In this document: positions 1-64,000 of the stretch, piece by piece
How the letters are laid out: each line of letters opens with the position of its first letter
Position numbering within the stretch: the stretch's first letter is position 1
From: Phycisphaerae bacterium
GTDB lineage: Bacteria; Planctomycetota; Phycisphaerae; Phycisphaerales; UBA1924
NCBI GenBank assembly: GCA_030426605.1
Contig: JAUHXM010000001.1
Span: 1 to 64,000 of the forward strand
Length of the DNA stretch: 64,000 nt
Direction of reading: 5' to 3'
Position numbers and translations under genes: made by a program
Notes under the pieces: model-generated
Told to the model about the DNA's origin: nothing
Database searches by the model: none
The model's input: only the letters and a program-made list of their open reading frames with translations

Positions 1-1055
1 CCGTCCTCGGCGACGACCATCGTGCCGCCCTCGAGGTACCCAACGCCCTGGGTCTGCTGCTCGCCGGGCTTGGAGAGGTGCACGCGGATCTGGTGCCCGG
101 GCAGGACGCTCATTTTCATCGCGTTCGCCAGGTCGTTGATGTTCAGGACGCTCACGCCCTGGATCGTCGCGACGCGGGCGAGCCCGGAGTCGGTCGTCAC
201 GATGATCGCGCTGAGCTGCTTGCCCAGGTCAACGAGCATCTGATCGACGCCCATGCTCGCGACGCGGGACTCGTCGATCGTGAGGTCGAGCGTGCCGGCC
301 CGCTGCATCTTGCCGATGAGGTCCAGCCCGCGGCGCCCGCGGGCGCGCTTGAGCTTGTCGGACGAGTCGGCAAGCGTCTGCAACTCTTCGACCACGAACC
401 GAGGAACCACGACCGGCGCCTGCAGCAGCCCCGTTTCTGCAACGTCCGCGATCCGCGCGTCGATCAGCGACGACGTGTCCAGGATCAGCGGGCGCGCCCC
501 CCGGATTTGCTTGGCGAACTCGACGTACGGGATGACCAGCCGGAAGTCGTCCTGTGTCTGCAGCACCGTCGAGATGAAGAGGTAGGCGAGCGCGACGCCG
601 ATCAGGACCTTCATGATCGTCGTGAGCTGCCGGACGACCTTGGGCTCGATCGGGATGTCGTACGTCGCGACGAGCAAGTCCACGACCGAGCCCACGGCGA
701 GCGTCGCGAGCATCGCCGCCATCAGCCCGACCATCACGCTCACGATCGTCGAGATCTTCTTGGTCGGCGTGAGGACATCGATCAGGATGACGAGCACCCC
801 GAGGACGACCGCGAAGGTCAGGGTGACGGGCCAGAACGCGGGTGCTTCCTCGCCCGCGAGCCCGCCGATGAGGGCGAGCCCGGTGACGACGGCGAAGAGG
901 ATCGCGAACCCGATGCGGACCACTCGGAGCAGGATGTCCCGCTGGCGCAGCGCCGCCTCGTACGGGTTGGGTGGGATCACGCCCGACGGGCGGAGCGGAT
1001 CGGGCAGCGTGGTCTCGGGCTGGGCGTCGCCGTTGGTGGTCACGTCATCGGGCAC
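1..1055 (-). CDS. PIN/TRAM-domain membrane protein (YacL-like), C-terminus cut by window edge
   Basis: Manual translation from GTG at 1055: hydrophobic N-terminus, then RPLILDTSSLIDARIADVAETGLLQAPVVVPRFVVEELQTLADSSDK (PIN) and a TRAM-like end; the long + strand ORF here is antisense. Confidence 0.85.
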   Translation of the reverse strand, partial: MPDDVTTNGDAQPETTLPDPLRPSGVIPPNPYEAALRQRDILLRVVRIGFAILFAVVTGLALIGGLAGEEAPAFWPVTLTFAVVLGVLVILIDVLTPTKKISTIVSVMVGLMAAMLATLAVGSVVDLLVATYDIPIEPKVVRQLTTIMKVLIGVALAYLFISTVLQTQDDFRLVIPYVEFAKQIRGARPLILDTSSLIDARIADVAETGLLQAPVVVPRFVVEELQTLADSSDKLKRARGRRGLDLIGKMQRAGTLDLTIDESRVASMGVDQMLVDLGKQLSAIIVTTDSGLARVATIQGVSVLNINDLANAMKMSVLPGHQIRVHLSKPGEQQTQGVGYLEGGTMVVAED

Positions 1056-1061
1056 GGGATG

Positions 1062-1067
1062 AGTGTA
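1062..1067 (-). promoter_or_regulatory. -10-like TACACT, 6 nt before GTG 1055
   Basis: TACACT-catccc-GTG. Confidence 0.6.
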
Positions 1068-1247
1068 CGGACGGGAGGGGCGGGCAGATCCCGGGCGTGG
1101 CGGGTCGGCTAGGATGCCCGACTCGCGCCCGTCGGCGGCCGGGCCCGGTGCACGGGTGGCCCGTGAACCTGGTCAGGGCTTGACCGCAGCAGCCATAAGC
1201 GGCCGTCATCCGGTGCCGTCGGTGTCCTGGCCGCCGACCGGCGCGAG

Positions 1248-1253
1248 TACCCT
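1248..1253 (+). promoter_or_regulatory. -10-like TACCCT, 6 nt before ATG 1260
   Basis: TACCCT-gccagc-ATG. Confidence 0.6.
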
Positions 1254-1259
1254 GCCAGC

Positions 1260-2033
1260 ATGCTCCCCACGCTCCTCGCGATCGGCATCGCGGTCCAATC
1301 CCAGGCGCCCGAACCCATCGAGATCAACGCGGCGCTCACCGCCCGCCCGCTCGAGCCGGGCGTCTGGGTCATCGTCCACGAGGAGCCCTGGCCCGCGAAC
1401 GCGCTGCTCGTCGAGACGAACGACGGCACGCTCGTCCTCTGCGACACGCCCTACACCCACGACGCCTCCCGCGAGCTGCTCGCGTGGATGCACGAGACCT
1501 TCGGCGACCGCCGAACCATCGTGATCAACGGGCACTTCCACCCGGACTGCCTCGGGGGGAACGCCGTCTTCGAGCGGTCCGGCGCCGAGACATGGGGATC
1601 GATCGAGACCGCGAAACTCCTCGCCGAGCGCGGCGACCGCGCACGGGCCGACACCGTCGCTCCCCTCCGCGATGCGAAGCCAGACCTCGCGCACCGAATT
1701 GAGTCCGACACATGGGCACCGCCCGTCCGCCGGTTCGAACTCGAAACCGGTCACACGTTCGATCTCGGCGAGCCCGTCGAGATCATCCACCCGGGCCCGG
1801 CGCACGCGCCGGACAACGTCGTGACATGGTTTCCCGAGCGCGGCGTCCTCTTCGGCGGGTGCGCCGTCCTCGCCGACATGCGCCCGGGGTACGCCGCGGA
1901 CGCGGATCTCGAGCGCTGGCCGGACGCCATCCGTGCGATGCAGGCTCTCGAAGCCAGGATCGTCATCCCGGGGCACGGCGACCGCACGGACGCCGGCTTG
2001 CTTGACCACACACTCGCGGTCCTGGCCCGTTGA
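1260..2033 (+). CDS. MBL-fold metallo-hydrolase
   Basis: 257 aa; NGHFHPDCLGGNAVF and PGPAHAPDNVVTWFPERGVLFGGCAV metallo-beta-lactamase motifs. Confidence 0.85.
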   Translation: MLPTLLAIGIAVQSQAPEPIEINAALTARPLEPGVWVIVHEEPWPANALLVETNDGTLVLCDTPYTHDASRELLAWMHETFGDRRTIVINGHFHPDCLGGNAVFERSGAETWGSIETAKLLAERGDRARADTVAPLRDAKPDLAHRIESDTWAPPVRRFELETGHTFDLGEPVEIIHPGPAHAPDNVVTWFPERGVLFGGCAVLADMRPGYAADADLERWPDAIRAMQALEARIVIPGHGDRTDAGLLDHTLAVLAR

Positions 2034-2038
2034 GCGCA

Positions 2039-2063
2039 CAAAAAAGGGGCCGAGTGGGCCCCT
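2039..2063 (-). terminator. Rho-independent terminator for the minus-strand lipoprotein gene
   Basis: Stem AGGGGCC/GGCCCCT with TTTTTT following on the minus strand. Confidence 0.6.
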
Positions 2064-2090
2064 CGATGTGTCGGCGTGGTGGGCGGCGCC

Positions 2091-2555
2091 TCAACCGCCG
2101 CGGTTGAACTTCATCTCCATCGAGTCCCCGCGCGGGTTGGGCATGGAGACGTACAGCGACCCGTCGCGGATCGTGCCTGTCGCGGGGTCCTCGCCCTCGA
2201 TGGTCATGGTGATGGTGCCGCTGTTGTTCGTCCAGGTGCCCACGTGGTGCTCGGGCTCTTCGCCGCCGAAGGTGCCGTCCGCTTTCATGGTGCCGTCGTC
2301 GTTGAGGGTGATGGTCATCTCGGTCTTCTCGACCATGCCCGTGACCATCTGCTCCATCATCGCGGCCATCTGACCCGTCGGATCCGCGTCCGCGCCGGGC
2401 GGCATCTGCGTCGCCATCATCTCGCGGACGGACGCCTCGAACGCGGTCTTGTCGAGGTTCCAGGTTCCGGTGTGCGGGTCCTTGCCGCCGCACCCGCCGA
2501 GCGTGAGCACAAGCGCCGCGAGCGGCAGCACGATCATCGAAATCAAACGTTGCAT
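2091..2555 (-). CDS. Small predicted lipoprotein, unknown function
   Basis: MQRLISMIVLPLAALVLTLGGCGG lipobox; GTWNLDKTAFE. Confidence 0.65.
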   Translation of the reverse strand: MQRLISMIVLPLAALVLTLGGCGGKDPHTGTWNLDKTAFEASVREMMATQMPPGADADPTGQMAAMMEQMVTGMVEKTEMTITLNDDGTMKADGTFGGEEPEHHVGTWTNNSGTITMTIEGEDPATGTIRDGSLYVSMPNPRGDSMEMKFNRGG

Positions 2556-2650
2556 GGTGTTCCCCTTCAATTCTGGAATCCGGCAGGATAGCGGGTGGGC
2601 CACCCCGCGTAGCATGCCGCCCGATCCGCCCCCCGCACGGAGCACGCCGC

Positions 2651-3445
2651 GTGAGCACCCGCAAGAGCACCGCCGAAATCCGAGAAGAGTTTCGACTCGC
2701 AGCGGTCGCCGCGGACGAGTGCGCTGCCGTCGCCGATGCGTGGCTCACCTGGCACGAACCCACGATGCTCGACGCGCTGAATACGCCGGTTCACTGTGCC
2801 AACCGGGGGTGCAACCACGCCTTCCGTCCGATCGAGGGCATCGAATTCGAGAAGTCGGGCGCCCTGGTGCGGTGCCCAACATGCCGCAGCGGCGGGCACG
2901 CGCTCTTTGAGAGGCTCCGGTGGCAACCCCGCGAACTCACCTGTGCCCTCTGCGGACGCGAAGCCAAGACCGCCCCGATCCGTCAACGACGGCAGATCGG
3001 GCTCATCCTGCTCCGCCTGTACCGCGACGAGACCTGGAACGCCTGCGCGCCGTGCGCCCGGGGGTTCTTCCTCAGCAACACGGGCACCACCCTCGTGTTG
3101 GGCTGGTGGGGCATCATCTCGCTGTTTGTGACGCCGTACGTGCTCATCGCGAACATCATGGGTTATCTCCAACGAGACCGCACTGCCGGCAAGCCGACGG
3201 GCCCCTGGATCGACCGTCGCATCCCGCAGGACATCCGCGACGCACTCGCGGCCCACGAGGAGTGGGCGTTCACGAGACTCAACGCACCGAACCGTAAGGC
3301 GACCGCACAGGGCATCGGCGACACCCTCGCACGCAACGCGGGCGTCTCACGCATCTACGCGATGCTCTACCTGCAGGAGCGGGTCACCGACCGGATGCGG
3401 GTGCGGCTCTCATCGGACGATCGACGCGAGCCGGCCAAGGCGTGA
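2651..3445 (+). CDS. Hypothetical protein with Cys clusters and a hydrophobic segment
   Basis: 264 aa ORF from GTG; CANRGCNH, CPTC, CALC, CAPC. Confidence 0.6.
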   Translation: MSTRKSTAEIREEFRLAAVAADECAAVADAWLTWHEPTMLDALNTPVHCANRGCNHAFRPIEGIEFEKSGALVRCPTCRSGGHALFERLRWQPRELTCALCGREAKTAPIRQRRQIGLILLRLYRDETWNACAPCARGFFLSNTGTTLVLGWWGIISLFVTPYVLIANIMGYLQRDRTAGKPTGPWIDRRIPQDIRDALAAHEEWAFTRLNAPNRKATAQGIGDTLARNAGVSRIYAMLYLQERVTDRMRVRLSSDDRREPAKA

Positions 3446-3446
3446 C

Positions 3447-4391
3447 TCAAGCCGCCCGGCGTTTGGCCGCGATCTTCGCCGCGGCGGGCACCCGCACGTT
3501 TCGCGCCAGCCCGAGCGCCTCCATCGTCTTGATCACGATGTAGCTCAGATCGAACTGCCACCAGCGGAGCCCGTGCCGGGCCGACGTCGGGAACGCGTGG
3601 TGGTTGTTGTGCCACCCTTCGCCCATCGCCAGCACGCCGCAGATCACGTTGTTCCGGCTCTCGTCGTGGCTCTCAAACGGGCGTGACCCCCACACGTGGC
3701 ATACCGAGTTCACGCTCCATGTCACGTGGTGCACCAACAGCACGCGCACCAGCCCGCCCCAGATGAACCCGAGCAGGACGCCCTTCCAGCTCATCATGAT
3801 CAGCCCACACACGACCGCGGGCATCAGCATCCCAACCAGCACCCACACCGGGAACGTGAGGCTCAGCCAGCGGACCATGCGGTCCTTCTGGAGATCCGGC
3901 ACGTAGCGCTTCAGGTCGGGGTTGGTGCCCCGGGTGATCCACCCCATGTGGGCGTGCCACATCCCCCGAATCATGTTCCAAACACCCCCGCCATGCGTGT
4001 GCGGCGAGTGCGGGTCGTTGTCCGAATCCGAGTGCTGGTGGTGCTGGCGGTGGTTGGCGACCCATTGCAGGATCGATCCCTCCATCGACATCGACCCGAG
4101 CACGCCGATGATGAACGTCATCACGCGCCCAGTCTCGAACGATTTGTGCGTGAACAGACGGTGATACCCGACCGTGACGCCGAGCCCCGTCAGCAGATAC
4201 ATCACCGCGAGCAGGCCCAGGGGCACCCAATGCACCCCGAACGGCCAGAGCAGCACGATCGCCGCGAGCAGCCCTGCGAGGGGAAGCAGGATGCCGGCGA
4301 TGTTCATCGCGCGCACCCAAGGCGAAACGGGGCGTTCGACGCCCACCATCGCCGCGCCTCCCGGGTCCGTCCGCGGAGTCTGATTGGTCAT
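3447..4391 (-). CDS. Acyl-CoA/fatty-acid desaturase
   Basis: HRLFTH, HRQHHQHSD and HNNHHAF histidine boxes; start MTNQTPRTD. Confidence 0.92.
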   Translation of the reverse strand: MTNQTPRTDPGGAAMVGVERPVSPWVRAMNIAGILLPLAGLLAAIVLLWPFGVHWVPLGLLAVMYLLTGLGVTVGYHRLFTHKSFETGRVMTFIIGVLGSMSMEGSILQWVANHRQHHQHSDSDNDPHSPHTHGGGVWNMIRGMWHAHMGWITRGTNPDLKRYVPDLQKDRMVRWLSLTFPVWVLVGMLMPAVVCGLIMMSWKGVLLGFIWGGLVRVLLVHHVTWSVNSVCHVWGSRPFESHDESRNNVICGVLAMGEGWHNNHHAFPTSARHGLRWWQFDLSYIVIKTMEALGLARNVRVPAAAKIAAKRRAA

Positions 4392-4531
4392 GAATCGAGT
4401 GCCGATCGCGTGTGGAGCGCCGCAAGGGCCCACCGGGGGAGTATCGCTACCCCGATCGTACGCCCGTGGGGGTGCCGGGGTTCGGAGTCTTCTTCGGGAC
4501 CGAGCCCCCGCAGATTCACGCGCCCGGCGAA

Positions 4532-4537
4532 TACACT
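4532..4537 (+). promoter_or_regulatory. -10-like TACACT, 6 nt before dnaX ATG 4544
   Basis: TACACT-cgctcc-ATG. Confidence 0.6.
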
Positions 4538-4543
4538 CGCTCC

Positions 4544-5659
4544 ATGGCCTACACCGTCCTCGCACGCAAACACCGCTCCCGCTCGTTCGAAGAAGTCGTC
4601 GGGCAGGAGCCGATCGCCCGCACGCTCCGCGCCGCCATCGACGCCGGACGCGTGGCCCACGCCTACCTCTTCTGCGGCACCCGAGGCGTCGGCAAGACCT
4701 CTACCGCCCGAATCTTCGCCAACGAGCTCAACAATGCCGACGGAAGCGCCGACGTGCAGGCCGCGATCATGCGCGGCGACGACACCGACGTCATCGAGAT
4801 CGACGGCGCCTCCAACCGAGGCGTCGAAGAAGCCCGCGACCTCATCGCCAACGCGATCTACCGCCCCATGCGCGGGCCTTACAAAATCTACATCATCGAC
4901 GAAGTCCACATGCTCACGCGCGAGGCGTTCAACGCGCTGCTCAAGACGATGGAAGAGCCGCCCGAGCACGTGAAGTTCATCCTGTGCACGACCGAGCCCC
5001 AGAAGGTCCCGCCGACGATCCAGAGCCGGTGCCAGCGGTTCGACTTCCGCGCGATCGCGACGCCGCAGATTGCCGATCACCTCGCCCACGTCATCAAAGA
5101 AGAGGGCTACGACGCTGACGCGGATCTCGTGCACATGGTCGCCCGCCTGGGCAACGGCTCGATGCGCGACGCCCTGAGCGTCCTCGACCGCCTCATGGCG
5201 TCGGGCGACAAGAAGCTGACCGTCGCGCTGCTCGAGAGTGTGCTCGGTCTGCCCGACCGTGAGGTGATCGGCGGCCTCATCGACGCCCTCGCCGACGGCG
5301 AGCCCGGTCCCGCGATCGACAAGGCGGGCGAGCTCCTCGCCCGCGGCACCTCGGCCGACCAGGTCCTCGAAGCCCTGCTCGACCGCCTCCGCGACCTCAT
5401 GGTCCTGTCCGCCTGCGGCCCGGAGACCGAGCTCGTGGATCTCGCGGGCGAGACCCGCAAGCAGGACTTCGAGCGCGCACAGAAGTTCGACACCGCCTGC
5501 CTCGTGCACATGATCGCCGTCACCGAGGCGATCCAGCGGTCGATCCGCAGCTCGTCCGCCCCCCGCGCGCTCTTCGACGCGTGCATCGCCCGATTGGCGC
5601 TCACCGAGCGCCTCGCGGACGTCACGGCTATGCTGGAGTCCGCCTCGGGAAAAGCCTGA
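4544..5659 (+). CDS. dnaX: DNA polymerase III subunit gamma/tau, zero-frame (short) product
   Basis: MAYTVLARKHRSRSFEEVVGQEP, Walker A GTRGVGKTSTARIFA, IIDEVHMLTREAFNALLKTMEEPP. Confidence 0.95.
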   Translation: MAYTVLARKHRSRSFEEVVGQEPIARTLRAAIDAGRVAHAYLFCGTRGVGKTSTARIFANELNNADGSADVQAAIMRGDDTDVIEIDGASNRGVEEARDLIANAIYRPMRGPYKIYIIDEVHMLTREAFNALLKTMEEPPEHVKFILCTTEPQKVPPTIQSRCQRFDFRAIATPQIADHLAHVIKEEGYDADADLVHMVARLGNGSMRDALSVLDRLMASGDKKLTVALLESVLGLPDREVIGGLIDALADGEPGPAIDKAGELLARGTSADQVLEALLDRLRDLMVLSACGPETELVDLAGETRKQDFERAQKFDTACLVHMIAVTEAIQRSIRSSSAPRALFDACIARLALTERLADVTAMLESASGKA

Positions 5660-5680
5660 GGGCGTCGCCTTCGCGCGCCC
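5647..5680 (+). promoter_or_regulatory. dnaX: Putative programmed -1 ribosomal frameshift signal in dnaX
   Basis: G_GGA_AAA at 5647-5653 in correct phase, spacer gcctga (contains the zero-frame TGA), hairpin GGGCG(U)CGC-CUUC-GCGCGCCC at 5660-5680. Confidence 0.65.
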
Positions 5681-5880
5681 CGCGTGGGCGTCCGGCGTCG
5701 CCCGCACAAGCACCCAGGCAGCACCCGCCCAGCGAGAAGGTCGAGCTCAAGCCCGGCGCGGGCAACCCGCGCCCCAAAGATGACACCCCGCCGGAGAACG
5801 ACCCCACGCGCCATCCGCTCGTGATTCAGGCGATCGCGGCGTTCGACGCCGAGATCAAACGCGTCTACCCAAAAAACTAA
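5653..5880 (+). CDS. dnaX: -1-frame C-terminal extension of DnaX (tau-like tail)
   Basis: ...SEKVELKPGAGNPRPKDDTPPENDPTRHPLVIQAIAAFDAEIKRVYPKN; the ending resembles DnaX C-termini, and no independent start signal is evident. Confidence 0.65.
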   Translation, partial: SLRASPSRAPRGRPASPAQAPRQHPPSEKVELKPGAGNPRPKDDTPPENDPTRHPLVIQAIAAFDAEIKRVYPKN

Positions 5881-6224
5881 GTCTTTTCGTCTCTCCGTCT
5901 CTCCGTCTCTTCTCTTCCGGGCTTCGTCCACGCGATGTCCGGGTCCTTGTGCATCACGCCCGCCGCACGCTTCACGCATTGCGCGCACGCGAACGCGCCC
6001 GTCGAGGGCGATTCCCACAGCGGGAATTCCCCGCCCTCCATCAGGCAGAGCGTGCATTTCGTGCCGTCCGCCGGCGCGATCCCGTCGTCATCCACCGCGA
6101 GCACGCGGTATGCCACCGACAGGCATTTCACGCACAGGCACGACCCGCGGTGCCCCTCGATCATCGGGCGGTCCTCGGCCCACGAGCTCTCGCAGAAATC
6201 GCAGAGGAAATCCTCGGCCGTCAT
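5877..6224 (-). CDS. Hypothetical Cys-rich protein
   Basis: MTAEDFLCDFCESSW...CLCVKC...CTLC...CAQC; stop codon overlaps the dnaX tail stop. Confidence 0.6.
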   Translation of the reverse strand: MTAEDFLCDFCESSWAEDRPMIEGHRGSCLCVKCLSVAYRVLAVDDDGIAPADGTKCTLCLMEGGEFPLWESPSTGAFACAQCVKRAAGVMHKDPDIAWTKPGREETERRRDEKT

Positions 6225-6256
6225 GCTGTTCGGGTCGGCGCCTTCGCGGTGCACGG

Positions 6257-8083
6257 TCAATCTCCCGTCGGCACGAGCTGATGCCTCGCGAGTTGCTGAT
6301 ACACGGCGCACCGCTCGACGAGCTCGCCGTGCGTGCCCTGGTCGATCACCGTGCCCGCGTCGAGCACGACGATCGAGTCCGCGTTCATCACGGTGCTCAG
6401 CCGGTGCGCCACGACCAGGCTGGTGCGCCCGGCGCTGAACTCCGCGATCGCCTCGGTGATGAGCGCCTCGGAATGCGAGTCGATCATGCTGGTCGCCTCG
6501 TCGAGGATCAGGATCGCCGGATCACGCAGGATCGCGCGCGCGATTGCCAGCCTCTGCCGCTGCCCGCCCGACAGCGTGAGCCCCTGCTCGCCGAGCACGG
6601 TGCTCAGCCCGTCGGGCAGCTTCTCGACGATCTCCTCGGCCCGCGCCCGCCGCACAGCGTCCATGATCTTCTGGTCGCTCACGCCGTCGAGCCCGTAGGC
6701 GATGTTGTCCCGCAGCGGCCGCGCGAACAGCACGGTCTCCTGCGTCACCACCCCGATCTGCGCGCGCAGGCTCGTGACATCCACGCCCGCGATGTCCGTC
6801 CCGTCCACGAGGACGCGTCCGGCAGCGGGATCGAACAACCGCGGCACGAGGCTCAGCAGCGACGTCTTCCCGCTCCCGTTCGGGCCCACGAACGCCACGG
6901 TCTTGCCGAACGGGATCTCGAGCGACACGCCGTCGATCGCGGGCCGTTCGGCGCCCGGGTATGTCACACGCACATTGTCGAACGCGATGGACGCCTTGTG
7001 GCGCGCGAGGGCGGGCTTGCTGTCGTGCCCGGGCTCGATCGGGGCGTCGAGGAGCGCCGCGATGCGGTCCGCCGCCGCGCCGGACTGCTGGATGTCGTTC
7101 ACGAGCCCGGTCACCGGCTTCAGCGACGCCCCGGCGATGCCCAGCGCGAAGAACGTGCCGAAGAACTCGGTCTTGTCGAGGTGCCCGTCGAGAATCAGCT
7201 TGACCGCGACCAGCGCGAGCGCGCCGAGGGTGAACATCGAGAGGACCTCGACGAACGGGCTCGCCGCCGCCCGCGCCGTGCGGACGCGGAGTTGCTGGCG
7301 GAGCACATCGCGCGAGATCGCGTTGAAGCGCTTGGTCTCATGGTCCTCCGTGCCGTGGACCTTGACGACACGCATGCCGCCGATCGCCTCGTTCGCGGCC
7401 CGGTAGAGCCCCGCGCGCCCCCTCAGCGCGCTGCGTGCCGCGCGCCGGATCCGCTTGCCCAGCTTTCGGATGATCGTGAAGAGGACCGGCGCGACGATCA
7501 TCGCCGCGAGCGCCAACTGCCAGTTGATGATGAACGCCGCGACGAGCCCGGCGAGCCCCTTTGTGATCTGCGCGACCGCCTTGGACAGCAGCGCCGTGAA
7601 CCCCTGCGCGAGCGCCTCGGTGTCCACGATCACCCGGCTCACCGGGTCGGACGACCCTTCGGACACGATCCGCCCCAGCGGCAGGTGCGCCACGCGCCCG
7701 AACAGCTTCTCGCGCAGATCCGCGACGGTCCGGAAGACGATCGAGAGCGCGAGGTACTGGTGCAGGAAGTTCGCGGCGGCGCCGACGACCGTCATCACGC
7801 CCAGCACGACGACGATCCAGACCACCGCCTCGAACGGGCCCGTGTTGGGAACGGCGTTCACCCATGCGTCAGGGATCATGCCGTTGATTTGCGCGTCCAG
7901 ATCGCGGACGAGCTCGGGCAACCCCTTGCGCTCGGACTCGTCGAGGACCGCCTTGAGGATCGGCAGCAGCCCGATGAGCCCCGCACCGAGCCCGCCCGCG
8001 CTGATCACGGCGAACACGATCGCGATCACCAGCCGAACCTTGTCAGCCAGCAAGCCCCTCGCGAGTTGCCAGAACGCATCCAT
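6257..8083 (-). CDS. ABC transporter, fused permease/ATPase (MsbA type)
   Basis: 608 aa; [37 protein letters not shown]. Confidence 0.93.
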   Translation of the reverse strand: MDAFWQLARGLLADKVRLVIAIVFAVISAGGLGAGLIGLLPILKAVLDESERKGLPELVRDLDAQINGMIPDAWVNAVPNTGPFEAVVWIVVVLGVMTVVGAAANFLHQYLALSIVFRTVADLREKLFGRVAHLPLGRIVSEGSSDPVSRVIVDTEALAQGFTALLSKAVAQITKGLAGLVAAFIINWQLALAAMIVAPVLFTIIRKLGKRIRRAARSALRGRAGLYRAANEAIGGMRVVKVHGTEDHETKRFNAISRDVLRQQLRVRTARAAASPFVEVLSMFTLGALALVAVKLILDGHLDKTEFFGTFFALGIAGASLKPVTGLVNDIQQSGAAADRIAALLDAPIEPGHDSKPALARHKASIAFDNVRVTYPGAERPAIDGVSLEIPFGKTVAFVGPNGSGKTSLLSLVPRLFDPAAGRVLVDGTDIAGVDVTSLRAQIGVVTQETVLFARPLRDNIAYGLDGVSDQKIMDAVRRARAEEIVEKLPDGLSTVLGEQGLTLSGGQRQRLAIARAILRDPAILILDEATSMIDSHSEALITEAIAEFSAGRTSLVVAHRLSTVMNADSIVVLDAGTVIDQGTHGELVERCAVYQQLARHQLVPTGD

Positions 8084-8144
8084 CAGCGTGCAGTATTCGG
8101 TCCCCGCCCGCGGGTGTAAAGCGGGGTGGGGCAGGCGCCTCTCG

Positions 8145-8633
8145 TCAGATGTCCACGCGGTCTCTCGTCAGCCGCACCGAGCCGGGGCGGTGCAACGCGC
8201 CCGTGTTCATGCCCGGGCACCCGGTGGACGCCCGCTGCCAGTCGTCGCGTGAGCGCAAATTCGACCGCCAGAAGGGCCACGTGCGGCACTGCGCGGGGCG
8301 GACGTCATAGATGGAGCACCCCGTCCGCCCGCCCTCACGCGTCAGGAACACACAGTCCCACGAATTCGAGCCCTCGGGGCGGATGTCCTTGATCGAGCGC
8401 CCCTCGGGCGTGTCGCGTGTGTAGCGATCGATGAACTCCTCCTCGGAGACGCCCAGCATCCGAGCGATCGCGCGTCCTTCCTCGGGCGTGAACCCGACAT
8501 ACCCGGGCAGGCCCGAGCAGCAGTTGCCGCACTGCGTGCAGGTGAAGCGCAGCCCGACCTCGCCGGTGAGCGTCGCGCCCGTCGGGTCGGGGCGATCGAA
8601 CCACTCGGGCTCGGAGGGGGGCACGTCAGGCAT
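8145..8633 (-). CDS. YkgJ-family cysteine cluster protein
   Basis: FTCTQCGNCCSGLPGYVGFTPEE...CSIYDVRPAQCRTWPFW. Confidence 0.8.
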   Translation of the reverse strand: MPDVPPSEPEWFDRPDPTGATLTGEVGLRFTCTQCGNCCSGLPGYVGFTPEEGRAIARMLGVSEEEFIDRYTRDTPEGRSIKDIRPEGSNSWDCVFLTREGGRTGCSIYDVRPAQCRTWPFWRSNLRSRDDWQRASTGCPGMNTGALHRPGSVRLTRDRVDI

Positions 8634-9993
8634 CTGGCCCGTCGTAGCGTGCGACGACGAGCGTCTGGTCGTCGTCGCGCACCATCGTCCTCGTGTGGGC
8701 GTAGAGCGATCCCAGGATCGCGTCCACCACGGACCAGGGCGACTCGGCGGGCGGGCGGATCGCGTCGTCCAGGCGCGCGACGCCGAACATGTCGCGAGAG
8801 CCTTCCTCGCTCGGCGCGAACGCCTCGGTGATGCCGTCCGTGTAGAGCACCAGCGTGTCGCCCGGCTGAAGGGTCACCGTCGCTTCCTCAAACTCGACCG
8901 AGCCGTCGATGCCAAGGGGCAGCGTGCCCGCGCACTCGAGCGCCTGGATCGCGCCGTCCGTCCGGCGGAGGCGCGGCGGGTTGTGCCCGCACCGCGCGTA
9001 CGTCAGCTCGCCCGTCTGTGTGTCAAGCATCGCGCAGAACGCCGTCGTAAACGACCCGACGAGGGGGGAGGCCGCGAGCTTGGAATTGCAGAACCGCATG
9101 ACCGCAGCGGGCGAGCGCTCTTCGCCCTCGTAGGCGTGCAGGATGGCGCGGAGCATCGCCATCACGGTTGCCGCGGCGGCCCCGTGCCCGGCGACGTCCG
9201 CGATGAGCATGCCCCATCGGCCTTTGCCGAAATCGAAAAAGTCGTAGTAGTCCCCGCCCGCTTCGGCGCTCGTCAGGTAGCTCGTCGCGAGTTTCACGCC
9301 CGGGATCGTGGGCAGGCGCTCGGGCAACAGCGCCCGCTGCAGCGACGCGACCTGCTCGAGCTGGTGACGCAGGCGCGAGTTCAACGCGTCCACCTGCCTG
9401 AGCGCCACGAGGTTGCGCGTGGCGCTGCCCATCATGTTGATGTCCAGCAAGCCAGCCGCGAACCGGTCGAGGGTGATCCAGTCCGTGCTGGCCGAGAAGC
9501 TGAGCGCCCAATTGATCGGCTCGCCCTTGTCGAACGTGGGCATCGCCGCCATCGAGCGCATGCGGGGCGCGTCGCCGCGCAGCTCGGGCCCGAGGACTGG
9601 ATCGCTGGCGAGGTCGAGGTCCGTGACGAGCGCGGGCTCGCCCTTCGCGATGATCTCGCCGATGAGACCACCCGAGTGCGTGGGCAGGTCTTCCCAATCG
9701 CGCCACGGGTTGGAGCGCGGTGTGTCGCGCGGCTGCGTCCTCTGATTGAACTCGGCCGGGTTGCCCTTGATCGCGCGCGTGATTTTAAACTGCCCCTCGG
9801 GAAGCCCACGCTTCGAGACGGACACGAAGTAATCGCGCACGAACCGGCGCGATAACCAACGCCCGAACGAGAACGACAGCTCCGCCGGGTCGGACATGGT
9901 GCTGGCGCGCCGGAGCACGTCGGCGAGCTCGCCGATGTCCGGGTTCTCCGTGAGATCGACGTACCGGTGCGTCACGCGTTGCCCCCGGCGCAC
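8626..9993 (-). CDS. SpoIIE/PP2C-type serine phosphatase
   Basis: LATSYLTSAEAGGDYYDFFDFG, ADVAGHGAAAATVMAMLRA, LVLYTDGITEAFAP. Confidence 0.85.
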   Translation of the reverse strand: MRRGQRVTHRYVDLTENPDIGELADVLRRASTMSDPAELSFSFGRWLSRRFVRDYFVSVSKRGLPEGQFKITRAIKGNPAEFNQRTQPRDTPRSNPWRDWEDLPTHSGGLIGEIIAKGEPALVTDLDLASDPVLGPELRGDAPRMRSMAAMPTFDKGEPINWALSFSASTDWITLDRFAAGLLDINMMGSATRNLVALRQVDALNSRLRHQLEQVASLQRALLPERLPTIPGVKLATSYLTSAEAGGDYYDFFDFGKGRWGMLIADVAGHGAAAATVMAMLRAILHAYEGEERSPAAVMRFCNSKLAASPLVGSFTTAFCAMLDTQTGELTYARCGHNPPRLRRTDGAIQALECAGTLPLGIDGSVEFEEATVTLQPGDTLVLYTDGITEAFAPSEEGSRDMFGVARLDDAIRPPAESPWSVVDAILGSLYAHTRTMVRDDDQTLVVARYDGPDA

Positions 9994-10640
9994 GCCTGCT
10001 CGATGCGCTCGCGCGCGTCGCGGGCCGAGCGCACACCCCGCTCGGTCTCTTCGGCCAGCGACCGGGCACGGTCGTCATCGACCAGCCCGAGGTTGACCCG
10101 GACGTTCCACGCCGCCGCGGTCGCCGCCGCCTCGGCGAGCACGCCCGCGATGGCAAGGTCCGACCGCAGGTGGGTGTTCGAGCGCCCGCAGAGCTCCTCG
10201 AGGAGGCGGAGCGTGTCGTTGGCCGCGGCGAGGGTCGCGCGTGGCGCGGCGAGACACGCCTCGATTGCGCCGGGCTCGTTCGCGACGCGGTCGGGGTCGT
10301 CGGCTGGTTTGGACTGCAGGGCGTTGAGCGCCGCGTACGCCGCCGCATCCTCCGCCGCCAGCGCCAGGAACAGGTCGCGTGCTCGTTCCAGCTTCGGGCC
10401 AGCGCCGTCGAGCAGCTCGTGGTGGTCCGCGAGCGACTTGCGCCCGGCGGAGTACGAAACGACCATCCGCCCGAGCGCGGCGCCGAGGGCACCCACCGCC
10501 CCCGCGGCGGCCCCGCCGCCCGGCGCGGGCGTCCTGGCCCCCAGATCGGTGAGGAACTGGGCAAACGGGGCGGACGCGAAATGTTCGGGGGAACCGTCGC
10601 TAAGCACGCCTGAGGGTAGGGGGGAACGCGGGTCGGACAC
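9972..10640 (-). CDS. Cyclodeaminase/cyclohydrolase family protein (FTCD_C-like)
   Basis: APFAQFLTDLGARTPAPGGGAAAGAVGALGAALGRMVVSYSAGRK. Confidence 0.8.
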   Translation of the reverse strand: MSDPRSPLPSGVLSDGSPEHFASAPFAQFLTDLGARTPAPGGGAAAGAVGALGAALGRMVVSYSAGRKSLADHHELLDGAGPKLERARDLFLALAAEDAAAYAALNALQSKPADDPDRVANEPGAIEACLAAPRATLAAANDTLRLLEELCGRSNTHLRSDLAIAGVLAEAAATAAAWNVRVNLGLVDDDRARSLAEETERGVRSARDARERIEQACAGGNA

Positions 10641-10771
10641 CCCCTCTTGCTTCCGATGACCAGGTCCGGTAGGTTCGGCGGTTCAGGCGTGCCCGGAATC
10701 TCGGCGGGCCAGGGCGGTGTGGCGTCCTCGTCGGGGGGAAGTGAAAAGAGCGGGCCGCGCTGGAGGATCCC

Positions 10772-13700
10772 ATGAACTCGACGCAGTGTGTGCGCCTTGC
10801 CGGGTGCGCGATCGGTCTGATCGCCGCCTCGGCGGTCGCTGGCCCCGCGAAAGACGGGCCGAGCGAGATCGACAAGAACATCCAACAGATCATCGCCAAG
10901 GGCGACGGCTCGGCCGACGCCCGACGCGAAATGGTGAACCAGACCTTCGGTGAGACCCGAGGGCCCCTGCCCACGGAACGCGTCATCTACGGCGCCGACG
11001 ACCGCCGCGAGGTCTACGAGTACGACGTGCTCGATCCCACCCTGCGCCAGATGGCCGAGGCGTGCGCGATCGTCATGGACGACTCCGACCTCGTCGATAA
11101 CGGCGACGGGACATACACCCTCCTGACCAGCCCGTGGACCAGCGCCGGCGGCGGCACCCTCTGCCCCGAAGAGCCCTTCCGCGGTCAGCCCCAGGTCGGC
11201 TTCTGCTCGTCCTTCCTTGTCGGCCCCGACATCATCACCACCGCTGGGCACTGCGTCGATTCGTTCGACGTCTCCAACGGCGTCGCGTTCGTCTTCGGGT
11301 TCCAGCTCAACGACGAGGACGAGACCGGCCCGATGATCGTCCCCGCCGATTGGGTCTACTTCGGCACCGCGATCATCGACCAGGAACTTGGCGGCGGGAA
11401 CGACCACTCCGTCGTTCAGCTCGACCGCCCCGTCACGGGCATCACCCCGGTGCCGGTCCGGCGCACGGGCGTCGTGCCCGTGGGCACGCCGCTCGCCGTC
11501 ATCGGGCACCCCGCGGCGATCCTCAAGAAAATCGCCGGCGGTGCCGAGGTCAAGGCCAACCAGACCGGGTTCTTCCAGTCCAACCTGGACACCTACGGCG
11601 GCAACTCGGGCTCCATGATCATCAACCTCAACACCTACGAGGTCGAGGGCATCCTCGTCCGCGGCGCGCCGGACTACACCACCTCCGGCGGGTGCACCGT
11701 CTCCAACCAGGTCCCCGACACCGGCAACACCGGCTCGGGCCTGCCCTTCGAGGAGTGCTCGATCACGACCACCTTCGAGTCGTTCATCCCCCCGCTGGGC
11801 ATCACGGTTTCGCCCGGCGGCGCGACGACGCACTACGGCGTCGTCGGCGGGCCCTTCTCGAGCCCCTCCGTCGTCTACACCCTCGACAACACCACGTCTG
11901 ACCCCGCGAACTACACCGTCGCGCTGAGCAACCCCGCGGCCGGCGTGCTCATCGACGGCGGGACCTCGGACCTCTCGGGCACCATCCCGGGCAACAGCTC
12001 GGTCATGGTCACCGCCACCCTCGACAACGCCGCCGTGAACGCCCACCCCGCGGGCCTCTTCTCGACGGACATCACCTTCACCGACACGACCAACGGCATC
12101 GCCTCCGTCGCGACGCACACCGTCGAGGTCGGGCAGACGCTCGTCACCGTTGACCCCCAGACCCCGCTCATCGGCGGCGGTCCGGTCGGCGGGCCCTTCC
12201 CCGGCTCGGTCACCTACACCATCACCTCCGAGCGCCCGACGCCCGTCGACGTCATGGTCGATGGTCCGGACTGGCTCGACTTCGGGTTCACCCGCACATC
12301 CGACACCGTCTCGCTCAACGGCGAGGGTGACTTCGCGAACCTGACCGTGAGCTTCGGCGGCACCGCCGGCACGCTCGCCGCGGGCCTCTACCAGGACAAC
12401 CTGACCTTCACCAACCTCGACAACGGCGACTCGGTCGTCGTCCCCGTCGCGATCGACGTCGGTCGCTTCATCTACAACGCGACGGACGTCCCGATCAACA
12501 TCACCGACAACGCGACGTTCACGAGCACGCTGACCGTCGCCGAGTCGTTCTGCATCGGCGACGTCGATGTGGACATCGACCTCAACCACACCTTCTCGGG
12601 CGACCTCATCATCACGCTCACGAGCCCGCAGGGCACGAGCGTGACGCTCCAGAACGAGGGCGGCGGGTCGGACGACTTCACGCCCCGTCGCTACGACGAC
12701 GACGACCCGGCGAACTTCCTCGCCGAGGGCCCGGGCGCGCTCGCCGATTTCGAGTTCGAGATCGTCACGGGCGTCTGGACGCTCACGGTCGAGGACGACG
12801 CCGGCGGCGACCAGGGCACGCTCAACGCGTGGCAGCTCCGCGTCGCGTCCTCGGGCGAGACCTGCCCGCCCGATGCGCCGGACTTCAACCTGTTCGTCGA
12901 TGAGAACCAGGCCGCCGCCGCGACGCTCTCCGCGTCATCGATCGACCCGGTCGATACCTTCACGATCACGAGCCTGCCGACCAAGGGCGTGCTGTGGGAC
13001 GGGACGAGCGCCGTGCTCGCCGTGCCGCACGACCTGTCGGGCAACACCGTGACCTACCGCGCGACGCCGACGCTCACGGGCGCCGACGCGTTCAACTACA
13101 CCGCCACCGCGGGCGGGCTCACCTCGCCGGCCGCGATCGCGTCCGTCGAGATCGACTCGATCACCGGCCCGGGCACCCTCCACTTCTTCGACCTCGATAC
13201 CAACCCCGGTTGGTCCACCGAGGGCGATTGGGCGTGGGGCGTCCCGACCGGGCAGGGCGGCGCCGGCTCGTCGGGCCCCGACCCGACCTCGGGTTACACC
13301 GGCTCGAACGTCTACGGCTACAACCTCAACGGCAACTACGACAACAACCTCCCCGAGCTCTTCCTCACCTCCGATGCGCTCGACATCTCGGGCAACGCGC
13401 AAGTCGTGGTCTCCTTCCGGCGCTGGCTGGGCATGGAGAGCGCGAGCTTCGACCACGCCGAGTTCCAGGTCTCGGTTGACGCCGGCGCCTTCCAGACCGT
13501 CTGGGAGCACACCGGCGGCTCGTTCGGCGACGACGCCTGGACCCTCCAGTCCTACGACGTCTCCGGCATCGCGGGCGGCGCGTCCACCCTCACCCTCCGC
13601 TGGCAGCTCGGCACGACGGACACGTCCGTCGTCTACCCGGGCTGGAACCTCGACGACATCGAGGTCGCGGGCGACAACATCCTCGCCAACCCGGCGGACC

Positions 13701-13852
13701 TGGACGGCAACCTGGCGCTCAACGTCGATGACATCGACGCGTTCGTCGCCGCCTTCCTCGGTTCGGACTGCCTCGCGGACATGAACGCCACGGGAACCTT
13801 CAACGTGGACGACATCGACGCGTTCATCGACTACTTCCTCAACGGGCCGTAA
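10772..13852 (+). CDS. Secreted trypsin-like serine protease with P-domain and dockerin-like C-terminus
   Basis: 1026 aa; signal peptide, ITTAGHC, GGNSGSMI, P-domain-like VDIDLNHTFSGDLIITLTSPQGT, two NVDDIDAF repeats. Confidence 0.85.
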   Translation: MNSTQCVRLAGCAIGLIAASAVAGPAKDGPSEIDKNIQQIIAKGDGSADARREMVNQTFGETRGPLPTERVIYGADDRREVYEYDVLDPTLRQMAEACAIVMDDSDLVDNGDGTYTLLTSPWTSAGGGTLCPEEPFRGQPQVGFCSSFLVGPDIITTAGHCVDSFDVSNGVAFVFGFQLNDEDETGPMIVPADWVYFGTAIIDQELGGGNDHSVVQLDRPVTGITPVPVRRTGVVPVGTPLAVIGHPAAILKKIAGGAEVKANQTGFFQSNLDTYGGNSGSMIINLNTYEVEGILVRGAPDYTTSGGCTVSNQVPDTGNTGSGLPFEECSITTTFESFIPPLGITVSPGGATTHYGVVGGPFSSPSVVYTLDNTTSDPANYTVALSNPAAGVLIDGGTSDLSGTIPGNSSVMVTATLDNAAVNAHPAGLFSTDITFTDTTNGIASVATHTVEVGQTLVTVDPQTPLIGGGPVGGPFPGSVTYTITSERPTPVDVMVDGPDWLDFGFTRTSDTVSLNGEGDFANLTVSFGGTAGTLAAGLYQDNLTFTNLDNGDSVVVPVAIDVGRFIYNATDVPINITDNATFTSTLTVAESFCIGDVDVDIDLNHTFSGDLIITLTSPQGTSVTLQNEGGGSDDFTPRRYDDDDPANFLAEGPGALADFEFEIVTGVWTLTVEDDAGGDQGTLNAWQLRVASSGETCPPDAPDFNLFVDENQAAAATLSASSIDPVDTFTITSLPTKGVLWDGTSAVLAVPHDLSGNTVTYRATPTLTGADAFNYTATAGGLTSPAAIASVEIDSITGPGTLHFFDLDTNPGWSTEGDWAWGVPTGQGGAGSSGPDPTSGYTGSNVYGYNLNGNYDNNLPELFLTSDALDISGNAQVVVSFRRWLGMESASFDHAEFQVSVDAGAFQTVWEHTGGSFGDDAWTLQSYDVSGIAGGASTLTLRWQLGTTDTSVVYPGWNLDDIEVAGDNILANPADLDGNLALNVDDIDAFVAAFLGSDCLADMNATGTFNVDDIDAFIDYFLNGP

Positions 13853-13880
13853 GCGCCCGCTGACAACCTCGGTGGTATCC

Positions 13881-13920
13881 AGCCCCGGACCCCGCACGTG
13901 CGGCGTTCGGGGCTTTTCTT
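13881..13920 (+). terminator. Putative rho-independent terminator
   Basis: AGCCCCG...CGGGGCT followed by TTTCTT. Confidence 0.55.
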
Positions 13921-14128
13921 GCGCGGCGACCATCGCGCTCCCGCGTATACCACGTCAGGACGGTGGTCGCACGAACGAATGCGGTGTACGTAGGTAACCC
14001 CATGCTATGAGATCATCGAACGCACACCACACCACCCGGCACAACCATCCGCCCACTGCCAACAAAGTGAGCATGAACATCGCGATGGCCCCTGCTCATT
14101 CTGGGCCGCATTTCTTCGAGGAACACCA

Positions 14129-14704
14129 ATGAACGCACGAACCATCTCAGCTTGCGGAGCCATGTCGATCGCAGGCGCCGCGATCGCGGGCTTCTCCGGT
14201 AAAACCGTTGACTGGGACTACACCCCATTCGGACTCACGAGCCTCGACTCAGGGACCTCCCTCGTCGGACCAGGCATCGATGCAATCCTCACGTTCGGTG
14301 TTCATTTCGATCAGTGGTCCATGGATATCGAAGACTCGACGATCACATTCACCGCCCTGCAGAGTGAGAACACGAACGCGATTGGGCTCGCTCCCATCGG
14401 CGTCTGGATCACCGACCCCTTCGGCACGATTGACGCATTCGACTCCGTGTTGGGCGAACTCGTCTCGGGAACGGCATACCACGGGTTCAATGGCACCGCA
14501 GGCAACGTGGTCACCGATGACGCGATCTTTCTTTCGTTCTCGGGTGCCGGCAACACCTTTAACTACGACGTCGGATCCGTCGTCCGATTCCACATCGGCT
14601 TTGTGCCTACGCCGAGCTCGGCGGGCGTCTTCGCGCTCACTGGCATCGCGGCGCTCCGTCGACGCCGTCGAGCCGACATCGGATCACGCGCATTCGTGTG
14701 TTGA
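14129..14704 (+). CDS. Secreted protein with a PEP-CTERM-like C-terminal sorting segment
   Basis: N-terminal signal; C-terminus VPTPSSAGVFALTGIAALRRRRR. Confidence 0.65.
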   Translation: MNARTISACGAMSIAGAAIAGFSGKTVDWDYTPFGLTSLDSGTSLVGPGIDAILTFGVHFDQWSMDIEDSTITFTALQSENTNAIGLAPIGVWITDPFGTIDAFDSVLGELVSGTAYHGFNGTAGNVVTDDAIFLSFSGAGNTFNYDVGSVVRFHIGFVPTPSSAGVFALTGIAALRRRRRADIGSRAFVC

Positions 14705-14732
14705 CACCCCATGTGTACCCAGCAGTCCCTGA

Positions 14733-14759
14733 CCCCGCCTGCGCTGTCCGGGGCTTTTC
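14733..14759 (+). terminator. Putative rho-independent terminator
   Basis: CCCCG...CGGGG followed by CTTTTC. Confidence 0.5.
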
Positions 14760-14800
14760 ATTGCGCGGCTACCATCGGGCTCCGGGCATCCCGCCCGGTT

Positions 14801-14887
14801 GGTGGGGTGGCTGAGCGGTTGAAGGCACTCGACTTGAAATCGAGCGAACCCGAAAGGGTTCCGGGGGTTCGAATCCCCCCCCCACCG
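14801..14887 (+). tRNA. tRNA-Ser (anticodon TGA), no encoded CCA
   Basis: Acceptor GGTGGGG/CCCCACC+G, anticodon arm CTCGA-cTTGAaa-TCGAG, long variable arm, T-loop GGGGGTTCGAATCCCCC. Confidence 0.93.
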
Positions 14888-15005
14888 TTTTCCTGATCGA
14901 TCGAGCGTGAATGCAACCGGGCCGCCGGCCCGACCGGATGGTTGCTGTGCCCCGGGGTTCTCCCGCGGGCGTCCGGGACGGAATCCAACAACCGGAAGGC
15001 CCGCC

Positions 15006-16565
15006 ATGATCGAGACGATCGCCGCCGTCACGCTGTCCGCCGCCGCCGGGTCCGCCGCCGCGGCGGACACCCCCGCGATCGGCCTCCCCGTCAGCGACGC
15101 CCCCCGCGCGCTCACCGGGCACCTCTACTACAACGCCGCGACCGGCGCGTCCGTCTTCACACCCGCGAAGGAGTACCTCGCCAACCGCGCGCGCTCTCCC
15201 CTCCGTGCGCTCTACGACGACATCAACGGCGACCACTACCCCGACCTCTGGGTCAACACCAACACCGACCCGTGCCCCATCGGCACGCCGACCGACCCGT
15301 ACATCCAGGTCGGCGTGCTCGACGGCATCAGCGAGGTCACCGCGGGCAATTTCCACACGGGCAACCACCACCTCTACAAGTGCCAGCTCCCGCCGGGCGA
15401 GACCGACGTGCTCGTCGAGACCGTCATGTTCACGTACTGGACGGACCTCGACGACACCGACACGAACTCGGACGCCCTCCCGGACGCCAACACGAACGGC
15501 GCCGGCATCGAGTTGTCCTTCTGGGACCGCGAGGACCCCTACGGGTCGGGAAGCAGCATCTGCTCGAACGGGGGCGGGCCCGGGATGTACCGCGTCCGAC
15601 TCGCGACATTCAACGTGACCGATCTGCCGGGCACACTCACGCCCGGGCAGCTCGCGGGTGTTGTTGTGACGCTCGATCTCGGACCGTCGGACATCTTCGA
15701 GATCGCCGATACCGACGGCATCGGCCCGCCGAACGGCAACTACAACCCCTTCGTCGCTGTCGTCGATACCGACACGGACTTCGACACCATCCCGGACACC
15801 CGCAGCGCGGACTGGGACGGCAACGGCACCATCGACTGGGCCGTCTCGTTCCAGGGCATCCAGCCCACCGACGGCCGGCAGGCGACGATCGCCTACACCC
15901 TCGCCGCCCCGGGGCGGTTCGGAACCGCCGGCGAGTTCGCAACCGACGGCGTCACGCCCCTGAACGCGCAGGCCGGCGTCGCGGGAGACGGGCTCATCGA
16001 CATCGTCCGACAGACCGACGTTCAGTTCGCGACGTTCGACCTCACGCGCGTCAAGCTCGATTCGGTCGAGGCACCCATGGGGCTCGGGTTCCCGTTCACG
16101 TCCTTCATGCTCGGCAGCGCCCCCGAGCAGCTCACGTTTCTCTCGCGGTTCAGCGTCTTCTACGCCAGCCTGGGCGAACAACCCGACCCGGCGGGCCCGC
16201 CCCCGATCTCGCCGCTCTACTGCGCGGGGTACCCCTACTCGGACTACTTCGGATGGTCGGTCCCCGCGTCATCTGGCAACGGTTGGCGCTCTGGCTCGCT
16301 CAACTGCGGCTACGACGTCGACGGCGACGGTATCGAGGAAACCTCGATGTGGTCCGGCGCGTTTCTCGGGCTGGCAGGAATCCGCCACCCGATCGAGTGC
16401 GCCGATTGCGATATGAACCAGGTCGTCAATATCGATGACATCGATTGCTTCGTGAACGCTTTCCTCACCGGCGATCTATATCTCGCTGATTGCGATGGGA
16501 GCGGTTCGCTGAACATTGACGACATCGACTGCTTTGTTGCGATCTTCTTGGTTGGCTGCCCGTAA
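15006..16565 (+). CDS. Secreted dockerin-like-repeat protein, family copy 1
   Basis: DTPAIGLPVSDAPRALTGHLYYNAATGASVFTPAKEYLANRA; C-terminal NIDDIDCFVNAFL/NIDDIDCFVAIFLVGCP. Confidence 0.8.
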   Translation: MIETIAAVTLSAAAGSAAAADTPAIGLPVSDAPRALTGHLYYNAATGASVFTPAKEYLANRARSPLRALYDDINGDHYPDLWVNTNTDPCPIGTPTDPYIQVGVLDGISEVTAGNFHTGNHHLYKCQLPPGETDVLVETVMFTYWTDLDDTDTNSDALPDANTNGAGIELSFWDREDPYGSGSSICSNGGGPGMYRVRLATFNVTDLPGTLTPGQLAGVVVTLDLGPSDIFEIADTDGIGPPNGNYNPFVAVVDTDTDFDTIPDTRSADWDGNGTIDWAVSFQGIQPTDGRQATIAYTLAAPGRFGTAGEFATDGVTPLNAQAGVAGDGLIDIVRQTDVQFATFDLTRVKLDSVEAPMGLGFPFTSFMLGSAPEQLTFLSRFSVFYASLGEQPDPAGPPPISPLYCAGYPYSDYFGWSVPASSGNGWRSGSLNCGYDVDGDGIEETSMWSGAFLGLAGIRHPIECADCDMNQVVNIDDIDCFVNAFLTGDLYLADCDGSGSLNIDDIDCFVAIFLVGCP

Positions 16566-16580
16566 ACACCGCCGCCCAAG

Positions 16581-18776
16581 TCACGGAAGCAGCGACTCCG
16601 CGAGCGCCAGGTCCGCCGCGTACGACGACGCCTCGTAGTTCCCGAGCCACCACGTCACGGGCTCGTCCGACACGACCTGCCGCAGCAGGTCGCGGGCCTC
16701 GCCCGCCCGCCCGGCGTCGATCAGCGTGCGAGCCAGCCCCGCGCGGGCGTACGCCGACGCGGGGTGGTCCTGCGGGTACGTCGCGTCGAGCACCCGCAAT
16801 GCCTCTCGGTACTCCGTCTCCGATTCGCCGAGCCGCCCGAGCCCGTTGAACGCCTCGGCGCGGAAGACGTGCGCGCGCCACGTGCGGGCGTGCGACTCGC
16901 TGCGGATGCGCAGGTTGCGTTCGATCACCTCGTCGATAAGAACCAACGCCTCCTCGTGGTCACCCAACGCGATGTTCGCCCGGGCCAGCCCCAGCATGGC
17001 CTTCAGGCGTCGCGTGCTGTCCGGTCCGCCGGTCGTGAACGCCCGATCGCTGGCTTGCCGGTACTCGCGCCGCCCTTCCTCGAACCGCCCGAGCCGGCAC
17101 AGGATGTTGCCCCGGCTCGCCCTCACCTCGCTCAGCCGGAGCGCATAAGCGGGTGTCTCCGGCTTTCTCGCGTGGGCCAACGCACGGTCGATGACCGCGA
17201 GCGCCGCCGTCGGGTTGCCCGCGGCCGTGTGCGAGAGCGAGAGCCGGTAGCTCTCGAGCAGGAACTCGCCCGAGCCAAGCCCGTGCATCTCCGCGGCGGC
17301 CTCGACGCTCTGCTCCAGCCACTTCACAGACGTCGCGTAGTCCTCGACCAGGAAGTAGGCGTACCCCACATTCGACAGCGCCGACGCGCGCGCCTCGGGT
17401 GTGTGCGCCAACTCCTCGACCTGCCCGGCGATCGAATCCAGCAGGTCCGTCGCCGTCACGTCGGGCCCGAAATGGTTGCGTGACAGCCCCAGGAACATAC
17501 GCTCGAGCACGTCGAACGCCTCACCCGTCGCGGACTCCCACGCCCGCGCACGCCGCTCCGCGGCCGCGGCACGCACACCGAGCACGCCGAGCGTCGCCCC
17601 GATCACGGACAGGCCCGCCACCCCCGCGAGGATCGTGCGCATCCCGGCGGGGTGCCGGCGCGCCCACCGGCGCACGCGCACGAGCCGGCCGGGCCGCCGC
17701 GCCACGACCGGGTCGCCCCGGATCACACGCTCCAGCTCCGCCGCGAACTCCGCCGCGGATTGGTACCGGTCGTCGGGCAGCTTCGCGAGCGCCCGCAGCA
17801 CGACGAGCTCCGCGTCGCCCCGGATCGTCGGGTTGATCGATCGCGGCCGCCTCGGGACATCGTTCGTGATCGCCGAGAGCGCGCGCGCGATCCCGCCGTT
17901 ATCGATCGAGAACGGCGTCTGCCCCGTGAGCAGCTCGTAGAGCATCGCCCCGAGCGAGTAGGTGTCCGACCGTGGATCGACATCCGCGCCCGCGGCCTGC
18001 TCCGGGCTCATGTACCCGATGGTGCCGGGCAGCTGGCCCGCGAGCGTCAGCGTGGTCTTGCTCGCCCACCGGGCCCGCGCGATCCCAAAGTCCACGATCG
18101 TCGGGATCGAGTCCGCGGTCACCAGGATGTTCGCCGGCTTCAGGTCCCGGTGCACCACGCCCCGCAGGTGCAGCCGGTGCACCGTCCGGGCGATTTCCGC
18201 GACGAGCCCGAGCTTCTCTTGCTCCGACAGCCCCTGCTCCCGGGCGTACGTGTCGAGCTCGACACCCTCGACGAGCTCCATCGCGATGTACGGCTGCTCG
18301 CCGAGGCCCAAGTTCACCGTGCCGTGCCCGACGATGCCAACCACCCCCGGCTCGTGCAGCCGCGTGAGCACGTCCGCCTCGTGCTCGAACCGGCGAAGGG
18401 TCTCGCGCGTGCACAGCGTCGGGCTGAGCACCTTCACGGCTGCCTTGGTGCCGTGCTCATCGACGCACTCGAAGACCGTGCTCATCCCGCCCGTCGAGAT
18501 CCGCCCCTTCACGGCGTACGGCCCGATGGCCGCCGGGAGTGTCAGCGCCGCTGGCTCGTCGAACGCGCGATCGATCATGTCGCGCACCGAGCTGACCGCG
18601 TCGACCGGGACGCCCATCGCGCGGTCGTGCCCGAGCAACCGCTTGACCTCGGCGCGCACGTCCTCATCGAGCGATTCGAGGCCCGATCGCTGCGCCGCCG
18701 GGTCGAGGTTCACCAACGCCGCGAACCCCGCGTGCACCGCCTCCTCATGCGTTCGTGCGTTGTCGGACTGGGTCAC
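16581..18776 (-). CDS. Serine/threonine protein kinase with TPR-like C-terminus
   Basis: VHRDLKPANILVT, DFGIARA, GTIGYMSPEQA; GTG start overlaps the stop of the upstream sigma gene. Confidence 0.9.
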   Translation of the reverse strand: MTQSDNARTHEEAVHAGFAALVNLDPAAQRSGLESLDEDVRAEVKRLLGHDRAMGVPVDAVSSVRDMIDRAFDEPAALTLPAAIGPYAVKGRISTGGMSTVFECVDEHGTKAAVKVLSPTLCTRETLRRFEHEADVLTRLHEPGVVGIVGHGTVNLGLGEQPYIAMELVEGVELDTYAREQGLSEQEKLGLVAEIARTVHRLHLRGVVHRDLKPANILVTADSIPTIVDFGIARARWASKTTLTLAGQLPGTIGYMSPEQAAGADVDPRSDTYSLGAMLYELLTGQTPFSIDNGGIARALSAITNDVPRRPRSINPTIRGDAELVVLRALAKLPDDRYQSAAEFAAELERVIRGDPVVARRPGRLVRVRRWARRHPAGMRTILAGVAGLSVIGATLGVLGVRAAAAERRARAWESATGEAFDVLERMFLGLSRNHFGPDVTATDLLDSIAGQVEELAHTPEARASALSNVGYAYFLVEDYATSVKWLEQSVEAAAEMHGLGSGEFLLESYRLSLSHTAAGNPTAALAVIDRALAHARKPETPAYALRLSEVRASRGNILCRLGRFEEGRREYRQASDRAFTTGGPDSTRRLKAMLGLARANIALGDHEEALVLIDEVIERNLRIRSESHARTWRAHVFRAEAFNGLGRLGESETEYREALRVLDATYPQDHPASAYARAGLARTLIDAGRAGEARDLLRQVVSDEPVTWWLGNYEASSYAADLALAESLLP

Positions 18777-19303
18777 GCGCCCGCTCCCAGCCGGTCCGCG
18801 AGCCACGCCCGCGCCAGACGCCAATCGAGGTCCACCGTCCGCTCGGACACGCCGATTAACTCCGCGATCTCACGCCCCTGCAACCCCGAGAAAATCTTCA
18901 TTTCCGCGACCCTCCCCGGGCGTGGGTGCACGCGCATCAGCTTCTCCAGAATCTCATCGACGACCAGCAGATCGAACCCGCTGTCCTGCGTACCGATCGT
19001 CGCCCGGTCCAACGACACCACGAACGCGCCGCCCCCACGCCGGAGCGCTCGGCGTCGTCGCGCCGCGTCCACCAAGACTCGGCGCATCACGCACGACGCG
19101 AGCGCAACGAAATGCTTCCGGTCCCCCGGCTTTTTTGCCCCCGACTCCGCCATCCGCACGTACGCCTCGTGCACCAACGCCGTGGGCTGCAGCACGTGCC
19201 CGTTCGACTCCGAATACATCAACTCCCCCGCGAGACCGCGGAGCAGCTCGTACTCGTGCTCGAACCCGGGAACAGGAACCTCGGTGCCGTCACCGCCACG
19301 CAA
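18773..19303 (-). CDS. ECF-family RNA polymerase sigma factor
   Basis: LQPTALVHEAYVRMA, LQGREIAELIGVSERTVDLDWRLARAWL; TTG start at 19303 with GAGGAG upstream (start is a choice). Confidence 0.82.
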   Translation of the reverse strand: MRGGDGTEVPVPGFEHEYELLRGLAGELMYSESNGHVLQPTALVHEAYVRMAESGAKKPGDRKHFVALASCVMRRVLVDAARRRRALRRGGGAFVVSLDRATIGTQDSGFDLLVVDEILEKLMRVHPRPGRVAEMKIFSGLQGREIAELIGVSERTVDLDWRLARAWLADRLGAGA

Positions 19304-19602
19304 CTCAGATCTCCTCAAGGCACCGGGTCCGCGCTGCGCCACCGGGCGGCCGAGAACCGGCCACATCACATGTTCGCCCCACCACCCCCGGGGTTCCCTG
19401 ATGCCCGAACAACCGCCGCCCCGCCGAAGGATTCTGGATTCCGTTGCGCCCCACGGCCGGGAACGGCGCTTCTCTGGTGGGAAGACATCCCGAACGTGCA
19501 CAGCCTGGGATCCATCTCAGTCGCGATTCCTGACCAGGATCGTTGACCAGGCTGTGCACATGCATCATGTTAACAACACCCGACCGGCCGAGGAGCCCTC
19601 CC

Positions 19603-21144
19603 ATGACCAAGACGAACAGCCTCACACTGGTGCTCGCCGCGGGCACCATGATCGCCCCCGCCGCCCTGGCCGACACGCCCGCCATCGGCGTGGCAACCTC
19701 CGACGCCCCACGCCGCCTCACCGGGCACCTCTACTACAACGCCACCACGGGCGCGTCGGTCTTCACCCCCGCCAAGGAGTACCTCGCCAACCGCGCGCAA
19801 TCTCCCCTCCGCGCCCTCGGCGACGACATCAACGGCGACGGCCACGGCGACCTCTGGGTCAACACCAACACAGACCCGTGCCCCATCGGCACACCCACCA
19901 ACCCCGACATCCGGACCGGCGGCCTCGACGCTCCCACCACGCAGGGAGACCACCACCTCTACCGATCCCAGTTCTTGCCTGGCGACACCGACGTCCTCGT
20001 GGAGACCGTCTCCTTCACCTTCTGGACCGACCTGCTGGACACCGACACGAACGCCGACACCGTCCCCGACGGCAACACCAACGGCGTCGGCATCGAGATC
20101 ACCTTCTGGGACCGTGAAGGCCCGTTCGGCAGTGGCGCCTGCTGCTGCCTCGGGCCGGACGCCATGGCATCCCGACTCCGCACGGTCACGCTCCCGATGA
20201 CGGGCCTGCCCGGGACACTCACCCCGGGCGAACTCGCGGGCGTCGTCGTCACGCTCGAACTCGGTCCCGATCAGATCTTCGAGCTCGCGGACTCCGACGG
20301 CGTCGGGCCCGCGAACGGCAACTTCAACCCCTTCGTCGCCGCGCTCGATACCGACACCGATTCGGACACCATCCCCGATGTCTCGAGCGCCGACTTCGAT
20401 CAGAACGGCACGATCGACTGGTCCCACTCCTTCCGCGGCATTCAGCCCACCGACGGACGCAACGCCACCATCGCCTACACCCTCGCCGCACCGGGCCGCT
20501 TCGGTGCCGTGGGCCGCTTCGCCCTCGACGGCGTGACCCCGCTCAACGCCCAGGCCGGCGTGATGGGCGACGGGCTCATCGACATCATCGAGCGCACAGC
20601 TCCCCCCGCGCCGTTTCAGTTCGACAACGCGCGCATCAAGCTGAACTCAATCGAATCTCCCATGGCCGACGGGTTCCCCTTCACATCCACCGCGCTCGGC
20701 ACCGCGCCGGACCAACTCACAGTGATCTCCCGTTTCAGCATCTTTTTCGCTTCCCTCGGCGAGCACCCGGACCCCACCGTGCCACCCACGAACCCCTGGA
20801 TGTGCCCCGGCTTCCCAAACTCCGATTTCTTCGGATGGGGTGGACTCGCAAGCGACGGCGTCACCTTCGTCGGCGGCCTCAACTGCACCATCGACGACAA
20901 CTCGGACACCATCCCCGAGGGCCGCCCCTGGTCCGGCGCATTCCTCGCGCTCTCGTCCCTATCGGCGTGCAACGCCTTCGCCGACTGCGACGGCAACGGA
21001 TCGCTCAACATCGGCGACATCGACTGCTTCGTCGCCGCGTTCCTCGGCGGCGACCTCGGGGCCGCCGACTGCGACGCCAACAGCTCCCTCAATATCGATG
21101 ACATCGATTGCTTCGTCGCCAGCTTCCTGTCAGGATGCCCCTGA
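19603..21144 (+). CDS. Secreted dockerin-like-repeat protein, family copy 2
   Basis: DTPAIGVATSDAPRRLTGHLYYNATTGASVFTPAKEYLANRAQSPLRALGDDINGDG; NIGDIDCF/NIDDIDCF tail. Confidence 0.8.
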   Translation: MTKTNSLTLVLAAGTMIAPAALADTPAIGVATSDAPRRLTGHLYYNATTGASVFTPAKEYLANRAQSPLRALGDDINGDGHGDLWVNTNTDPCPIGTPTNPDIRTGGLDAPTTQGDHHLYRSQFLPGDTDVLVETVSFTFWTDLLDTDTNADTVPDGNTNGVGIEITFWDREGPFGSGACCCLGPDAMASRLRTVTLPMTGLPGTLTPGELAGVVVTLELGPDQIFELADSDGVGPANGNFNPFVAALDTDTDSDTIPDVSSADFDQNGTIDWSHSFRGIQPTDGRNATIAYTLAAPGRFGAVGRFALDGVTPLNAQAGVMGDGLIDIIERTAPPAPFQFDNARIKLNSIESPMADGFPFTSTALGTAPDQLTVISRFSIFFASLGEHPDPTVPPTNPWMCPGFPNSDFFGWGGLASDGVTFVGGLNCTIDDNSDTIPEGRPWSGAFLALSSLSACNAFADCDGNGSLNIGDIDCFVAAFLGGDLGAADCDANSSLNIDDIDCFVASFLSGCP

Positions 21145-21163
21145 CCCCCGCGGAGGAACGACG

Positions 21164-22717
21164 ATGAACCCGATCGCTGCGCCCGTCACGCTCGCCCTCG
21201 CCGCCGGTTCCGCGCTCACGCACGAGGTCCCCGCCATCGGCGTCGTACAGAGCGCCCCCGATCAGCTCATCGGGCACGTCTACTACAAGGTCAGCACGGG
21301 CGAGACCGTCTTCACTCCCGCCAAGGAATACCTCGCCAACCGCGCCCGCGCGTCCCTCCGCGCCATCGGCGACGACATCAACGGCGACGGCACGCCCGAC
21401 GTCTGGATCAACACCAACGGCGACCCATGCCCCATCGGCACTACGGCGTCGCCCAACACCAACGTCGCCGCCCTTGACACCGAGACCACCCAGGGCGACC
21501 ACCACCTCTACAAAGCCCAGGGCACCAACGGCACCACCGACCTGCTCGTCGAGACCGTCAACCTCTCGTTCTGGACCGACGTCGTCGATACCGACACAGA
21601 CCTCGACACCGTCCCCGACGGCAACACCCGCGGGCACGGCTTCGCGATCACGTTCTGGGACCGCGAGGACCCGTTCGGGCAGACCTCCAGCTTCTGCCCC
21701 AGCGCCGGGGGACTGGGCTTCTCACGCGAACGCATCGTCACGCTCGAAGTCACGAACCTGCCGGGCCCCCTCACCGCGCCCATCCCGGGCTACATGTCCG
21801 GGTTCCTCCTCACCTTCGACCTCACCGGCGGCGGCGAGTTCGAGATCGCCGACACCAACGGCTTCGGGCCCGCGTCCGGGTTCTTCAACCCCTTCATTGC
21901 CGCGCCCGACACCGACACCGACTCCGACACCATCCCCGACGTCTCCAGCGCCGACAACGACGGCAACGGCAACATCGACTGGTCGTACTCCTTCCAGGCG
22001 TTTCAGCCCACCGACCCGGGCCCCAACGAAGGACTCATCGGGTACCAGATCGCCGCCCCCGGGCGCGCGGGCGCCGCGGGTGAGTTCGCCCTCGACGGCG
22101 TGACCCCCCTCAACGCACAAGCCGGGGTCCCCAACGACGGGCTGTTCGACTACATCAACCGCACGACCGATCCAGCCCCACTCATGCTCGACACGACCCG
22201 CATCAAGATCGACTCCTACCAGGCCCCGATGGCCCAGTCGTTCCCGTTTACCTCGACGGCGCTGGGAACGACCCCCGCCCTGCTCACCTCGCTGAGCAGA
22301 TTCAGCATCTTCTTCGCCTCGCTCGGCGAGACCCCCGACCCCGCCGGCACCGGCCCGGTGCCGGCGTTCTCATGCGCCGGCCTCCCGAACTCCGACTTCT
22401 TCGCGTGGGGTGCGCTGGCCAACGACGGCGTCACCTTCGTGGGCAGTCTCAACTGCGTCATCGACGATGACTCCGACACCCTCCCCGACGGACGACCCTG
22501 GTCCGGGGGCTACCTCGGGCTCTCGCAGTCGAACACGGTCGTGAAGTGCACGTTCGCCGATTGCGATTGCAACTTTGTCCTCAACCTCGACGACATCGAC
22601 TGCTTTGTTTCCGCGTTCCTCAGCGGAAGTCGCGATGCCGATTGCGACGGCAGCACAACGATCAACATCGACGACATCGACTGCTTTGTCGCGACGTTTC
22701 TCGCCGGCTGCCCGTAG
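21164..22717 (+). CDS. Secreted dockerin-like-repeat protein, family copy 3
   Basis: VPAIGVVQSAPDQLIGHVYYKVSTGETVFTPAKEYLANRARASLRAIGDDINGDG; NLDDIDCF/NIDDIDCF tail. Confidence 0.8.
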   Translation: MNPIAAPVTLALAAGSALTHEVPAIGVVQSAPDQLIGHVYYKVSTGETVFTPAKEYLANRARASLRAIGDDINGDGTPDVWINTNGDPCPIGTTASPNTNVAALDTETTQGDHHLYKAQGTNGTTDLLVETVNLSFWTDVVDTDTDLDTVPDGNTRGHGFAITFWDREDPFGQTSSFCPSAGGLGFSRERIVTLEVTNLPGPLTAPIPGYMSGFLLTFDLTGGGEFEIADTNGFGPASGFFNPFIAAPDTDTDSDTIPDVSSADNDGNGNIDWSYSFQAFQPTDPGPNEGLIGYQIAAPGRAGAAGEFALDGVTPLNAQAGVPNDGLFDYINRTTDPAPLMLDTTRIKIDSYQAPMAQSFPFTSTALGTTPALLTSLSRFSIFFASLGETPDPAGTGPVPAFSCAGLPNSDFFAWGALANDGVTFVGSLNCVIDDDSDTLPDGRPWSGGYLGLSQSNTVVKCTFADCDCNFVLNLDDIDCFVSAFLSGSRDADCDGSTTINIDDIDCFVATFLAGCP

Positions 22718-22720
22718 CGC

Positions 22721-23218
22721 TCAGCGCCGCGTGAGCCGGTAGACGAACCACGACCCGATCACGCCCGCCGCGACGACCATCGGCGACACAAACGCCGGCG
22801 CGTCGCTCGCGAGGATCGTCCAGACGCTGATCCCGATCGCCGCCCACATCATCGCGAGGGTGATCCACATCGCGCGCATGGGCATGCGTGTGCCGGGCTC
22901 GAGGTACTTCAGGAAGGGCCCGAAGAACCGGTTGCGGATCAGCTTCTGCTCGAGCCAGGGGCACGACCGCGTGAAACACCATGAGGCGATGATCAGGAAA
23001 ATCGTGGTGGGAAGCCCGGGGACGACCACTCCGACCGCCCCCAGCCCCACGCACGCCACGCCGACCATCACGAGCCCCCACCGCCACGTCGTGCCCCGCA
23101 CCGCCGCAGTGGACGGGTCGTGGGCCGCGAGGATCCCGCGGGCCCGGGCGTTCGTGTCTTGGGTGGGAAGCGCGGTCAAATCACCCGAATCGCGCGCTCG
23201 CACGCCCCGGGGCCGCAT
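22721..23218 (-). CDS. YbaN/DUF454-family membrane protein
   Basis: GLGAVGVVVPGLPTTIFLIIASWCFTRSCPWLEQKLI. Confidence 0.8.
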   Translation of the reverse strand: MRPRGVRARDSGDLTALPTQDTNARARGILAAHDPSTAAVRGTTWRWGLVMVGVACVGLGAVGVVVPGLPTTIFLIIASWCFTRSCPWLEQKLIRNRFFGPFLKYLEPGTRMPMRAMWITLAMMWAAIGISVWTILASDAPAFVSPMVVAAGVIGSWFVYRLTRR

Positions 23219-23264
23219 TTCTAGGACCTGAACGCCCCTCGGACGAGCCGTCAAACAACAAAAT

Positions 23265-23279
23265 TGAGACTGAGTCTCA
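23265..23279. promoter_or_regulatory. Fur-like 7-1-7 operator
   Basis: Perfect inverted repeat TGAGACT-G-AGTCTCA about 47 bp upstream of the DUF454 start. Confidence 0.5.
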
Positions 23280-23346
23280 GTCGCAAGGCCCAACCGCCCG
23301 TCGCCGCCCGACTTGTGCGCCACCCCGGCCATGCCGGATGGATCCG

Positions 23347-23844
23347 TCAGCGGTGCTCGACCGCCCACGTGAACCCGGGCAGCGCGTCGAAGGCGCACCG
23401 CTCCTCGTCCGGCTGCGAGGGCACGTAGACCTCGGAGACGTAATAGAGCAGCGTCGCCGGGTCAGGGCCCACCGTCGCCGCACCGTGCCACAGCGTCGGC
23501 GGGATGACCACCACCGCCGGACGCCGATCACCGATCACCGCCTGCCAGCTCGCGTTGTCCGAGTCTCGCCACACCCCCACTTTCAGGTGCCCCGCGAGCC
23601 CGCACCAGAAGTCCGTCTGCTTCACGTGCCGGTGCCACGCCTTGACGACCCCCGGGTGCTGGACGGACACGTTGACCTGCCCGCCATCGAGCACGCCCGT
23701 CATCAGGTTCATGTACGACCAACCCCGGTCGTCGGCGAACGCCCGGATCTCAACCAGGCGCGGCTCGTTCGCCGCCCGCGCCTCCGCCCACGCGTCGGCG
23801 AACGACCCCGCGAACACCGGGATGTTCTTCGTCTCGGCGCTCAT
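23347..23844 (-). CDS. RmlC-like cupin / dTDP-sugar epimerase-like protein
   Basis: FADDRGWSYMNLM...GVVKAWHRHVKQTDFWCGLAGHLKVGVWRDSD. Confidence 0.75.
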   Translation of the reverse strand: MSAETKNIPVFAGSFADAWAEARAANEPRLVEIRAFADDRGWSYMNLMTGVLDGGQVNVSVQHPGVVKAWHRHVKQTDFWCGLAGHLKVGVWRDSDNASWQAVIGDRRPAVVVIPPTLWHGAATVGPDPATLLYYVSEVYVPSQPDEERCAFDALPGFTWAVEHR

Positions 23845-24611
23845 GCGCCGGACACCCCGTGCAGCGGGTCGATGGGGTCGGGCGCGCCGTCCTTGTGCGC
23901 GAGCAATCTCGTGGCGCGGTACAGGCTCGGGATCGTCCCCGCGTCCGTCCACCACCCCTCGAGCACGTCGTGCGTCAGCTCGCCACGCCCGAGGTACCAG
24001 TTGTTCACATCCGTGATCTCGAGCTCCCCGCGCAGCGACGGCTCGAGCCCGTTGCAGATATCAAACACCCGCGCGTCGTACATATAGAACCCGGTCACGG
24101 CGTAATCGCTCGGCGGGTCCTTCGGCTTCTCGATGATCTCCACGATCTGTCCGTCAGGCCCGCCCTCGAACCGCGCCACCCCGAACCGGTGTGGGTCGGG
24201 CACGCGCTTGAGCAGCACCTTGGCCCCCGAGCCCTGCTCGCGGTACGCGTTGACCGCCCCCGCGATCGAGCCCTCGATGATGTTGTCCCCCAACGCCACG
24301 ACCACGGGCCCGCCGTCGGCGAAGTCCTCGGCGAGCTTCAGCGCGTCGGCGATGCCCCCCTCACCCTCCTGGTAGGCGTACTCGAGCTTGCGCAGCCCCA
24401 GCTCCTTCCCGTTGCGCAGGAGCTTCAAGAAATGCCCGGCGTGCTCGCCGCCCGTCACGACCATCACGTCGTCGATCCCCGCGTCCAACAGCGTCTGGAT
24501 CGGGTAGTACACCATCGGGCGGTCGTAGACCGGCAGCAGGTGCTTGTTCGTGACCAATGTCAGCGGGCGAAGTCTCGTCCCGAGCCCGCCCGCCAGGATC
24601 ACACCCTTCAT
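23841..24611 (-). CDS. Sugar nucleotidyltransferase (RmlA-like)
   Basis: MKGVILAGGLGTRLRPLTLVTNKHLLPVYDRPMVYYPIQTLLDAGI. Confidence 0.9.
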   Translation of the reverse strand: MKGVILAGGLGTRLRPLTLVTNKHLLPVYDRPMVYYPIQTLLDAGIDDVMVVTGGEHAGHFLKLLRNGKELGLRKLEYAYQEGEGGIADALKLAEDFADGGPVVVALGDNIIEGSIAGAVNAYREQGSGAKVLLKRVPDPHRFGVARFEGGPDGQIVEIIEKPKDPPSDYAVTGFYMYDARVFDICNGLEPSLRGELEITDVNNWYLGRGELTHDVLEGWWTDAGTIPSLYRATRLLAHKDGAPDPIDPLHGVSGA

Positions 24612-24711
24612 CGCGGCCTCCGTCCGATCACCACGTCACGATAGGTCGGCGCGCACCGCCGCCCGCATGACCCGAACCCGCCGGTTCTCAGCGTTCGCGC
24701 AATCGCTGCGC

Positions 24712-24933
24712 TCAGGCGGCCCGCTCGGCGAGCGACCGCGCCACGAGCGAGCTCACGTCGTGCCCCTGCCCCTCGTGGATCCGACCGATCAGCTCGTTCG
24801 CGTCCACCGCGAACCCGGCGAGCGGGTCCGGTGCGGGCTCGACCACCGCCCCCAGTTTCGACGCCGACACGGTCTCATCGAGGACACTCCGGGACCCGTC
24901 GGCGTCAATCAGGGAGGGGGCGTTGGTGTTCAT
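24712..24933 (-). CDS. Small hypothetical protein
   Basis: 74 aa ORF from MNTNAPSLIDADG. Confidence 0.4.
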   Translation of the reverse strand: MNTNAPSLIDADGSRSVLDETVSASKLGAVVEPAPDPLAGFAVDANELIGRIHEGQGHDVSSLVARSLAERAA

Positions 24934-25003
24934 GACGCCTGCATCGGCTCGCGCCGCGCGCAAATTCACTCCCCGCGCGCACGCAAGGCGTTTCACACCG
25001 AAA

Positions 25004-26764
25004 TCACTCGTCCATCAAGATCCCCGACACGGGGCTGGCCCGACGCACCCGCTCGGACTCCGTCTCCCCCGTCCGCGGGTCGCTCGGCGCCCAGTCCACC
25101 CGCGCGTGCCCGAGCAGCGTGCCCGTCGCGAACGCCAGGTCCACCTGCGCGATCTGATAGTCCGTCAGCGCCTGCAGCTCCGTGAGCCGTGACTCGGCGA
25201 GCCGCGCATCCGCGTCCAGCACGTCGTTGCTCGTCGAACGCCCGACGTTGAACTGCCGCTGCTCCGCCTCGAGCGCCCTCGTGTTCAGGATCACGCTCTG
25301 CCGGCCCGCGAGGATGCGGTTCCACCCGCTCTCGATGGTGTCGATCGCGTCGTGGACCTCCTGCACGATCGACTGCTCGCGCGACGCCCGCGTGCTCAGC
25401 CGCTGCAGCCGCGTCAGGACGGACCGCGCCACGGCCGCGTTCCGCTGCTCGTTGCCCAGCGGGATCTCCGCCGTCAGCCCGACCGACCAGTCCTCGAACC
25501 GGTGGTCGTCGAGCTGGCTGAACGATTCGCCCATCGTCCCGCCAAGCCCGTTGATGCGGTAGGTGTAGCTCATCGCAAGCAGCGGCAGCGCCTGGTTCTT
25601 CTCGAACGCGATCTGTGCCGCGTCCTGCGCCAGGCGCAGCTCCAGCTCAAGCAGCTCCATCCGGTTGTTGAGCGCCGCGTGCGAGACCGCGTCGGCGTCG
25701 AACACGTACCGCACCGGGTCGGGGTCCGTGATGGGAACGACGTTCACGCCCGTGTCCACGTCGAGCCCCGGGATGTTCACGATCCGCTTGAGCTCGCGCT
25801 GCTGGGTCAGCACAAGATTGTGCGCGCGGATGATGTCGTCGATCCGATCCGCCAGCCCGGACTCGGCCCGCACGACCTCGATCTCGGCGACCGCCCCGGC
25901 GTTGTTGCGCCGGCGCGCCGCCTCGAGCTGCTCGCGCGCCAGCTCGTACTGCTGGTACCGCACCTCCAGCGCCGTGAGCGCCGCGTACAACCGCCAGTAC
26001 GAGCGCTCCGCCGCGGCGATCTGCCGGATGACCTCAAGCTTCGTCTGCGACTCGGAAATCTGCCGGTTCGACTCGGCGATCCGGATCGCGTGCGTCGTCG
26101 CCCGTCGCCCCGCGCCGCGGAGCAGGTTGTGACTCAGGCTGAACTCCAGATCCGTCGTGATCGACGGGTTGAGCGTGCTGAACGCGTTGTCCGTCTCGAA
26201 CCGCGAGATCGGGAGCGACACCTCCGCCGTCCCGCCCGTGCGCAGGGGGATCCGCACGCCCGGCGTCAGGGTCTGCAAGCGCGTCCCGCTGCCCGACAGC
26301 GTGCTCGCCGTCGGCGCGTCCGTCTCGGCCCAGCTCCCCGAGAGCGTGAAGACCGACTCGAACCGGCCTTCCTCTTCGGCGACGGACTCCGCCGCGATCG
26401 TCGGGTTCACGAGCGCCGCCTCGAGATCCAGGTTGTTCTGCAAGACCGCGGCCCGCGCCTCGGCGAGACTCATCTCGTACCGCTCCATCGCGTCGAACGC
26501 CGCCCGTGCCTCGGCGATCGGGTCGGGCACGTCCGGGTCGAACGTGCTCGCCAGCGCCCCCTCGATGCGTGTCATCTCGTCGTCAGACGCCACGAACGAT
26601 CCCAGGCCCGTCGCGTCCACCGCGCGGAGCCGGTCCAGCGACGCCCGGCGGCCGTAGTCGATCGGGTCGGGCCCGAACGGGTTCGTGCACGCCCCCGCCA
26701 GCAGCACCGCCGCCGCCCCGACACCGATCATCGCCACGCGGGCCGACACCGTCACCGTTCGCAT
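25004..26764 (-). CDS. TolC-family outer-membrane efflux protein
   Basis: Lipobox LLAGACTNPFG; repeated helical segments ending in ESRLTELQALTDYQIAQVDLAFATGTLL. Confidence 0.88.
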   Translation of the reverse strand: MRTVTVSARVAMIGVGAAAVLLAGACTNPFGPDPIDYGRRASLDRLRAVDATGLGSFVASDDEMTRIEGALASTFDPDVPDPIAEARAAFDAMERYEMSLAEARAAVLQNNLDLEAALVNPTIAAESVAEEEGRFESVFTLSGSWAETDAPTASTLSGSGTRLQTLTPGVRIPLRTGGTAEVSLPISRFETDNAFSTLNPSITTDLEFSLSHNLLRGAGRRATTHAIRIAESNRQISESQTKLEVIRQIAAAERSYWRLYAALTALEVRYQQYELAREQLEAARRRNNAGAVAEIEVVRAESGLADRIDDIIRAHNLVLTQQRELKRIVNIPGLDVDTGVNVVPITDPDPVRYVFDADAVSHAALNNRMELLELELRLAQDAAQIAFEKNQALPLLAMSYTYRINGLGGTMGESFSQLDDHRFEDWSVGLTAEIPLGNEQRNAAVARSVLTRLQRLSTRASREQSIVQEVHDAIDTIESGWNRILAGRQSVILNTRALEAEQRQFNVGRSTSNDVLDADARLAESRLTELQALTDYQIAQVDLAFATGTLLGHARVDWAPSDPRTGETESERVRRASPVSGILMDE

Positions 26765-26832
26765 GTTCAATCCTGATCCCCCGTGCATGGCTCTCGTATC
26801 GGCACCCGGCGGGCGGCGCGGTCAAACAGTGG

Positions 26833-28095
26833 CTACTCGTGGCGCAGCGCGTTGATCGGGTTCAGCGCCGCCGCCTTCATCGCGGGCAGCATCCCGGAAA
26901 CAACCCCCACGATCGCGCACGCCCCGAACGCGATGACCATCCAGAACATCGGGACGCTCGCGGCGTCCATCCAGTCAATCGACGCGCGGAGCACCCCGAC
27001 CGCCCCGAGCCCGATCGCGACGCCCACCGCACCCCCGACCACGCACTGCACGATCGCCTCGATCAGGAACTGCAGCAGCACGACGATGGGCTGCGCGCCC
27101 ACCGCCTTGCGCAGCCCGATCTCCCGCGTCCGCTCGCTCACGCTCGCGAGCATGATGTTCATGATCCCGATGCCGCCGACGAACAGCGAAAAGCTCACGA
27201 TGATCGCCGCGACGACGGTGATCCCGCCCGCCAGAGCGCTGAACTGCTGGATCGCTTCCTGGAGCACCTGGATGCGGAACGTGTCCTCCTCGTCGGGCGC
27301 GAGCTGCCGGTGCTTGCGCAGGATGAACCGGACCTCCGCCTCCGCCTCTTGCGCGAGCTCGGGGTCCTCCATCTGCATGATGAACAGCGTCCACGAGTAC
27401 GGGTCCATCATCTTGTGGGTGTCGAAGGGGATGAAGATCTCCGCCGTCGAGTCCCCGCCGCCCTGGAAGATCGTGACTTCTTTCGTTTCCACAAGCCCGA
27501 CGATCAGGAACCGACGACCCCGGATCTGGATGTAGTCGCCCGTCGGGTCCGTGTCGAGGTTCAGGTCCACCACGGCGTCCTCGTTCACGAGGCACACCTG
27601 CCGCTTCTCCTCGATGTCGATGTTGCTGAACGGCCGCCCGTAGAGCACCTGCCGGTCCTCGATGTCGTGCCACTCGGGCCAGATGCCCGTGACCTCCACG
27701 CCGCGCACGACCTTGCCCTCGTAGAACACGTCCCAGTTGCGCCCGCACTGCGGCGTCATCGACGCGATCGCCGACCCGCGGTCCATGATCAGACCGCCCT
27801 CGTACAGCGACACCTTCGCGTCCGACCAGCTCATCACGCTGCGCTTGGACTCGGGGACATACCCCCAAACCCACATCTTCTTGGCGCCCAGGGTCTCGAA
27901 CTCGTTGAGAACGAACCCCTTCATGCCGTTGAGCCCGCCAACCGACGCGATCACGACGCCCACGCCGATGATGATGCCGAGCATCGTCAGCGCCGAGCGC
28001 ACGAACCGCGTGAAGATCTGCCCGATCGCCAGGAACACCGTCTGCACGCACAGGCGCAGCAGGAAGATCAGCGGCGCAAACACGATGCCCATCAC
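26833..28095 (-). CDS. MacB-like ABC transporter permease
   Basis: [26 protein letters not shown]...[28 protein letters not shown]. Confidence 0.93.
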
Positions 28096-28937
28096 GCGCC
28101 CTCCCCGTCGTCGTGCACATCCTTGGGCATCGCCAGCCGCGAGCCGTGCCCGTCCGCCATCCGCTTGACCCAGTCCTGGTGCACCGGGTCCTCGCTCGTC
28201 GGGTGGTCCGACAGGATCTCGCCGTCACGCAGTCGGACAATCCGCTCGGCGTGCCCGGCGACGTCCTCCTCGTGCGTCACGATCACGATCGTCTGCCCCG
28301 CCTCGTGCAGGTCGCGGAACAGGTCGATGATCTCGACCGTCGTCTTCGAGTCCAGGTTGCCCGTCGGCTCGTCGGCGAGCAGGATCGCCGGGTCGTTCAC
28401 GAGCGCCCGCGCCACCGCGACGCGCTGCCGCTGCCCGCCCGACAGCTGGTTGGGCTTGTGCCCCATCCGGTCGCTCAGGCTTACCTTGTCCAGCGCCCGC
28501 TTCGCCCGCCGCCGCGCGCTGAACATGTGCTTCGCCGAGTAGAGCATCGGGAGCATCACGTTCTTCAGCGCACTCGCCCGCGGCAGCAGCTCGAAGCTCT
28601 GGAAGATGAAGCCGATCTCTTCGTTGCGCACCCGCGCGAGCGCCGCCATCCCCATCTTGTGCGTCGGGCGCCCGTTGAGGACGTACGCCCCCTTTGTCGG
28701 CGCGTCCAGGCACCCGAGGATGTTCATCAGCGTGGACTTGCCCGAGCCCGACGCCCCCATGATCGCGACAAACTCGTTTTTCCGGATCGTCAGATCGACA
28801 CCGCGCAGCGCGTGCACGCGCTCCTCGCCGATCTTGTAGACCTTGTGCAGCCCCCGGATCTGGATCGTTGCCGCCGCCGCCTGCTCGCGCGTGGTGGGCG
28901 GGCTCTGCGTCGTCGGGATGGACACGACTGCACTCAC
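28092..28937 (-). CDS. MacB/LolD-type ABC transporter ATPase
   Basis: [45 protein letters not shown]. Confidence 0.94.
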
Positions 28938-30286
28938 CCGCCCGCGACCTCCGCCGCCGCGTCCTCGGACGCGTCCTCGCCCGCGGCGTCCTCATCCGAC
29001 GCCTCTTCGTCCGACGCGACCGCCGTGTCCTCCTCGGGCTCGGCCTCCCGGTCCCGGATCGACTGGTCGTGGTTGATCGACACGAGCACCCGGTACGGGC
29101 CCGACACCACACGCTCCTCCGGCTCGAGCCCTCCCAGGATGATCGTGTGCGTCAGGTCGCTCGGCCCGACCTCGACCGGGCGCGCGACCGCTTTCCCATC
29201 CGAGAGCACGTAGACCACGCGGGCGAACGCCTTCTTCACGTCCACGTACTCGTTGCCGTCGGTGACGTCGTCGGGCAGCTCGTCCACCCGCCGGTCCACC
29301 ACGCTTTGCGAGGGGACGCGGACCACGTCGAAGAACTCTTCGACCGCGATGTCCACGCTCGCCGTCAGCCCGGAATACAGCCGGTCGCCGTCCTCGGTGT
29401 CGAGCAGGATCTCGACCTCGAAAATACCAGTCCCGTCCGCCGCGACCTGACGCTTGAGCCCGATCTTCTCCACCGTGCCCGTGAACTCACGGTCGGCGTA
29501 CGCGTTGATGTAGACCGTGACGGGCTGGCCCTCCTCGACGGGCGCGATGTTCGCCTCGTCCACCTGGGCCTTCACGAGCATCTCGGTGAGGTCCGCGATC
29601 TCCATGATCACGCTGCCCGGGTTGTTCGTGGTACCCACGATGACGGTCTCGCCGACCTCGGTGTTCAGCGCGGTGACGACGCCGTCCATCGGGCTCGTGA
29701 TGGTCGTGTTCTCCAGGTCCTTCTCGGCCTCCTCGATGCGGGCCTCGGCCGCCTCGATCGAGCCCTCGACGACCAGCTTGTTCGACTGCGCCTGGAGGTA
29801 CTGCGCCTCCGCCGCGTCGAGCTCGGCCTTCGTCACGTCGCCCGTCTCGTGCAGCGCCGTGAGCCGCTCGTAGTTCAACCGCGCGTTGATCAGGCTCGCC
29901 TCCGCGCCCGTGAGCCGCGCCCGCTCGGACTTCAGCGACGCCTGCGCGCTCTTCAGCAGCGCCGTCAGGTCCTGCGGGTCCAGACGCACGACGACGTCGC
30001 CCGCCTTGACAAACTCACCCTCGCGGAACGGCAGCGCCAGCACCTTCGCCGACACCTGGCTCGAGATCTGCACGAGCGTCCGCGGCTCGATCGACCCGGG
30101 CGCGCTCACCGTCCGGACGAGATCACCCCGCTCCGCGCCGGTCAGCACCACCTCGGTGCCCATCTCCACCTGCTGCCCGCGGAGCTTGGCACCCAGCGGC
30201 GACGCGATGACCGCCACGATCCCGCCGCCACCGATGATGACGAGCACGATCACGATCCCGACAATCCATTTCCACACGCCCAGCAC
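28934..30286 (-). CDS. HlyD/MacA-like periplasmic adaptor
   Basis: [64 protein letters not shown]; start uncertain. Confidence 0.88.
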
Positions 30287-30541
30287 CCCCGCTGGCTCGC
30301 CGACTGCCGCCGACGGCTCGTTCGTCCCCGCCCACCCCCGCAGGCGGGCACCCGGGCGCGAGACCCGGCTCGGTCTTCTTGGGACCCGGCGTCCCCTTCT
30401 TTCCGGACGCCCCATCCCGGGCCCCGGTTCACCCGCACCGATTTCTACCGTCGCCCAACGCCCACGGGTGCAACCCGCAGCCACGCCGAGTGGACCCCAA
30501 CCCGGTACGCGACCGGCTGGGGCCCGTTACACCCGATCCGC

Positions 30542-32302
30542 TCAAACGCCCAGTTTCTCACCCAGGAACGCCGCGACGCCCGCCATCGGCATCCGCTGCT
30601 GCTCGCCCGTGTCCCGATCGCGGACCGTCACGGTCCCGTCCGTGAGCGAGTCGCCGTCGATCGTGAAGCAGTACGGCGTCCCCGCCTCGTCCATCCGGGC
30701 GTACCGCTTGCCGATCGACTGCTTCTCGTCGTACTCGATCGCCCCCAGGTGCCCGAACTTCTGACGCAGCTCGCTGTGCAATTCCTGCGCCTTCTCGGGC
30801 ATCCCGTCCTTCTTCACGAGCGGGAAGACCGCCGCCTTGATGGGCGCGACTCGGGGATGGAACTTCATGAACTCGGGCGACGGGCGGCTCTCATCGACCG
30901 TGTACGCCTCGCACAGGATCGCCAGCACGCCCCGGTCGAGCCCGCCCGAGGGCTCGATCACGTGCGGCAGGTAGTGCTCGCCCTTGGGCTGCCCGTTCTT
31001 CGCCAGCTCGCCGCGGGTGGAATCAAAGTACTTGAGCTTCGCCCGCGCGTGCTCCTCGTGCTGCTTGAGGTCGAAGTCCGTCCGGTGCGCGATCCCCTCG
31101 AGCTCGCCGAACCCCGGAGCCGTGAACGGGAACCGGTACTCGATGTCCGACGTGCCCGCCCCCTCCTTCGCGTAGTGGGCCAACTCGTCGGAGTCGTGCT
31201 CGCGCAGGATCAGGTTCTCGCCCTTGAGCCCGAGGCCCTGCCACCACTCCATCCGCCAATCGCGCCAGAAGACGTACCAGTCCTTCGCGTCGTCCGGGTG
31301 GCAGAAGAACTCGATCTCCATCTGCTCGAACTCACGCGACCGGAACGTGAAGTTGCGCGGCGTGACCTCGTTCCGGAACGACTTGCCCGTCTGGGCGATC
31401 CCGAAGGGGACGCCGACGCGGGTGGTGTCCACGACGTTCTTGAAGTTGACGAAGATGCCCTGGGCCGTCTCCGGGCGGAGGTAGGCGACGTCGTCCTCGG
31501 TCGCCGTGGCGCCGATGTACGTCTTGAACATCAGGTTGAACGCGCGGGGCTCGGTGAGTTGAGAATCAGACTTTCGGTTATCCAGTTCGAGCGCCGCCGC
31601 TTTGTCTGGCTTGTTGAACGGCGAGGGAATCCATGTCGGATGCGCCTTCATGAAAGACATGGGGACTTGATAGCAAACACCGAAGCATTCCTCGCCCTTT
31701 CTCGTCTCAGCGGTAAACGAGGTCGCCACCGCCGCATCAGGAACGCGAGTGATATCCTGCTTGATTCGGTGCATGGCGGCTCGGAATGCACCGAAGGCTT
31801 CTTCTTCATTGCTCGCAACGCAACTCAGATTGGGCCCGTAGGGGAGCTCGAAGGGCTGCTCGTTGATGATCTTGATAAGGCGTGCCACACCCTGATCAAC
31901 TGACTCCCCCTCCTCAGGACGAACGAGGTACATCCCGAACAAGTGGTCCGCCCTGAACCGCTGCTTGGTCTCCTTGTCGTCCACCATCGGGTCGTTGAAC
32001 CCCGCGACGTGCCCGGACGCCTCCCACACCTTCGGGTTCTGGATGATGCACGTGTCCACCGGCACGATCTCGACGGGCTTGCCGTCGGGCCCGAGCTTGC
32101 CGTTGCACCCGCGCATGACGACGTCGGTCCACCACGCGTCGCGGAGGTTCTTCTTGAGCTGCGCGCCCAGCGGGCCGTAATCCCAGAACCCGTTGATGCC
32201 GCCGTAGATCTCGCTGGCGGGATACACAAACCCCCGCCGCTTGCACAGCGACATGATGTCGTCCATCGATTTGGTGGTGGTCGCGGGGGCTTCGTCGGTC
32301 AT
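30542..32302 (-). CDS. glyS: Glycine--tRNA ligase
   Basis: SLCKRRGFVYPASEIYGGINGFWDYGPLGAQLKKN, LTEPRAFNLMFKTYIG, LRPETAQGIFVNFKNV. Confidence 0.95.
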   Translation of the reverse strand: MTDEAPATTTKSMDDIMSLCKRRGFVYPASEIYGGINGFWDYGPLGAQLKKNLRDAWWTDVVMRGCNGKLGPDGKPVEIVPVDTCIIQNPKVWEASGHVAGFNDPMVDDKETKQRFRADHLFGMYLVRPEEGESVDQGVARLIKIINEQPFELPYGPNLSCVASNEEEAFGAFRAAMHRIKQDITRVPDAAVATSFTAETRKGEECFGVCYQVPMSFMKAHPTWIPSPFNKPDKAAALELDNRKSDSQLTEPRAFNLMFKTYIGATATEDDVAYLRPETAQGIFVNFKNVVDTTRVGVPFGIAQTGKSFRNEVTPRNFTFRSREFEQMEIEFFCHPDDAKDWYVFWRDWRMEWWQGLGLKGENLILREHDSDELAHYAKEGAGTSDIEYRFPFTAPGFGELEGIAHRTDFDLKQHEEHARAKLKYFDSTRGELAKNGQPKGEHYLPHVIEPSGGLDRGVLAILCEAYTVDESRPSPEFMKFHPRVAPIKAAVFPLVKKDGMPEKAQELHSELRQKFGHLGAIEYDEKQSIGKRYARMDEAGTPYCFTIDGDSLTDGTVTVRDRDTGEQQRMPMAGVAAFLGEKLGV

Positions 32303-32366
32303 CGCATCGCTCCTCAACCCCCGGTGGCGTGCGGGGGAGCGATGCTAGGGGCCAGGCCCAGACGAG

Positions 32367-32426
32367 CCGCGACCGGGAGGGAGCGGAGATTCATACGAAT
32401 GCCAGACCGCTCCCTCCCGGTCGCGG
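32367..32426. repeat. Large palindrome: 20-bp perfect inverted repeat with 20-nt loop
   Basis: CCGCGACCGGGAGGGAGCGG / CCGCTCCCTCCCGGTCGCGG. Confidence 0.9.
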
Positions 32427-32440
32427 ATCGTTCTGACCCC

Positions 32441-32839
32441 TCACCGATCCTCGAAGAACGTCAGCCCGTACCCCTCGGGGTCATGAAACGCGAACTCCCG
32501 CGTGCCCCACGGCGTCTCGCGGACGGCCTTGCCCGCGGGCACAACCCCCGCCGCCGAATACGCCTCAAACAACGCCTCCACCCCGCCCCGCTCGAGCTGG
32601 AACCGCATCTGGATCATGCTCGGCACCACGCCCGTCATGTCCTTCTCGAACTGCCACTGCAGGTGCACCTCGGCGTTGCCCCGCCGCAGCACCACATACC
32701 CCAACCCCGGCGGCGGCAGGTTCGGATCATTCTGCGACGTGATCACCTCAAAGCCAAGACAATCCCGGTACCAGTCCCGCATCCCCGCCGCGTCGCGGAC
32801 CGGCAGGATCGGGATCGATCGCATGAATGCAGCGCCCAT
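32441..32839 (-). CDS. VOC/glyoxalase-family protein
   Basis: SIPILPVRDAAGMRDWYRDCLGFEV...TREFAFHDPEGYGLTFFED. Confidence 0.85.
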   Translation of the reverse strand: MGAAFMRSIPILPVRDAAGMRDWYRDCLGFEVITSQNDPNLPPPGLGYVVLRRGNAEVHLQWQFEKDMTGVVPSMIQMRFQLERGGVEALFEAYSAAGVVPAGKAVRETPWGTREFAFHDPEGYGLTFFEDR

Positions 32840-32951
32840 CGTGTGCCCCTGTGCCCGATTGCCCGCGGCGCGCTCCTCGTCTGATAGCGTCGTCTCCCGG
32901 GCTTCCTCTACCCTTCGACTCGGGATCAACCCCGGTTCGATGGAGGCACCC

Positions 32952-34001
32952 ATGATCCGTTTCGTTGCGCCGATCGCCCTGCTCGCCGGCGTCTCACACG
33001 CCGGCCCGTTCGAACCCGGGGTCTCGATCGAGGACGCCGCCGCCCGCGCCGAGCGCGACGGGCGGCCCGTGCTCGCGTACGTCACCGTGCCCGGGTGCCT
33101 CGCGTGCGTTCGGATGGAGCGGACCACGCTCGCCGACGAATCGCTCGCGGAGTTTCTCGCGCAGCGCACGGTCGCGATCCACATCGATGCGCTGAAGAAC
33201 CCGGACGCCGCCGCCCCCCTCGGCGTGCGCGCCTACCCCACGATTATTCTCGTGGACGCGGGCGAGCCGACCACCCGGTTGGTCGGGTACCGCACCGCCG
33301 ACGAGATCCGCGCGTGGGTCGACGACCCGGGCGTCTCCGACCGCGCCGTGCTGGGCGTCGGGGCGCCGCTTGGCGAGATCCACGACTTCGCGATGGACCG
33401 GCTCATGTCCGGCGCCGCGGAGGAGGCTGCCCGCGCGCTCGCCGAGGTCTGGGTCCGCACGCCCATCGAGCCCGACACACCCGCGACGGTCCGGTGGCTC
33501 CGCCAGGTCCGGTACCCCTCGCTGCTGACGCGTCTGACCGAAAACGCCGACGCGAGGCGTGTGATCGAACCGCTTGCCCAGGCGTTCGACGCCTCGGGCC
33601 CCATGCCCGACGCGCCCGCCGAGCTCATCCGCGGGTACGCCGAGCTAATGCTGATCCTCAACCGCACCGAAGCCCTGGACGCCTGGCTCGACCGGATGCT
33701 CGATCTGCCCGGCGGGACCGCCGCGTTGCGCGCCACCGAACGGTCATTCGATCGGCTTGTCGATCTGGACCGCTGGGCGGACGCGGGCACCGCCGCGGCG
33801 GACGCCCACTGGACCCGCTGGCTCCGCCGAGCCCAGGGCAACCCCACGGGCGACCCGGTGCACGACGCCGCGCCTCCGCGCTCGGTTGAGTTCGAGCACG
33901 ACCGCGCCCCCGAACGCGTCGCGGCGTACATCCGCGCCCTCCGCGCTGCGGACCGGCACGCCGAAGCGGACGACCTCGAACGCGCGCTCAATCGCCCGTG
34001 A
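32952..34001 (+). CDS. Secreted thioredoxin-fold protein
   Basis: RPVLAYVTVPGCLACVRMERTTLADESLAEFL...LGVRAYPTIILVD. Confidence 0.78.
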   Translation: MIRFVAPIALLAGVSHAGPFEPGVSIEDAAARAERDGRPVLAYVTVPGCLACVRMERTTLADESLAEFLAQRTVAIHIDALKNPDAAAPLGVRAYPTIILVDAGEPTTRLVGYRTADEIRAWVDDPGVSDRAVLGVGAPLGEIHDFAMDRLMSGAAEEAARALAEVWVRTPIEPDTPATVRWLRQVRYPSLLTRLTENADARRVIEPLAQAFDASGPMPDAPAELIRGYAELMLILNRTEALDAWLDRMLDLPGGTAALRATERSFDRLVDLDRWADAGTAAADAHWTRWLRRAQGNPTGDPVHDAAPPRSVEFEHDRAPERVAAYIRALRAADRHAEADDLERALNRP

Positions 34002-34650
34002 CGCGCTTGAAGAGATCCCCAAGCCCGACCTTCTCCAGCTCCGCCCTGATCTCCTCGTCCACCTCCTCGAACTCGATCGAGGCCGGCGCCGCCGCGAGCT
34101 CAACCTCGGGCGCGTCCTCGGGCAATTTCACGAGCCCCATCGACCCGTTGCCCGTCACGCTCACGACCCAGCGCCCGTCGCTCAAGCTCCGGTAGACCGC
34201 CTTGCCGACTTCCGCCCCGTCCAGATCCCATCCGATCTGCGCGATCTTCGGGTCGATGATGGTCGCCTCGCTCGGCGCGGTGTTGTCGTCGAAGACGCGC
34301 CGGATCCAGACCCGCCCGTTCAGCACGGCGTAGTCCAGGTAGATCTCCCGCCGCGCGTCGTACGGGGTCTCGATCTCGCGCACAAACCCCTCGGCCGTGC
34401 GCACGCGGACGGTCACCCGCCCCTCATCCACGAGCAGCTCGGTCACCGCCGTCCGGCGCACCGCGTCGTTGTACATCCCCCGGAGTTCCTCGTACTGGTC
34501 CGCGATCGCCCGGATCCGGTCGCGGTAGATCTCGCGCTCGGCGGAGGTCCGCACGAGCTGCACGCCGTACAGCAGCGCCACGCCCGACGCCGCGAGCACC
34601 GCGATCGAGGGGATCACGCGCCCGAAGAGGATGTTGGTCCTGGATGCCAT
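33988..34650 (-). CDS. Hypothetical membrane-anchored protein
   Basis: ORF with N-terminal TM, MASRTNILFGRVIPSIAVLAASGVALLYGVQ. Confidence 0.6.
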   Translation of the reverse strand: MASRTNILFGRVIPSIAVLAASGVALLYGVQLVRTSAEREIYRDRIRAIADQYEELRGMYNDAVRRTAVTELLVDEGRVTVRVRTAEGFVREIETPYDARREIYLDYAVLNGRVWIRRVFDDNTAPSEATIIDPKIAQIGWDLDGAEVGKAVYRSLSDGRWVVSVTGNGSMGLVKLPEDAPEVELAAAPASIEFEEVDEEIRAELEKVGLGDLFKRVTGD

Positions 34651-34691
34651 CGCACTCTCCATCGGGCCTTCTCGGGGGCCCGCTGCACCGG

Positions 34692-34697
34692 TACGCT
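34692..34697 (+). promoter_or_regulatory. -10-like TACGCT, 6 nt before ATG 34704
   Basis: TACGCT-gggccg-ATG. Confidence 0.6.
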
Positions 34698-34703
34698 GGG
34701 CCG

Positions 34704-35555
34704 ATGCCCCCCGTTCGGACCGCCGCCGCCCTCCTGGCCCTCACGGCTGCCCACACCCCCGCCGACGAGTTCGACTCGGACGGCTTCCGCATCCACTACA
34801 CCGTTTCCGGGCTCGAACAGGGCCCCACCCTCGTCCTCATCCACGGCTACCTCGGGTCCGCCGCGATCTGGGGCAGCGACTTCGTCCGGCCGTTCATGAA
34901 CACCCACCGCGTCGTCGCGATCGACGTCCGCGGGCACGGGCAATCGCAGACCTCCGCCGACCCCGACGACCACGGCGACGCCGCCGTCCAGGACGTCGCC
35001 CGCCTCCTCGACCACCTCGGCGTCGAGCGCGCCGACATCATCGGCTACTCCATGGGCGGGCTCATCGCCCTCCGCCTGAGCGTCCTCCACCCGGACCGCG
35101 TGAACGAGGTCGTCGTCGGCGGCGCCGGGTTCGACCCCGACTGGGACGCGACGTTCGACGCCCAGATCACCAACACCTGCGCCGACCTCCGCGCCGGCGG
35201 CGGGTTCGCCCGCATCTTCACATTCATGACCGAGCCCGAGGGCGTGGACCCGATCCCGCCCGAGGTCGTGCAAGCGGTGAACGAGCAGGCGTTCACCACC
35301 GCGACGCGCGCCGAGTGGGCCGCAAGCCTCGAGGGCTTCCTCGACTGGCAGTACGACCCGGGCCAGCTCGAGTCGTGCAACGCCGACGTCCTCTTCATCT
35401 GCGGCGACCGCGACCCCTTCATCACCAGCGCCCGCTCGGCCGCCCGCGCCATGCCCGACGCGACCCTCGTCGAACTGCCCGAGACTGACCACATGGTGGC
35501 CGCCGGGCACCCGCGGTTCATCGAAGCCGTCGCCGAGTTCATCAAGCCCGATTGA
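34704..35555 (+). CDS. Secreted alpha/beta hydrolase
   Basis: LVLIHGYLGSAAIW, DVRGHGQS, IIGYSMGGLIALRL. Confidence 0.88.
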   Translation: MPPVRTAAALLALTAAHTPADEFDSDGFRIHYTVSGLEQGPTLVLIHGYLGSAAIWGSDFVRPFMNTHRVVAIDVRGHGQSQTSADPDDHGDAAVQDVARLLDHLGVERADIIGYSMGGLIALRLSVLHPDRVNEVVVGGAGFDPDWDATFDAQITNTCADLRAGGGFARIFTFMTEPEGVDPIPPEVVQAVNEQAFTTATRAEWAASLEGFLDWQYDPGQLESCNADVLFICGDRDPFITSARSAARAMPDATLVELPETDHMVAAGHPRFIEAVAEFIKPD

Positions 35556-35556
35556 C

Positions 35557-35636
35557 GTGCCACTGACCCGTCCGCGGGTCAGTGCGGTGGTGGACCACGA
35601 CATGACAACACTGACCCGAAGACGGGTCAGTGGCAC
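35557..35636. repeat. Bipartite palindromic repeat, two hairpins (member 1)
   Basis: GTGC-CACTGACCCG-tccg-CGGGTCAGTG ... CACTGACCCG-aaga-CGGGTCAGTG-GCAC. Confidence 0.9.
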
Positions 35637-35667
35637 GGAGCCCCGTTGGGAACGGCCCAAGAGCCGG

Positions 35668-35673
35668 TAGGCT
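35668..35673 (+). promoter_or_regulatory. -10-like TAGGCT, 6 nt before ATG 35680
   Basis: TAGGCT-gatgtc-ATG. Confidence 0.6.
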
Positions 35674-35679
35674 GATGTC

Positions 35680-36669
35680 ATGCGATCCGCCGCTCTCGCC
35701 CTGATGATGCCGCTGCTCTTCGCACTCGGATGCGCCGGGCTGCAGAACTCCTCGGCCTCGCCCGTCGCGCCCACGCCCCGCGTCCGCATCCTCGGCATCG
35801 CCCAGGACGGCGGCGTCCCCCACGCCGGCTGCTCGTGCGACACCTGCACCGCCGCCCACGCCGACCCCGCCAAACGCTTCCACGTCGCGAGCCTCGCGAT
35901 CATCATCCCGACCGACGACGCCGACCCGCGCACGAACGACGTCTACCTCATCGACGCCACGCCCGACATCACCGAGCAACTCCACATGCTCCGCGACGTC
36001 CGCGACGCGCCCGAGGGGCGCACCGACCGCGCGCCCGTCGCCGGCGTCTTCCTCACCCACGCCCACATGGGCCACTACACCGGGCTCGCCCACTTCGGGT
36101 TCGAGTCCATGCACACCCAGACCACGCCCGTCTGGTGCACCGAGCGCATGGGCGGGTTCCTCCGCCGCTTCGGACCGTGGTCGCAGCTCGTCGAGAAGAA
36201 CGAAATCGAGCCCCGCACCCTCACGCCGGGCGAGCCGGTCGAGCTGGGCGCGGGCGTCACCGTCACGCCCATCCTCGTCCCCCACCGCGCCGAGTTCACC
36301 GACACCTGCGCCTTCGTCATCCGAGGCCCGAGCACGACGGTCTTCTACATGCCCGACTGCAACCCCTGGAATCGATGGACCGCGCCGATCGACGAGGTCC
36401 TCGCGGGCGAGGGCACGGACGTCGCGCTCCTCGACGCGACGTTCTACTCGCTCGACGAGCTCCCGGGCAGAAGCCTGAGCGAGATCGGGCACCCGCCGAT
36501 CGTGACGACGATGGACACGCTGCAATCCATGTCGGACGCGGGGCTCGACGTGCGGTTCGTCCACTTGAATCACACGAACCCGGCGCTAGACGCGGGGTCC
36601 GCCGAGCAGCGCGAGATCGAGCGGCGCGGGTTCGCCGTCGCACGCGAGGGCGCGGAGATCGGGCTCTGA
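35680..36669 (+). CDS. PqqB-like MBL-fold hydrolase, lipoprotein
   Basis: RILGIAQDGGVPHAGCSCDTCTAAHADPAKR; FLTHAHMGHYTGLAHFG. Confidence 0.8.
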   Translation: MRSAALALMMPLLFALGCAGLQNSSASPVAPTPRVRILGIAQDGGVPHAGCSCDTCTAAHADPAKRFHVASLAIIIPTDDADPRTNDVYLIDATPDITEQLHMLRDVRDAPEGRTDRAPVAGVFLTHAHMGHYTGLAHFGFESMHTQTTPVWCTERMGGFLRRFGPWSQLVEKNEIEPRTLTPGEPVELGAGVTVTPILVPHRAEFTDTCAFVIRGPSTTVFYMPDCNPWNRWTAPIDEVLAGEGTDVALLDATFYSLDELPGRSLSEIGHPPIVTTMDTLQSMSDAGLDVRFVHLNHTNPALDAGSAEQREIERRGFAVAREGAEIGL

Positions 36670-37046
36670 TGCCCCGAGGTACGAACGATCCCGACTTCGT
36701 CTTGCCCGCACCGGCTTGGATGCGAGTTCCACTCCCATTGGGTGTCAACGTTATTTTGCTGCTGGTCTGGCAAGTGCTTGGGCAAACGCTTGACAATCCG
36801 AGTTGGGCATTCGGCTTCCAGACGACGTTCTCCTCAAGTTGGAGATTCGCCGGGATGCCCCCATCCAACCCCGCGTGGATTGCTGGGCTGGTCATGGCCT
36901 CCGCCGCAGGAGGGTTGCACTTGGGCCTATTGAAGTACGCATCGCCAGGCGACGCCCGCTGGACGAACGCGATGCGCGCATGCTCGTGGATCATCGCGTG
37001 TGCGATCACGCTGTATGTTGCTGCAGGATTGATCGCTCGCTGGTGA
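36669..37046 (+). CDS. Hypothetical membrane protein
   Basis: 125 aa, TGATG overlap with upstream gene, three hydrophobic segments; AT-richer than surroundings. Confidence 0.6.
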   Translation: MPRGTNDPDFVLPAPAWMRVPLPLGVNVILLLVWQVLGQTLDNPSWAFGFQTTFSSSWRFAGMPPSNPAWIAGLVMASAAGGLHLGLLKYASPGDARWTNAMRACSWIIACAITLYVAAGLIARW

Positions 37047-37052
37047 GCGCGC

Positions 37053-38387
37053 TTAGTCGCGGAAGCGGCGCACGCAGACCGTGTCGTTCTGCCCGCCGAA
37101 CCCGAACGAGTTGGACAAACAAACCTCCACGCCGCCCACGGGGTTCAGGTCGCGGGCTTCGCCCGGCACGTGGTCCAGATCGCACAGCGGGTCCGGGTGC
37201 TCCAGGTTCCGCGTCGGGGGGATCCACCCCGTCTCGATCGCCTTGACGCACGTGATCAGCTCGACCGCGCCCGCGGCCTGAATCAGGTGCCCGAGCATGC
37301 TCTTGACCGAGCTGAACGGGACCTTGGGCGCGAGCCCGCCGAACACCGCTTTCACCGCTGCGGTCTCGATCTTGTCGTTTTCCTGCGTCCCCGTGCCGTG
37401 CGCGTTCACATAGTGCACGAGCGGGCGACCGGTGTCGTCCGTCGCGTGCGGGTCGATGCCCGCCTCGTGCAGCGCCCAGCGCATCGCCGCGGCGGCACCC
37501 TTGCCCTCGGGGTGGATGTCCGTGATCCGGTACGCGTCCGCCGTCGAGCCGTACCCGGCGACCTCCGCGAGGATCGTCGCCCCGCGGGCCTTGGCGTGCT
37601 CGAGTTCCTCGATCACGAGGATCCCCGCGCCCTCGCCCATGACGAACCCGTCGCGCTTCGCGTCGAACGGTCGCGAGGCGTGCGTCGGGTCGTCGCGCTT
37701 CGTGCTCATCGCGGTGAGGCGGATGAACCCGGACATGCCCAGCGGGTGGATCATCGTGTGCGCGCCGCCGACGAGCATGACGTCCGCGTCGCCGCGCTTG
37801 ATGATCTCGGCCCCCTCGCCCGTCGCCTGGGCGCTCGCGGCGCACGCCGTCATGCAGTTGAACGCGGGCCCGCGCGCGCCGAACGCGTCGGCGAGGTGAC
37901 TCACCGTCAGGTGCGGCTCCTGCTCCAATTCGAGCAGCGCGTTCATCCCCTCGTGCGCGCGGGCCGCCCACTTCGCGCCATCGACGGACTTGGATTCCGC
38001 ATCCCACCCCGCGACGTGCGTCGCCATGAAGTGGTCGTAGTCGAGCGTCCCCTCGCCAGCGCCCAGGTAGACCCCGCATCGGGCGGGGTTCGGCGCCTTG
38101 TCGCCCGTAAAGCCCGCCTGACGCACCGCCGACATCGCCGCGGCGAGCGCGTACTTCGTGCTGATCCCTGCCTCGGCGTGCGCGTCGGCGAGATCACCCA
38201 CGTGCGCGCGCAGATCGAAGCCCTTCACCTCCGACGCGAAGCTCGTCGAGAACGTCGAGGCGTCGAACCGGTCAATCGGGCCGATCGCGGTGTCGCCCGC
38301 GAGCAGGCGTTTCCAGACGCCGTCCAGGTCCGTCCCCAGGGGCGTCACCCACCCCATGCCCGTGATCACGACGCGTCGATCGCTCAC
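37053..38387 (-). CDS. Beta-ketoacyl-ACP synthase II (FabF-like), catalytically intact
   Basis: GPAFNCMTACAAS, VNAHGTGTQENDKIE, VKSMLGHLIQAAG. Confidence 0.92.
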   Translation of the reverse strand: MSDRRVVITGMGWVTPLGTDLDGVWKRLLAGDTAIGPIDRFDASTFSTSFASEVKGFDLRAHVGDLADAHAEAGISTKYALAAAMSAVRQAGFTGDKAPNPARCGVYLGAGEGTLDYDHFMATHVAGWDAESKSVDGAKWAARAHEGMNALLELEQEPHLTVSHLADAFGARGPAFNCMTACAASAQATGEGAEIIKRGDADVMLVGGAHTMIHPLGMSGFIRLTAMSTKRDDPTHASRPFDAKRDGFVMGEGAGILVIEELEHAKARGATILAEVAGYGSTADAYRITDIHPEGKGAAAAMRWALHEAGIDPHATDDTGRPLVHYVNAHGTGTQENDKIETAAVKAVFGGLAPKVPFSSVKSMLGHLIQAAGAVELITCVKAIETGWIPPTRNLEHPDPLCDLDHVPGEARDLNPVGGVEVCLSNSFGFGGQNDTVCVRRFRD

Positions 38388-38590
38388 TTGTCGGCCCTCC
38401 GCGTCGCGGCGATCCCGCCCGCGATGATCAGGGCGCTCCCGCCCGAGGTCAGCGGCATCACCGCGACGCCGTCGCTGAGCGTGAACAGCGCCGTCACCGC
38501 GATCACCGCGACGCCCGCGATCAGCAAGACCGCGGGGTCCACAATCAGCACCGAGAGCGGGCGCGGGTTGCTTCGTTCGGGCTCGGTCAT
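38384..38590 (-). CDS. Small hydrophobic protein
   Basis: 68 aa, ATGA overlap with ketosynthase start. Confidence 0.5.
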   Translation of the reverse strand: MTEPERSNPRPLSVLIVDPAVLLIAGVAVIAVTALFTLSDGVAVMPLTSGGSALIIAGGIAATRRADK

Positions 38591-38591
38591 G

Positions 38592-39047
38592 TCAGTCCTC
38601 GTCGTCGCGGTGCAGGTCGAGCTTGTCGGTATTGAGCACGCGGACGAGCCCGTCCTTCAGGCGCTTCTCGCCGAAGTTGATGATGTTGCCCAGATCGATG
38701 TCCGCCGCCTTCAGCTGCGCCCGCAGCTCGTAGCGCGGCTGCGACCCGATCTCGGTGTGCTCCGCCATGAGCTTCACGATGAACTTGCCATCCACGAACA
38801 GATCGGCGACGACCTCGCCGACCTTCTCGCCCTCGAACGTCACGTCGAACGCCTTGTCGATCTCGCAGTTCAGGCCCTCATCCTTGACGAGCTTGACCAC
38901 GGCGTTCAGGTACACCTCGCGCCCGTACCCGGGCCCGAGCGCCTTGTGCACCTCGATGCAGGCGCCGATGACGGCGCCGCTCACCTTGGTGACCGCTTCG
39001 TCGAGCTCGGAAAGGGGAACGCCCCGGCGTCGTCTGTCGTCGTGCAT
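38592..39047 (-). CDS. GxxExxY-family protein
   Basis: VSGAVIGACIEVHKALGPGYGREVYLNAV...VADLFVDGKFIVKLMAEHTEI. Confidence 0.75.
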   Translation of the reverse strand: MHDDRRRRGVPLSELDEAVTKVSGAVIGACIEVHKALGPGYGREVYLNAVVKLVKDEGLNCEIDKAFDVTFEGEKVGEVVADLFVDGKFIVKLMAEHTEIGSQPRYELRAQLKAADIDLGNIINFGEKRLKDGLVRVLNTDKLDLHRDDED

Positions 39048-39107
39048 CTGAAGTCTCCTGTGTAGGGGTCCGATCGCCGGGCGCGCCCGGCGTGTGATTG
39101 TTGCCGC

Positions 39108-40424
39108 TCAGGTCGCCCGCCGGAGGACCGCCGCGGCGTTCTGCCCGCCCAGCGCCGTCGTGCACACGAGCACGTTCCCGAGCGCCGCGTCGCGCGACCC
39201 GCCCGCGCCCGCGTCGATCCCCGCCGCGGGCGTGCCCGCGTGGATCCGCGCCGGGAGGGTCTGGTGGTGCACCGCGAGCGCCGCGGCGGCCGTCATCAGC
39301 CCGCCCTGCCCCGCCATCGCGTCCCCGATCGTCGGGGCGAGCGAGACGACGGGGATCTCGCCCAGCCGGTCGCCGAAGACCGTCTTGAAGGCGCCAAGCT
39401 CGTGCGCGTCCGCCGCGGGCAAGCCGAGCCCGGTCGGGAAGATCGCGTCGATGTCCGCCGCGGTAGCGCCCGCGTCGCGCAGCGCGGATTCGATCGCGAG
39501 CTCGAGCCCCGTCTCGCCGCGCAGGTCCGACTGCGACGCGCCGAACCCCGCGACCTCCGCGTACACGCGCACGCCGCGCGCCCTCGCGTGCGCCATCTCC
39601 TCGATGATCAGGATCCCGCCGCCCTCGGCGAGCAGCGTTCCGCCCGCGTCCGCGTCGTACGGCTTGACGACGCGCGACCCGTCCGTCGCGTCGCCCGTCG
39701 CCGCGAGCCGCTTGAGCAGCTCGAGACGCATGAGCCCCATGAGATTCAGCTTGCTCTCGGCACCGCCCACGATCGAGATATCCGCGTCGTCGCGCTCGAT
39801 CACGCGCGCCCCCTCGCCCAGGCTCAGCAAGCCCGACGACTCGGCCGCGAGGATCGTGTTCGACGGGCCCTCGCACCCATGGATGATCGTGACGTGGCAC
39901 GCCAGCATGTTGGGCAGGTACTTGAGCATCCAGAGTGGGGGCAGGTTGTTCATCCCCTGCGCGCCGCCCTCGGCGGTGCCCCACCGCTGCACGTCCCATT
40001 TCCCGTCGTCATCGAGCGAGTTCACGAGCGCCCGCGTCAGCTCGTTCGCCTCCGCCGCGATCAGCCCCGCGCCGATCTGACACCCCGTGCGCTCGGGGAC
40101 GATCTCAAACCCCGCGTCGCCGTCTTCCGACCCGCGGGTCCTGAGACCCGCGTCGTCCGACGCGAGCTTCGCCGCGGCGACGGCGAGCTCGGCGTCCCGC
40201 GCCATCACCTTCGTCGCCTTGCGGTAGCTTTTGGGCACGAACGACTTCGCGTCGATGCCCTCGACCGTCCCGGCGAGCTTGGAGGCAAACCCCGACGCGT
40301 CGAACGCCCCGATCGGCCCAAGACCGCTGGTGCCCTCGAGCAACGACGACCAGAAGGCGTCCACGCCCGAGCCCACGCACGAGACGGGCCCGAGCCCGGT
40401 GATTCCGACACGTCGCCGATCCAT
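39108..40424 (-). CDS. Ketosynthase-like protein lacking catalytic residues (chain-length-factor-like)
   Basis: VGITGLGPVSCVGSGVDAFW...GPSNTILAAESSGLLSLGEGARVIERDDADISIVGGAES. Confidence 0.82.
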   Translation of the reverse strand: MDRRRVGITGLGPVSCVGSGVDAFWSSLLEGTSGLGPIGAFDASGFASKLAGTVEGIDAKSFVPKSYRKATKVMARDAELAVAAAKLASDDAGLRTRGSEDGDAGFEIVPERTGCQIGAGLIAAEANELTRALVNSLDDDGKWDVQRWGTAEGGAQGMNNLPPLWMLKYLPNMLACHVTIIHGCEGPSNTILAAESSGLLSLGEGARVIERDDADISIVGGAESKLNLMGLMRLELLKRLAATGDATDGSRVVKPYDADAGGTLLAEGGGILIIEEMAHARARGVRVYAEVAGFGASQSDLRGETGLELAIESALRDAGATAADIDAIFPTGLGLPAADAHELGAFKTVFGDRLGEIPVVSLAPTIGDAMAGQGGLMTAAAALAVHHQTLPARIHAGTPAAGIDAGAGGSRDAALGNVLVCTTALGGQNAAAVLRRAT

Positions 40425-40430
40425 CTGGAG

Positions 40431-40436
40431 AGTGTA
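40431..40436 (-). promoter_or_regulatory. -10-like TACACT, 6 nt before ATG 40424
   Basis: TACACT-ctccag-ATG. Confidence 0.6.
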
Positions 40437-40470
40437 GAGCCGCCAAGCCCCGCGGCCCGATCCTCAACAG

Positions 40471-40962
40471 GTGCGGACCTTCCGACCCCCAAGGCTGACG
40501 CTGCGCCCGGGCCCGATCGCGGGCTGGATGTTCGTGATCGCGGGCACCGCGATGCTGCTCGCCGCCGTCCTCGTCCCCACGGCCGACGATCTGTCCAACG
40601 CCCGCTGGCAGCTCAACAAAGCTCTCGCGATGGAAGCCCACGCCCTCGAACGCATCGACCGGCACGAGCAGTACCTGGCGTCGATCGAGGGCGCGGACCC
40701 GGACGTCGCGGTCGCCCTCGCCGGGGCGCAGCTGAACCTCGTCCCCACGGGCATGGACGTGCTCGCCGCCCCGGGACGCCCGGCGGACCTGGACCTGTTC
40801 GCCTCGATCGAGCCCGCCCCGCCCGCCTTTGCCCCCCGCAATCGGGTGGGTTCGACCCTCGAGCGGATGGTGATGGATCCGAGCCTGCGGTTGTGGGTCA
40901 TCGCGGGGTCCGCGATCCTGCTGCTGACGGGGCTGCTGCCCGCGTCGCGGCCCGGTGCCTAA
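40471..40962 (+). CDS. Hypothetical protein with two TM segments
   Basis: 163 aa ORF from GTG. Confidence 0.55.
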   Translation: MRTFRPPRLTLRPGPIAGWMFVIAGTAMLLAAVLVPTADDLSNARWQLNKALAMEAHALERIDRHEQYLASIEGADPDVAVALAGAQLNLVPTGMDVLAAPGRPADLDLFASIEPAPPAFAPRNRVGSTLERMVMDPSLRLWVIAGSAILLLTGLLPASRPGA

Positions 40963-40976
40963 GTCGTTCCCTTCGC

Positions 40977-40982
40977 TATGGT
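40977..40982 (+). promoter_or_regulatory. -10-like TATGGT, 6 nt before rnpA GTG 40989
   Basis: TATGGT-tcagtc-GTG. Confidence 0.55.
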
Positions 40983-40988
40983 TCAGTC

Positions 40989-41396
40989 GTGAGCGAGCCC
41001 CCGCCCGAGCGAGCCGTGTTCCGCCGACGCCATCGGCTGGCGCACGATCTGGAGTACGCCGCCGTCTTCCGGGCGAAGCTCCGCAAATCGCGTGGGCCGC
41101 TTGTCGTCTTTGCCCGCCCGACCGAGGGATCCGAGCACCGGTTGGGCCTGTCCGTGGGTCGCCGCGCGGGCCCGGCCCACCGGCGTGTGCGGATCAAGCG
41201 TCTGATCCGCGAAGCGTTCCGCCTCGAACGCGCCTCGCTGCCCCACCCTGATCTGGGGTCGTTCGATCTGATCGTGAACGCACGGGCCCACGACATCGCG
41301 CCGTTGAGCGCGTATCGCCGATGGCTCACCGAAGCCGTCACGGCGATCGCCCGCGAGCAATCCAAACGCGACACGAAGCGTGCCCCCGATGCCTGA
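40989..41396 (+). CDS. rnpA: Ribonuclease P protein component
   Basis: FRRRHRLAHDLEYAAVFRAKLRKSRGPLVVFARP...RLGLSVGRRAGPAHRRVRIKRLIREAFR; followed by yidD. Confidence 0.88.
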   Translation: MSEPPPERAVFRRRHRLAHDLEYAAVFRAKLRKSRGPLVVFARPTEGSEHRLGLSVGRRAGPAHRRVRIKRLIREAFRLERASLPHPDLGSFDLIVNARAHDIAPLSAYRRWLTEAVTAIAREQSKRDTKRAPDA

Positions 41397-41715
41397 GCAG
41401 CGCGCCGGCCCGGGCCCGATCAGCCGCGCGCTCGCGGCGCCCTGCGTCTGGATGATCCTGCTGTATCGCGTGACGCTCAGCCCGTTCATCGGCGGGCAGT
41501 GCCGGTTCCACCCGACGTGCTCGATCTACGGGCTCGAGGCGTACCGGCGTCACGGCGTGTGGCGTGGGACGGTCCTGACGCTTGCGCGGATCGGGCGATG
41601 TCATCCTTTCAACAAGGGCGGGTACGACCCGGTGCCGGTGGACGACCCCCCGCCGCCGAGTCGATACGCTGGGCCCGACGAGACGAGCCCTCCCGACGAC
41701 CCCGGACACCCATGA
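41380..41715 (+). CDS. yidD: Membrane protein insertion efficiency factor
   Basis: LYRVTLSPFIGGQCRFHPTCSIYGLEAYRRHG...ARIGRCHPFNKGGYDPVP. Confidence 0.93.
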   Translation: MPPMPEQRAGPGPISRALAAPCVWMILLYRVTLSPFIGGQCRFHPTCSIYGLEAYRRHGVWRGTVLTLARIGRCHPFNKGGYDPVPVDDPPPPSRYAGPDETSPPDDPGHP

Positions 41716-42308
41716 GCCGACTCCCCGCCGCCGAACGACGAGAGCAGCTGCTCGACCGGGCGGCGGACCTGTTCAGCGAACGCGGGTACGCGCGCGCCAC
41801 CACGTCCGAACTCGCCAAAGCCGCGGGCGTCACCGAGCCCATCATCTACCGCCACTTCAAGTCCAAGCGCGACCTGTACGTCGCGCTCATCGAGCGCACG
41901 GGCAAGGAGACCCTCGCCCAGTGGGAGGCCGACCTCGACGGCGCCGCCGACCCGGCCGACCGCCTCCGACGCTTGCTGGGCGACAACCCGATGGTCAGCG
42001 CCAAGGGCAAGGGCCCCTACCGCGTCTTCCTCCAGTCGATCTCCGAGGTGGACGACGAGTCGATCCACGCCGCGGTCAGCGAGCACATCGCGAGCGTGCA
42101 CGCCTTCATCGTGCGTGAGATCAAGGCGGCCCAGGACGCCCGGCAGGTGACCGATAAGTTCTCCGCCGACGTCATCGCGTGGATGCTCCTGCACATCGGG
42201 ATGGGCTACGGCGTGATGAGCGCGATGGCGATCCCCGGGCACGGGCGCGACAGCGGGGGCACCCACGTCCGTGACGTGCTCGAGCGCGTCCTCGTGCGGC
42301 AACGCTGA
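41712..42308 (+). CDS. TetR/AcrR-family regulator
   Basis: RREQLLDRAADLFSERGYARATTSELAKAAGVTEPIIYRHFKSKRDLYVAL. Confidence 0.92.
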   Translation: MSRLPAAERREQLLDRAADLFSERGYARATTSELAKAAGVTEPIIYRHFKSKRDLYVALIERTGKETLAQWEADLDGAADPADRLRRLLGDNPMVSAKGKGPYRVFLQSISEVDDESIHAAVSEHIASVHAFIVREIKAAQDARQVTDKFSADVIAWMLLHIGMGYGVMSAMAIPGHGRDSGGTHVRDVLERVLVRQR

Positions 42309-42328
42309 GCAAATGCAGACCACAGCAC

Positions 42329-42401
42329 GGGTGCCACGGCTTGACTTGCAAGCCGTGCCATCGCGATCACGGTTTGCCCTTCGGGTCAAACCGTGGCACC
42401 C
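42329..42401. repeat. Bipartite palindromic repeat, two hairpins (divergent member)
   Basis: GGGTGCCACGGCTTG-actt-GCAAGCCGTG ... CACGGTTTG...CAAACCGTGGCACCC. Confidence 0.85.
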
Positions 42402-42434
42402 GATCGATCGCCAGGAACGCCTCTACCATCGCCC

Positions 42435-43595
42435 GTGCGGGCCTACTTGGACAACAACGCGACCTCCCAGCCCCTGCCCGAGGTGCGCGAGGCGGTCGCC
42501 GAGGCACTCAGCACCGAGTGGGCGAACCCCTCGAGCGTGCACCACGAGGGCCAGCTCGCGCGTCGGCGGGTCGAGCTCGCTCGGATGTCCATCGCGAACC
42601 TGATCGGCGCCAAGCCGCGCGACATGCTGCTCTGCTCGTCGGGCACCGAGTCGATCGACCTGGCGATCCGAGGCGTGCTGGGCGCGAATCCATCAAAGAA
42701 TGCGATCGTGACGAGCGCCGTCGAGCACGCCGCCGTGCGTGACCTCTGCGCGGCGCTCGCGCGTGAGCAAGACATCGAGATCCGCACCGCGCCCCTCGGC
42801 GCGCACGGCGTGGTGGACGCCGAGGCGCTCGCGTCCGTGCTCGACGACAACGTCGCGCTCGTGAGCGTCCAATGGGCGAACAATGAGACGGGCGCGATCC
42901 AGCCCGTATGCGCGATCAGCGACGCCTGCCGCGCGCGCGGCGTGGCGTTCCATTGCGACGCCGTGCAGTGGGTCGGCAAGATGCCCCTCGACCTGCGCGA
43001 CGACCGGACGCCCGCGTTCGACCTGCTCACGCTCAGCGCCCACAAATTCCACGGTCCCAAGGGCGTCGGGGCGTTGTGGGCGCGCCCGACGGTCGCGCTG
43101 CGCCCGGTGGTGCACGGGTCGCAGGAGCTCGGGCGGCGCGGGGGGACGGAGAACGTCCCCGGGATCGCGGGCGCGGGCGCCGCGGCGGACGCGGCCCGCG
43201 AATGGCTCGCAGACGCGTCGGGGCGCGAGCGCGTCCGCGCCCGCCGCGACCGGCTCGAGTCGGGCATCCTCGAGCGCCTGCCCGGCACCACCGTGAACGG
43301 CCCGACCGGCCCCGGCGCGCGTCTCTGGAACACGACCAACATCGCCCTGCCCGGGCTCGAAGCCGAGGCGGTGCTCATGGTCCTGTCCGACCTTGGCGTC
43401 GCCGCGAGCGCCGGTGCGGCGTGCAGCTCGGGCTCGCTCGACCCCTCGCCCGTCCTGCTCGCGATGGGCGTGCCCGAGCGCGTGGCGCACGGATCCGTCC
43501 GGCTCTCCCTCTCCCGGTTCACGACCGACGAAGAGATCGAACACACGATCGACGCGTTCGAGCAGGCGGCGGCCCGTCTCGGGTTCGCGCCCTGA
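42435..43595 (+). CDS. Cysteine desulfurase
   Basis: AYLDNNATSQPLPEVREAV, FHCDAVQWVGKMPLDL, LSAHKFHGPKGVGALW, SAGAACSSGSLDPS. Confidence 0.93.
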   Translation: MRAYLDNNATSQPLPEVREAVAEALSTEWANPSSVHHEGQLARRRVELARMSIANLIGAKPRDMLLCSSGTESIDLAIRGVLGANPSKNAIVTSAVEHAAVRDLCAALAREQDIEIRTAPLGAHGVVDAEALASVLDDNVALVSVQWANNETGAIQPVCAISDACRARGVAFHCDAVQWVGKMPLDLRDDRTPAFDLLTLSAHKFHGPKGVGALWARPTVALRPVVHGSQELGRRGGTENVPGIAGAGAAADAAREWLADASGRERVRARRDRLESGILERLPGTTVNGPTGPGARLWNTTNIALPGLEAEAVLMVLSDLGVAASAGAACSSGSLDPSPVLLAMGVPERVAHGSVRLSLSRFTTDEEIEHTIDAFEQAAARLGFAP

Positions 43596-43623
43596 TCGAG
43601 TGGCACCCCGATCCCGAGCCCGG

Positions 43624-43629
43624 TAGCCT
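43624..43629 (+). promoter_or_regulatory. -10-like TAGCCT, 6 nt before ATG 43636
   Basis: TAGCCT-tgctcc-ATG. Confidence 0.6.
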
Positions 43630-43635
43630 TGCTCC

Positions 43636-44418
43636 ATGGAACACAACCCCTACGCCGGGAACGGCGACGTCGGGATCTACACCGAGCCCGAACGCACCAG
43701 CATCGCCGCCGTCCTGAGCCTGATCTGCTCGCTTATCTGCTGCCTGCCGGCGGTCCCGCTCTTGGGCGTGGTGCTCGGCGCGATCGCGTTGATCGGCATC
43801 GGACGCTCGGACGGGCGCGTCGGCGGGCGCGGGCTCGCGGTCGCGGGCATCGTGCTGGGCATCCTCTTTACCGTCGCCCAGATCGGCATCGTGCTCGGCG
43901 GCGGGATGGTCGCCCAGAAGTTCATCACCGAGATCGCCGTCGTGGGCGGCGACGCACTTGAGGACATGGACAACGACCGGTACGACGAGGTCCGCGCGAT
44001 CTTCGCCAATGACCTCGCGACCATCTCCGACGAAGACATCGCCGCCTTCCGCGAGGCGTACCGCGCCGAGACGGGCGGGCTCGTCTCCACCCCGCAGACC
44101 TTCGGCGAGCTCTTGAACGGTTGGATGGCCCAGGGCACGCTCATGCAGCGCTACCAGGGACGCAACGACCTGATCCCGATCCCCGCGACGTTCGACAACG
44201 GCTCCGGGCTCATCATCCTTCAGATCGACCAGAGCGGCATGACCCAGCCCGCGCCGGGCATGGTCCTCCCGATCTTCGACCTCTACGTCGTGGACACGGA
44301 CGGCGACAGCTTCGAGCTCTCGTCGTACATGACCGACCCGATCAACCCGGACGACGCCGCCCCCGGTGACGCGGCCGCCGATCCCGATGACACCGAAGAG
44401 GAACCCGAAGGCCCGTGA
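43636..44418 (+). CDS. DUF4190-like membrane protein
   Basis: SIAAVLSLICSLICCLPAVPLLGVVLGAIALIGIGRSDGRVGGRGLAVAGIVLGIL. Confidence 0.65.
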   Translation: MEHNPYAGNGDVGIYTEPERTSIAAVLSLICSLICCLPAVPLLGVVLGAIALIGIGRSDGRVGGRGLAVAGIVLGILFTVAQIGIVLGGGMVAQKFITEIAVVGGDALEDMDNDRYDEVRAIFANDLATISDEDIAAFREAYRAETGGLVSTPQTFGELLNGWMAQGTLMQRYQGRNDLIPIPATFDNGSGLIILQIDQSGMTQPAPGMVLPIFDLYVVDTDGDSFELSSYMTDPINPDDAAPGDAAADPDDTEEEPEGP

Positions 44419-45311
44419 CGCCCGCAGACCCCGACCACGCCATCCGTGTGCGCCACGTGCGCAAGGTGTTCGGTGCGCAGACCGTGCTCGACGACATCAA
44501 CCTGGACGTCAAGCGCGGCGAGACCATGGTCATCATGGGCGGGTCCGGGTCGGGCAAGTCCACGCTCTTGCGCTGCGTCATCGGGTCGCACGCGATCAAC
44601 GCCGGCTCGATCGAGCTGCTGGGCAAGACCATCACGGGCATGCGCGAGGAGCAGCTCAACGAGGTCCGCAAGCGGTTCGGGATCCTGTTCCAGTCCGGGG
44701 CGCTGTTCAACTCGATGACGATCGCCCAGAACGTCGCCCTCCCCTTGCGCGAGCACACCGACCTGGACCCCGAGATCATCGACATCCAGGTCAAGATCAA
44801 GCTCGAGCTCGTGGGCCTGCGCGAGCATGCGGACAAGTTCCCGGCGCAGATCTCCGGCGGTATGAAGAAACGCGCCGGGCTCGCCCGGGCCCTCGCCCTG
44901 GACCCCCAGATCCTGTTTTACGACGAGCCCAGCGCCGGGCTCGACCCCGTCACGAGCGCCCAGATCGACCAGCTGATCGTCGCGCTCTCGCGCCAGCTGG
45001 GCGTGACATCGGTCGTCGTGACGCACGAGATGGACTCGGCGTTCACGATCGCCGATCGGATGGCGATGCTCGACAAGGGGCGGATCCTGGCGGTCGAGTC
45101 GCGAGAATGGTTCGAATCGCTGCGGGATCTGGACGATGAAGCCGCCGCGAGCCGATCCGAGAGCGAGCGGCTTATCCGTCAGTTTTTGCGCGGCGACGCC
45201 GACGGCCCGCTCACCGACCGCCGGAGCGCCGACGGGTACGAGATCGATCTCTTCGGGCCCAAGACCGTGGGCGTGACGACGACGCCCAGCGTGGAATCCA
45301 CCAGGGGCTGA
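44415..45311 (+). CDS. MlaF-like ABC transporter ATPase
   Basis: [79 protein letters not shown]. Confidence 0.92.
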   Translation: MTPADPDHAIRVRHVRKVFGAQTVLDDINLDVKRGETMVIMGGSGSGKSTLLRCVIGSHAINAGSIELLGKTITGMREEQLNEVRKRFGILFQSGALFNSMTIAQNVALPLREHTDLDPEIIDIQVKIKLELVGLREHADKFPAQISGGMKKRAGLARALALDPQILFYDEPSAGLDPVTSAQIDQLIVALSRQLGVTSVVVTHEMDSAFTIADRMAMLDKGRILAVESREWFESLRDLDDEAAASRSESERLIRQFLRGDADGPLTDRRSADGYEIDLFGPKTVGVTTTPSVESTRG

Positions 45312-45327
45312 GCCTTTCACCGGACGT

Positions 45328-46683
45328 GTGATGACGAACAAGAACAACGTCATGGCGGGGCTGTTTCTCATCGGCGGGCTGCTGCTCGCGGTGGGCATGA
45401 GTTTCTGGCTGGGTGAGGCGGCCTCGCTGCTTGGCTCCAAACACCAATACATCGTGCGCTACGACCTGCGGACGGGCACCGCCGGGCTACAGCCCGGGTC
45501 GGACGTCACTCTGGCCGGGCAGGCGGTCGGGCGGGTGCTCTCGGTGGACACGATCTACACGACCGACGACACCGGGGCGCGGGTGCCGCTGGCGATCGAC
45601 GTGACGATCGCGGTGGACACGGACGTGGTGCTCTACGAGGACGCGTACGCCGAGCTCAACGCCCCGCTGCTGGGCGGAGTGAGCTCGATCAACATCGCCG
45701 GCACCGGGTCGGGCGCGTTCAACGGCTCGCCCGAGCTGGGCGGGATCTTCACCGGCTCGCCCGACGCCAACGCGATCCTGGACGAGGGCGAGACGCTGCG
45801 CGGGCGCCTCGCGCCGGGGATCCTGGCGCTGGCCGGGCTGGACGCGGAGGCCATCGCGCGGATCGGCGAGACGCTCGACAACGTCGCCGCCGCCAGCGCC
45901 GACATCAAGCGGATGACCGGCGCCTTCGCCACGGATGCCGAGCCCAGCTCGCAGAGCGTGCGCGCCATCCTGGCGGACGTCGAGGGGTTCACGACCCGGC
46001 TCGACGAGCCGGGCGGGTGGGCCGACGACGTCTCGCGGGTCCTCGCGCAGGGTCGCGCGTTCGCGGACCGGCTCGTGCCCATCGCCGACCGGGCCGACGC
46101 GACCGTCGCCGACGCGGGGCTCATGATCGGCGACGCCCGCGCCGTGCTCGCCGCCAACCGCGACCGGCTCGACCGGACCTTCGCGAATGTCGAGGCGATC
46201 ACCGAGACGGTGCGCTACGAATCGATCGAGGGCGTGAACCGGCTGCTCGATCAGGGCGTGCTCGCGGCGAGCACGTACACGGACCTGGGCGACCAGCTCA
46301 ACGTGATCGTGGACCGCGAGTACCCGAAGATCCGGGGCACCGTCACGAACGTGATGAGCACGACCGAGCAGGCCTCGATGTTCATGGCCGAGCTCAGGGC
46401 CCAGCCTTGGCGCGTGCTCCAGCAGCCCTCGGGGGCGGACCTGGAGCGTGAGCCCCTCTACACCGCGACACGGGCGTACGCCCGGGCGGTCGGGGACCTT
46501 CGGGCCGCGGGCGAGGCGCTCGAGTCGGTCATCACGCGGACACGGGCCGATGGGTCGGTTCGCCCGCAGCACGCGCTGGACCCCGCCGAGGTCTCCGCGC
46601 TGCGTGACGATGTGGACGCCGCGTTCGAGCGGTACAAGTCCGCCGAGCGGGCGATGCTCGAGCAGCTCATCCGCAACCGCTGA
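45328..46683 (+). CDS. MlaD/MCE-family lipid-transport protein
   Basis: N-terminal TM, YDLRTGTAGLQPGSDVTLAGQAVGRVLSVDTIY. Confidence 0.85.
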   Translation: MMTNKNNVMAGLFLIGGLLLAVGMSFWLGEAASLLGSKHQYIVRYDLRTGTAGLQPGSDVTLAGQAVGRVLSVDTIYTTDDTGARVPLAIDVTIAVDTDVVLYEDAYAELNAPLLGGVSSINIAGTGSGAFNGSPELGGIFTGSPDANAILDEGETLRGRLAPGILALAGLDAEAIARIGETLDNVAAASADIKRMTGAFATDAEPSSQSVRAILADVEGFTTRLDEPGGWADDVSRVLAQGRAFADRLVPIADRADATVADAGLMIGDARAVLAANRDRLDRTFANVEAITETVRYESIEGVNRLLDQGVLAASTYTDLGDQLNVIVDREYPKIRGTVTNVMSTTEQASMFMAELRAQPWRVLQQPSGADLEREPLYTATRAYARAVGDLRAAGEALESVITRTRADGSVRPQHALDPAEVSALRDDVDAAFERYKSAERAMLEQLIRNR

Positions 46684-46713
46684 TCGGCCCTTCCGGAACC
46701 CGAACCGGCCTGC

Positions 46714-46719
46714 TAGACT
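46714..46719 (+). promoter_or_regulatory. -10-like TAGACT, 6 nt before ATG 46726
   Basis: TAGACT-gcgccc-ATG. Confidence 0.6.
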
Positions 46720-46725
46720 GCGCCC

Positions 46726-47376
46726 ATGGCCCAGCGGCGCCACCACTACGAGCGGGCGTTCGAGCACTACCTCCGCGAGACGCGGGTGCCCTACGTCGCT
46801 GTGGATGAAGCACGCAAGGCCCTGCTGCCCGACGGGGCGACGCTGACGGTCTCGACCGCCGCCGGGTCGTCCGCAGACGCCTCGCCCGAGGCCCTGAAGA
46901 GCTTCGACTTCGTCGTGTATGGCGACACGTCCAACCTGCTCATCGAGATCAAGGGCCGCAAGATCCCCCAGCGGGCGACCCGCGCGGGCGGGCCCGGCAC
47001 CTCGGGCCGGCTTGAGTGCTGGGCGAACCGGGACGACGTCGAGTCGCTCGGCGTCTGGGAGCGTCTGTTCGGCCCCGGGTTCGAGGCGGTCTTCGTGTTC
47101 ATCTACTGGTGCGACGCCCAGCCGCCGGACGGGCTCTTTCAGGAGGTCTTCTCGTACCAAGGGCGGTGGTACGCCCTGAGGTCGATCGCCCGATCGGTCT
47201 ATGCCGGCTCGATGAAGACCCGCTCGCCCAAGTGGGGCACCGTGGACCTGCCCGCCGAGGCGTTCGCCCGCCTGAGCGAGCCGTTCGCCCCGGGCCGCGG
47301 GTGGCGGAACGCGACGGGCGGGATCCCCGACGCCGGGCCGGGCGTGGCGGCGCTCGAGCCCATCGGCGTTGCCTGA
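46726..47376 (+). CDS. Uncharacterised protein with PD-(D/E)XK-nuclease-like core
   Basis: SFDFVVYGDTSNLLIEIKGRKI; HYERAFEHYLRETRVPYVAVDEARKALLPDGA. Confidence 0.6.
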   Translation: MAQRRHHYERAFEHYLRETRVPYVAVDEARKALLPDGATLTVSTAAGSSADASPEALKSFDFVVYGDTSNLLIEIKGRKIPQRATRAGGPGTSGRLECWANRDDVESLGVWERLFGPGFEAVFVFIYWCDAQPPDGLFQEVFSYQGRWYALRSIARSVYAGSMKTRSPKWGTVDLPAEAFARLSEPFAPGRGWRNATGGIPDAGPGVAALEPIGVA

Positions 47377-47445
47377 GCGCCCGGTTGGCCCGATCCAGGG
47401 GTTCGATGCACCCGGAGCGGGCCCCGCCGCGTAGCATGGTGGAGC

Positions 47446-47691
47446 ATGCCCGACCACACCAACAACCAGACCGCCATTCGTGTCTCGCTCGTCCGCCGCG
47501 CCGCCGTGGGCGCCGCGGTGCTCGCGATGGGCGCCGGGGCGGTGATCGCGCAGGACGCCCCGCTACGCCCGCCGACGCCCAACGAGCTCAAGGGCGCCCC
47601 GTTCATCCTGACGCTGCTGATCACGGTGGTGCTGGTGGGGCTGCTGGTGCTCGCGGCGTTCTTCCCGTCCAAGCGCGGGCACCAGGACTGA
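47446..47691 (+). CDS. Small membrane protein
   Basis: 81 aa with two TM segments. Confidence 0.55.
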   Translation: MPDHTNNQTAIRVSLVRRAAVGAAVLAMGAGAVIAQDAPLRPPTPNELKGAPFILTLLITVVLVGLLVLAAFFPSKRGHQD

Positions 47692-47728
47692 CGCCCGCTC
47701 GCCGGGCGCGTCCCGGCCGGAGGTCCCG

Positions 47729-48052
47729 ATGACTGACACACCGACCCCAGCGCGCCGGACGAGCCGGGCGTTGCTCGCCTTGAACGGCGCGCTGCTCGCG
47801 TTGCTCGGGCTGGTCACGCTCGGGCCCGACGCACGGGCCCAGGGCGGGTCGCCCGACCGCGTCCCCGGGGAGTACGTCCTCGTCGGGGGCGACATCCCCT
47901 TCGGCGACTCCAACGCCATTTACATCCTCGACAGCGCCAACCAGGAGATGGTCGCGATCCGCTGGACACCCAGTTCCGGTGCCTCGGGGCGCCTCGATGC
48001 GATCGGCTACCGCAACCTCCGCGACGACGCGGCCGCGAGGACCGGGCGATGA
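47729..48052 (+). CDS. Hypothetical secreted protein
   Basis: 107 aa, ATGA overlap with next gene. Confidence 0.55.
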   Translation: MTDTPTPARRTSRALLALNGALLALLGLVTLGPDARAQGGSPDRVPGEYVLVGGDIPFGDSNAIYILDSANQEMVAIRWTPSSGASGRLDAIGYRNLRDDAAARTGR

Positions 48053-48375
48053 CCGACACCCGACCCAACGAGCCGCGCGGCGTGCGCATCCCCGATTCCC
48101 TGCTGTGGGCGGGCGCGGTGGTGCTGTGCGCCCTGATCCTGGTGAACGGCGCGCGCGTGAACGACACGCCCGCGTTCGCCGAGATGGCCGTGAAATCCGG
48201 CGGCTACTCGATGATCACGACCGAGGCGGGCACCTCCGAGGCCCTCGCCATCGTGGACGACCGCTCCGAGCGGCTGCTGGTCTACACGGTCGAGCCCGGG
48301 GGCGGGCTGCAGCTGCGCGTGAGCCAGTCGCTGCCCGAGATGTTCCTGGACGCCCGGCGCCAGGGTGGCCCGTAA
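48049..48375 (+). CDS. Hypothetical membrane-anchored protein
   Basis: 108 aa, N-terminal TM. Confidence 0.55.
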   Translation: MTDTRPNEPRGVRIPDSLLWAGAVVLCALILVNGARVNDTPAFAEMAVKSGGYSMITTEAGTSEALAIVDDRSERLLVYTVEPGGGLQLRVSQSLPEMFLDARRQGGP

Positions 48376-48378
48376 GCT
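48373..48378 (+). promoter_or_regulatory. -10-like TAAGCT, 6 nt before GTG 48385
   Basis: TAAGCT-ctgatc-GTG; overlaps the preceding gene stop. Confidence 0.5.
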
Positions 48379-48384
48379 CTGATC

Positions 48385-49656
48385 GTGCCGATCACCCCGC
48401 TCCCACAGTTTGAGGCCGACGTCAGCGAGCTCGAACGCGAGCGCGCCGAGCGGATCGCGAGCACCACGCCGGACACCGTCGTCGTCCGATTCGGGGCGAT
48501 GCGGATGATCGGTGAGTTCAAGTACTCGGGCGACGTCCGCCCCGGGTGCGGGTCCAAGCTCGTGTGCAAGACGCACCGCGGGACCGAGCTGGGCGAGCTG
48601 CTCACCTCCACATGCCCGAACGCCGGGTGCGGCTCGAGCGTCACCCGCAAGGAGATGCTCGAGTACATCGACGCCTCCGGCGGGCGCCAGTACCCATTCC
48701 ACCAGGACGGGCGCGCCATCCGCGTCGCGACCGTCGAGGACCTGCAACGCCAGCAGGCGATCGACGACCGCGCCCCCGAGCTGCTCAACCGCGTGAAACA
48801 AGTCGTCAAGCGGATGGGCCTGGACATCAAGCCCGCGCTCGTCGAGCAGATCCTCGGCGACGAGCGCGCGACCGTGTACTTCGCCTCCGAAGAACGCGTG
48901 GACTTCCGCGACCTCGTCACGGAGCTCCGCCCGATCCTCGGGACACGCGTCGAGATGCGCCAGGTCGGCGCGCGCGACGAGGCACGTCTCACGGCGGATT
49001 ACGAACGCTGCGGGCAGTACTGCTGCTGCAAGAGCTTCCTCAAAGTCCTCAAGCCCGTCAGCATGAAATCCGCGAAGGTCCAGAAGGCGACGCTCGATCC
49101 CCTGAAGATCTCGGGGCGCTGCGGGCGGCTCATGTGCTGCCTGCGCTACGAGGACGAGACGTACGACGATCTGCGCAAGCGCCTGCCCCACCGCAAGTCA
49201 AAGGTCGGCACGCCCGAGGGCGACGGCATCGTCATCGAGTCGCAGATCCTCACGCAGCTCGTCCTCGTCTCGCTGGACGCGGACGACCGGCGCATCGCGG
49301 TGCCCGTCGAGGAGCTGACCGAGCCGGGCCTGGCGCCCAAGCCCAAGCCGAGACCCGAGCGCTCACCCGAGCCCTCCGAGGACGGCGGGCCGACCAAAAA
49401 GAAGCGCCGCAGGCGTCGCCGCCGGCGCTCGGGCGAGGGCGATCCGCCCGCGGGTCAGGCCCCGGGTCCGTCAACCGGTCCGTCCGAGCCATCGGGCGAA
49501 CCGCGCCCCAGCCCGTCTTCGGGCGAGGGGTCGGACGACGCGCCGCGCAAGAAGCGCCGACGCCGGCGCCGACGCCGCGGCCGCGGCCCGGACGGGGCCG
49601 GCGGTTCCGACGGTGGACCGGGCGGCCCGGGGGACGGCGGCTCGGGCACCGACTGA
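48385..49656 (+). CDS. PSP1/RicT-like protein with Arg-rich tail
   Basis: YERCGQYCCCKSFLK, GRCGRLMCCLRYEDETY; two KKRRRRRRRR blocks. Confidence 0.82.
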   Translation: MPITPLPQFEADVSELERERAERIASTTPDTVVVRFGAMRMIGEFKYSGDVRPGCGSKLVCKTHRGTELGELLTSTCPNAGCGSSVTRKEMLEYIDASGGRQYPFHQDGRAIRVATVEDLQRQQAIDDRAPELLNRVKQVVKRMGLDIKPALVEQILGDERATVYFASEERVDFRDLVTELRPILGTRVEMRQVGARDEARLTADYERCGQYCCCKSFLKVLKPVSMKSAKVQKATLDPLKISGRCGRLMCCLRYEDETYDDLRKRLPHRKSKVGTPEGDGIVIESQILTQLVLVSLDADDRRIAVPVEELTEPGLAPKPKPRPERSPEPSEDGGPTKKKRRRRRRRRSGEGDPPAGQAPGPSTGPSEPSGEPRPSPSSGEGSDDAPRKKRRRRRRRRGRGPDGAGGSDGGPGGPGDGGSGTD

Positions 49657-49698
49657 GCGCGAACCCGACCCCGCGCGGGCGGGTACCCTCCCAGTCCC

Positions 49699-51372
49699 AT
49701 GCCAGACACCAAGCGCGAGAAGAAGGACCCGACCCACGCCGTCAAGGAGACGCTGATCTCCATCTTCATCTCGTTCGTGATGGCGTTCGTCTTCCGCGGG
49801 TTCGTGATCGAGGGGTTCCAGATCCCGACGGGGTCGATGGCGCCCACCCTGCTCGGCAAGCACATGCTCATCGAGGACGACCGCAACGGGTACGCCTGGA
49901 CCGTCGGCCCGTGGGACTACGTGGGCGGCAACCCGCGCGCCGAGCCCCTCCCCCTCCAGGGCGGGCAGCAGACGAGCCGGGGCCCGACGCCCGACGTGCG
50001 CGTGAACAACCCGATCACCCACGCGGAGATGTCGCTGCAGAACCAGCCGCGACGCGCGGGCGACCGGATCTTCGTGATCAAGTACCTCGAGGGGCTGCAC
50101 GACCCGGAACGCTGGGACGTCGCGGTCTTCAAGAACCCCTCGAACAGGATCAATTACATCAAACGCCTGCTCGGGCTGCCGGGCGAGCAGGTCGCGCTCA
50201 TCGACGGCGACGTCTTCACCCGCCCCTTCGAAGAGGGCGTGACCCCAACCGCCGGGCTCGACGCCTGGACCGGGCCCGGGTGGGAGATCCAACGCAAGGA
50301 CGAACGCACCCAGCGCACGATGCTGCAGACGGTCTTCGACGCGCGGTACAACCCCGTGAGCCCGGGGCCCGAGTACCGCTCGCCGTGGGAGCCCGATGCG
50401 CCGGGGCGTTGGACGGGCCTGCGCGATTCGCAGGTGCAGACATTCGAGGGCGCCGGCGCGACGACGCTCAGCTGGTCCGACCGCAATCCCATCACGGACT
50501 GGTACCCTTACAACCAGACGCCGCACAGCCTTCAGTACTTCCGCGACCCGGACCGCGTGCTCTACCCGGTGTCCGACCTCGCTTTGAGCTTGAGCTTCGA
50601 GCCGGGGGCGGACGGGTCGAGCGTGACGCCGACGATCGCGGCACGCGGGCGTGAGTTCCGGGCGCGGATCGGCGCCGACGCCGCCACGATCGAGATGCGC
50701 GAGCGCACCGACGACGCGTGGGTGACGGTGGACTCGGGCGCCGGGCCCGCGCTCAAAGTCGGCACGCCCGTCGAGATCGAGTTCTGGCACGTGGATCAGG
50801 CGCTCTGGCTCTTCATCGACGGTGATCTCGTCGCGGGCGGGCCCGAGGACGGGGCGTACGCCCTCTCGCCCGCCGAGCGCGTGCTCGCGGCGACGGGCAC
50901 GCCGATCGCCGAGCTTCTCGAGCGCCCGTCGCTCGCCGACCCGCGCCTCGGGCCGAGCGTGCTGGCGGACCCCTCGCTGTACGAGCGGCCCGGGCTGAGC
51001 TGGTCGTTCGAGGGCGGCCCGTTCACGATCCGACGGCTGTGCGTGAAGCGCGACATCCACTACCAGCTCTCGCCGCAGGGCATGACGCGACTCCAGCCGA
51101 CGTTCGGCGGGGACCCCGGGCACTTCCCGACCCTCGCCGACGGGCAGTACTTCATGTGCGGCGACAACTCGCCGTCAAGCCACGACAGCCGGCTCTGGAC
51201 GCGTCACGACGGCGGGCCAGACCCGTGGGTCTCCGATCAGTTCGACGACACGGTCGGCATCGTCCCGGCGGATCTGATGATCGGGCGCGCGTTCGTGGTC
51301 TACTTCCCCTCGCCCTTGCGCTTCGGGCAGATCCCGATCCCCGACGCCGGTCGCGTCCGCTGGATCTGGTAG
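49699..51372 (+). CDS. Signal peptidase I with large insert
   Basis: GFQIPTGSMAPTLLG, NRINYIKRLLGLPGEQV, YFMCGDNSPSSHDSRLW. Confidence 0.9.
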   Translation: MPDTKREKKDPTHAVKETLISIFISFVMAFVFRGFVIEGFQIPTGSMAPTLLGKHMLIEDDRNGYAWTVGPWDYVGGNPRAEPLPLQGGQQTSRGPTPDVRVNNPITHAEMSLQNQPRRAGDRIFVIKYLEGLHDPERWDVAVFKNPSNRINYIKRLLGLPGEQVALIDGDVFTRPFEEGVTPTAGLDAWTGPGWEIQRKDERTQRTMLQTVFDARYNPVSPGPEYRSPWEPDAPGRWTGLRDSQVQTFEGAGATTLSWSDRNPITDWYPYNQTPHSLQYFRDPDRVLYPVSDLALSLSFEPGADGSSVTPTIAARGREFRARIGADAATIEMRERTDDAWVTVDSGAGPALKVGTPVEIEFWHVDQALWLFIDGDLVAGGPEDGAYALSPAERVLAATGTPIAELLERPSLADPRLGPSVLADPSLYERPGLSWSFEGGPFTIRRLCVKRDIHYQLSPQGMTRLQPTFGGDPGHFPTLADGQYFMCGDNSPSSHDSRLWTRHDGGPDPWVSDQFDDTVGIVPADLMIGRAFVVYFPSPLRFGQIPIPDAGRVRWIW

Positions 51373-51528
51373 GTCCAGGAGGCGATCCGGGGATCGGTGA
51401 CTCGTGCCGAGCGGCTCCGGCGTGGGCAGCATGGGCAAGCCTGCTCGCCGTGCCGATCGTCCGGAGAACACGGGCAAGCGGGTCTTACCCGTGGCGCCCG
51501 GCGATGTTCAAGCGGTGGGCTCGGACGC

Positions 51529-52533
51529 TCAGCCCTCGACCTCGGTCTCAACCTCGGCCTCGGCCCCGCCCGAGTCGTCGGCGTCGCTCGACGCCGGCGC
51601 CCTGGACTCGTCGCCGACGTACACGTCGTCGTAGTAGACGTCGCACCGCGCGGGCGTCATGTCGTTCTTCTGGTCGTAGCGCACCTCGAAGAAGACGCGC
51701 GTGCCCGCCGAGTTCACCGGCACCACGCCCCAGTGCTTCTGGAACAGCTCGTGCAGGTCGAACTCGAAGAAGACCCACTCGCCCTCAACCGGGTCCACGG
51801 GGCCCGTCACCTCGAACTCGCGGTTGCCCATTCTCAGCGGCGGCTCGCTCACGCCCGCGAGCGTCATCGCGAGCTGCACGCTCTGCAGACCGCGCGGGTT
51901 GCGCGGGATCCGCGCCGGCACGTTGTCCGGCCCGCGGCAGATCACGACCGTCTGCAAGTACTGCTTCTCCGTGCCGCGCTCCCAGTTCTCGACGCGGTAC
52001 CACCCGGAGACGTACCTGGGCAGCGTCTCGGGCACCAGTTCCTGCACCACGCCGTGCACGCGCACGCGCCCGGGCTGGGTCGTCGAATCCATATGCAGGT
52101 GCGCCGCCCGCTCGCCCGTGCGCCCCTCGCCCTCGGCGATGTCGAACTCCACCCACGCCTTCGAGTTCTGCACCTTGAACGAGTTCCACCAGGGCTGCCC
52201 CTCGTCCCAACGATCGAACCCCTCGAACCCCGGGTCGGCCAGCAGGTTCATCCCGGGCTCGAACGGCTCGGGCATCGGGGTCTGCGGCACCTCGGGGCGG
52301 GCCGGCTGGTTGCGGTTCTGCTGCAGCTGACGCTGCTCGTCGATGAGCCGCTGGAGGATCTCGGGCGGGATGCGCCGCTCCGGGCGGTCCGGCTGCCCCT
52401 GCGGGGCGGGCTCGGTCGCCGGTTCTGTCTCGGCGGGCTGGTCCGCGGGCTCGGGTTGCTCGAACGCGACGGCGAGCCCCGCGGTCAGCAGCAGGCACGA
52501 AACAGCACAGATTCCGGTGGTATAGGGCTTCAT
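51529..52533 (-). CDS. Secreted protein, possible carbohydrate-binding-like fold
   Basis: Signal peptide; NLLADPGFEGFDRWDEGQPWWN. Confidence 0.6.
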   Translation of the reverse strand: MKPYTTGICAVSCLLLTAGLAVAFEQPEPADQPAETEPATEPAPQGQPDRPERRIPPEILQRLIDEQRQLQQNRNQPARPEVPQTPMPEPFEPGMNLLADPGFEGFDRWDEGQPWWNSFKVQNSKAWVEFDIAEGEGRTGERAAHLHMDSTTQPGRVRVHGVVQELVPETLPRYVSGWYRVENWERGTEKQYLQTVVICRGPDNVPARIPRNPRGLQSVQLAMTLAGVSEPPLRMGNREFEVTGPVDPVEGEWVFFEFDLHELFQKHWGVVPVNSAGTRVFFEVRYDQKNDMTPARCDVYYDDVYVGDESRAPASSDADDSGGAEAEVETEVEG

Positions 52534-52539
52534 ACCCCG

Positions 52540-52545
52540 AGTCTA
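52540..52545 (-). promoter_or_regulatory. -10-like TAGACT, 6 nt before ATG 52533
   Basis: TAGACT-cggggt-ATG. Confidence 0.6.
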
Positions 52546-52585
52546 CGGCTCGCCGGCGGGCCCGCTGCAACAAATGACGCGGGTG

Positions 52586-54199
52586 TTACGCGATCCGCCC
52601 GGCGACCGCCCGCCCGACGTACGCCGGGTGGGTCGGATCGACCGAGAACTCCGCGATCCCGTCGTCCATGCCCGGCACGTCCTTGGGCGTGAGCTCGGAG
52701 CGGGAATCGAGGTCACGCAGCTGCACCCGGTCCTCGCCGTGCACGATCGCGGCGTAGCGGGCGAACTGCTTCTCGCCGTCCGAAAGCAGCTTCTTGAGGT
52801 TCCGCGTGCTCTTGTAGCTCACGCGGGCGTGGAGGGGAGACACGCCGCCCGTGGCTGATTCATACCGCTCGCGTGCCCAGGGCTTGCGGTCGTCCGACTC
52901 GCTCCAGTGCTTCGATTCGACGCCGCGGCGAAGGTCCGCCGCCAATCGGCGCACGAGTGGGTCGGTCGCCTCGTCGTCGGCCCCGATCACGAAGACGTCC
53001 GGTCGCACCGACGCGCACGGGCGACTCACGGCGTCGAGTAGGTCCGCGCCCTCGGGCATCAGGCCCTTGTCGTCGAGGAGGAGGGAGAGGACGACATCGC
53101 CCATCGCGAACCCGACGGCGGGGGTGGGCGGGCCGCCCATGAGCTCGATGAGGTTGTCGTACCGCCCGCCGCCCGCGACGGCCCGCTCGCCCTCGGCGAT
53201 CACTTCGAAGACGGTGCCGGTGTAGTAGGCGAGACCGCGGATCACCGCTGGATCTACGCGAAGCCAGTCGCCATATCCAATCGCGTCAACCTGTCCGCAA
53301 AATGCGAGCAACTCGGAGGATTTTAGCAAGACTGAAGTTTTCTGCATCAATTCAGAAGCTTCGCCCTTGCCTAGTACAACTCCTTTGGCACGAAGTGCCG
53401 CTTTTGCGAGTGCTTCCTGCCCATCAGTGCGCTGCCGCAGTTCTGCAAACGCAGCATCCAGGGATGTTATGGAGTCGACGCTTAGACCAACCTCGAATGC
53501 CGCCGCCGCGAACGAATCAGAAGACATCTTCTGACGCCGATCGAGTAGCTCAATCACAGCAACAACTCTCTCAGGAGGCACACCTATGTCTTGCAGGACT
53601 GACTCGACGAACAGACGGTTGTTAACGTGTACCTTGATGTCCGACGAAACTAGTCCTAGCTCTACCAAGCTCTGAATTGCAACCTCGACTACTTCCGCGG
53701 TCTGTTCGAGTTCGTACGCCAGCCACTTCCCTGCGTTATGCGGTTCTCGCGGCAGCCCGATCACATCCACGTTCCACTGCTCGAACTCGCGCAGCCTTCC
53801 CCGCTGCGGGCGTTCGGCCCGGAAGTAGGGCCCGGCGGTGAACCACTTGCAGGGCTTGGGCAGGCTCCCGGCCTTGGCGGCGTACATCCGCGCGAGCGTG
53901 GGCGTGAACTCGGGGCGCATCGCGTACGGCGCCCGCCCGGTCTCCTTCACCTGCTCGACCTCCTCGGGGCTCTTGCCCGAGTAGGCCTGGAAGAGCTCGT
54001 TGAGGATCCCCTCGCCCGATTTGACGGCGTAGAGCTCGGAGGTTTCGAAGGTCGGGCCCGCGATCTCGTCGAACCCGCAGCGGATGGACGCATCCCGCCA
54101 GGCCTGCTGGACGTACCGCCTCCTGAGGGCGTCCTCGGGGTAGAGGTCGCGGGTGCCCTTGGGGGCATGGATGGATTTGTTCGTGCTCTTTCCGCTCAC
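52586..54199 (-). CDS. hisS: Histidine--tRNA ligase
   Basis: HAPKGTRDLYPEDALRRRYVQQAWRDA, MRPEFTPTLARMYAAKAG, VIRGLAYYTGTVFEV, GGGRYDNLIELMGG. Confidence 0.94.
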   Translation of the reverse strand: MSGKSTNKSIHAPKGTRDLYPEDALRRRYVQQAWRDASIRCGFDEIAGPTFETSELYAVKSGEGILNELFQAYSGKSPEEVEQVKETGRAPYAMRPEFTPTLARMYAAKAGSLPKPCKWFTAGPYFRAERPQRGRLREFEQWNVDVIGLPREPHNAGKWLAYELEQTAEVVEVAIQSLVELGLVSSDIKVHVNNRLFVESVLQDIGVPPERVVAVIELLDRRQKMSSDSFAAAAFEVGLSVDSITSLDAAFAELRQRTDGQEALAKAALRAKGVVLGKGEASELMQKTSVLLKSSELLAFCGQVDAIGYGDWLRVDPAVIRGLAYYTGTVFEVIAEGERAVAGGGRYDNLIELMGGPPTPAVGFAMGDVVLSLLLDDKGLMPEGADLLDAVSRPCASVRPDVFVIGADDEATDPLVRRLAADLRRGVESKHWSESDDRKPWARERYESATGGVSPLHARVSYKSTRNLKKLLSDGEKQFARYAAIVHGEDRVQLRDLDSRSELTPKDVPGMDDGIAEFSVDPTHPAYVGRAVAGRIA

Positions 54200-54205
54200 G
54201 GCGGT

Positions 54206-54211
54206 AGGGTA
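54206..54211 (-). promoter_or_regulatory. -10-like TACCCT, 6 nt before hisS GTG 54199
   Basis: TACCCT-accgcc-GTG. Confidence 0.6.
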
Positions 54212-54241
54212 GCGAGGGATCGGGCCCTCGCCCGTGCGACG

Positions 54242-54310
54242 GACCCGTCTTCGGGTCAGGGTGAGCCCGCCATCGCGATCGGCACTGACCCGCGGACGGG
54301 TCAGTGGCAC
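54242..54310. repeat. Bipartite palindromic repeat (member 2 of the CACTGACCCG family)
   Basis: GACCCG-tctt-CGGGTC ... CACTGACCCG-cgga-CGGGTCAGTG-GCAC. Confidence 0.88.
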
Positions 54311-54349
54311 GTGCCCGGGCATGCCGGGTGTCCAGCGACGGAGTCCGAC

Positions 54350-55192
54350 ATGGGACGGTCGAGCGCAACCTGGTTCGTGATCGCCCTGGTGATGGGGACG
54401 ATCGCGTTCGTCGCGACGCTGATCATCACGCCGCTGCCCTCGGAGCGCCCGCTGTCCGAGGAGGAACGCGCCGAGCGGCTCGAACGCCAGCGCATCCAGG
54501 GGATCATCCGTCAGTACGAGCGGAGCGACCGGATGGGGCTGATCGTCGCGGGCGACTGGCACGTCGTCCACGCTCGGGCGCGCGAGGTGGTCGAGCTCGA
54601 TCCGACACACATCTGGGCCCAGCTGGACCTGCTGCACGCCATCGATCGGACCGTGGGCCCGGGGCCCGAGCTCGAGGCGCGGGCCGAGGCGTTGCTCGAG
54701 ATGCTGGACGAGCCCGCGGTCCGGCAATCACGGGCCCCGTGGCAGCTGCACGCCGCCCGAGGGTGGTCGAGCTGGTTCCTCGGCGACGAGATGGGCGCGC
54801 GGGAGGCGTGGCTCGACGCCGCCGACACCGTCGGCGGGCCCAACGGGGCGAACCCCCACTACAACAGCGCGAGCTACCTCTCCCTCGCCGGCGAGGTCGA
54901 TCGCGCGATCGAGCACTGGCGCGAAGCCCTCGAACAGACCGGCCGCGGCGGGTGGGGCGTCTCGGTGGACTACGCCCGCGCCGACTACGACAACGTCCGC
55001 CTCGTCACGCACCCGGGGTTCGAGGCCGCGATCGAGGACTGGAACGCCCGGCGGGCCGCGGCCCAGGCCGAACGCGAGGCGCTCGAGGCCCAGCACGAGC
55101 AGGCCCACCCGCCCATCGCGAGCACGAGCGAGCCGGAGGCGGACGACCCCGCACCCGGCGCGGACGCCGCCCCGGCCACCGGCGGCCCCTGA
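54350..55192 (+). CDS. Hypothetical TPR-like membrane-anchored protein
   Basis: 281 codons from MGRSSATWFVIALVMG; AIEHWREALEQTG. Confidence 0.65.
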   Translation: MGRSSATWFVIALVMGTIAFVATLIITPLPSERPLSEEERAERLERQRIQGIIRQYERSDRMGLIVAGDWHVVHARAREVVELDPTHIWAQLDLLHAIDRTVGPGPELEARAEALLEMLDEPAVRQSRAPWQLHAARGWSSWFLGDEMGAREAWLDAADTVGGPNGANPHYNSASYLSLAGEVDRAIEHWREALEQTGRGGWGVSVDYARADYDNVRLVTHPGFEAAIEDWNARRAAAQAEREALEAQHEQAHPPIASTSEPEADDPAPGADAAPATGGP

Positions 55193-55273
55193 GCCCCACC
55201 CCCGGGCCCCAGCGCGTACAGTGGACACCCGACGCCCCTTCGGCGTCGAATTCCACGACCGCAGGCCCCACCC

Positions 55274-57031
55274 ATGCCCACCATCACCATCAACGGCGTC
55301 GCGTGCGAGTTCAAGAAGGGCGAGCGCATCCTCGATATCGCCAACCGCTGCGGCATCGAGATCCCGCAGTACTGCTACCACCCCGGGCTGAGCGTCCCCG
55401 CCCAGTGCCGCATCTGTCTGGCAGAAGTCCACGCGCCCAACCCGCGCAACGACAACAAGGTCGAGCCCATGATGGGCGGCAAGCTCCTGCCCACCTGCGC
55501 CACCGAAGCCTCCGACGGCATGGTCGTCTTCGCGAACAACCCCAAGTCCGTCGCCAACCAGAAGGCGGTGATGGAGTACCTCCTCATCAACCACCCGCTC
55601 GACTGCCCGGTCTGCGACCAGGCGGGCGAGTGCTCGCTGCAGGACTACTCGTACAAGTACGGCCGCGGCACGTCACGCTTCGAAGAAACCAAGGTCAAGC
55701 AGCCCAAGAAGGACCTCGGGCCCAACATCTATATCTACTCCGACCGCTGCATCATGTGCACCCGGTGCGTCCGCTTCACCCGCGAGATCCCGGGCACGGG
55801 CGAGATCATGATCGACGGGCGCGGCAACCGCTCGGAGATCGACGTCTTCCCGGGCGTGCCCCTCGACAACGACCTGTCGGCCAACGTCGTGGACCTCTGC
55901 CCCGTCGGGGCCCTGCTCGACAAGGACTTCCTGTTCTCGCAGCGCGTCTGGTTCCTCAAGAGCACGCCGACCATCGACGGGCTCACGAGCTCGGGCGACA
56001 ACCTCTGGGCGGACCACAACCAGAACCGGATCCACCGATTCCGCCCGCGCGAGAACATGGACGTCAACACCTGGTGGATCACGGATGAGGTCCGCTACTC
56101 CTGGAAGCACGTCCAATCGGACGACCGCATCCAATCGCCCATGCGCCGCGAGCACGGCGTGCTCATCGACACCGACTGGCAACGCGCCCTCGACCAGATG
56201 CTCGAAGGCGTCCGCGACGCCGGCACGCTCGCCGTGCTCATCTCCCCGATGCTCGCGTGCGAAGAGGCGTACGCCCTCGCCAAGCTCGCGCGGACGCTCG
56301 ACGCGAACGCCCTGCTCGCGATGGGCCCGGTGCCCGTCGATGGGTCCGACAAGCACTTCGACAACCCCGCCGCGGGCCGGCCCTTCATCGCCCGCGCCGA
56401 AAAAGCGCCCAATGCCCGCGGCGTGCAGCGCGTCCTGAACGCCATCGGCGGCGAGATCACCGACTTCGACGGCTTCTGCCGCGCCCTCGGGCACGGGTCG
56501 GGCCACTCGAACGTCGGGGCCGTCGTCATCACCGGCAACTACCCCAGCACCTGGGCGACCAGCGCCCTGCACCACGCCCTGGGCGGCAAGCACGTCACCC
56601 TCATCGACACCCTCGAGTCCGACCTCGTCAACGACGCCGACGTCGTGCTGCCCAGCTGCACCTGGCTCGAGAAGGCCGGCACCTTCGAGAACGCCGAGGG
56701 CACGCTCCAGGCGTTCGACCGGGCGCTCGTGCCTCTGGGTCAGTCCAAGAGCGAGGGCCAGATCGCGCTGGACGCGCTGGCCGTCCTCGCGGGCGACGAC
56801 CTCGACCGCCCCCGCGCCGGCTACGCCGCGATGATCGTGGACGAGGGCCCGGGTCAGGTGCCCGCCGCCACCGCGAGCGTCGCCACCCCGCTGACGGAGC
56901 CCTTCGACGCGGCGGACGTCCGCGAGGAGATGGCCGCGGAATCGTCAGCGCTTCAGGTCTTCATGACGGACGTCGCGACGCCGCCCGCCAAGCCGAAGAA
57001 GCAGCCGGACGCGCCGATCGTGGAGCTGTGA
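55274..57031 (+). CDS. nuoG: NADH-quinone oxidoreductase subunit G
   Basis: CGIEIPQYCYHPGLSVPAQCRICL, HPLDCPVCDQAGECSLQDYSYKYG, CIMCTRCVRF. Confidence 0.92.
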   Translation: MPTITINGVACEFKKGERILDIANRCGIEIPQYCYHPGLSVPAQCRICLAEVHAPNPRNDNKVEPMMGGKLLPTCATEASDGMVVFANNPKSVANQKAVMEYLLINHPLDCPVCDQAGECSLQDYSYKYGRGTSRFEETKVKQPKKDLGPNIYIYSDRCIMCTRCVRFTREIPGTGEIMIDGRGNRSEIDVFPGVPLDNDLSANVVDLCPVGALLDKDFLFSQRVWFLKSTPTIDGLTSSGDNLWADHNQNRIHRFRPRENMDVNTWWITDEVRYSWKHVQSDDRIQSPMRREHGVLIDTDWQRALDQMLEGVRDAGTLAVLISPMLACEEAYALAKLARTLDANALLAMGPVPVDGSDKHFDNPAAGRPFIARAEKAPNARGVQRVLNAIGGEITDFDGFCRALGHGSGHSNVGAVVITGNYPSTWATSALHHALGGKHVTLIDTLESDLVNDADVVLPSCTWLEKAGTFENAEGTLQAFDRALVPLGQSKSEGQIALDALAVLAGDDLDRPRAGYAAMIVDEGPGQVPAATASVATPLTEPFDAADVREEMAAESSALQVFMTDVATPPAKPKKQPDAPIVEL

Positions 57032-57543
57032 GCGGCACCCGTTCGATCACCGCCGCAACCCCAGAGCACACGTCCGGAATCCTCGCGTTGCTGCGCGCCG
57101 CGTTCGAGTCGTCCGCCGAGTCCGAGTTGGTCGCGGACCTGCTCGCCGACCCGGCCGATCCGATGGTCAGCCTCGTTGCGCTCGAAGGCGATGAGGTCAT
57201 CGGGCTGGCGCTCTTCACGCCCGTGACGATCGATGACGCCTGGGTCGCGATGGGGTTCGCCCCACTCGCCGTCCACCCCGACCACCAAGCCCGCGGCGTC
57301 GGCTCGCGGCTCACCCGCGATGGTCTCGACGCCTGCAACGCGCTCGGGCACCGCACGGTGTTCGTGCTCGGCGACCCGGCGTATTACCCGCGATTCGGGT
57401 TTGAGCCCGCCTGCCCGCTCGGCTACCGCTGCGAGTGGGTCGCGCCGGGGGACGAGCACGAAGCGGCCTTCATGGTCCGTGGGCACGACGCCGCTCGCAC
57501 GCCCGGCTTCGTGCGCTACCACCCGGCGTTCGATCGGTTCTAA
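57028..57543 (+). CDS. GNAT-family N-acetyltransferase
   Basis: VAMGFAPLAVHPDHQARGVGSRLTRDGLDACNALGHRTVFVLGDPAYYPRFGF. Confidence 0.88.
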   Translation: MSGTRSITAATPEHTSGILALLRAAFESSAESELVADLLADPADPMVSLVALEGDEVIGLALFTPVTIDDAWVAMGFAPLAVHPDHQARGVGSRLTRDGLDACNALGHRTVFVLGDPAYYPRFGFEPACPLGYRCEWVAPGDEHEAAFMVRGHDAARTPGFVRYHPAFDRF

Positions 57544-57546
57544 CGC

Positions 57547-57572
57547 GTCCCGCCCGATCTCCCGGGCGGGAC
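57547..57572. terminator. Hairpin between convergent genes, possible bidirectional terminator
   Basis: GTCCCGCCCG-atctcc-CGGGCGGGAC, no T-tract. Confidence 0.45.
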
Positions 57573-57620
57573 GGCTCGCCTCCGCGGGATGGCCCGCGGG
57601 TCGTGGATGCACCACCCGGG

Positions 57621-58076
57621 TCATCCGTCCAGCGCACTCTCCAGCACACGCCGGACGACGTCCGAAGAATTGGACGCCGCGGTGCGGATCCGTTGCCGCG
57701 CCCGCTCGGCCGCGGCGCGGACGGCGTCGATCAACGCCTGGTCCGCCCCGATGTCCAGGAGCGTGCGCACGCACGCCTGCGCCTTGTCGGTGACCGCCTC
57801 GGCGCCCGTCGCGCCGAACTCTGCGATCCGGTGGTTCGTCCGGCGCGCGACGCCCACGAGGTTCTGGTCGGACGCCCCGGCGTCGTCGAGGCGGCGGATC
57901 TTCGCGACGCCGAGGTCGCGCTGGTCGTGGATGGTGTCCGCCGTGCGGTGCGCCGTGCGGGCGATCGAGCGGATGCACGTCTCGGCGATCAGCTCACCAT
58001 CCGACGCCGTCGCCACGCCTGAGAACAGCGACAGCACCATCACGACGATCAATCCGGGAATTGTTCTTGAAAGCAT
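57621..58076 (-). CDS. Hypothetical secreted protein
   Basis: 151 aa with signal peptide. Confidence 0.6.
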   Translation of the reverse strand: MLSRTIPGLIVVMVLSLFSGVATASDGELIAETCIRSIARTAHRTADTIHDQRDLGVAKIRRLDDAGASDQNLVGVARRTNHRIAEFGATGAEAVTDKAQACVRTLLDIGADQALIDAVRAAAERARQRIRTAASNSSDVVRRVLESALDG

Positions 58077-58247
58077 GCGAGACCTCCTGGTCGCCCACTC
58101 GGGCGCAGCGATCCCCGCGCCGGGCCGTCACGCGACGATCGGCACACAGGGACACGGGTTGGGTCCACGACCACGCCGTCTCCAGCGAAGGCAACCGCCC
58201 AACGCCCCGGCCAGCCACGGATTGCACCGAAATCCCGGTTCTCGCGC

Positions 58248-58253
58248 TAGGCT
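58248..58253 (+). promoter_or_regulatory. -10-like TAGGCT, 6 nt before ATG 58260
   Basis: TAGGCT-tgggcc-ATG. Confidence 0.6.
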
Positions 58254-58259
58254 TGGGCC

Positions 58260-58454
58260 ATGGGCTGGATTCTCTTCACGCTGCTCGTGCTGGTTGTGCT
58301 CACGGTGCTGACGCTCGCGTGGTGGAAGATCGGCGACCAGTGGGCCGACGGCGAGCACAAACGCTTCGGCCCCAAGGATGCCGACCGCCAGCAACCCCGC
58401 GTCATCCCGTCCGACAAGCCCGACGACGGCGCCGTCGTCGTCAAGGACCGCTGA
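58260..58454 (+). CDS. Small membrane protein upstream of truA
   Basis: 64 aa, one TM, directly abuts truA. Confidence 0.55.
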   Translation: MGWILFTLLVLVVLTVLTLAWWKIGDQWADGEHKRFGPKDADRQQPRVIPSDKPDDGAVVVKDR

Positions 58455-59357
58455 GTGCCGCGCTACAAGCTCACCATCGCCTACGACGGCACCGACTTCT
58501 GCGGCTGGCAAAAGCAAGAGCCCCCCGCCTCCGAACACCCCGACCTCACCCCCATGCCCGCGCGCGAAGGCGACGACCAGCCGCGCGTCGCGCTCCGCAC
58601 CGTCCAGCACGTTGTCGAGGAAGCCGTCCGCGACCTGCTCCGCGAGCCCGTCACGCTCGTCGGTGCCAGCCGAACGGACTCGGGCGTGCACGCCAACGGG
58701 CAGGTCGCGGCGTTCACGAGCGATCCGCTCGAAGACAAGGGCGTCGGCTGGCCCGCCGCGCGCGGCACCGACGCGCTCGTCAAAGCGCTCAACGGGCGCC
58801 TCCCGCGCGACGTCCTCGTCCGATCCGCCGAGGCCGTCGATGAATCGTTCAGCCCCATCTCCGACGCGATCGAGAAGGAGTACACCTACTGCATCGCGTC
58901 CGGCCCGGAGCGCCCGCTGTGGGACCGGCGCTACGTCTTCCACACCTGGCACGAGCTGGACACGGCGCGGATGGACGCCGCGGCGCAGCTCTTGGTCGGC
59001 GAGCACGACTTCGCGAGCTTCGCCCAGATCAACCACGGGCGGAAGTCCACCGTCCGCCGCATCTTCTCCTGCGGCGTCTCCACCCCATCCTCCCCCGCGT
59101 GCGGGGGAGGTGCCGAGCGCAGCGAGGCGGAGGGGGCTTCAACACCACCACTCCGCTACCACCTCATCCGCGTCCGCGGCAACGGGTTCCTCTACAACAT
59201 GGTCCGCATCCTCGCCGGCACCCTCATGGAAGCCGGGCGGGGCACCCTCGACCCGAACCGCATCCCCGAGATCCTCGAATCGAAGGACCGGACAGCCAAC
59301 CCGGGCCCGACCCTGCCGCCGCAGGGGCTGAGGCTGGAGTGGATTCGGTATGGGTAG
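58455..59357 (+). CDS. truA: tRNA pseudouridine synthase A, with insertions
   Basis: YKLTIAYDGTDFCGWQ, VGASRTDSGVHANGQVAAF, RVRGNGFLYNMVRILAGTL. Confidence 0.93.
   Translation: MPRYKLTIAYDGTDFCGWQKQEPPASEHPDLTPMPAREGDDQPRVALRTVQHVVEEAVRDLLREPVTLVGASRTDSGVHANGQVAAFTSDPLEDKGVGWPAARGTDALVKALNGRLPRDVLVRSAEAVDESFSPISDAIEKEYTYCIASGPERPLWDRRYVFHTWHELDTARMDAAAQLLVGEHDFASFAQINHGRKSTVRRIFSCGVSTPSSPACGGGAERSEAEGASTPPLRYHLIRVRGNGFLYNMVRILAGTLMEAGRGTLDPNRIPEILESKDRTANPGPTLPPQGLRLEWIRYG
59079..59147. repeat. In-frame palindromic element inside truA
   Basis: CCTCCCCCGC-gt-GCGGGGGAGG then gccgagcgcagcgaggcggagggggc; encodes SSPACGGGAERSEAEGA. Confidence 0.7.
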
Positions 59358-59862
59358 ACGAAGGCCAACTAGGAGACCATGGGTGTCACTTCTGTTGTTG
59401 GCAGTGCTCCTTGGGATCACCGTCGCGTCGAGCTGGTATCACATTGGTACTCGAACTTATGTTCCCAGTGACCACCCTCGGGTCGTCAGGCACGCCTCTT
59501 GGATCAGCTTTCAGTTCGGTGCGTTTCGTGTGTCGCACGCATCGAATGCAGATGTTCACCGACCGGTGACAGAACTCACATCAGACGCGAGAGAACTTGG
59601 GCCGCTGTTCGTTCAGCGCCTGAGACCGCTGCACCGGCCGATTTGGCGACTCAGTCCAAAGGTGTATCGCATCCCGGAGTTTGTCATCTTCTTGCCACTC
59701 TGGCCCGTGTTGCTCATGTTCGGCTTCACGACGGCCTGGCGCTGGTACCGCTTCAAGCCCCTCGCCCCCGGCGAGTGCCCCACGTGCCGCTACGACGCCG
59801 CCGGGCTCGACGCCTGCCCCGAGTGCGGCTCGCCCATCGCCCGCGAACAATCCCCCGCGTGA
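59350..59862 (+). CDS. Membrane protein with C-terminal zinc ribbon
   Basis: N-terminal TM, GECPTCRYDAAGLDACPECGSPI. Confidence 0.65.
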   Translation: MGRRRPTRRPWVSLLLLAVLLGITVASSWYHIGTRTYVPSDHPRVVRHASWISFQFGAFRVSHASNADVHRPVTELTSDARELGPLFVQRLRPLHRPIWRLSPKVYRIPEFVIFLPLWPVLLMFGFTTAWRWYRFKPLAPGECPTCRYDAAGLDACPECGSPIAREQSPA

Positions 59863-60404
59863 ACGACCCGATCATCACCAACCGCCTCCGCCTCGACCCG
59901 CCCAGCTCGGCGGACCTCGACGCACTCGCCGACATCTTCGCGATGCCCGAGGTCTGCACGTACCTCGGCGACGGATCGCCGCGCTCGCGCGCGCAAGTCG
60001 AAGAAAGCCTCGCCAAACGCATCGAGTGCCTCGCCTCCCACGGCGTGACGATCTGGACCGTCCGCGCCCGCGTCGATCTGCCCGCGACCGATACCGCGCC
60101 GGCGATCGCCGCGGGAACCGTCGTCGGCGACTGCGGCGTCATCCCCGTCGCATGGCAAGGGCCCGAGCTCGAACTCCTCTACCGCCTGCACCCGCACGCC
60201 TGGGGGCGCGGCGTCGCGACCGAAGCCGCGACCGCGGCCCTCGAGCGCGCCGACCGGGTCGGCATCGACCGCCTCATCGGGCTGGCCTACGACGCCAACA
60301 CCGCGAGCCGGCGCGTGCTCGCCCGCGTCGGGTTTACGCCCCGCGGCGAGACCGACCGGTGGTACGGCGTCCGCCTCCACTGGCATGAACGGGAGGGGCA
60401 CTAG
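59859..60404 (+). CDS. GNAT-family N-acetyltransferase (RimJ/RimL-like)
   Basis: ITNRLRLDPPSSADLDALADIFAMPEVCTYL...HAWGRGVATEAATAALERA. Confidence 0.86.
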   Translation: MNDPIITNRLRLDPPSSADLDALADIFAMPEVCTYLGDGSPRSRAQVEESLAKRIECLASHGVTIWTVRARVDLPATDTAPAIAAGTVVGDCGVIPVAWQGPELELLYRLHPHAWGRGVATEAATAALERADRVGIDRLIGLAYDANTASRRVLARVGFTPRGETDRWYGVRLHWHEREGH

Positions 60405-60488
60405 GCACTGGGCACTAGGCACTGGGCACTAGGCACTAGGCACTAGGCACTAGGCACTAGGCACTAGGCACTAGGCACTAGGCACTAG
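60398..60488. repeat. Heptanucleotide tandem repeat, 13 copies of GCACT(A/G)G
   Basis: Eleven GCACTAG and two GCACTGG units in perfect 7-bp register. Confidence 0.97.
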
Positions 60489-60544
60489 GATGGAGCGTAC
60501 AGCCGCAGTCTGTGTATTCCCGAGTGCCTGATGCCTCGTGCCTG

Positions 60545-61816
60545 ATGCCTTCTCTCACCATCCTCCACATCTCGACGCGGCTCATCCTGGGCGGATCGCA
60601 GGAGAACACGGTGCTGTCGTGCTTCGGGCAGTCGCGCCGCGGGCACGACGTCCACCTCGCCTTCGGCCCGATCTTCGGCCCCGAGGGCTCGCACCGCGAC
60701 ACCGTCGAATCGTTCAACCGACGCGTGCGCGATGGGCTCGAACCGGGTGCCACCGAAGTGACCATGCACGAGCTGCCCCACATGGTCCGCGAGGTGCATC
60801 CGATCAAGGACCACTTCTGCTTCCATCGCGACCTGAAAAACCTCATCCGTGACGTCCGCCCGGACGTCGTGCACACGCACTCGTCCAAGGCCGGCATCCT
60901 GGGCCGCTGGGCGGCGTGGAAGGCGAACCCACGCCCCGCGGTGGTTCACACGATCCACGGCCCACCCTTCATGCCTGTCGAAGGCTCCGCGATCGCGCGC
61001 GCCAAGACGCTCCTCAAGAACGCGATCTACACCCACGCCGAGCGGTTCGCGGCGAAGCGCTGCCACACCATCGTCTCCGTCGCCGACGCGATGACCGAGC
61101 AGTTCCTGGCGCGCAAAATCGGGCGCCCGGAGCAGTACGTCACCGTCCACTCCGGCATGCTCGTCGAGCCGTTCCTCACCGCCAGGCCCGGCGAATCACG
61201 CGGCGAGGTGCGCGCCGAGTTGGGCATCGACGACAACGACTTCGTGCTGGGCACCGTCGCCCGCCTCGCCGAGCACAAGGGGCACGACGATCTGCTCGAC
61301 GCTATCGGTGACGACCTGAAGGCCAACCCCCGTTGGAAGCTCCTTTGGGTCGGCGATGGGTGGTGGGCCGACCGCCTGCTCGCGCGCGTGGGATCGATGG
61401 GCGTGCGCGATCAGGTCATCACGACGGGACTTGTCCCCAACGAGCGGATCCCCGCGATGATGCGCGCGATGGACGTCCTCGTGCACCCCAGTTACAGAGA
61501 AGGCCTGCCGCGGACGGTCCCCCAGGCGCTGCTCGCGGGTGTGCCCGTGATCGCGTCCGACACCGACGGCACGCCCGAGGTCTGCCTCGACCCGGCGCGC
61601 GTGGGCGACGACAAGGCGACCGGGCTGCTGTTCCGCGTCGCCGATTCCGCGACGCTCCGAGATCACATCAAATGGATGGCCGAGCACCCCGCCGAGCGCG
61701 CCGCGATGGGCGCCCGAGGGCGCGAGATGTGCCGCACGATGTTCAGCGACGCGACGATGGTCGAGCGCCTCGAGCAGGTGTACGCGGATGCGATGAACGC
61801 ACCAGTTCGTCGATGA
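60545..61816 (+). CDS. Group 1 / GT4-like glycosyltransferase
   Basis: ILHISTRLILGGSQENTVLSCFG; VLVHPSYREGLPRTVPQALLAGVPVIASDTDGTPEV. Confidence 0.9.
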   Translation: MPSLTILHISTRLILGGSQENTVLSCFGQSRRGHDVHLAFGPIFGPEGSHRDTVESFNRRVRDGLEPGATEVTMHELPHMVREVHPIKDHFCFHRDLKNLIRDVRPDVVHTHSSKAGILGRWAAWKANPRPAVVHTIHGPPFMPVEGSAIARAKTLLKNAIYTHAERFAAKRCHTIVSVADAMTEQFLARKIGRPEQYVTVHSGMLVEPFLTARPGESRGEVRAELGIDDNDFVLGTVARLAEHKGHDDLLDAIGDDLKANPRWKLLWVGDGWWADRLLARVGSMGVRDQVITTGLVPNERIPAMMRAMDVLVHPSYREGLPRTVPQALLAGVPVIASDTDGTPEVCLDPARVGDDKATGLLFRVADSATLRDHIKWMAEHPAERAAMGARGREMCRTMFSDATMVERLEQVYADAMNAPVRR

Positions 61817-62029
61817 CTACCAGGGTTCAAACCAGTCGTCCGTCGAACTCATCCAATCGCTCTTTCGGAACACATCAAGAAGGAGCATGAAGATGATCGA
61901 GCCCGCACCCGCGACACAGTACCACCACCACGGCTTGATGCCCCAACTCATCCAGTCGTAGAAAACCCAGACACCGATTCCGACTGCGGTAACGAGTGCG
62001 GACGAGATGAACCATCGCCCGACCGGCAT
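61817..62029 (-). CDS. Small hydrophobic protein
   Basis: MPVGRWFISSALVTAVGIGVWVFYDW...DDWFEPW. Confidence 0.5.
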   Translation of the reverse strand: MPVGRWFISSALVTAVGIGVWVFYDWMSWGIKPWWWYCVAGAGSIIFMLLLDVFRKSDWMSSTDDWFEPW

Positions 62030-62034
62030 CTTGG

Positions 62035-62259
62035 TTACCAGTCCCCCCACCCGCCGTTGTCGTCCGCGTCCGGGATGAGCGAGAGCAGGAATAGGATCAG
62101 GAACAGCACCGTCATCGCGGCACCCCAGATCCAGAGCACGCCCAACGCGAGCAGCCCGTATCCCGTAATCCCCGCGAACAGCAGGAACAGGAACAGCTTG
62201 GGAACGGTCCCTTGTCTCAGAAAGTGCATGCAGGATCCCCCGGTGGTCAGCCCAGACAA
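62035..62259 (-). CDS. Small hydrophobic protein
   Basis: 74 aa with two TM segments. Confidence 0.5.
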   Translation of the reverse strand: MSGLTTGGSCMHFLRQGTVPKLFLFLLFAGITGYGLLALGVLWIWGAAMTVLFLILFLLSLIPDADDNGGWGDW

Positions 62260-63326
62260 ATGACGCGGCGCCCAAAGTCCAAGTCCATCGCCTTCTTCGC
62301 CTCGTACAAGGTCTCTTCCGCGACGGCGTTCGCCTTCTTGGTGTGCTCTTTGAGCAGCGCCAGGATCTTGTCGTCGCCGTCCTTGCCCTCGTAGGGCGCC
62401 CGGCGCTCGCGCATGGGCGCCAGCAGCTTGTCGATCGCCTCGGCGACCTCGACCTTCACGTGCCCGTCGCCGATGTTGTCGCCCGCGGCGTACTTCTCCT
62501 CGAGCTCCTTCACCCGCGCCGGATCGTCAATGAACGCGCGCACGTAGTCGAACAAAGAATTGGTGATGTCGCCCGGCTCGTCCATCGACTGCCGCCCGGT
62601 GTAGAGCCCGCCCATCTTCTTCTTGATCTGCTTAAAGGTGTCCGTCAGGAAGATCGCGTTGTTGAGGCTCTTGGACATCTTGTTCACGCCGTCGGTGCCG
62701 ATCAGCCGCGCCACGCGCCCGATCTTCGCCTGCGGGATCGGGAACAAGCCGCCCGCGCCGACGTAGTCGTCGTCTTCCGTTTGCGGATCGACGCCGCAGT
62801 ACATCTGGTTGAACCGGCGCGCGACCTCTCGGCAGGGCTCGATGTGCGCCACCTGGTCCTCCCCCACGGGCACGAGCTCGGGGCGGAAGACCAGAATGTC
62901 CGCGCACTGCCCCACCGAGTACATCGGGAACCCGAACGAGTAGTTGTCGCCCAGCCCCTTCGTCTCGAGCTCCGTCTTGAGCGTCGGGTTGCGCATCACG
63001 CGGTTGAAGGGCAGCAGCATCGCGAGGTACCACGTGAGCTCGGCGATCGCGGGGATCTCGGTCTGGAGGACGAACGTGGACCGCTCGGGGTCCATGCCGC
63101 AGGCGATCCAGTCCTTCACGATCGCGATCGTGCTCTCGCGGATCTCCGCGGGCTTGTCGGCACGCGTCGTGAACGCGTGCATGTTCGCGATCAGGAAGTA
63201 GCAGTCGTAGTCGTCCTGCGCCTTCACGCGGTTCTCGAGCGAGCCCACCCAGTGCCCCAGGTGGAGGTTGCCCGTGGGCGTGTCGCCGGTCAGGATGCGG
63301 GGTTTGTCGGTCGTTGGGTCGGCCAT
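62247..63326 (-). CDS. trpS: Tryptophan--tRNA ligase
   Basis: RILTGDTPTGNLHLGHWVGSLENR, MSKSLNNAIFLTD. Confidence 0.95.
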   Translation of the reverse strand: MADPTTDKPRILTGDTPTGNLHLGHWVGSLENRVKAQDDYDCYFLIANMHAFTTRADKPAEIRESTIAIVKDWIACGMDPERSTFVLQTEIPAIAELTWYLAMLLPFNRVMRNPTLKTELETKGLGDNYSFGFPMYSVGQCADILVFRPELVPVGEDQVAHIEPCREVARRFNQMYCGVDPQTEDDDYVGAGGLFPIPQAKIGRVARLIGTDGVNKMSKSLNNAIFLTDTFKQIKKKMGGLYTGRQSMDEPGDITNSLFDYVRAFIDDPARVKELEEKYAAGDNIGDGHVKVEVAEAIDKLLAPMRERRAPYEGKDGDDKILALLKEHTKKANAVAEETLYEAKKAMDLDFGRRVICLG

Positions 63327-63376
63327 GAGGGCCGATCGTAGCGGGCGGCGGAGCACCCGGGCTTGGACGATCAAAC

Positions 63377-63382
63377 TAGCAT
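63377..63382 (+). promoter_or_regulatory. -10-like TAGCAT, 6 nt before GTG 63389
   Basis: TAGCAT-tggtgc-GTG. Confidence 0.6.
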
Positions 63383-63388
63383 TGGTGC

Positions 63389-64000
63389 GTGCCCGAAGAC
63401 CACCCGTTCATCTTCGAACCCAACACGCTCTCCGGCATGCCTCTACGGACGCGGGTCGAGGCAGACGGCACCGTCCGGCTCGAGCCACAATCGACCCCGG
63501 ATCTGCGCATCGTGCTGGCGATCCTGACCATCACGCTGATGTTCGTTTGCATGTGCCTCGCGACATTGATCCTGGCCACCCCCCGCCCCGCCTGGGCCGC
63601 GCCGATTCTGGTTCTCGCCATCGTGTTCGGACTGACCGTGGGTGGGGGGCTCATCGCGGGCTTCTACATCCAGACACGGAGACTCTCCGAGCGGCCCCCG
63701 TGGATGATCTGGAACCCGTTCGAACGCACTCTCTTGCTCCCCCGGCAGGATCGCGAACTCGCGGGCGAGGTCTCGATCCGAACGCTGCAGGGCAGCTCGA
63801 GATTCGAAGGGCCCGGAACGGTCAGGCGCTCTCGGGTGCTTGCGCAGGTTCAGGTGTTTGATGCCGACACGAAAGCGTGGTTCGCAGTGATCACGAGGAC
63901 TTCCTCGGGCTCTCGAACGCTCGCGAGCATTCGAGAGTTTGCGGAGCGCTCGGCGCTGAATCTGAGTGTCGAGCGCGTTCCACGATCGCAAGGACCATCG
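63389..64000 (+). CDS. Hypothetical two-TM protein, cut by window edge
   Basis: Open frame from GTG CCC GAA GAC; PDLRIVLAILTITLMFVCMCLATLI...PILVLAIVFGLTVGGGLIAGFY. Confidence 0.6.
   Translation, partial: MPEDHPFIFEPNTLSGMPLRTRVEADGTVRLEPQSTPDLRIVLAILTITLMFVCMCLATLILATPRPAWAAPILVLAIVFGLTVGGGLIAGFYIQTRRLSERPPWMIWNPFERTLLLPRQDRELAGEVSIRTLQGSSRFEGPGTVRRSRVLAQVQVFDADTKAWFAVITRTSSGSRTLASIREFAERSALNLSVERVPRSQGPS

Follow-up and report, generated by a model that had tools for sequence, protein, structure and literature searches.

The dnaX gene in the window, a 64,000-nucleotide stretch of a Phycisphaerae bacterium contig, very probably carries a three-part −1 programmed ribosomal frameshift cassette of the E. 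coli type, with the outcome reversed. Judging from the sequence, ribosomes that stay in frame would read GGA AAA GCC and stop at TGA, yielding a gamma-like clamp-loader subunit of 371 aa. At the heptamer G_GGA_AAA the ribosome would be slowed and pulled by an SD-like GGAG on the 5' side and a stem-loop on the 3' side, and tRNA-Gly and tRNA-Lys would there re-pair one base back (GGG AAA). The fraction of ribosomes shifted to the −1 frame would pass the TGA and make a 445-aa long form, and dnaX would produce two proteins. We infer the ribosomal nature of the slippage, its efficiency and the presence of both forms in the replisome. The features are listed in Table 1.

Table 1. Features of the dnaX frameshift cassette and its products in the window.
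Feature	Position	Strand	Description	Basis
dnaX zero frame	4544..5659	+	ATG 4544 to TGA 5657-5659; 371-aa short (gamma-like) form, domains I-III	
SD-like GGAG, 5' stimulator	5635..5638	+	8 nt upstream of heptamer	sequence and family anti-SD pairing peak
Slippery heptamer G_GGA_AAA	5647..5653	+	zero-frame codons GGA AAA, −1 codons GGG AAA	sequence
−1-frame tail of long (tau-like) form	5653..5880	+	75 codons 5653-5877, stop TAA 5878-5880	
Zero-frame TGA stop	5657..5659	+	one codon past heptamer; same distance in 119/139 reversed family loci	
Downstream stem-loop, 3' stimulator	5660..5703	+	starts 6 nt after heptamer	minimum-energy fold of 55-nt region
KVELKPG	5737..5757	+	remnant of last strand of tau C-terminal domain	protein alignment A1
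C-terminal motif HPLVIQAIAAFDAEIKRVYPKN	5812..5877	+	common to tau C-termini	

The zero frame encodes a DnaX AAA+ clamp-loader core with lid and domain III (TIGR02397 dnaX_nterm, 368.7 bits against a cut-off of 250, E = 3e-110), and it also matches PF13177, PF22608 and PF12169. It ends TCG_GGA_AAA_GCC_TGA. The original prediction placed an in-phase G_GGA_AAA here, and the phase is right; this is its sole in-phase occurrence among the 17,746 codons of the window genes. The same prediction had normal decoding give the short form and a shift give the long one, which agrees with the stop after the heptamer and the tail in −1. Its estimate of a 75-aa extension, reached by a −1 slip past the TGA, and of about 445 aa in all also holds (370 + 75 codons = 445 aa). 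The long form reads ...SASGK|SLR across the junction and ends in HPLVIQAIAAFDAEIKRVYPKN. In the window dnaX is solitary, lying between a desaturase gene (3447-4382, minus strand) and a convergent gene (5877-6311, minus strand) for a small protein with a ClpX-type C4 zinc finger (PF06689, E = 4e-7), whose stop overlaps that of the −1 tail. Five other loci (L023, L025, L030, L036 and L051) have a frame starting MFDQFKNLG, probably ybaB, directly 3' of dnaX.

Both stimulators are present in the window. The heptamer and hairpin had been recognized as parts of the cassette, while the SD-like element had been overlooked. Across the family, anti-SD pairing energies give a position-specific peak at this element, which is found in 91% of the family, compared with 7-24% at control offsets and 27% at long-A sites. 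Downstream, a 21-nt hairpin at 5660-5680 had been drawn; it folds as proposed (−13.3 kcal/mol alone, z −2.8), but the structure is probably longer, and the hairpin is an alternative or partial fold of the stem-loop in Table 1. The fold of 5658-5712 has an energy of −29.9 kcal/mol (z −1.5). G001, a genome of the same genus, has the outer arms of this stem, GGGCGUCGCC and GGCGUCGCCC, without any change; there the interior carries substitutions and a 6-nt insertion relative to the window and pairing is still kept. The structure (window z −1.5 to −2.8) falls within the distance of about 5-9 nt expected of a −1 frameshift stimulator, and the family-wide structure peak occurs at this place only. Searching Rfam with window positions 4300-6400 gave no match with an E of 1 or below.

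The heptamer itself belongs to the V_VVA_AAR class, which in E. coli is among the most efficient when combined with a strong stimulator (PMC4066793); according to the introduction of that paper, earlier E. coli work called G_GGA_AAA inefficient. Genes for tRNA-Lys(UUU) and tRNA-Lys(CUU) are both present in the window genome, and the final base of short sites, defined below, is A in 158 of 160. These two observations would fit the suggestion (PMC5009743) that having a second lysine tRNA to read AAG makes this codon less prone to slippage. A strict pattern for a tRNA-Gly(UCC) gene had no match in the window genome, where 14 tRNA genes lay outside its reading.

Seen in one genome alone, an open −1 frame of 75 codons together with a GC-rich hairpin is weak evidence. 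We collected dnaX from 231 genomes of the order, with 147 of these loci belonging to the family of the window. Every one of the 147 retains an XXXAAAZ heptamer in phase soon after the core, and in 139 of them the zero-frame stop falls 0-7 codons past it with the tail in −1. The stop lies exactly one codon past the heptamer, as in the window, in 119 of these 139. In family loci with more than 500 nt downstream, the −1 frame stays open across 61-252 codons. A heptamer 0-2 codons before the stop is observed in 135/147 loci versus 0.10 expected from the rate of XXXAAAZ heptamers inside the same genes, a count to be read with the shared ancestry of these genomes in mind, since they are not independent; the four-A form by itself, however, needs at least nine changes on the dnaX tree. 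Chance thus fails as an explanation across the family.

The frame of the tail was examined with an HMM built from 65 in-frame tau tails of other lineages. Among 164 reversed loci it matches the −1 frame in 136, the zero frame in none and the +1 frame in 2. The expectation that relatives would conserve the tail in the −1 frame, and would keep heptamer and downstream structure with it, is borne out by these counts and by the structure peak at short sites described below. In the window and most of its family the stop comes directly after the site and a tau-type tail lies in −1, and this frame is both conserved and under coding selection, as for a frameshift site.

To compare mechanisms, sites were classed as short (A4, or A6-8) or long (A9-12), and structure was scanned in 45-nt windows folded against dinucleotide shuffles. 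Short sites have a structure peak just past the heptamer whichever frame holds the tail, with mean z at the peak reaching −2.4 for 19 reversed A4 sites, −1.8 for 120 reversed A6-8 sites and −1.8 for 12 in-frame A6-8 sites. The long sites (53 in-frame and 15 reversed) have no structure peak, with z near 0. Relatives with the tail in frame, also raised in the original prediction, usually have a run of 9-10 A and lack the structure. The SD-like element follows the same pattern as the structure, marking short sites and not long ones. The parsimonious reading of these sequences is that short sites would work by ribosomal frameshifting, with polymerase slippage presumed at long A runs. Both modes have been described, the ribosomal one in E. 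coli and the polymerase one in Thermus dnaX (PMC5009743). The site in the window is of the short class and has both stimulators.

This bears on the alternative that the window gene is recoded by transcriptional realignment, as in Thermus dnaX, with RNA polymerase slipping and the altered mRNAs then read normally. This very likely happens in relatives of the same order whose sites are runs of 9-12 A, and many of these relatives have a stop close by in each of the other two frames. Two short homopolymers combined can also slip polymerase (PMC3711429). The window offers only A4 after G3, a poor site and well short of the roughly nine or more A of the Thermus type, and polymerase slippage needs neither an SD nor a stem-loop, both of which short-run sites carry and long-run sites lack. 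We consider it improbable here. A decaying tail beside an incidental heptamer, with only gamma mattering, is less probable still: the tail is short and has lost its middle domain, but it is constrained as strongly as the core (dN/dS 0.20), keeps its C-terminal motif and has a stop that abuts the convergent gene.

Ribosomes might instead terminate at the TGA and restart in −1, making the tail a separate peptide. The −1 codon that overlaps the stop is usually NTG, which would suit this. Against it, the preceding base at A6-8 sites is C in 64%, A in 20% and G in 16%, so that the codon is mostly CTG, which seldom serves as a start; about 8 nt separate the SD-like element from the heptamer and about 16 nt separate it from the NTG, a spacing suited to shifting and too long for starting; reinitiation has no need to conserve a heptamer; and in four family loci the stop is 6-7 codons past it. 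Reinitiation is accordingly very unlikely. An assembly or sequencing error in a truly single-frame gene is the least probable reading of all. The assembly is a draft of 165 contigs, but the arrangement recurs in G001 (DHS20C14; L033, L077), an independent genome of the same genus, and in the majority of the remaining family loci, whose sequences have diverged, which dismisses a miscalled base at 5647-5659. Stop-codon readthrough was rejected because the tail lies outside the zero frame.

Returning to the frameshifted long form, its tail is under purifying selection as strong as that on the core. Compared with G001, the tail has a dN/dS of 0.20 when read in −1 but of 1.5 and 2.0 when read in the two alternative frames; the value for the DnaX core is 0.19. 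The terminal motif HPLVxxAxELFDAxI is found in 120/150 −1 tails, in 0/150 in either other frame and in 1/150 shuffled tails. It is also C-terminal in 19 of 54 in-frame DnaX proteins from other Planctomycetota and other phyla.

The window tail lacks the tau domain of its relatives: alignment A1 has a gap where the tau domain V-related C-terminal domain would be, and only the KVELKPG strand and the terminal motif remain. It has no match in Pfam or NCBIfam. Since the tau-tail HMM also fails to reach this short tail in −1, the case for its homology is made by the terminal motif and the alignment. In relatives, the −1 tails align to the portion of NCBIfam DnaX models that covers the tau C-terminus (E 4.5e-6 to 1.7e-4). 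One such tail is predicted to be well ordered at about residues 61-131, and a fold search with it gave no E below 0.001, its weak matches including DnaA domain I and E. coli tau domain V. These are weak but consistent signs that relatives' tails may hold a tau domain V-related domain. As the window tail is without it, the long form may lack some of the functions of tau. Genus g24 (L028, L226, L231, L238, L239, L244) also has G_GGA_AAA with a tail of about 70-80 codons lacking the tau domain, an arrangement apparently independent on the dnaX tree. We suggest tentatively, and with some doubt, that the frameshifted long form in the window's genus and g24 falls short of a complete tau: its polymerase-binding domain would have been deleted, leaving a linker and the conserved C-terminal peptide, and selection would maintain an old recoding signal for the sake of a clamp-loader isoform serving another role, within an order whose dnaX often switches polarity and mechanism.

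The window gene shares much with known systems. Like E. coli dnaX, it has, in the region after domain III, an internal SD, an X_XXA_AAZ heptamer and a stem-loop, giving two C-terminal forms. In E. coli, however, tau is in frame and the −1 shift at A_AAA_AAG gives gamma, whereas in the window gamma is in frame and the shift at G_GGA_AAA gives the long form. Thermus thermophilus dnaX makes the same pair of products from one gene but has an A9 run, tau in frame and stops in both other frames; this Thermus-type state is common in other families of the order and is not that of the window. Antonov et al. described in 2013 (PMC3711429) dnaX genes of Chlorobi and others that make tau only through recoding, and reversed-polarity dnaX was also described by Atkins et al. 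in 2016 (PMC5009743). In the two-ORF dnaX genes of the former paper, as in the window, the longer subunit needs recoding and the zero-frame stop directly follows the site. Of those 17 genes, 12 have runs of 7-10 A and are thought to use polymerase slippage; the window differs in its 4-A heptamer with SD and stem-loop and in belonging to a planctomycete family. Because it matches this published description, the window gene is a further case of known reversed-polarity dnaX. The literature searched contained no report of a whole planctomycete family using reversed dnaX, of repeated switching or of tau-domain loss, and clade-wide use, repeated polarity and mechanism switching and a tail without the tau domain are apparently new. 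Earlier records of this reversed recoding come from only a handful of other bacteria. Annotation by ordinary single-frame gene calling would cut dnaX short in most of the family and overlook the tail.

Four dnaX arrangements coexist in this one order, with short or long-A slip sites and, for each, the long form in frame or shifted. We mapped them on a FastTree phylogeny of the gene itself (227 genes), on which change counts are parsimony minima. Polarity has changed at least 18 times among the 227 genes, 4 of these within the family, site class at least 9 times, and the four-A form (G_GGA_AAA or C_CCA_AAA) at least nine times. An independent-pairs test of polarity against run length went in the same direction, with too few pairs (median p 0.06). 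The need for gamma, and why its mode of production varies, is an old question. The variation across the order is a natural experiment on what is selected, and the selected feature may be the presence of both forms, not which one is in frame. In eight family members the tail lies in the zero frame (G068, G075, G104, G105, G112, G132, G135 and G138; loci L248, L223, L245, L249, L235, L229, L193 and L217, respectively). Five of the eight have A9 runs, which suggests a return from ribosomal to polymerase slippage. The f6 loci (L306, L305, L308, L315, L286) combine A10-12 runs with reversed polarity, lack structure downstream and are Chlorobi-like.
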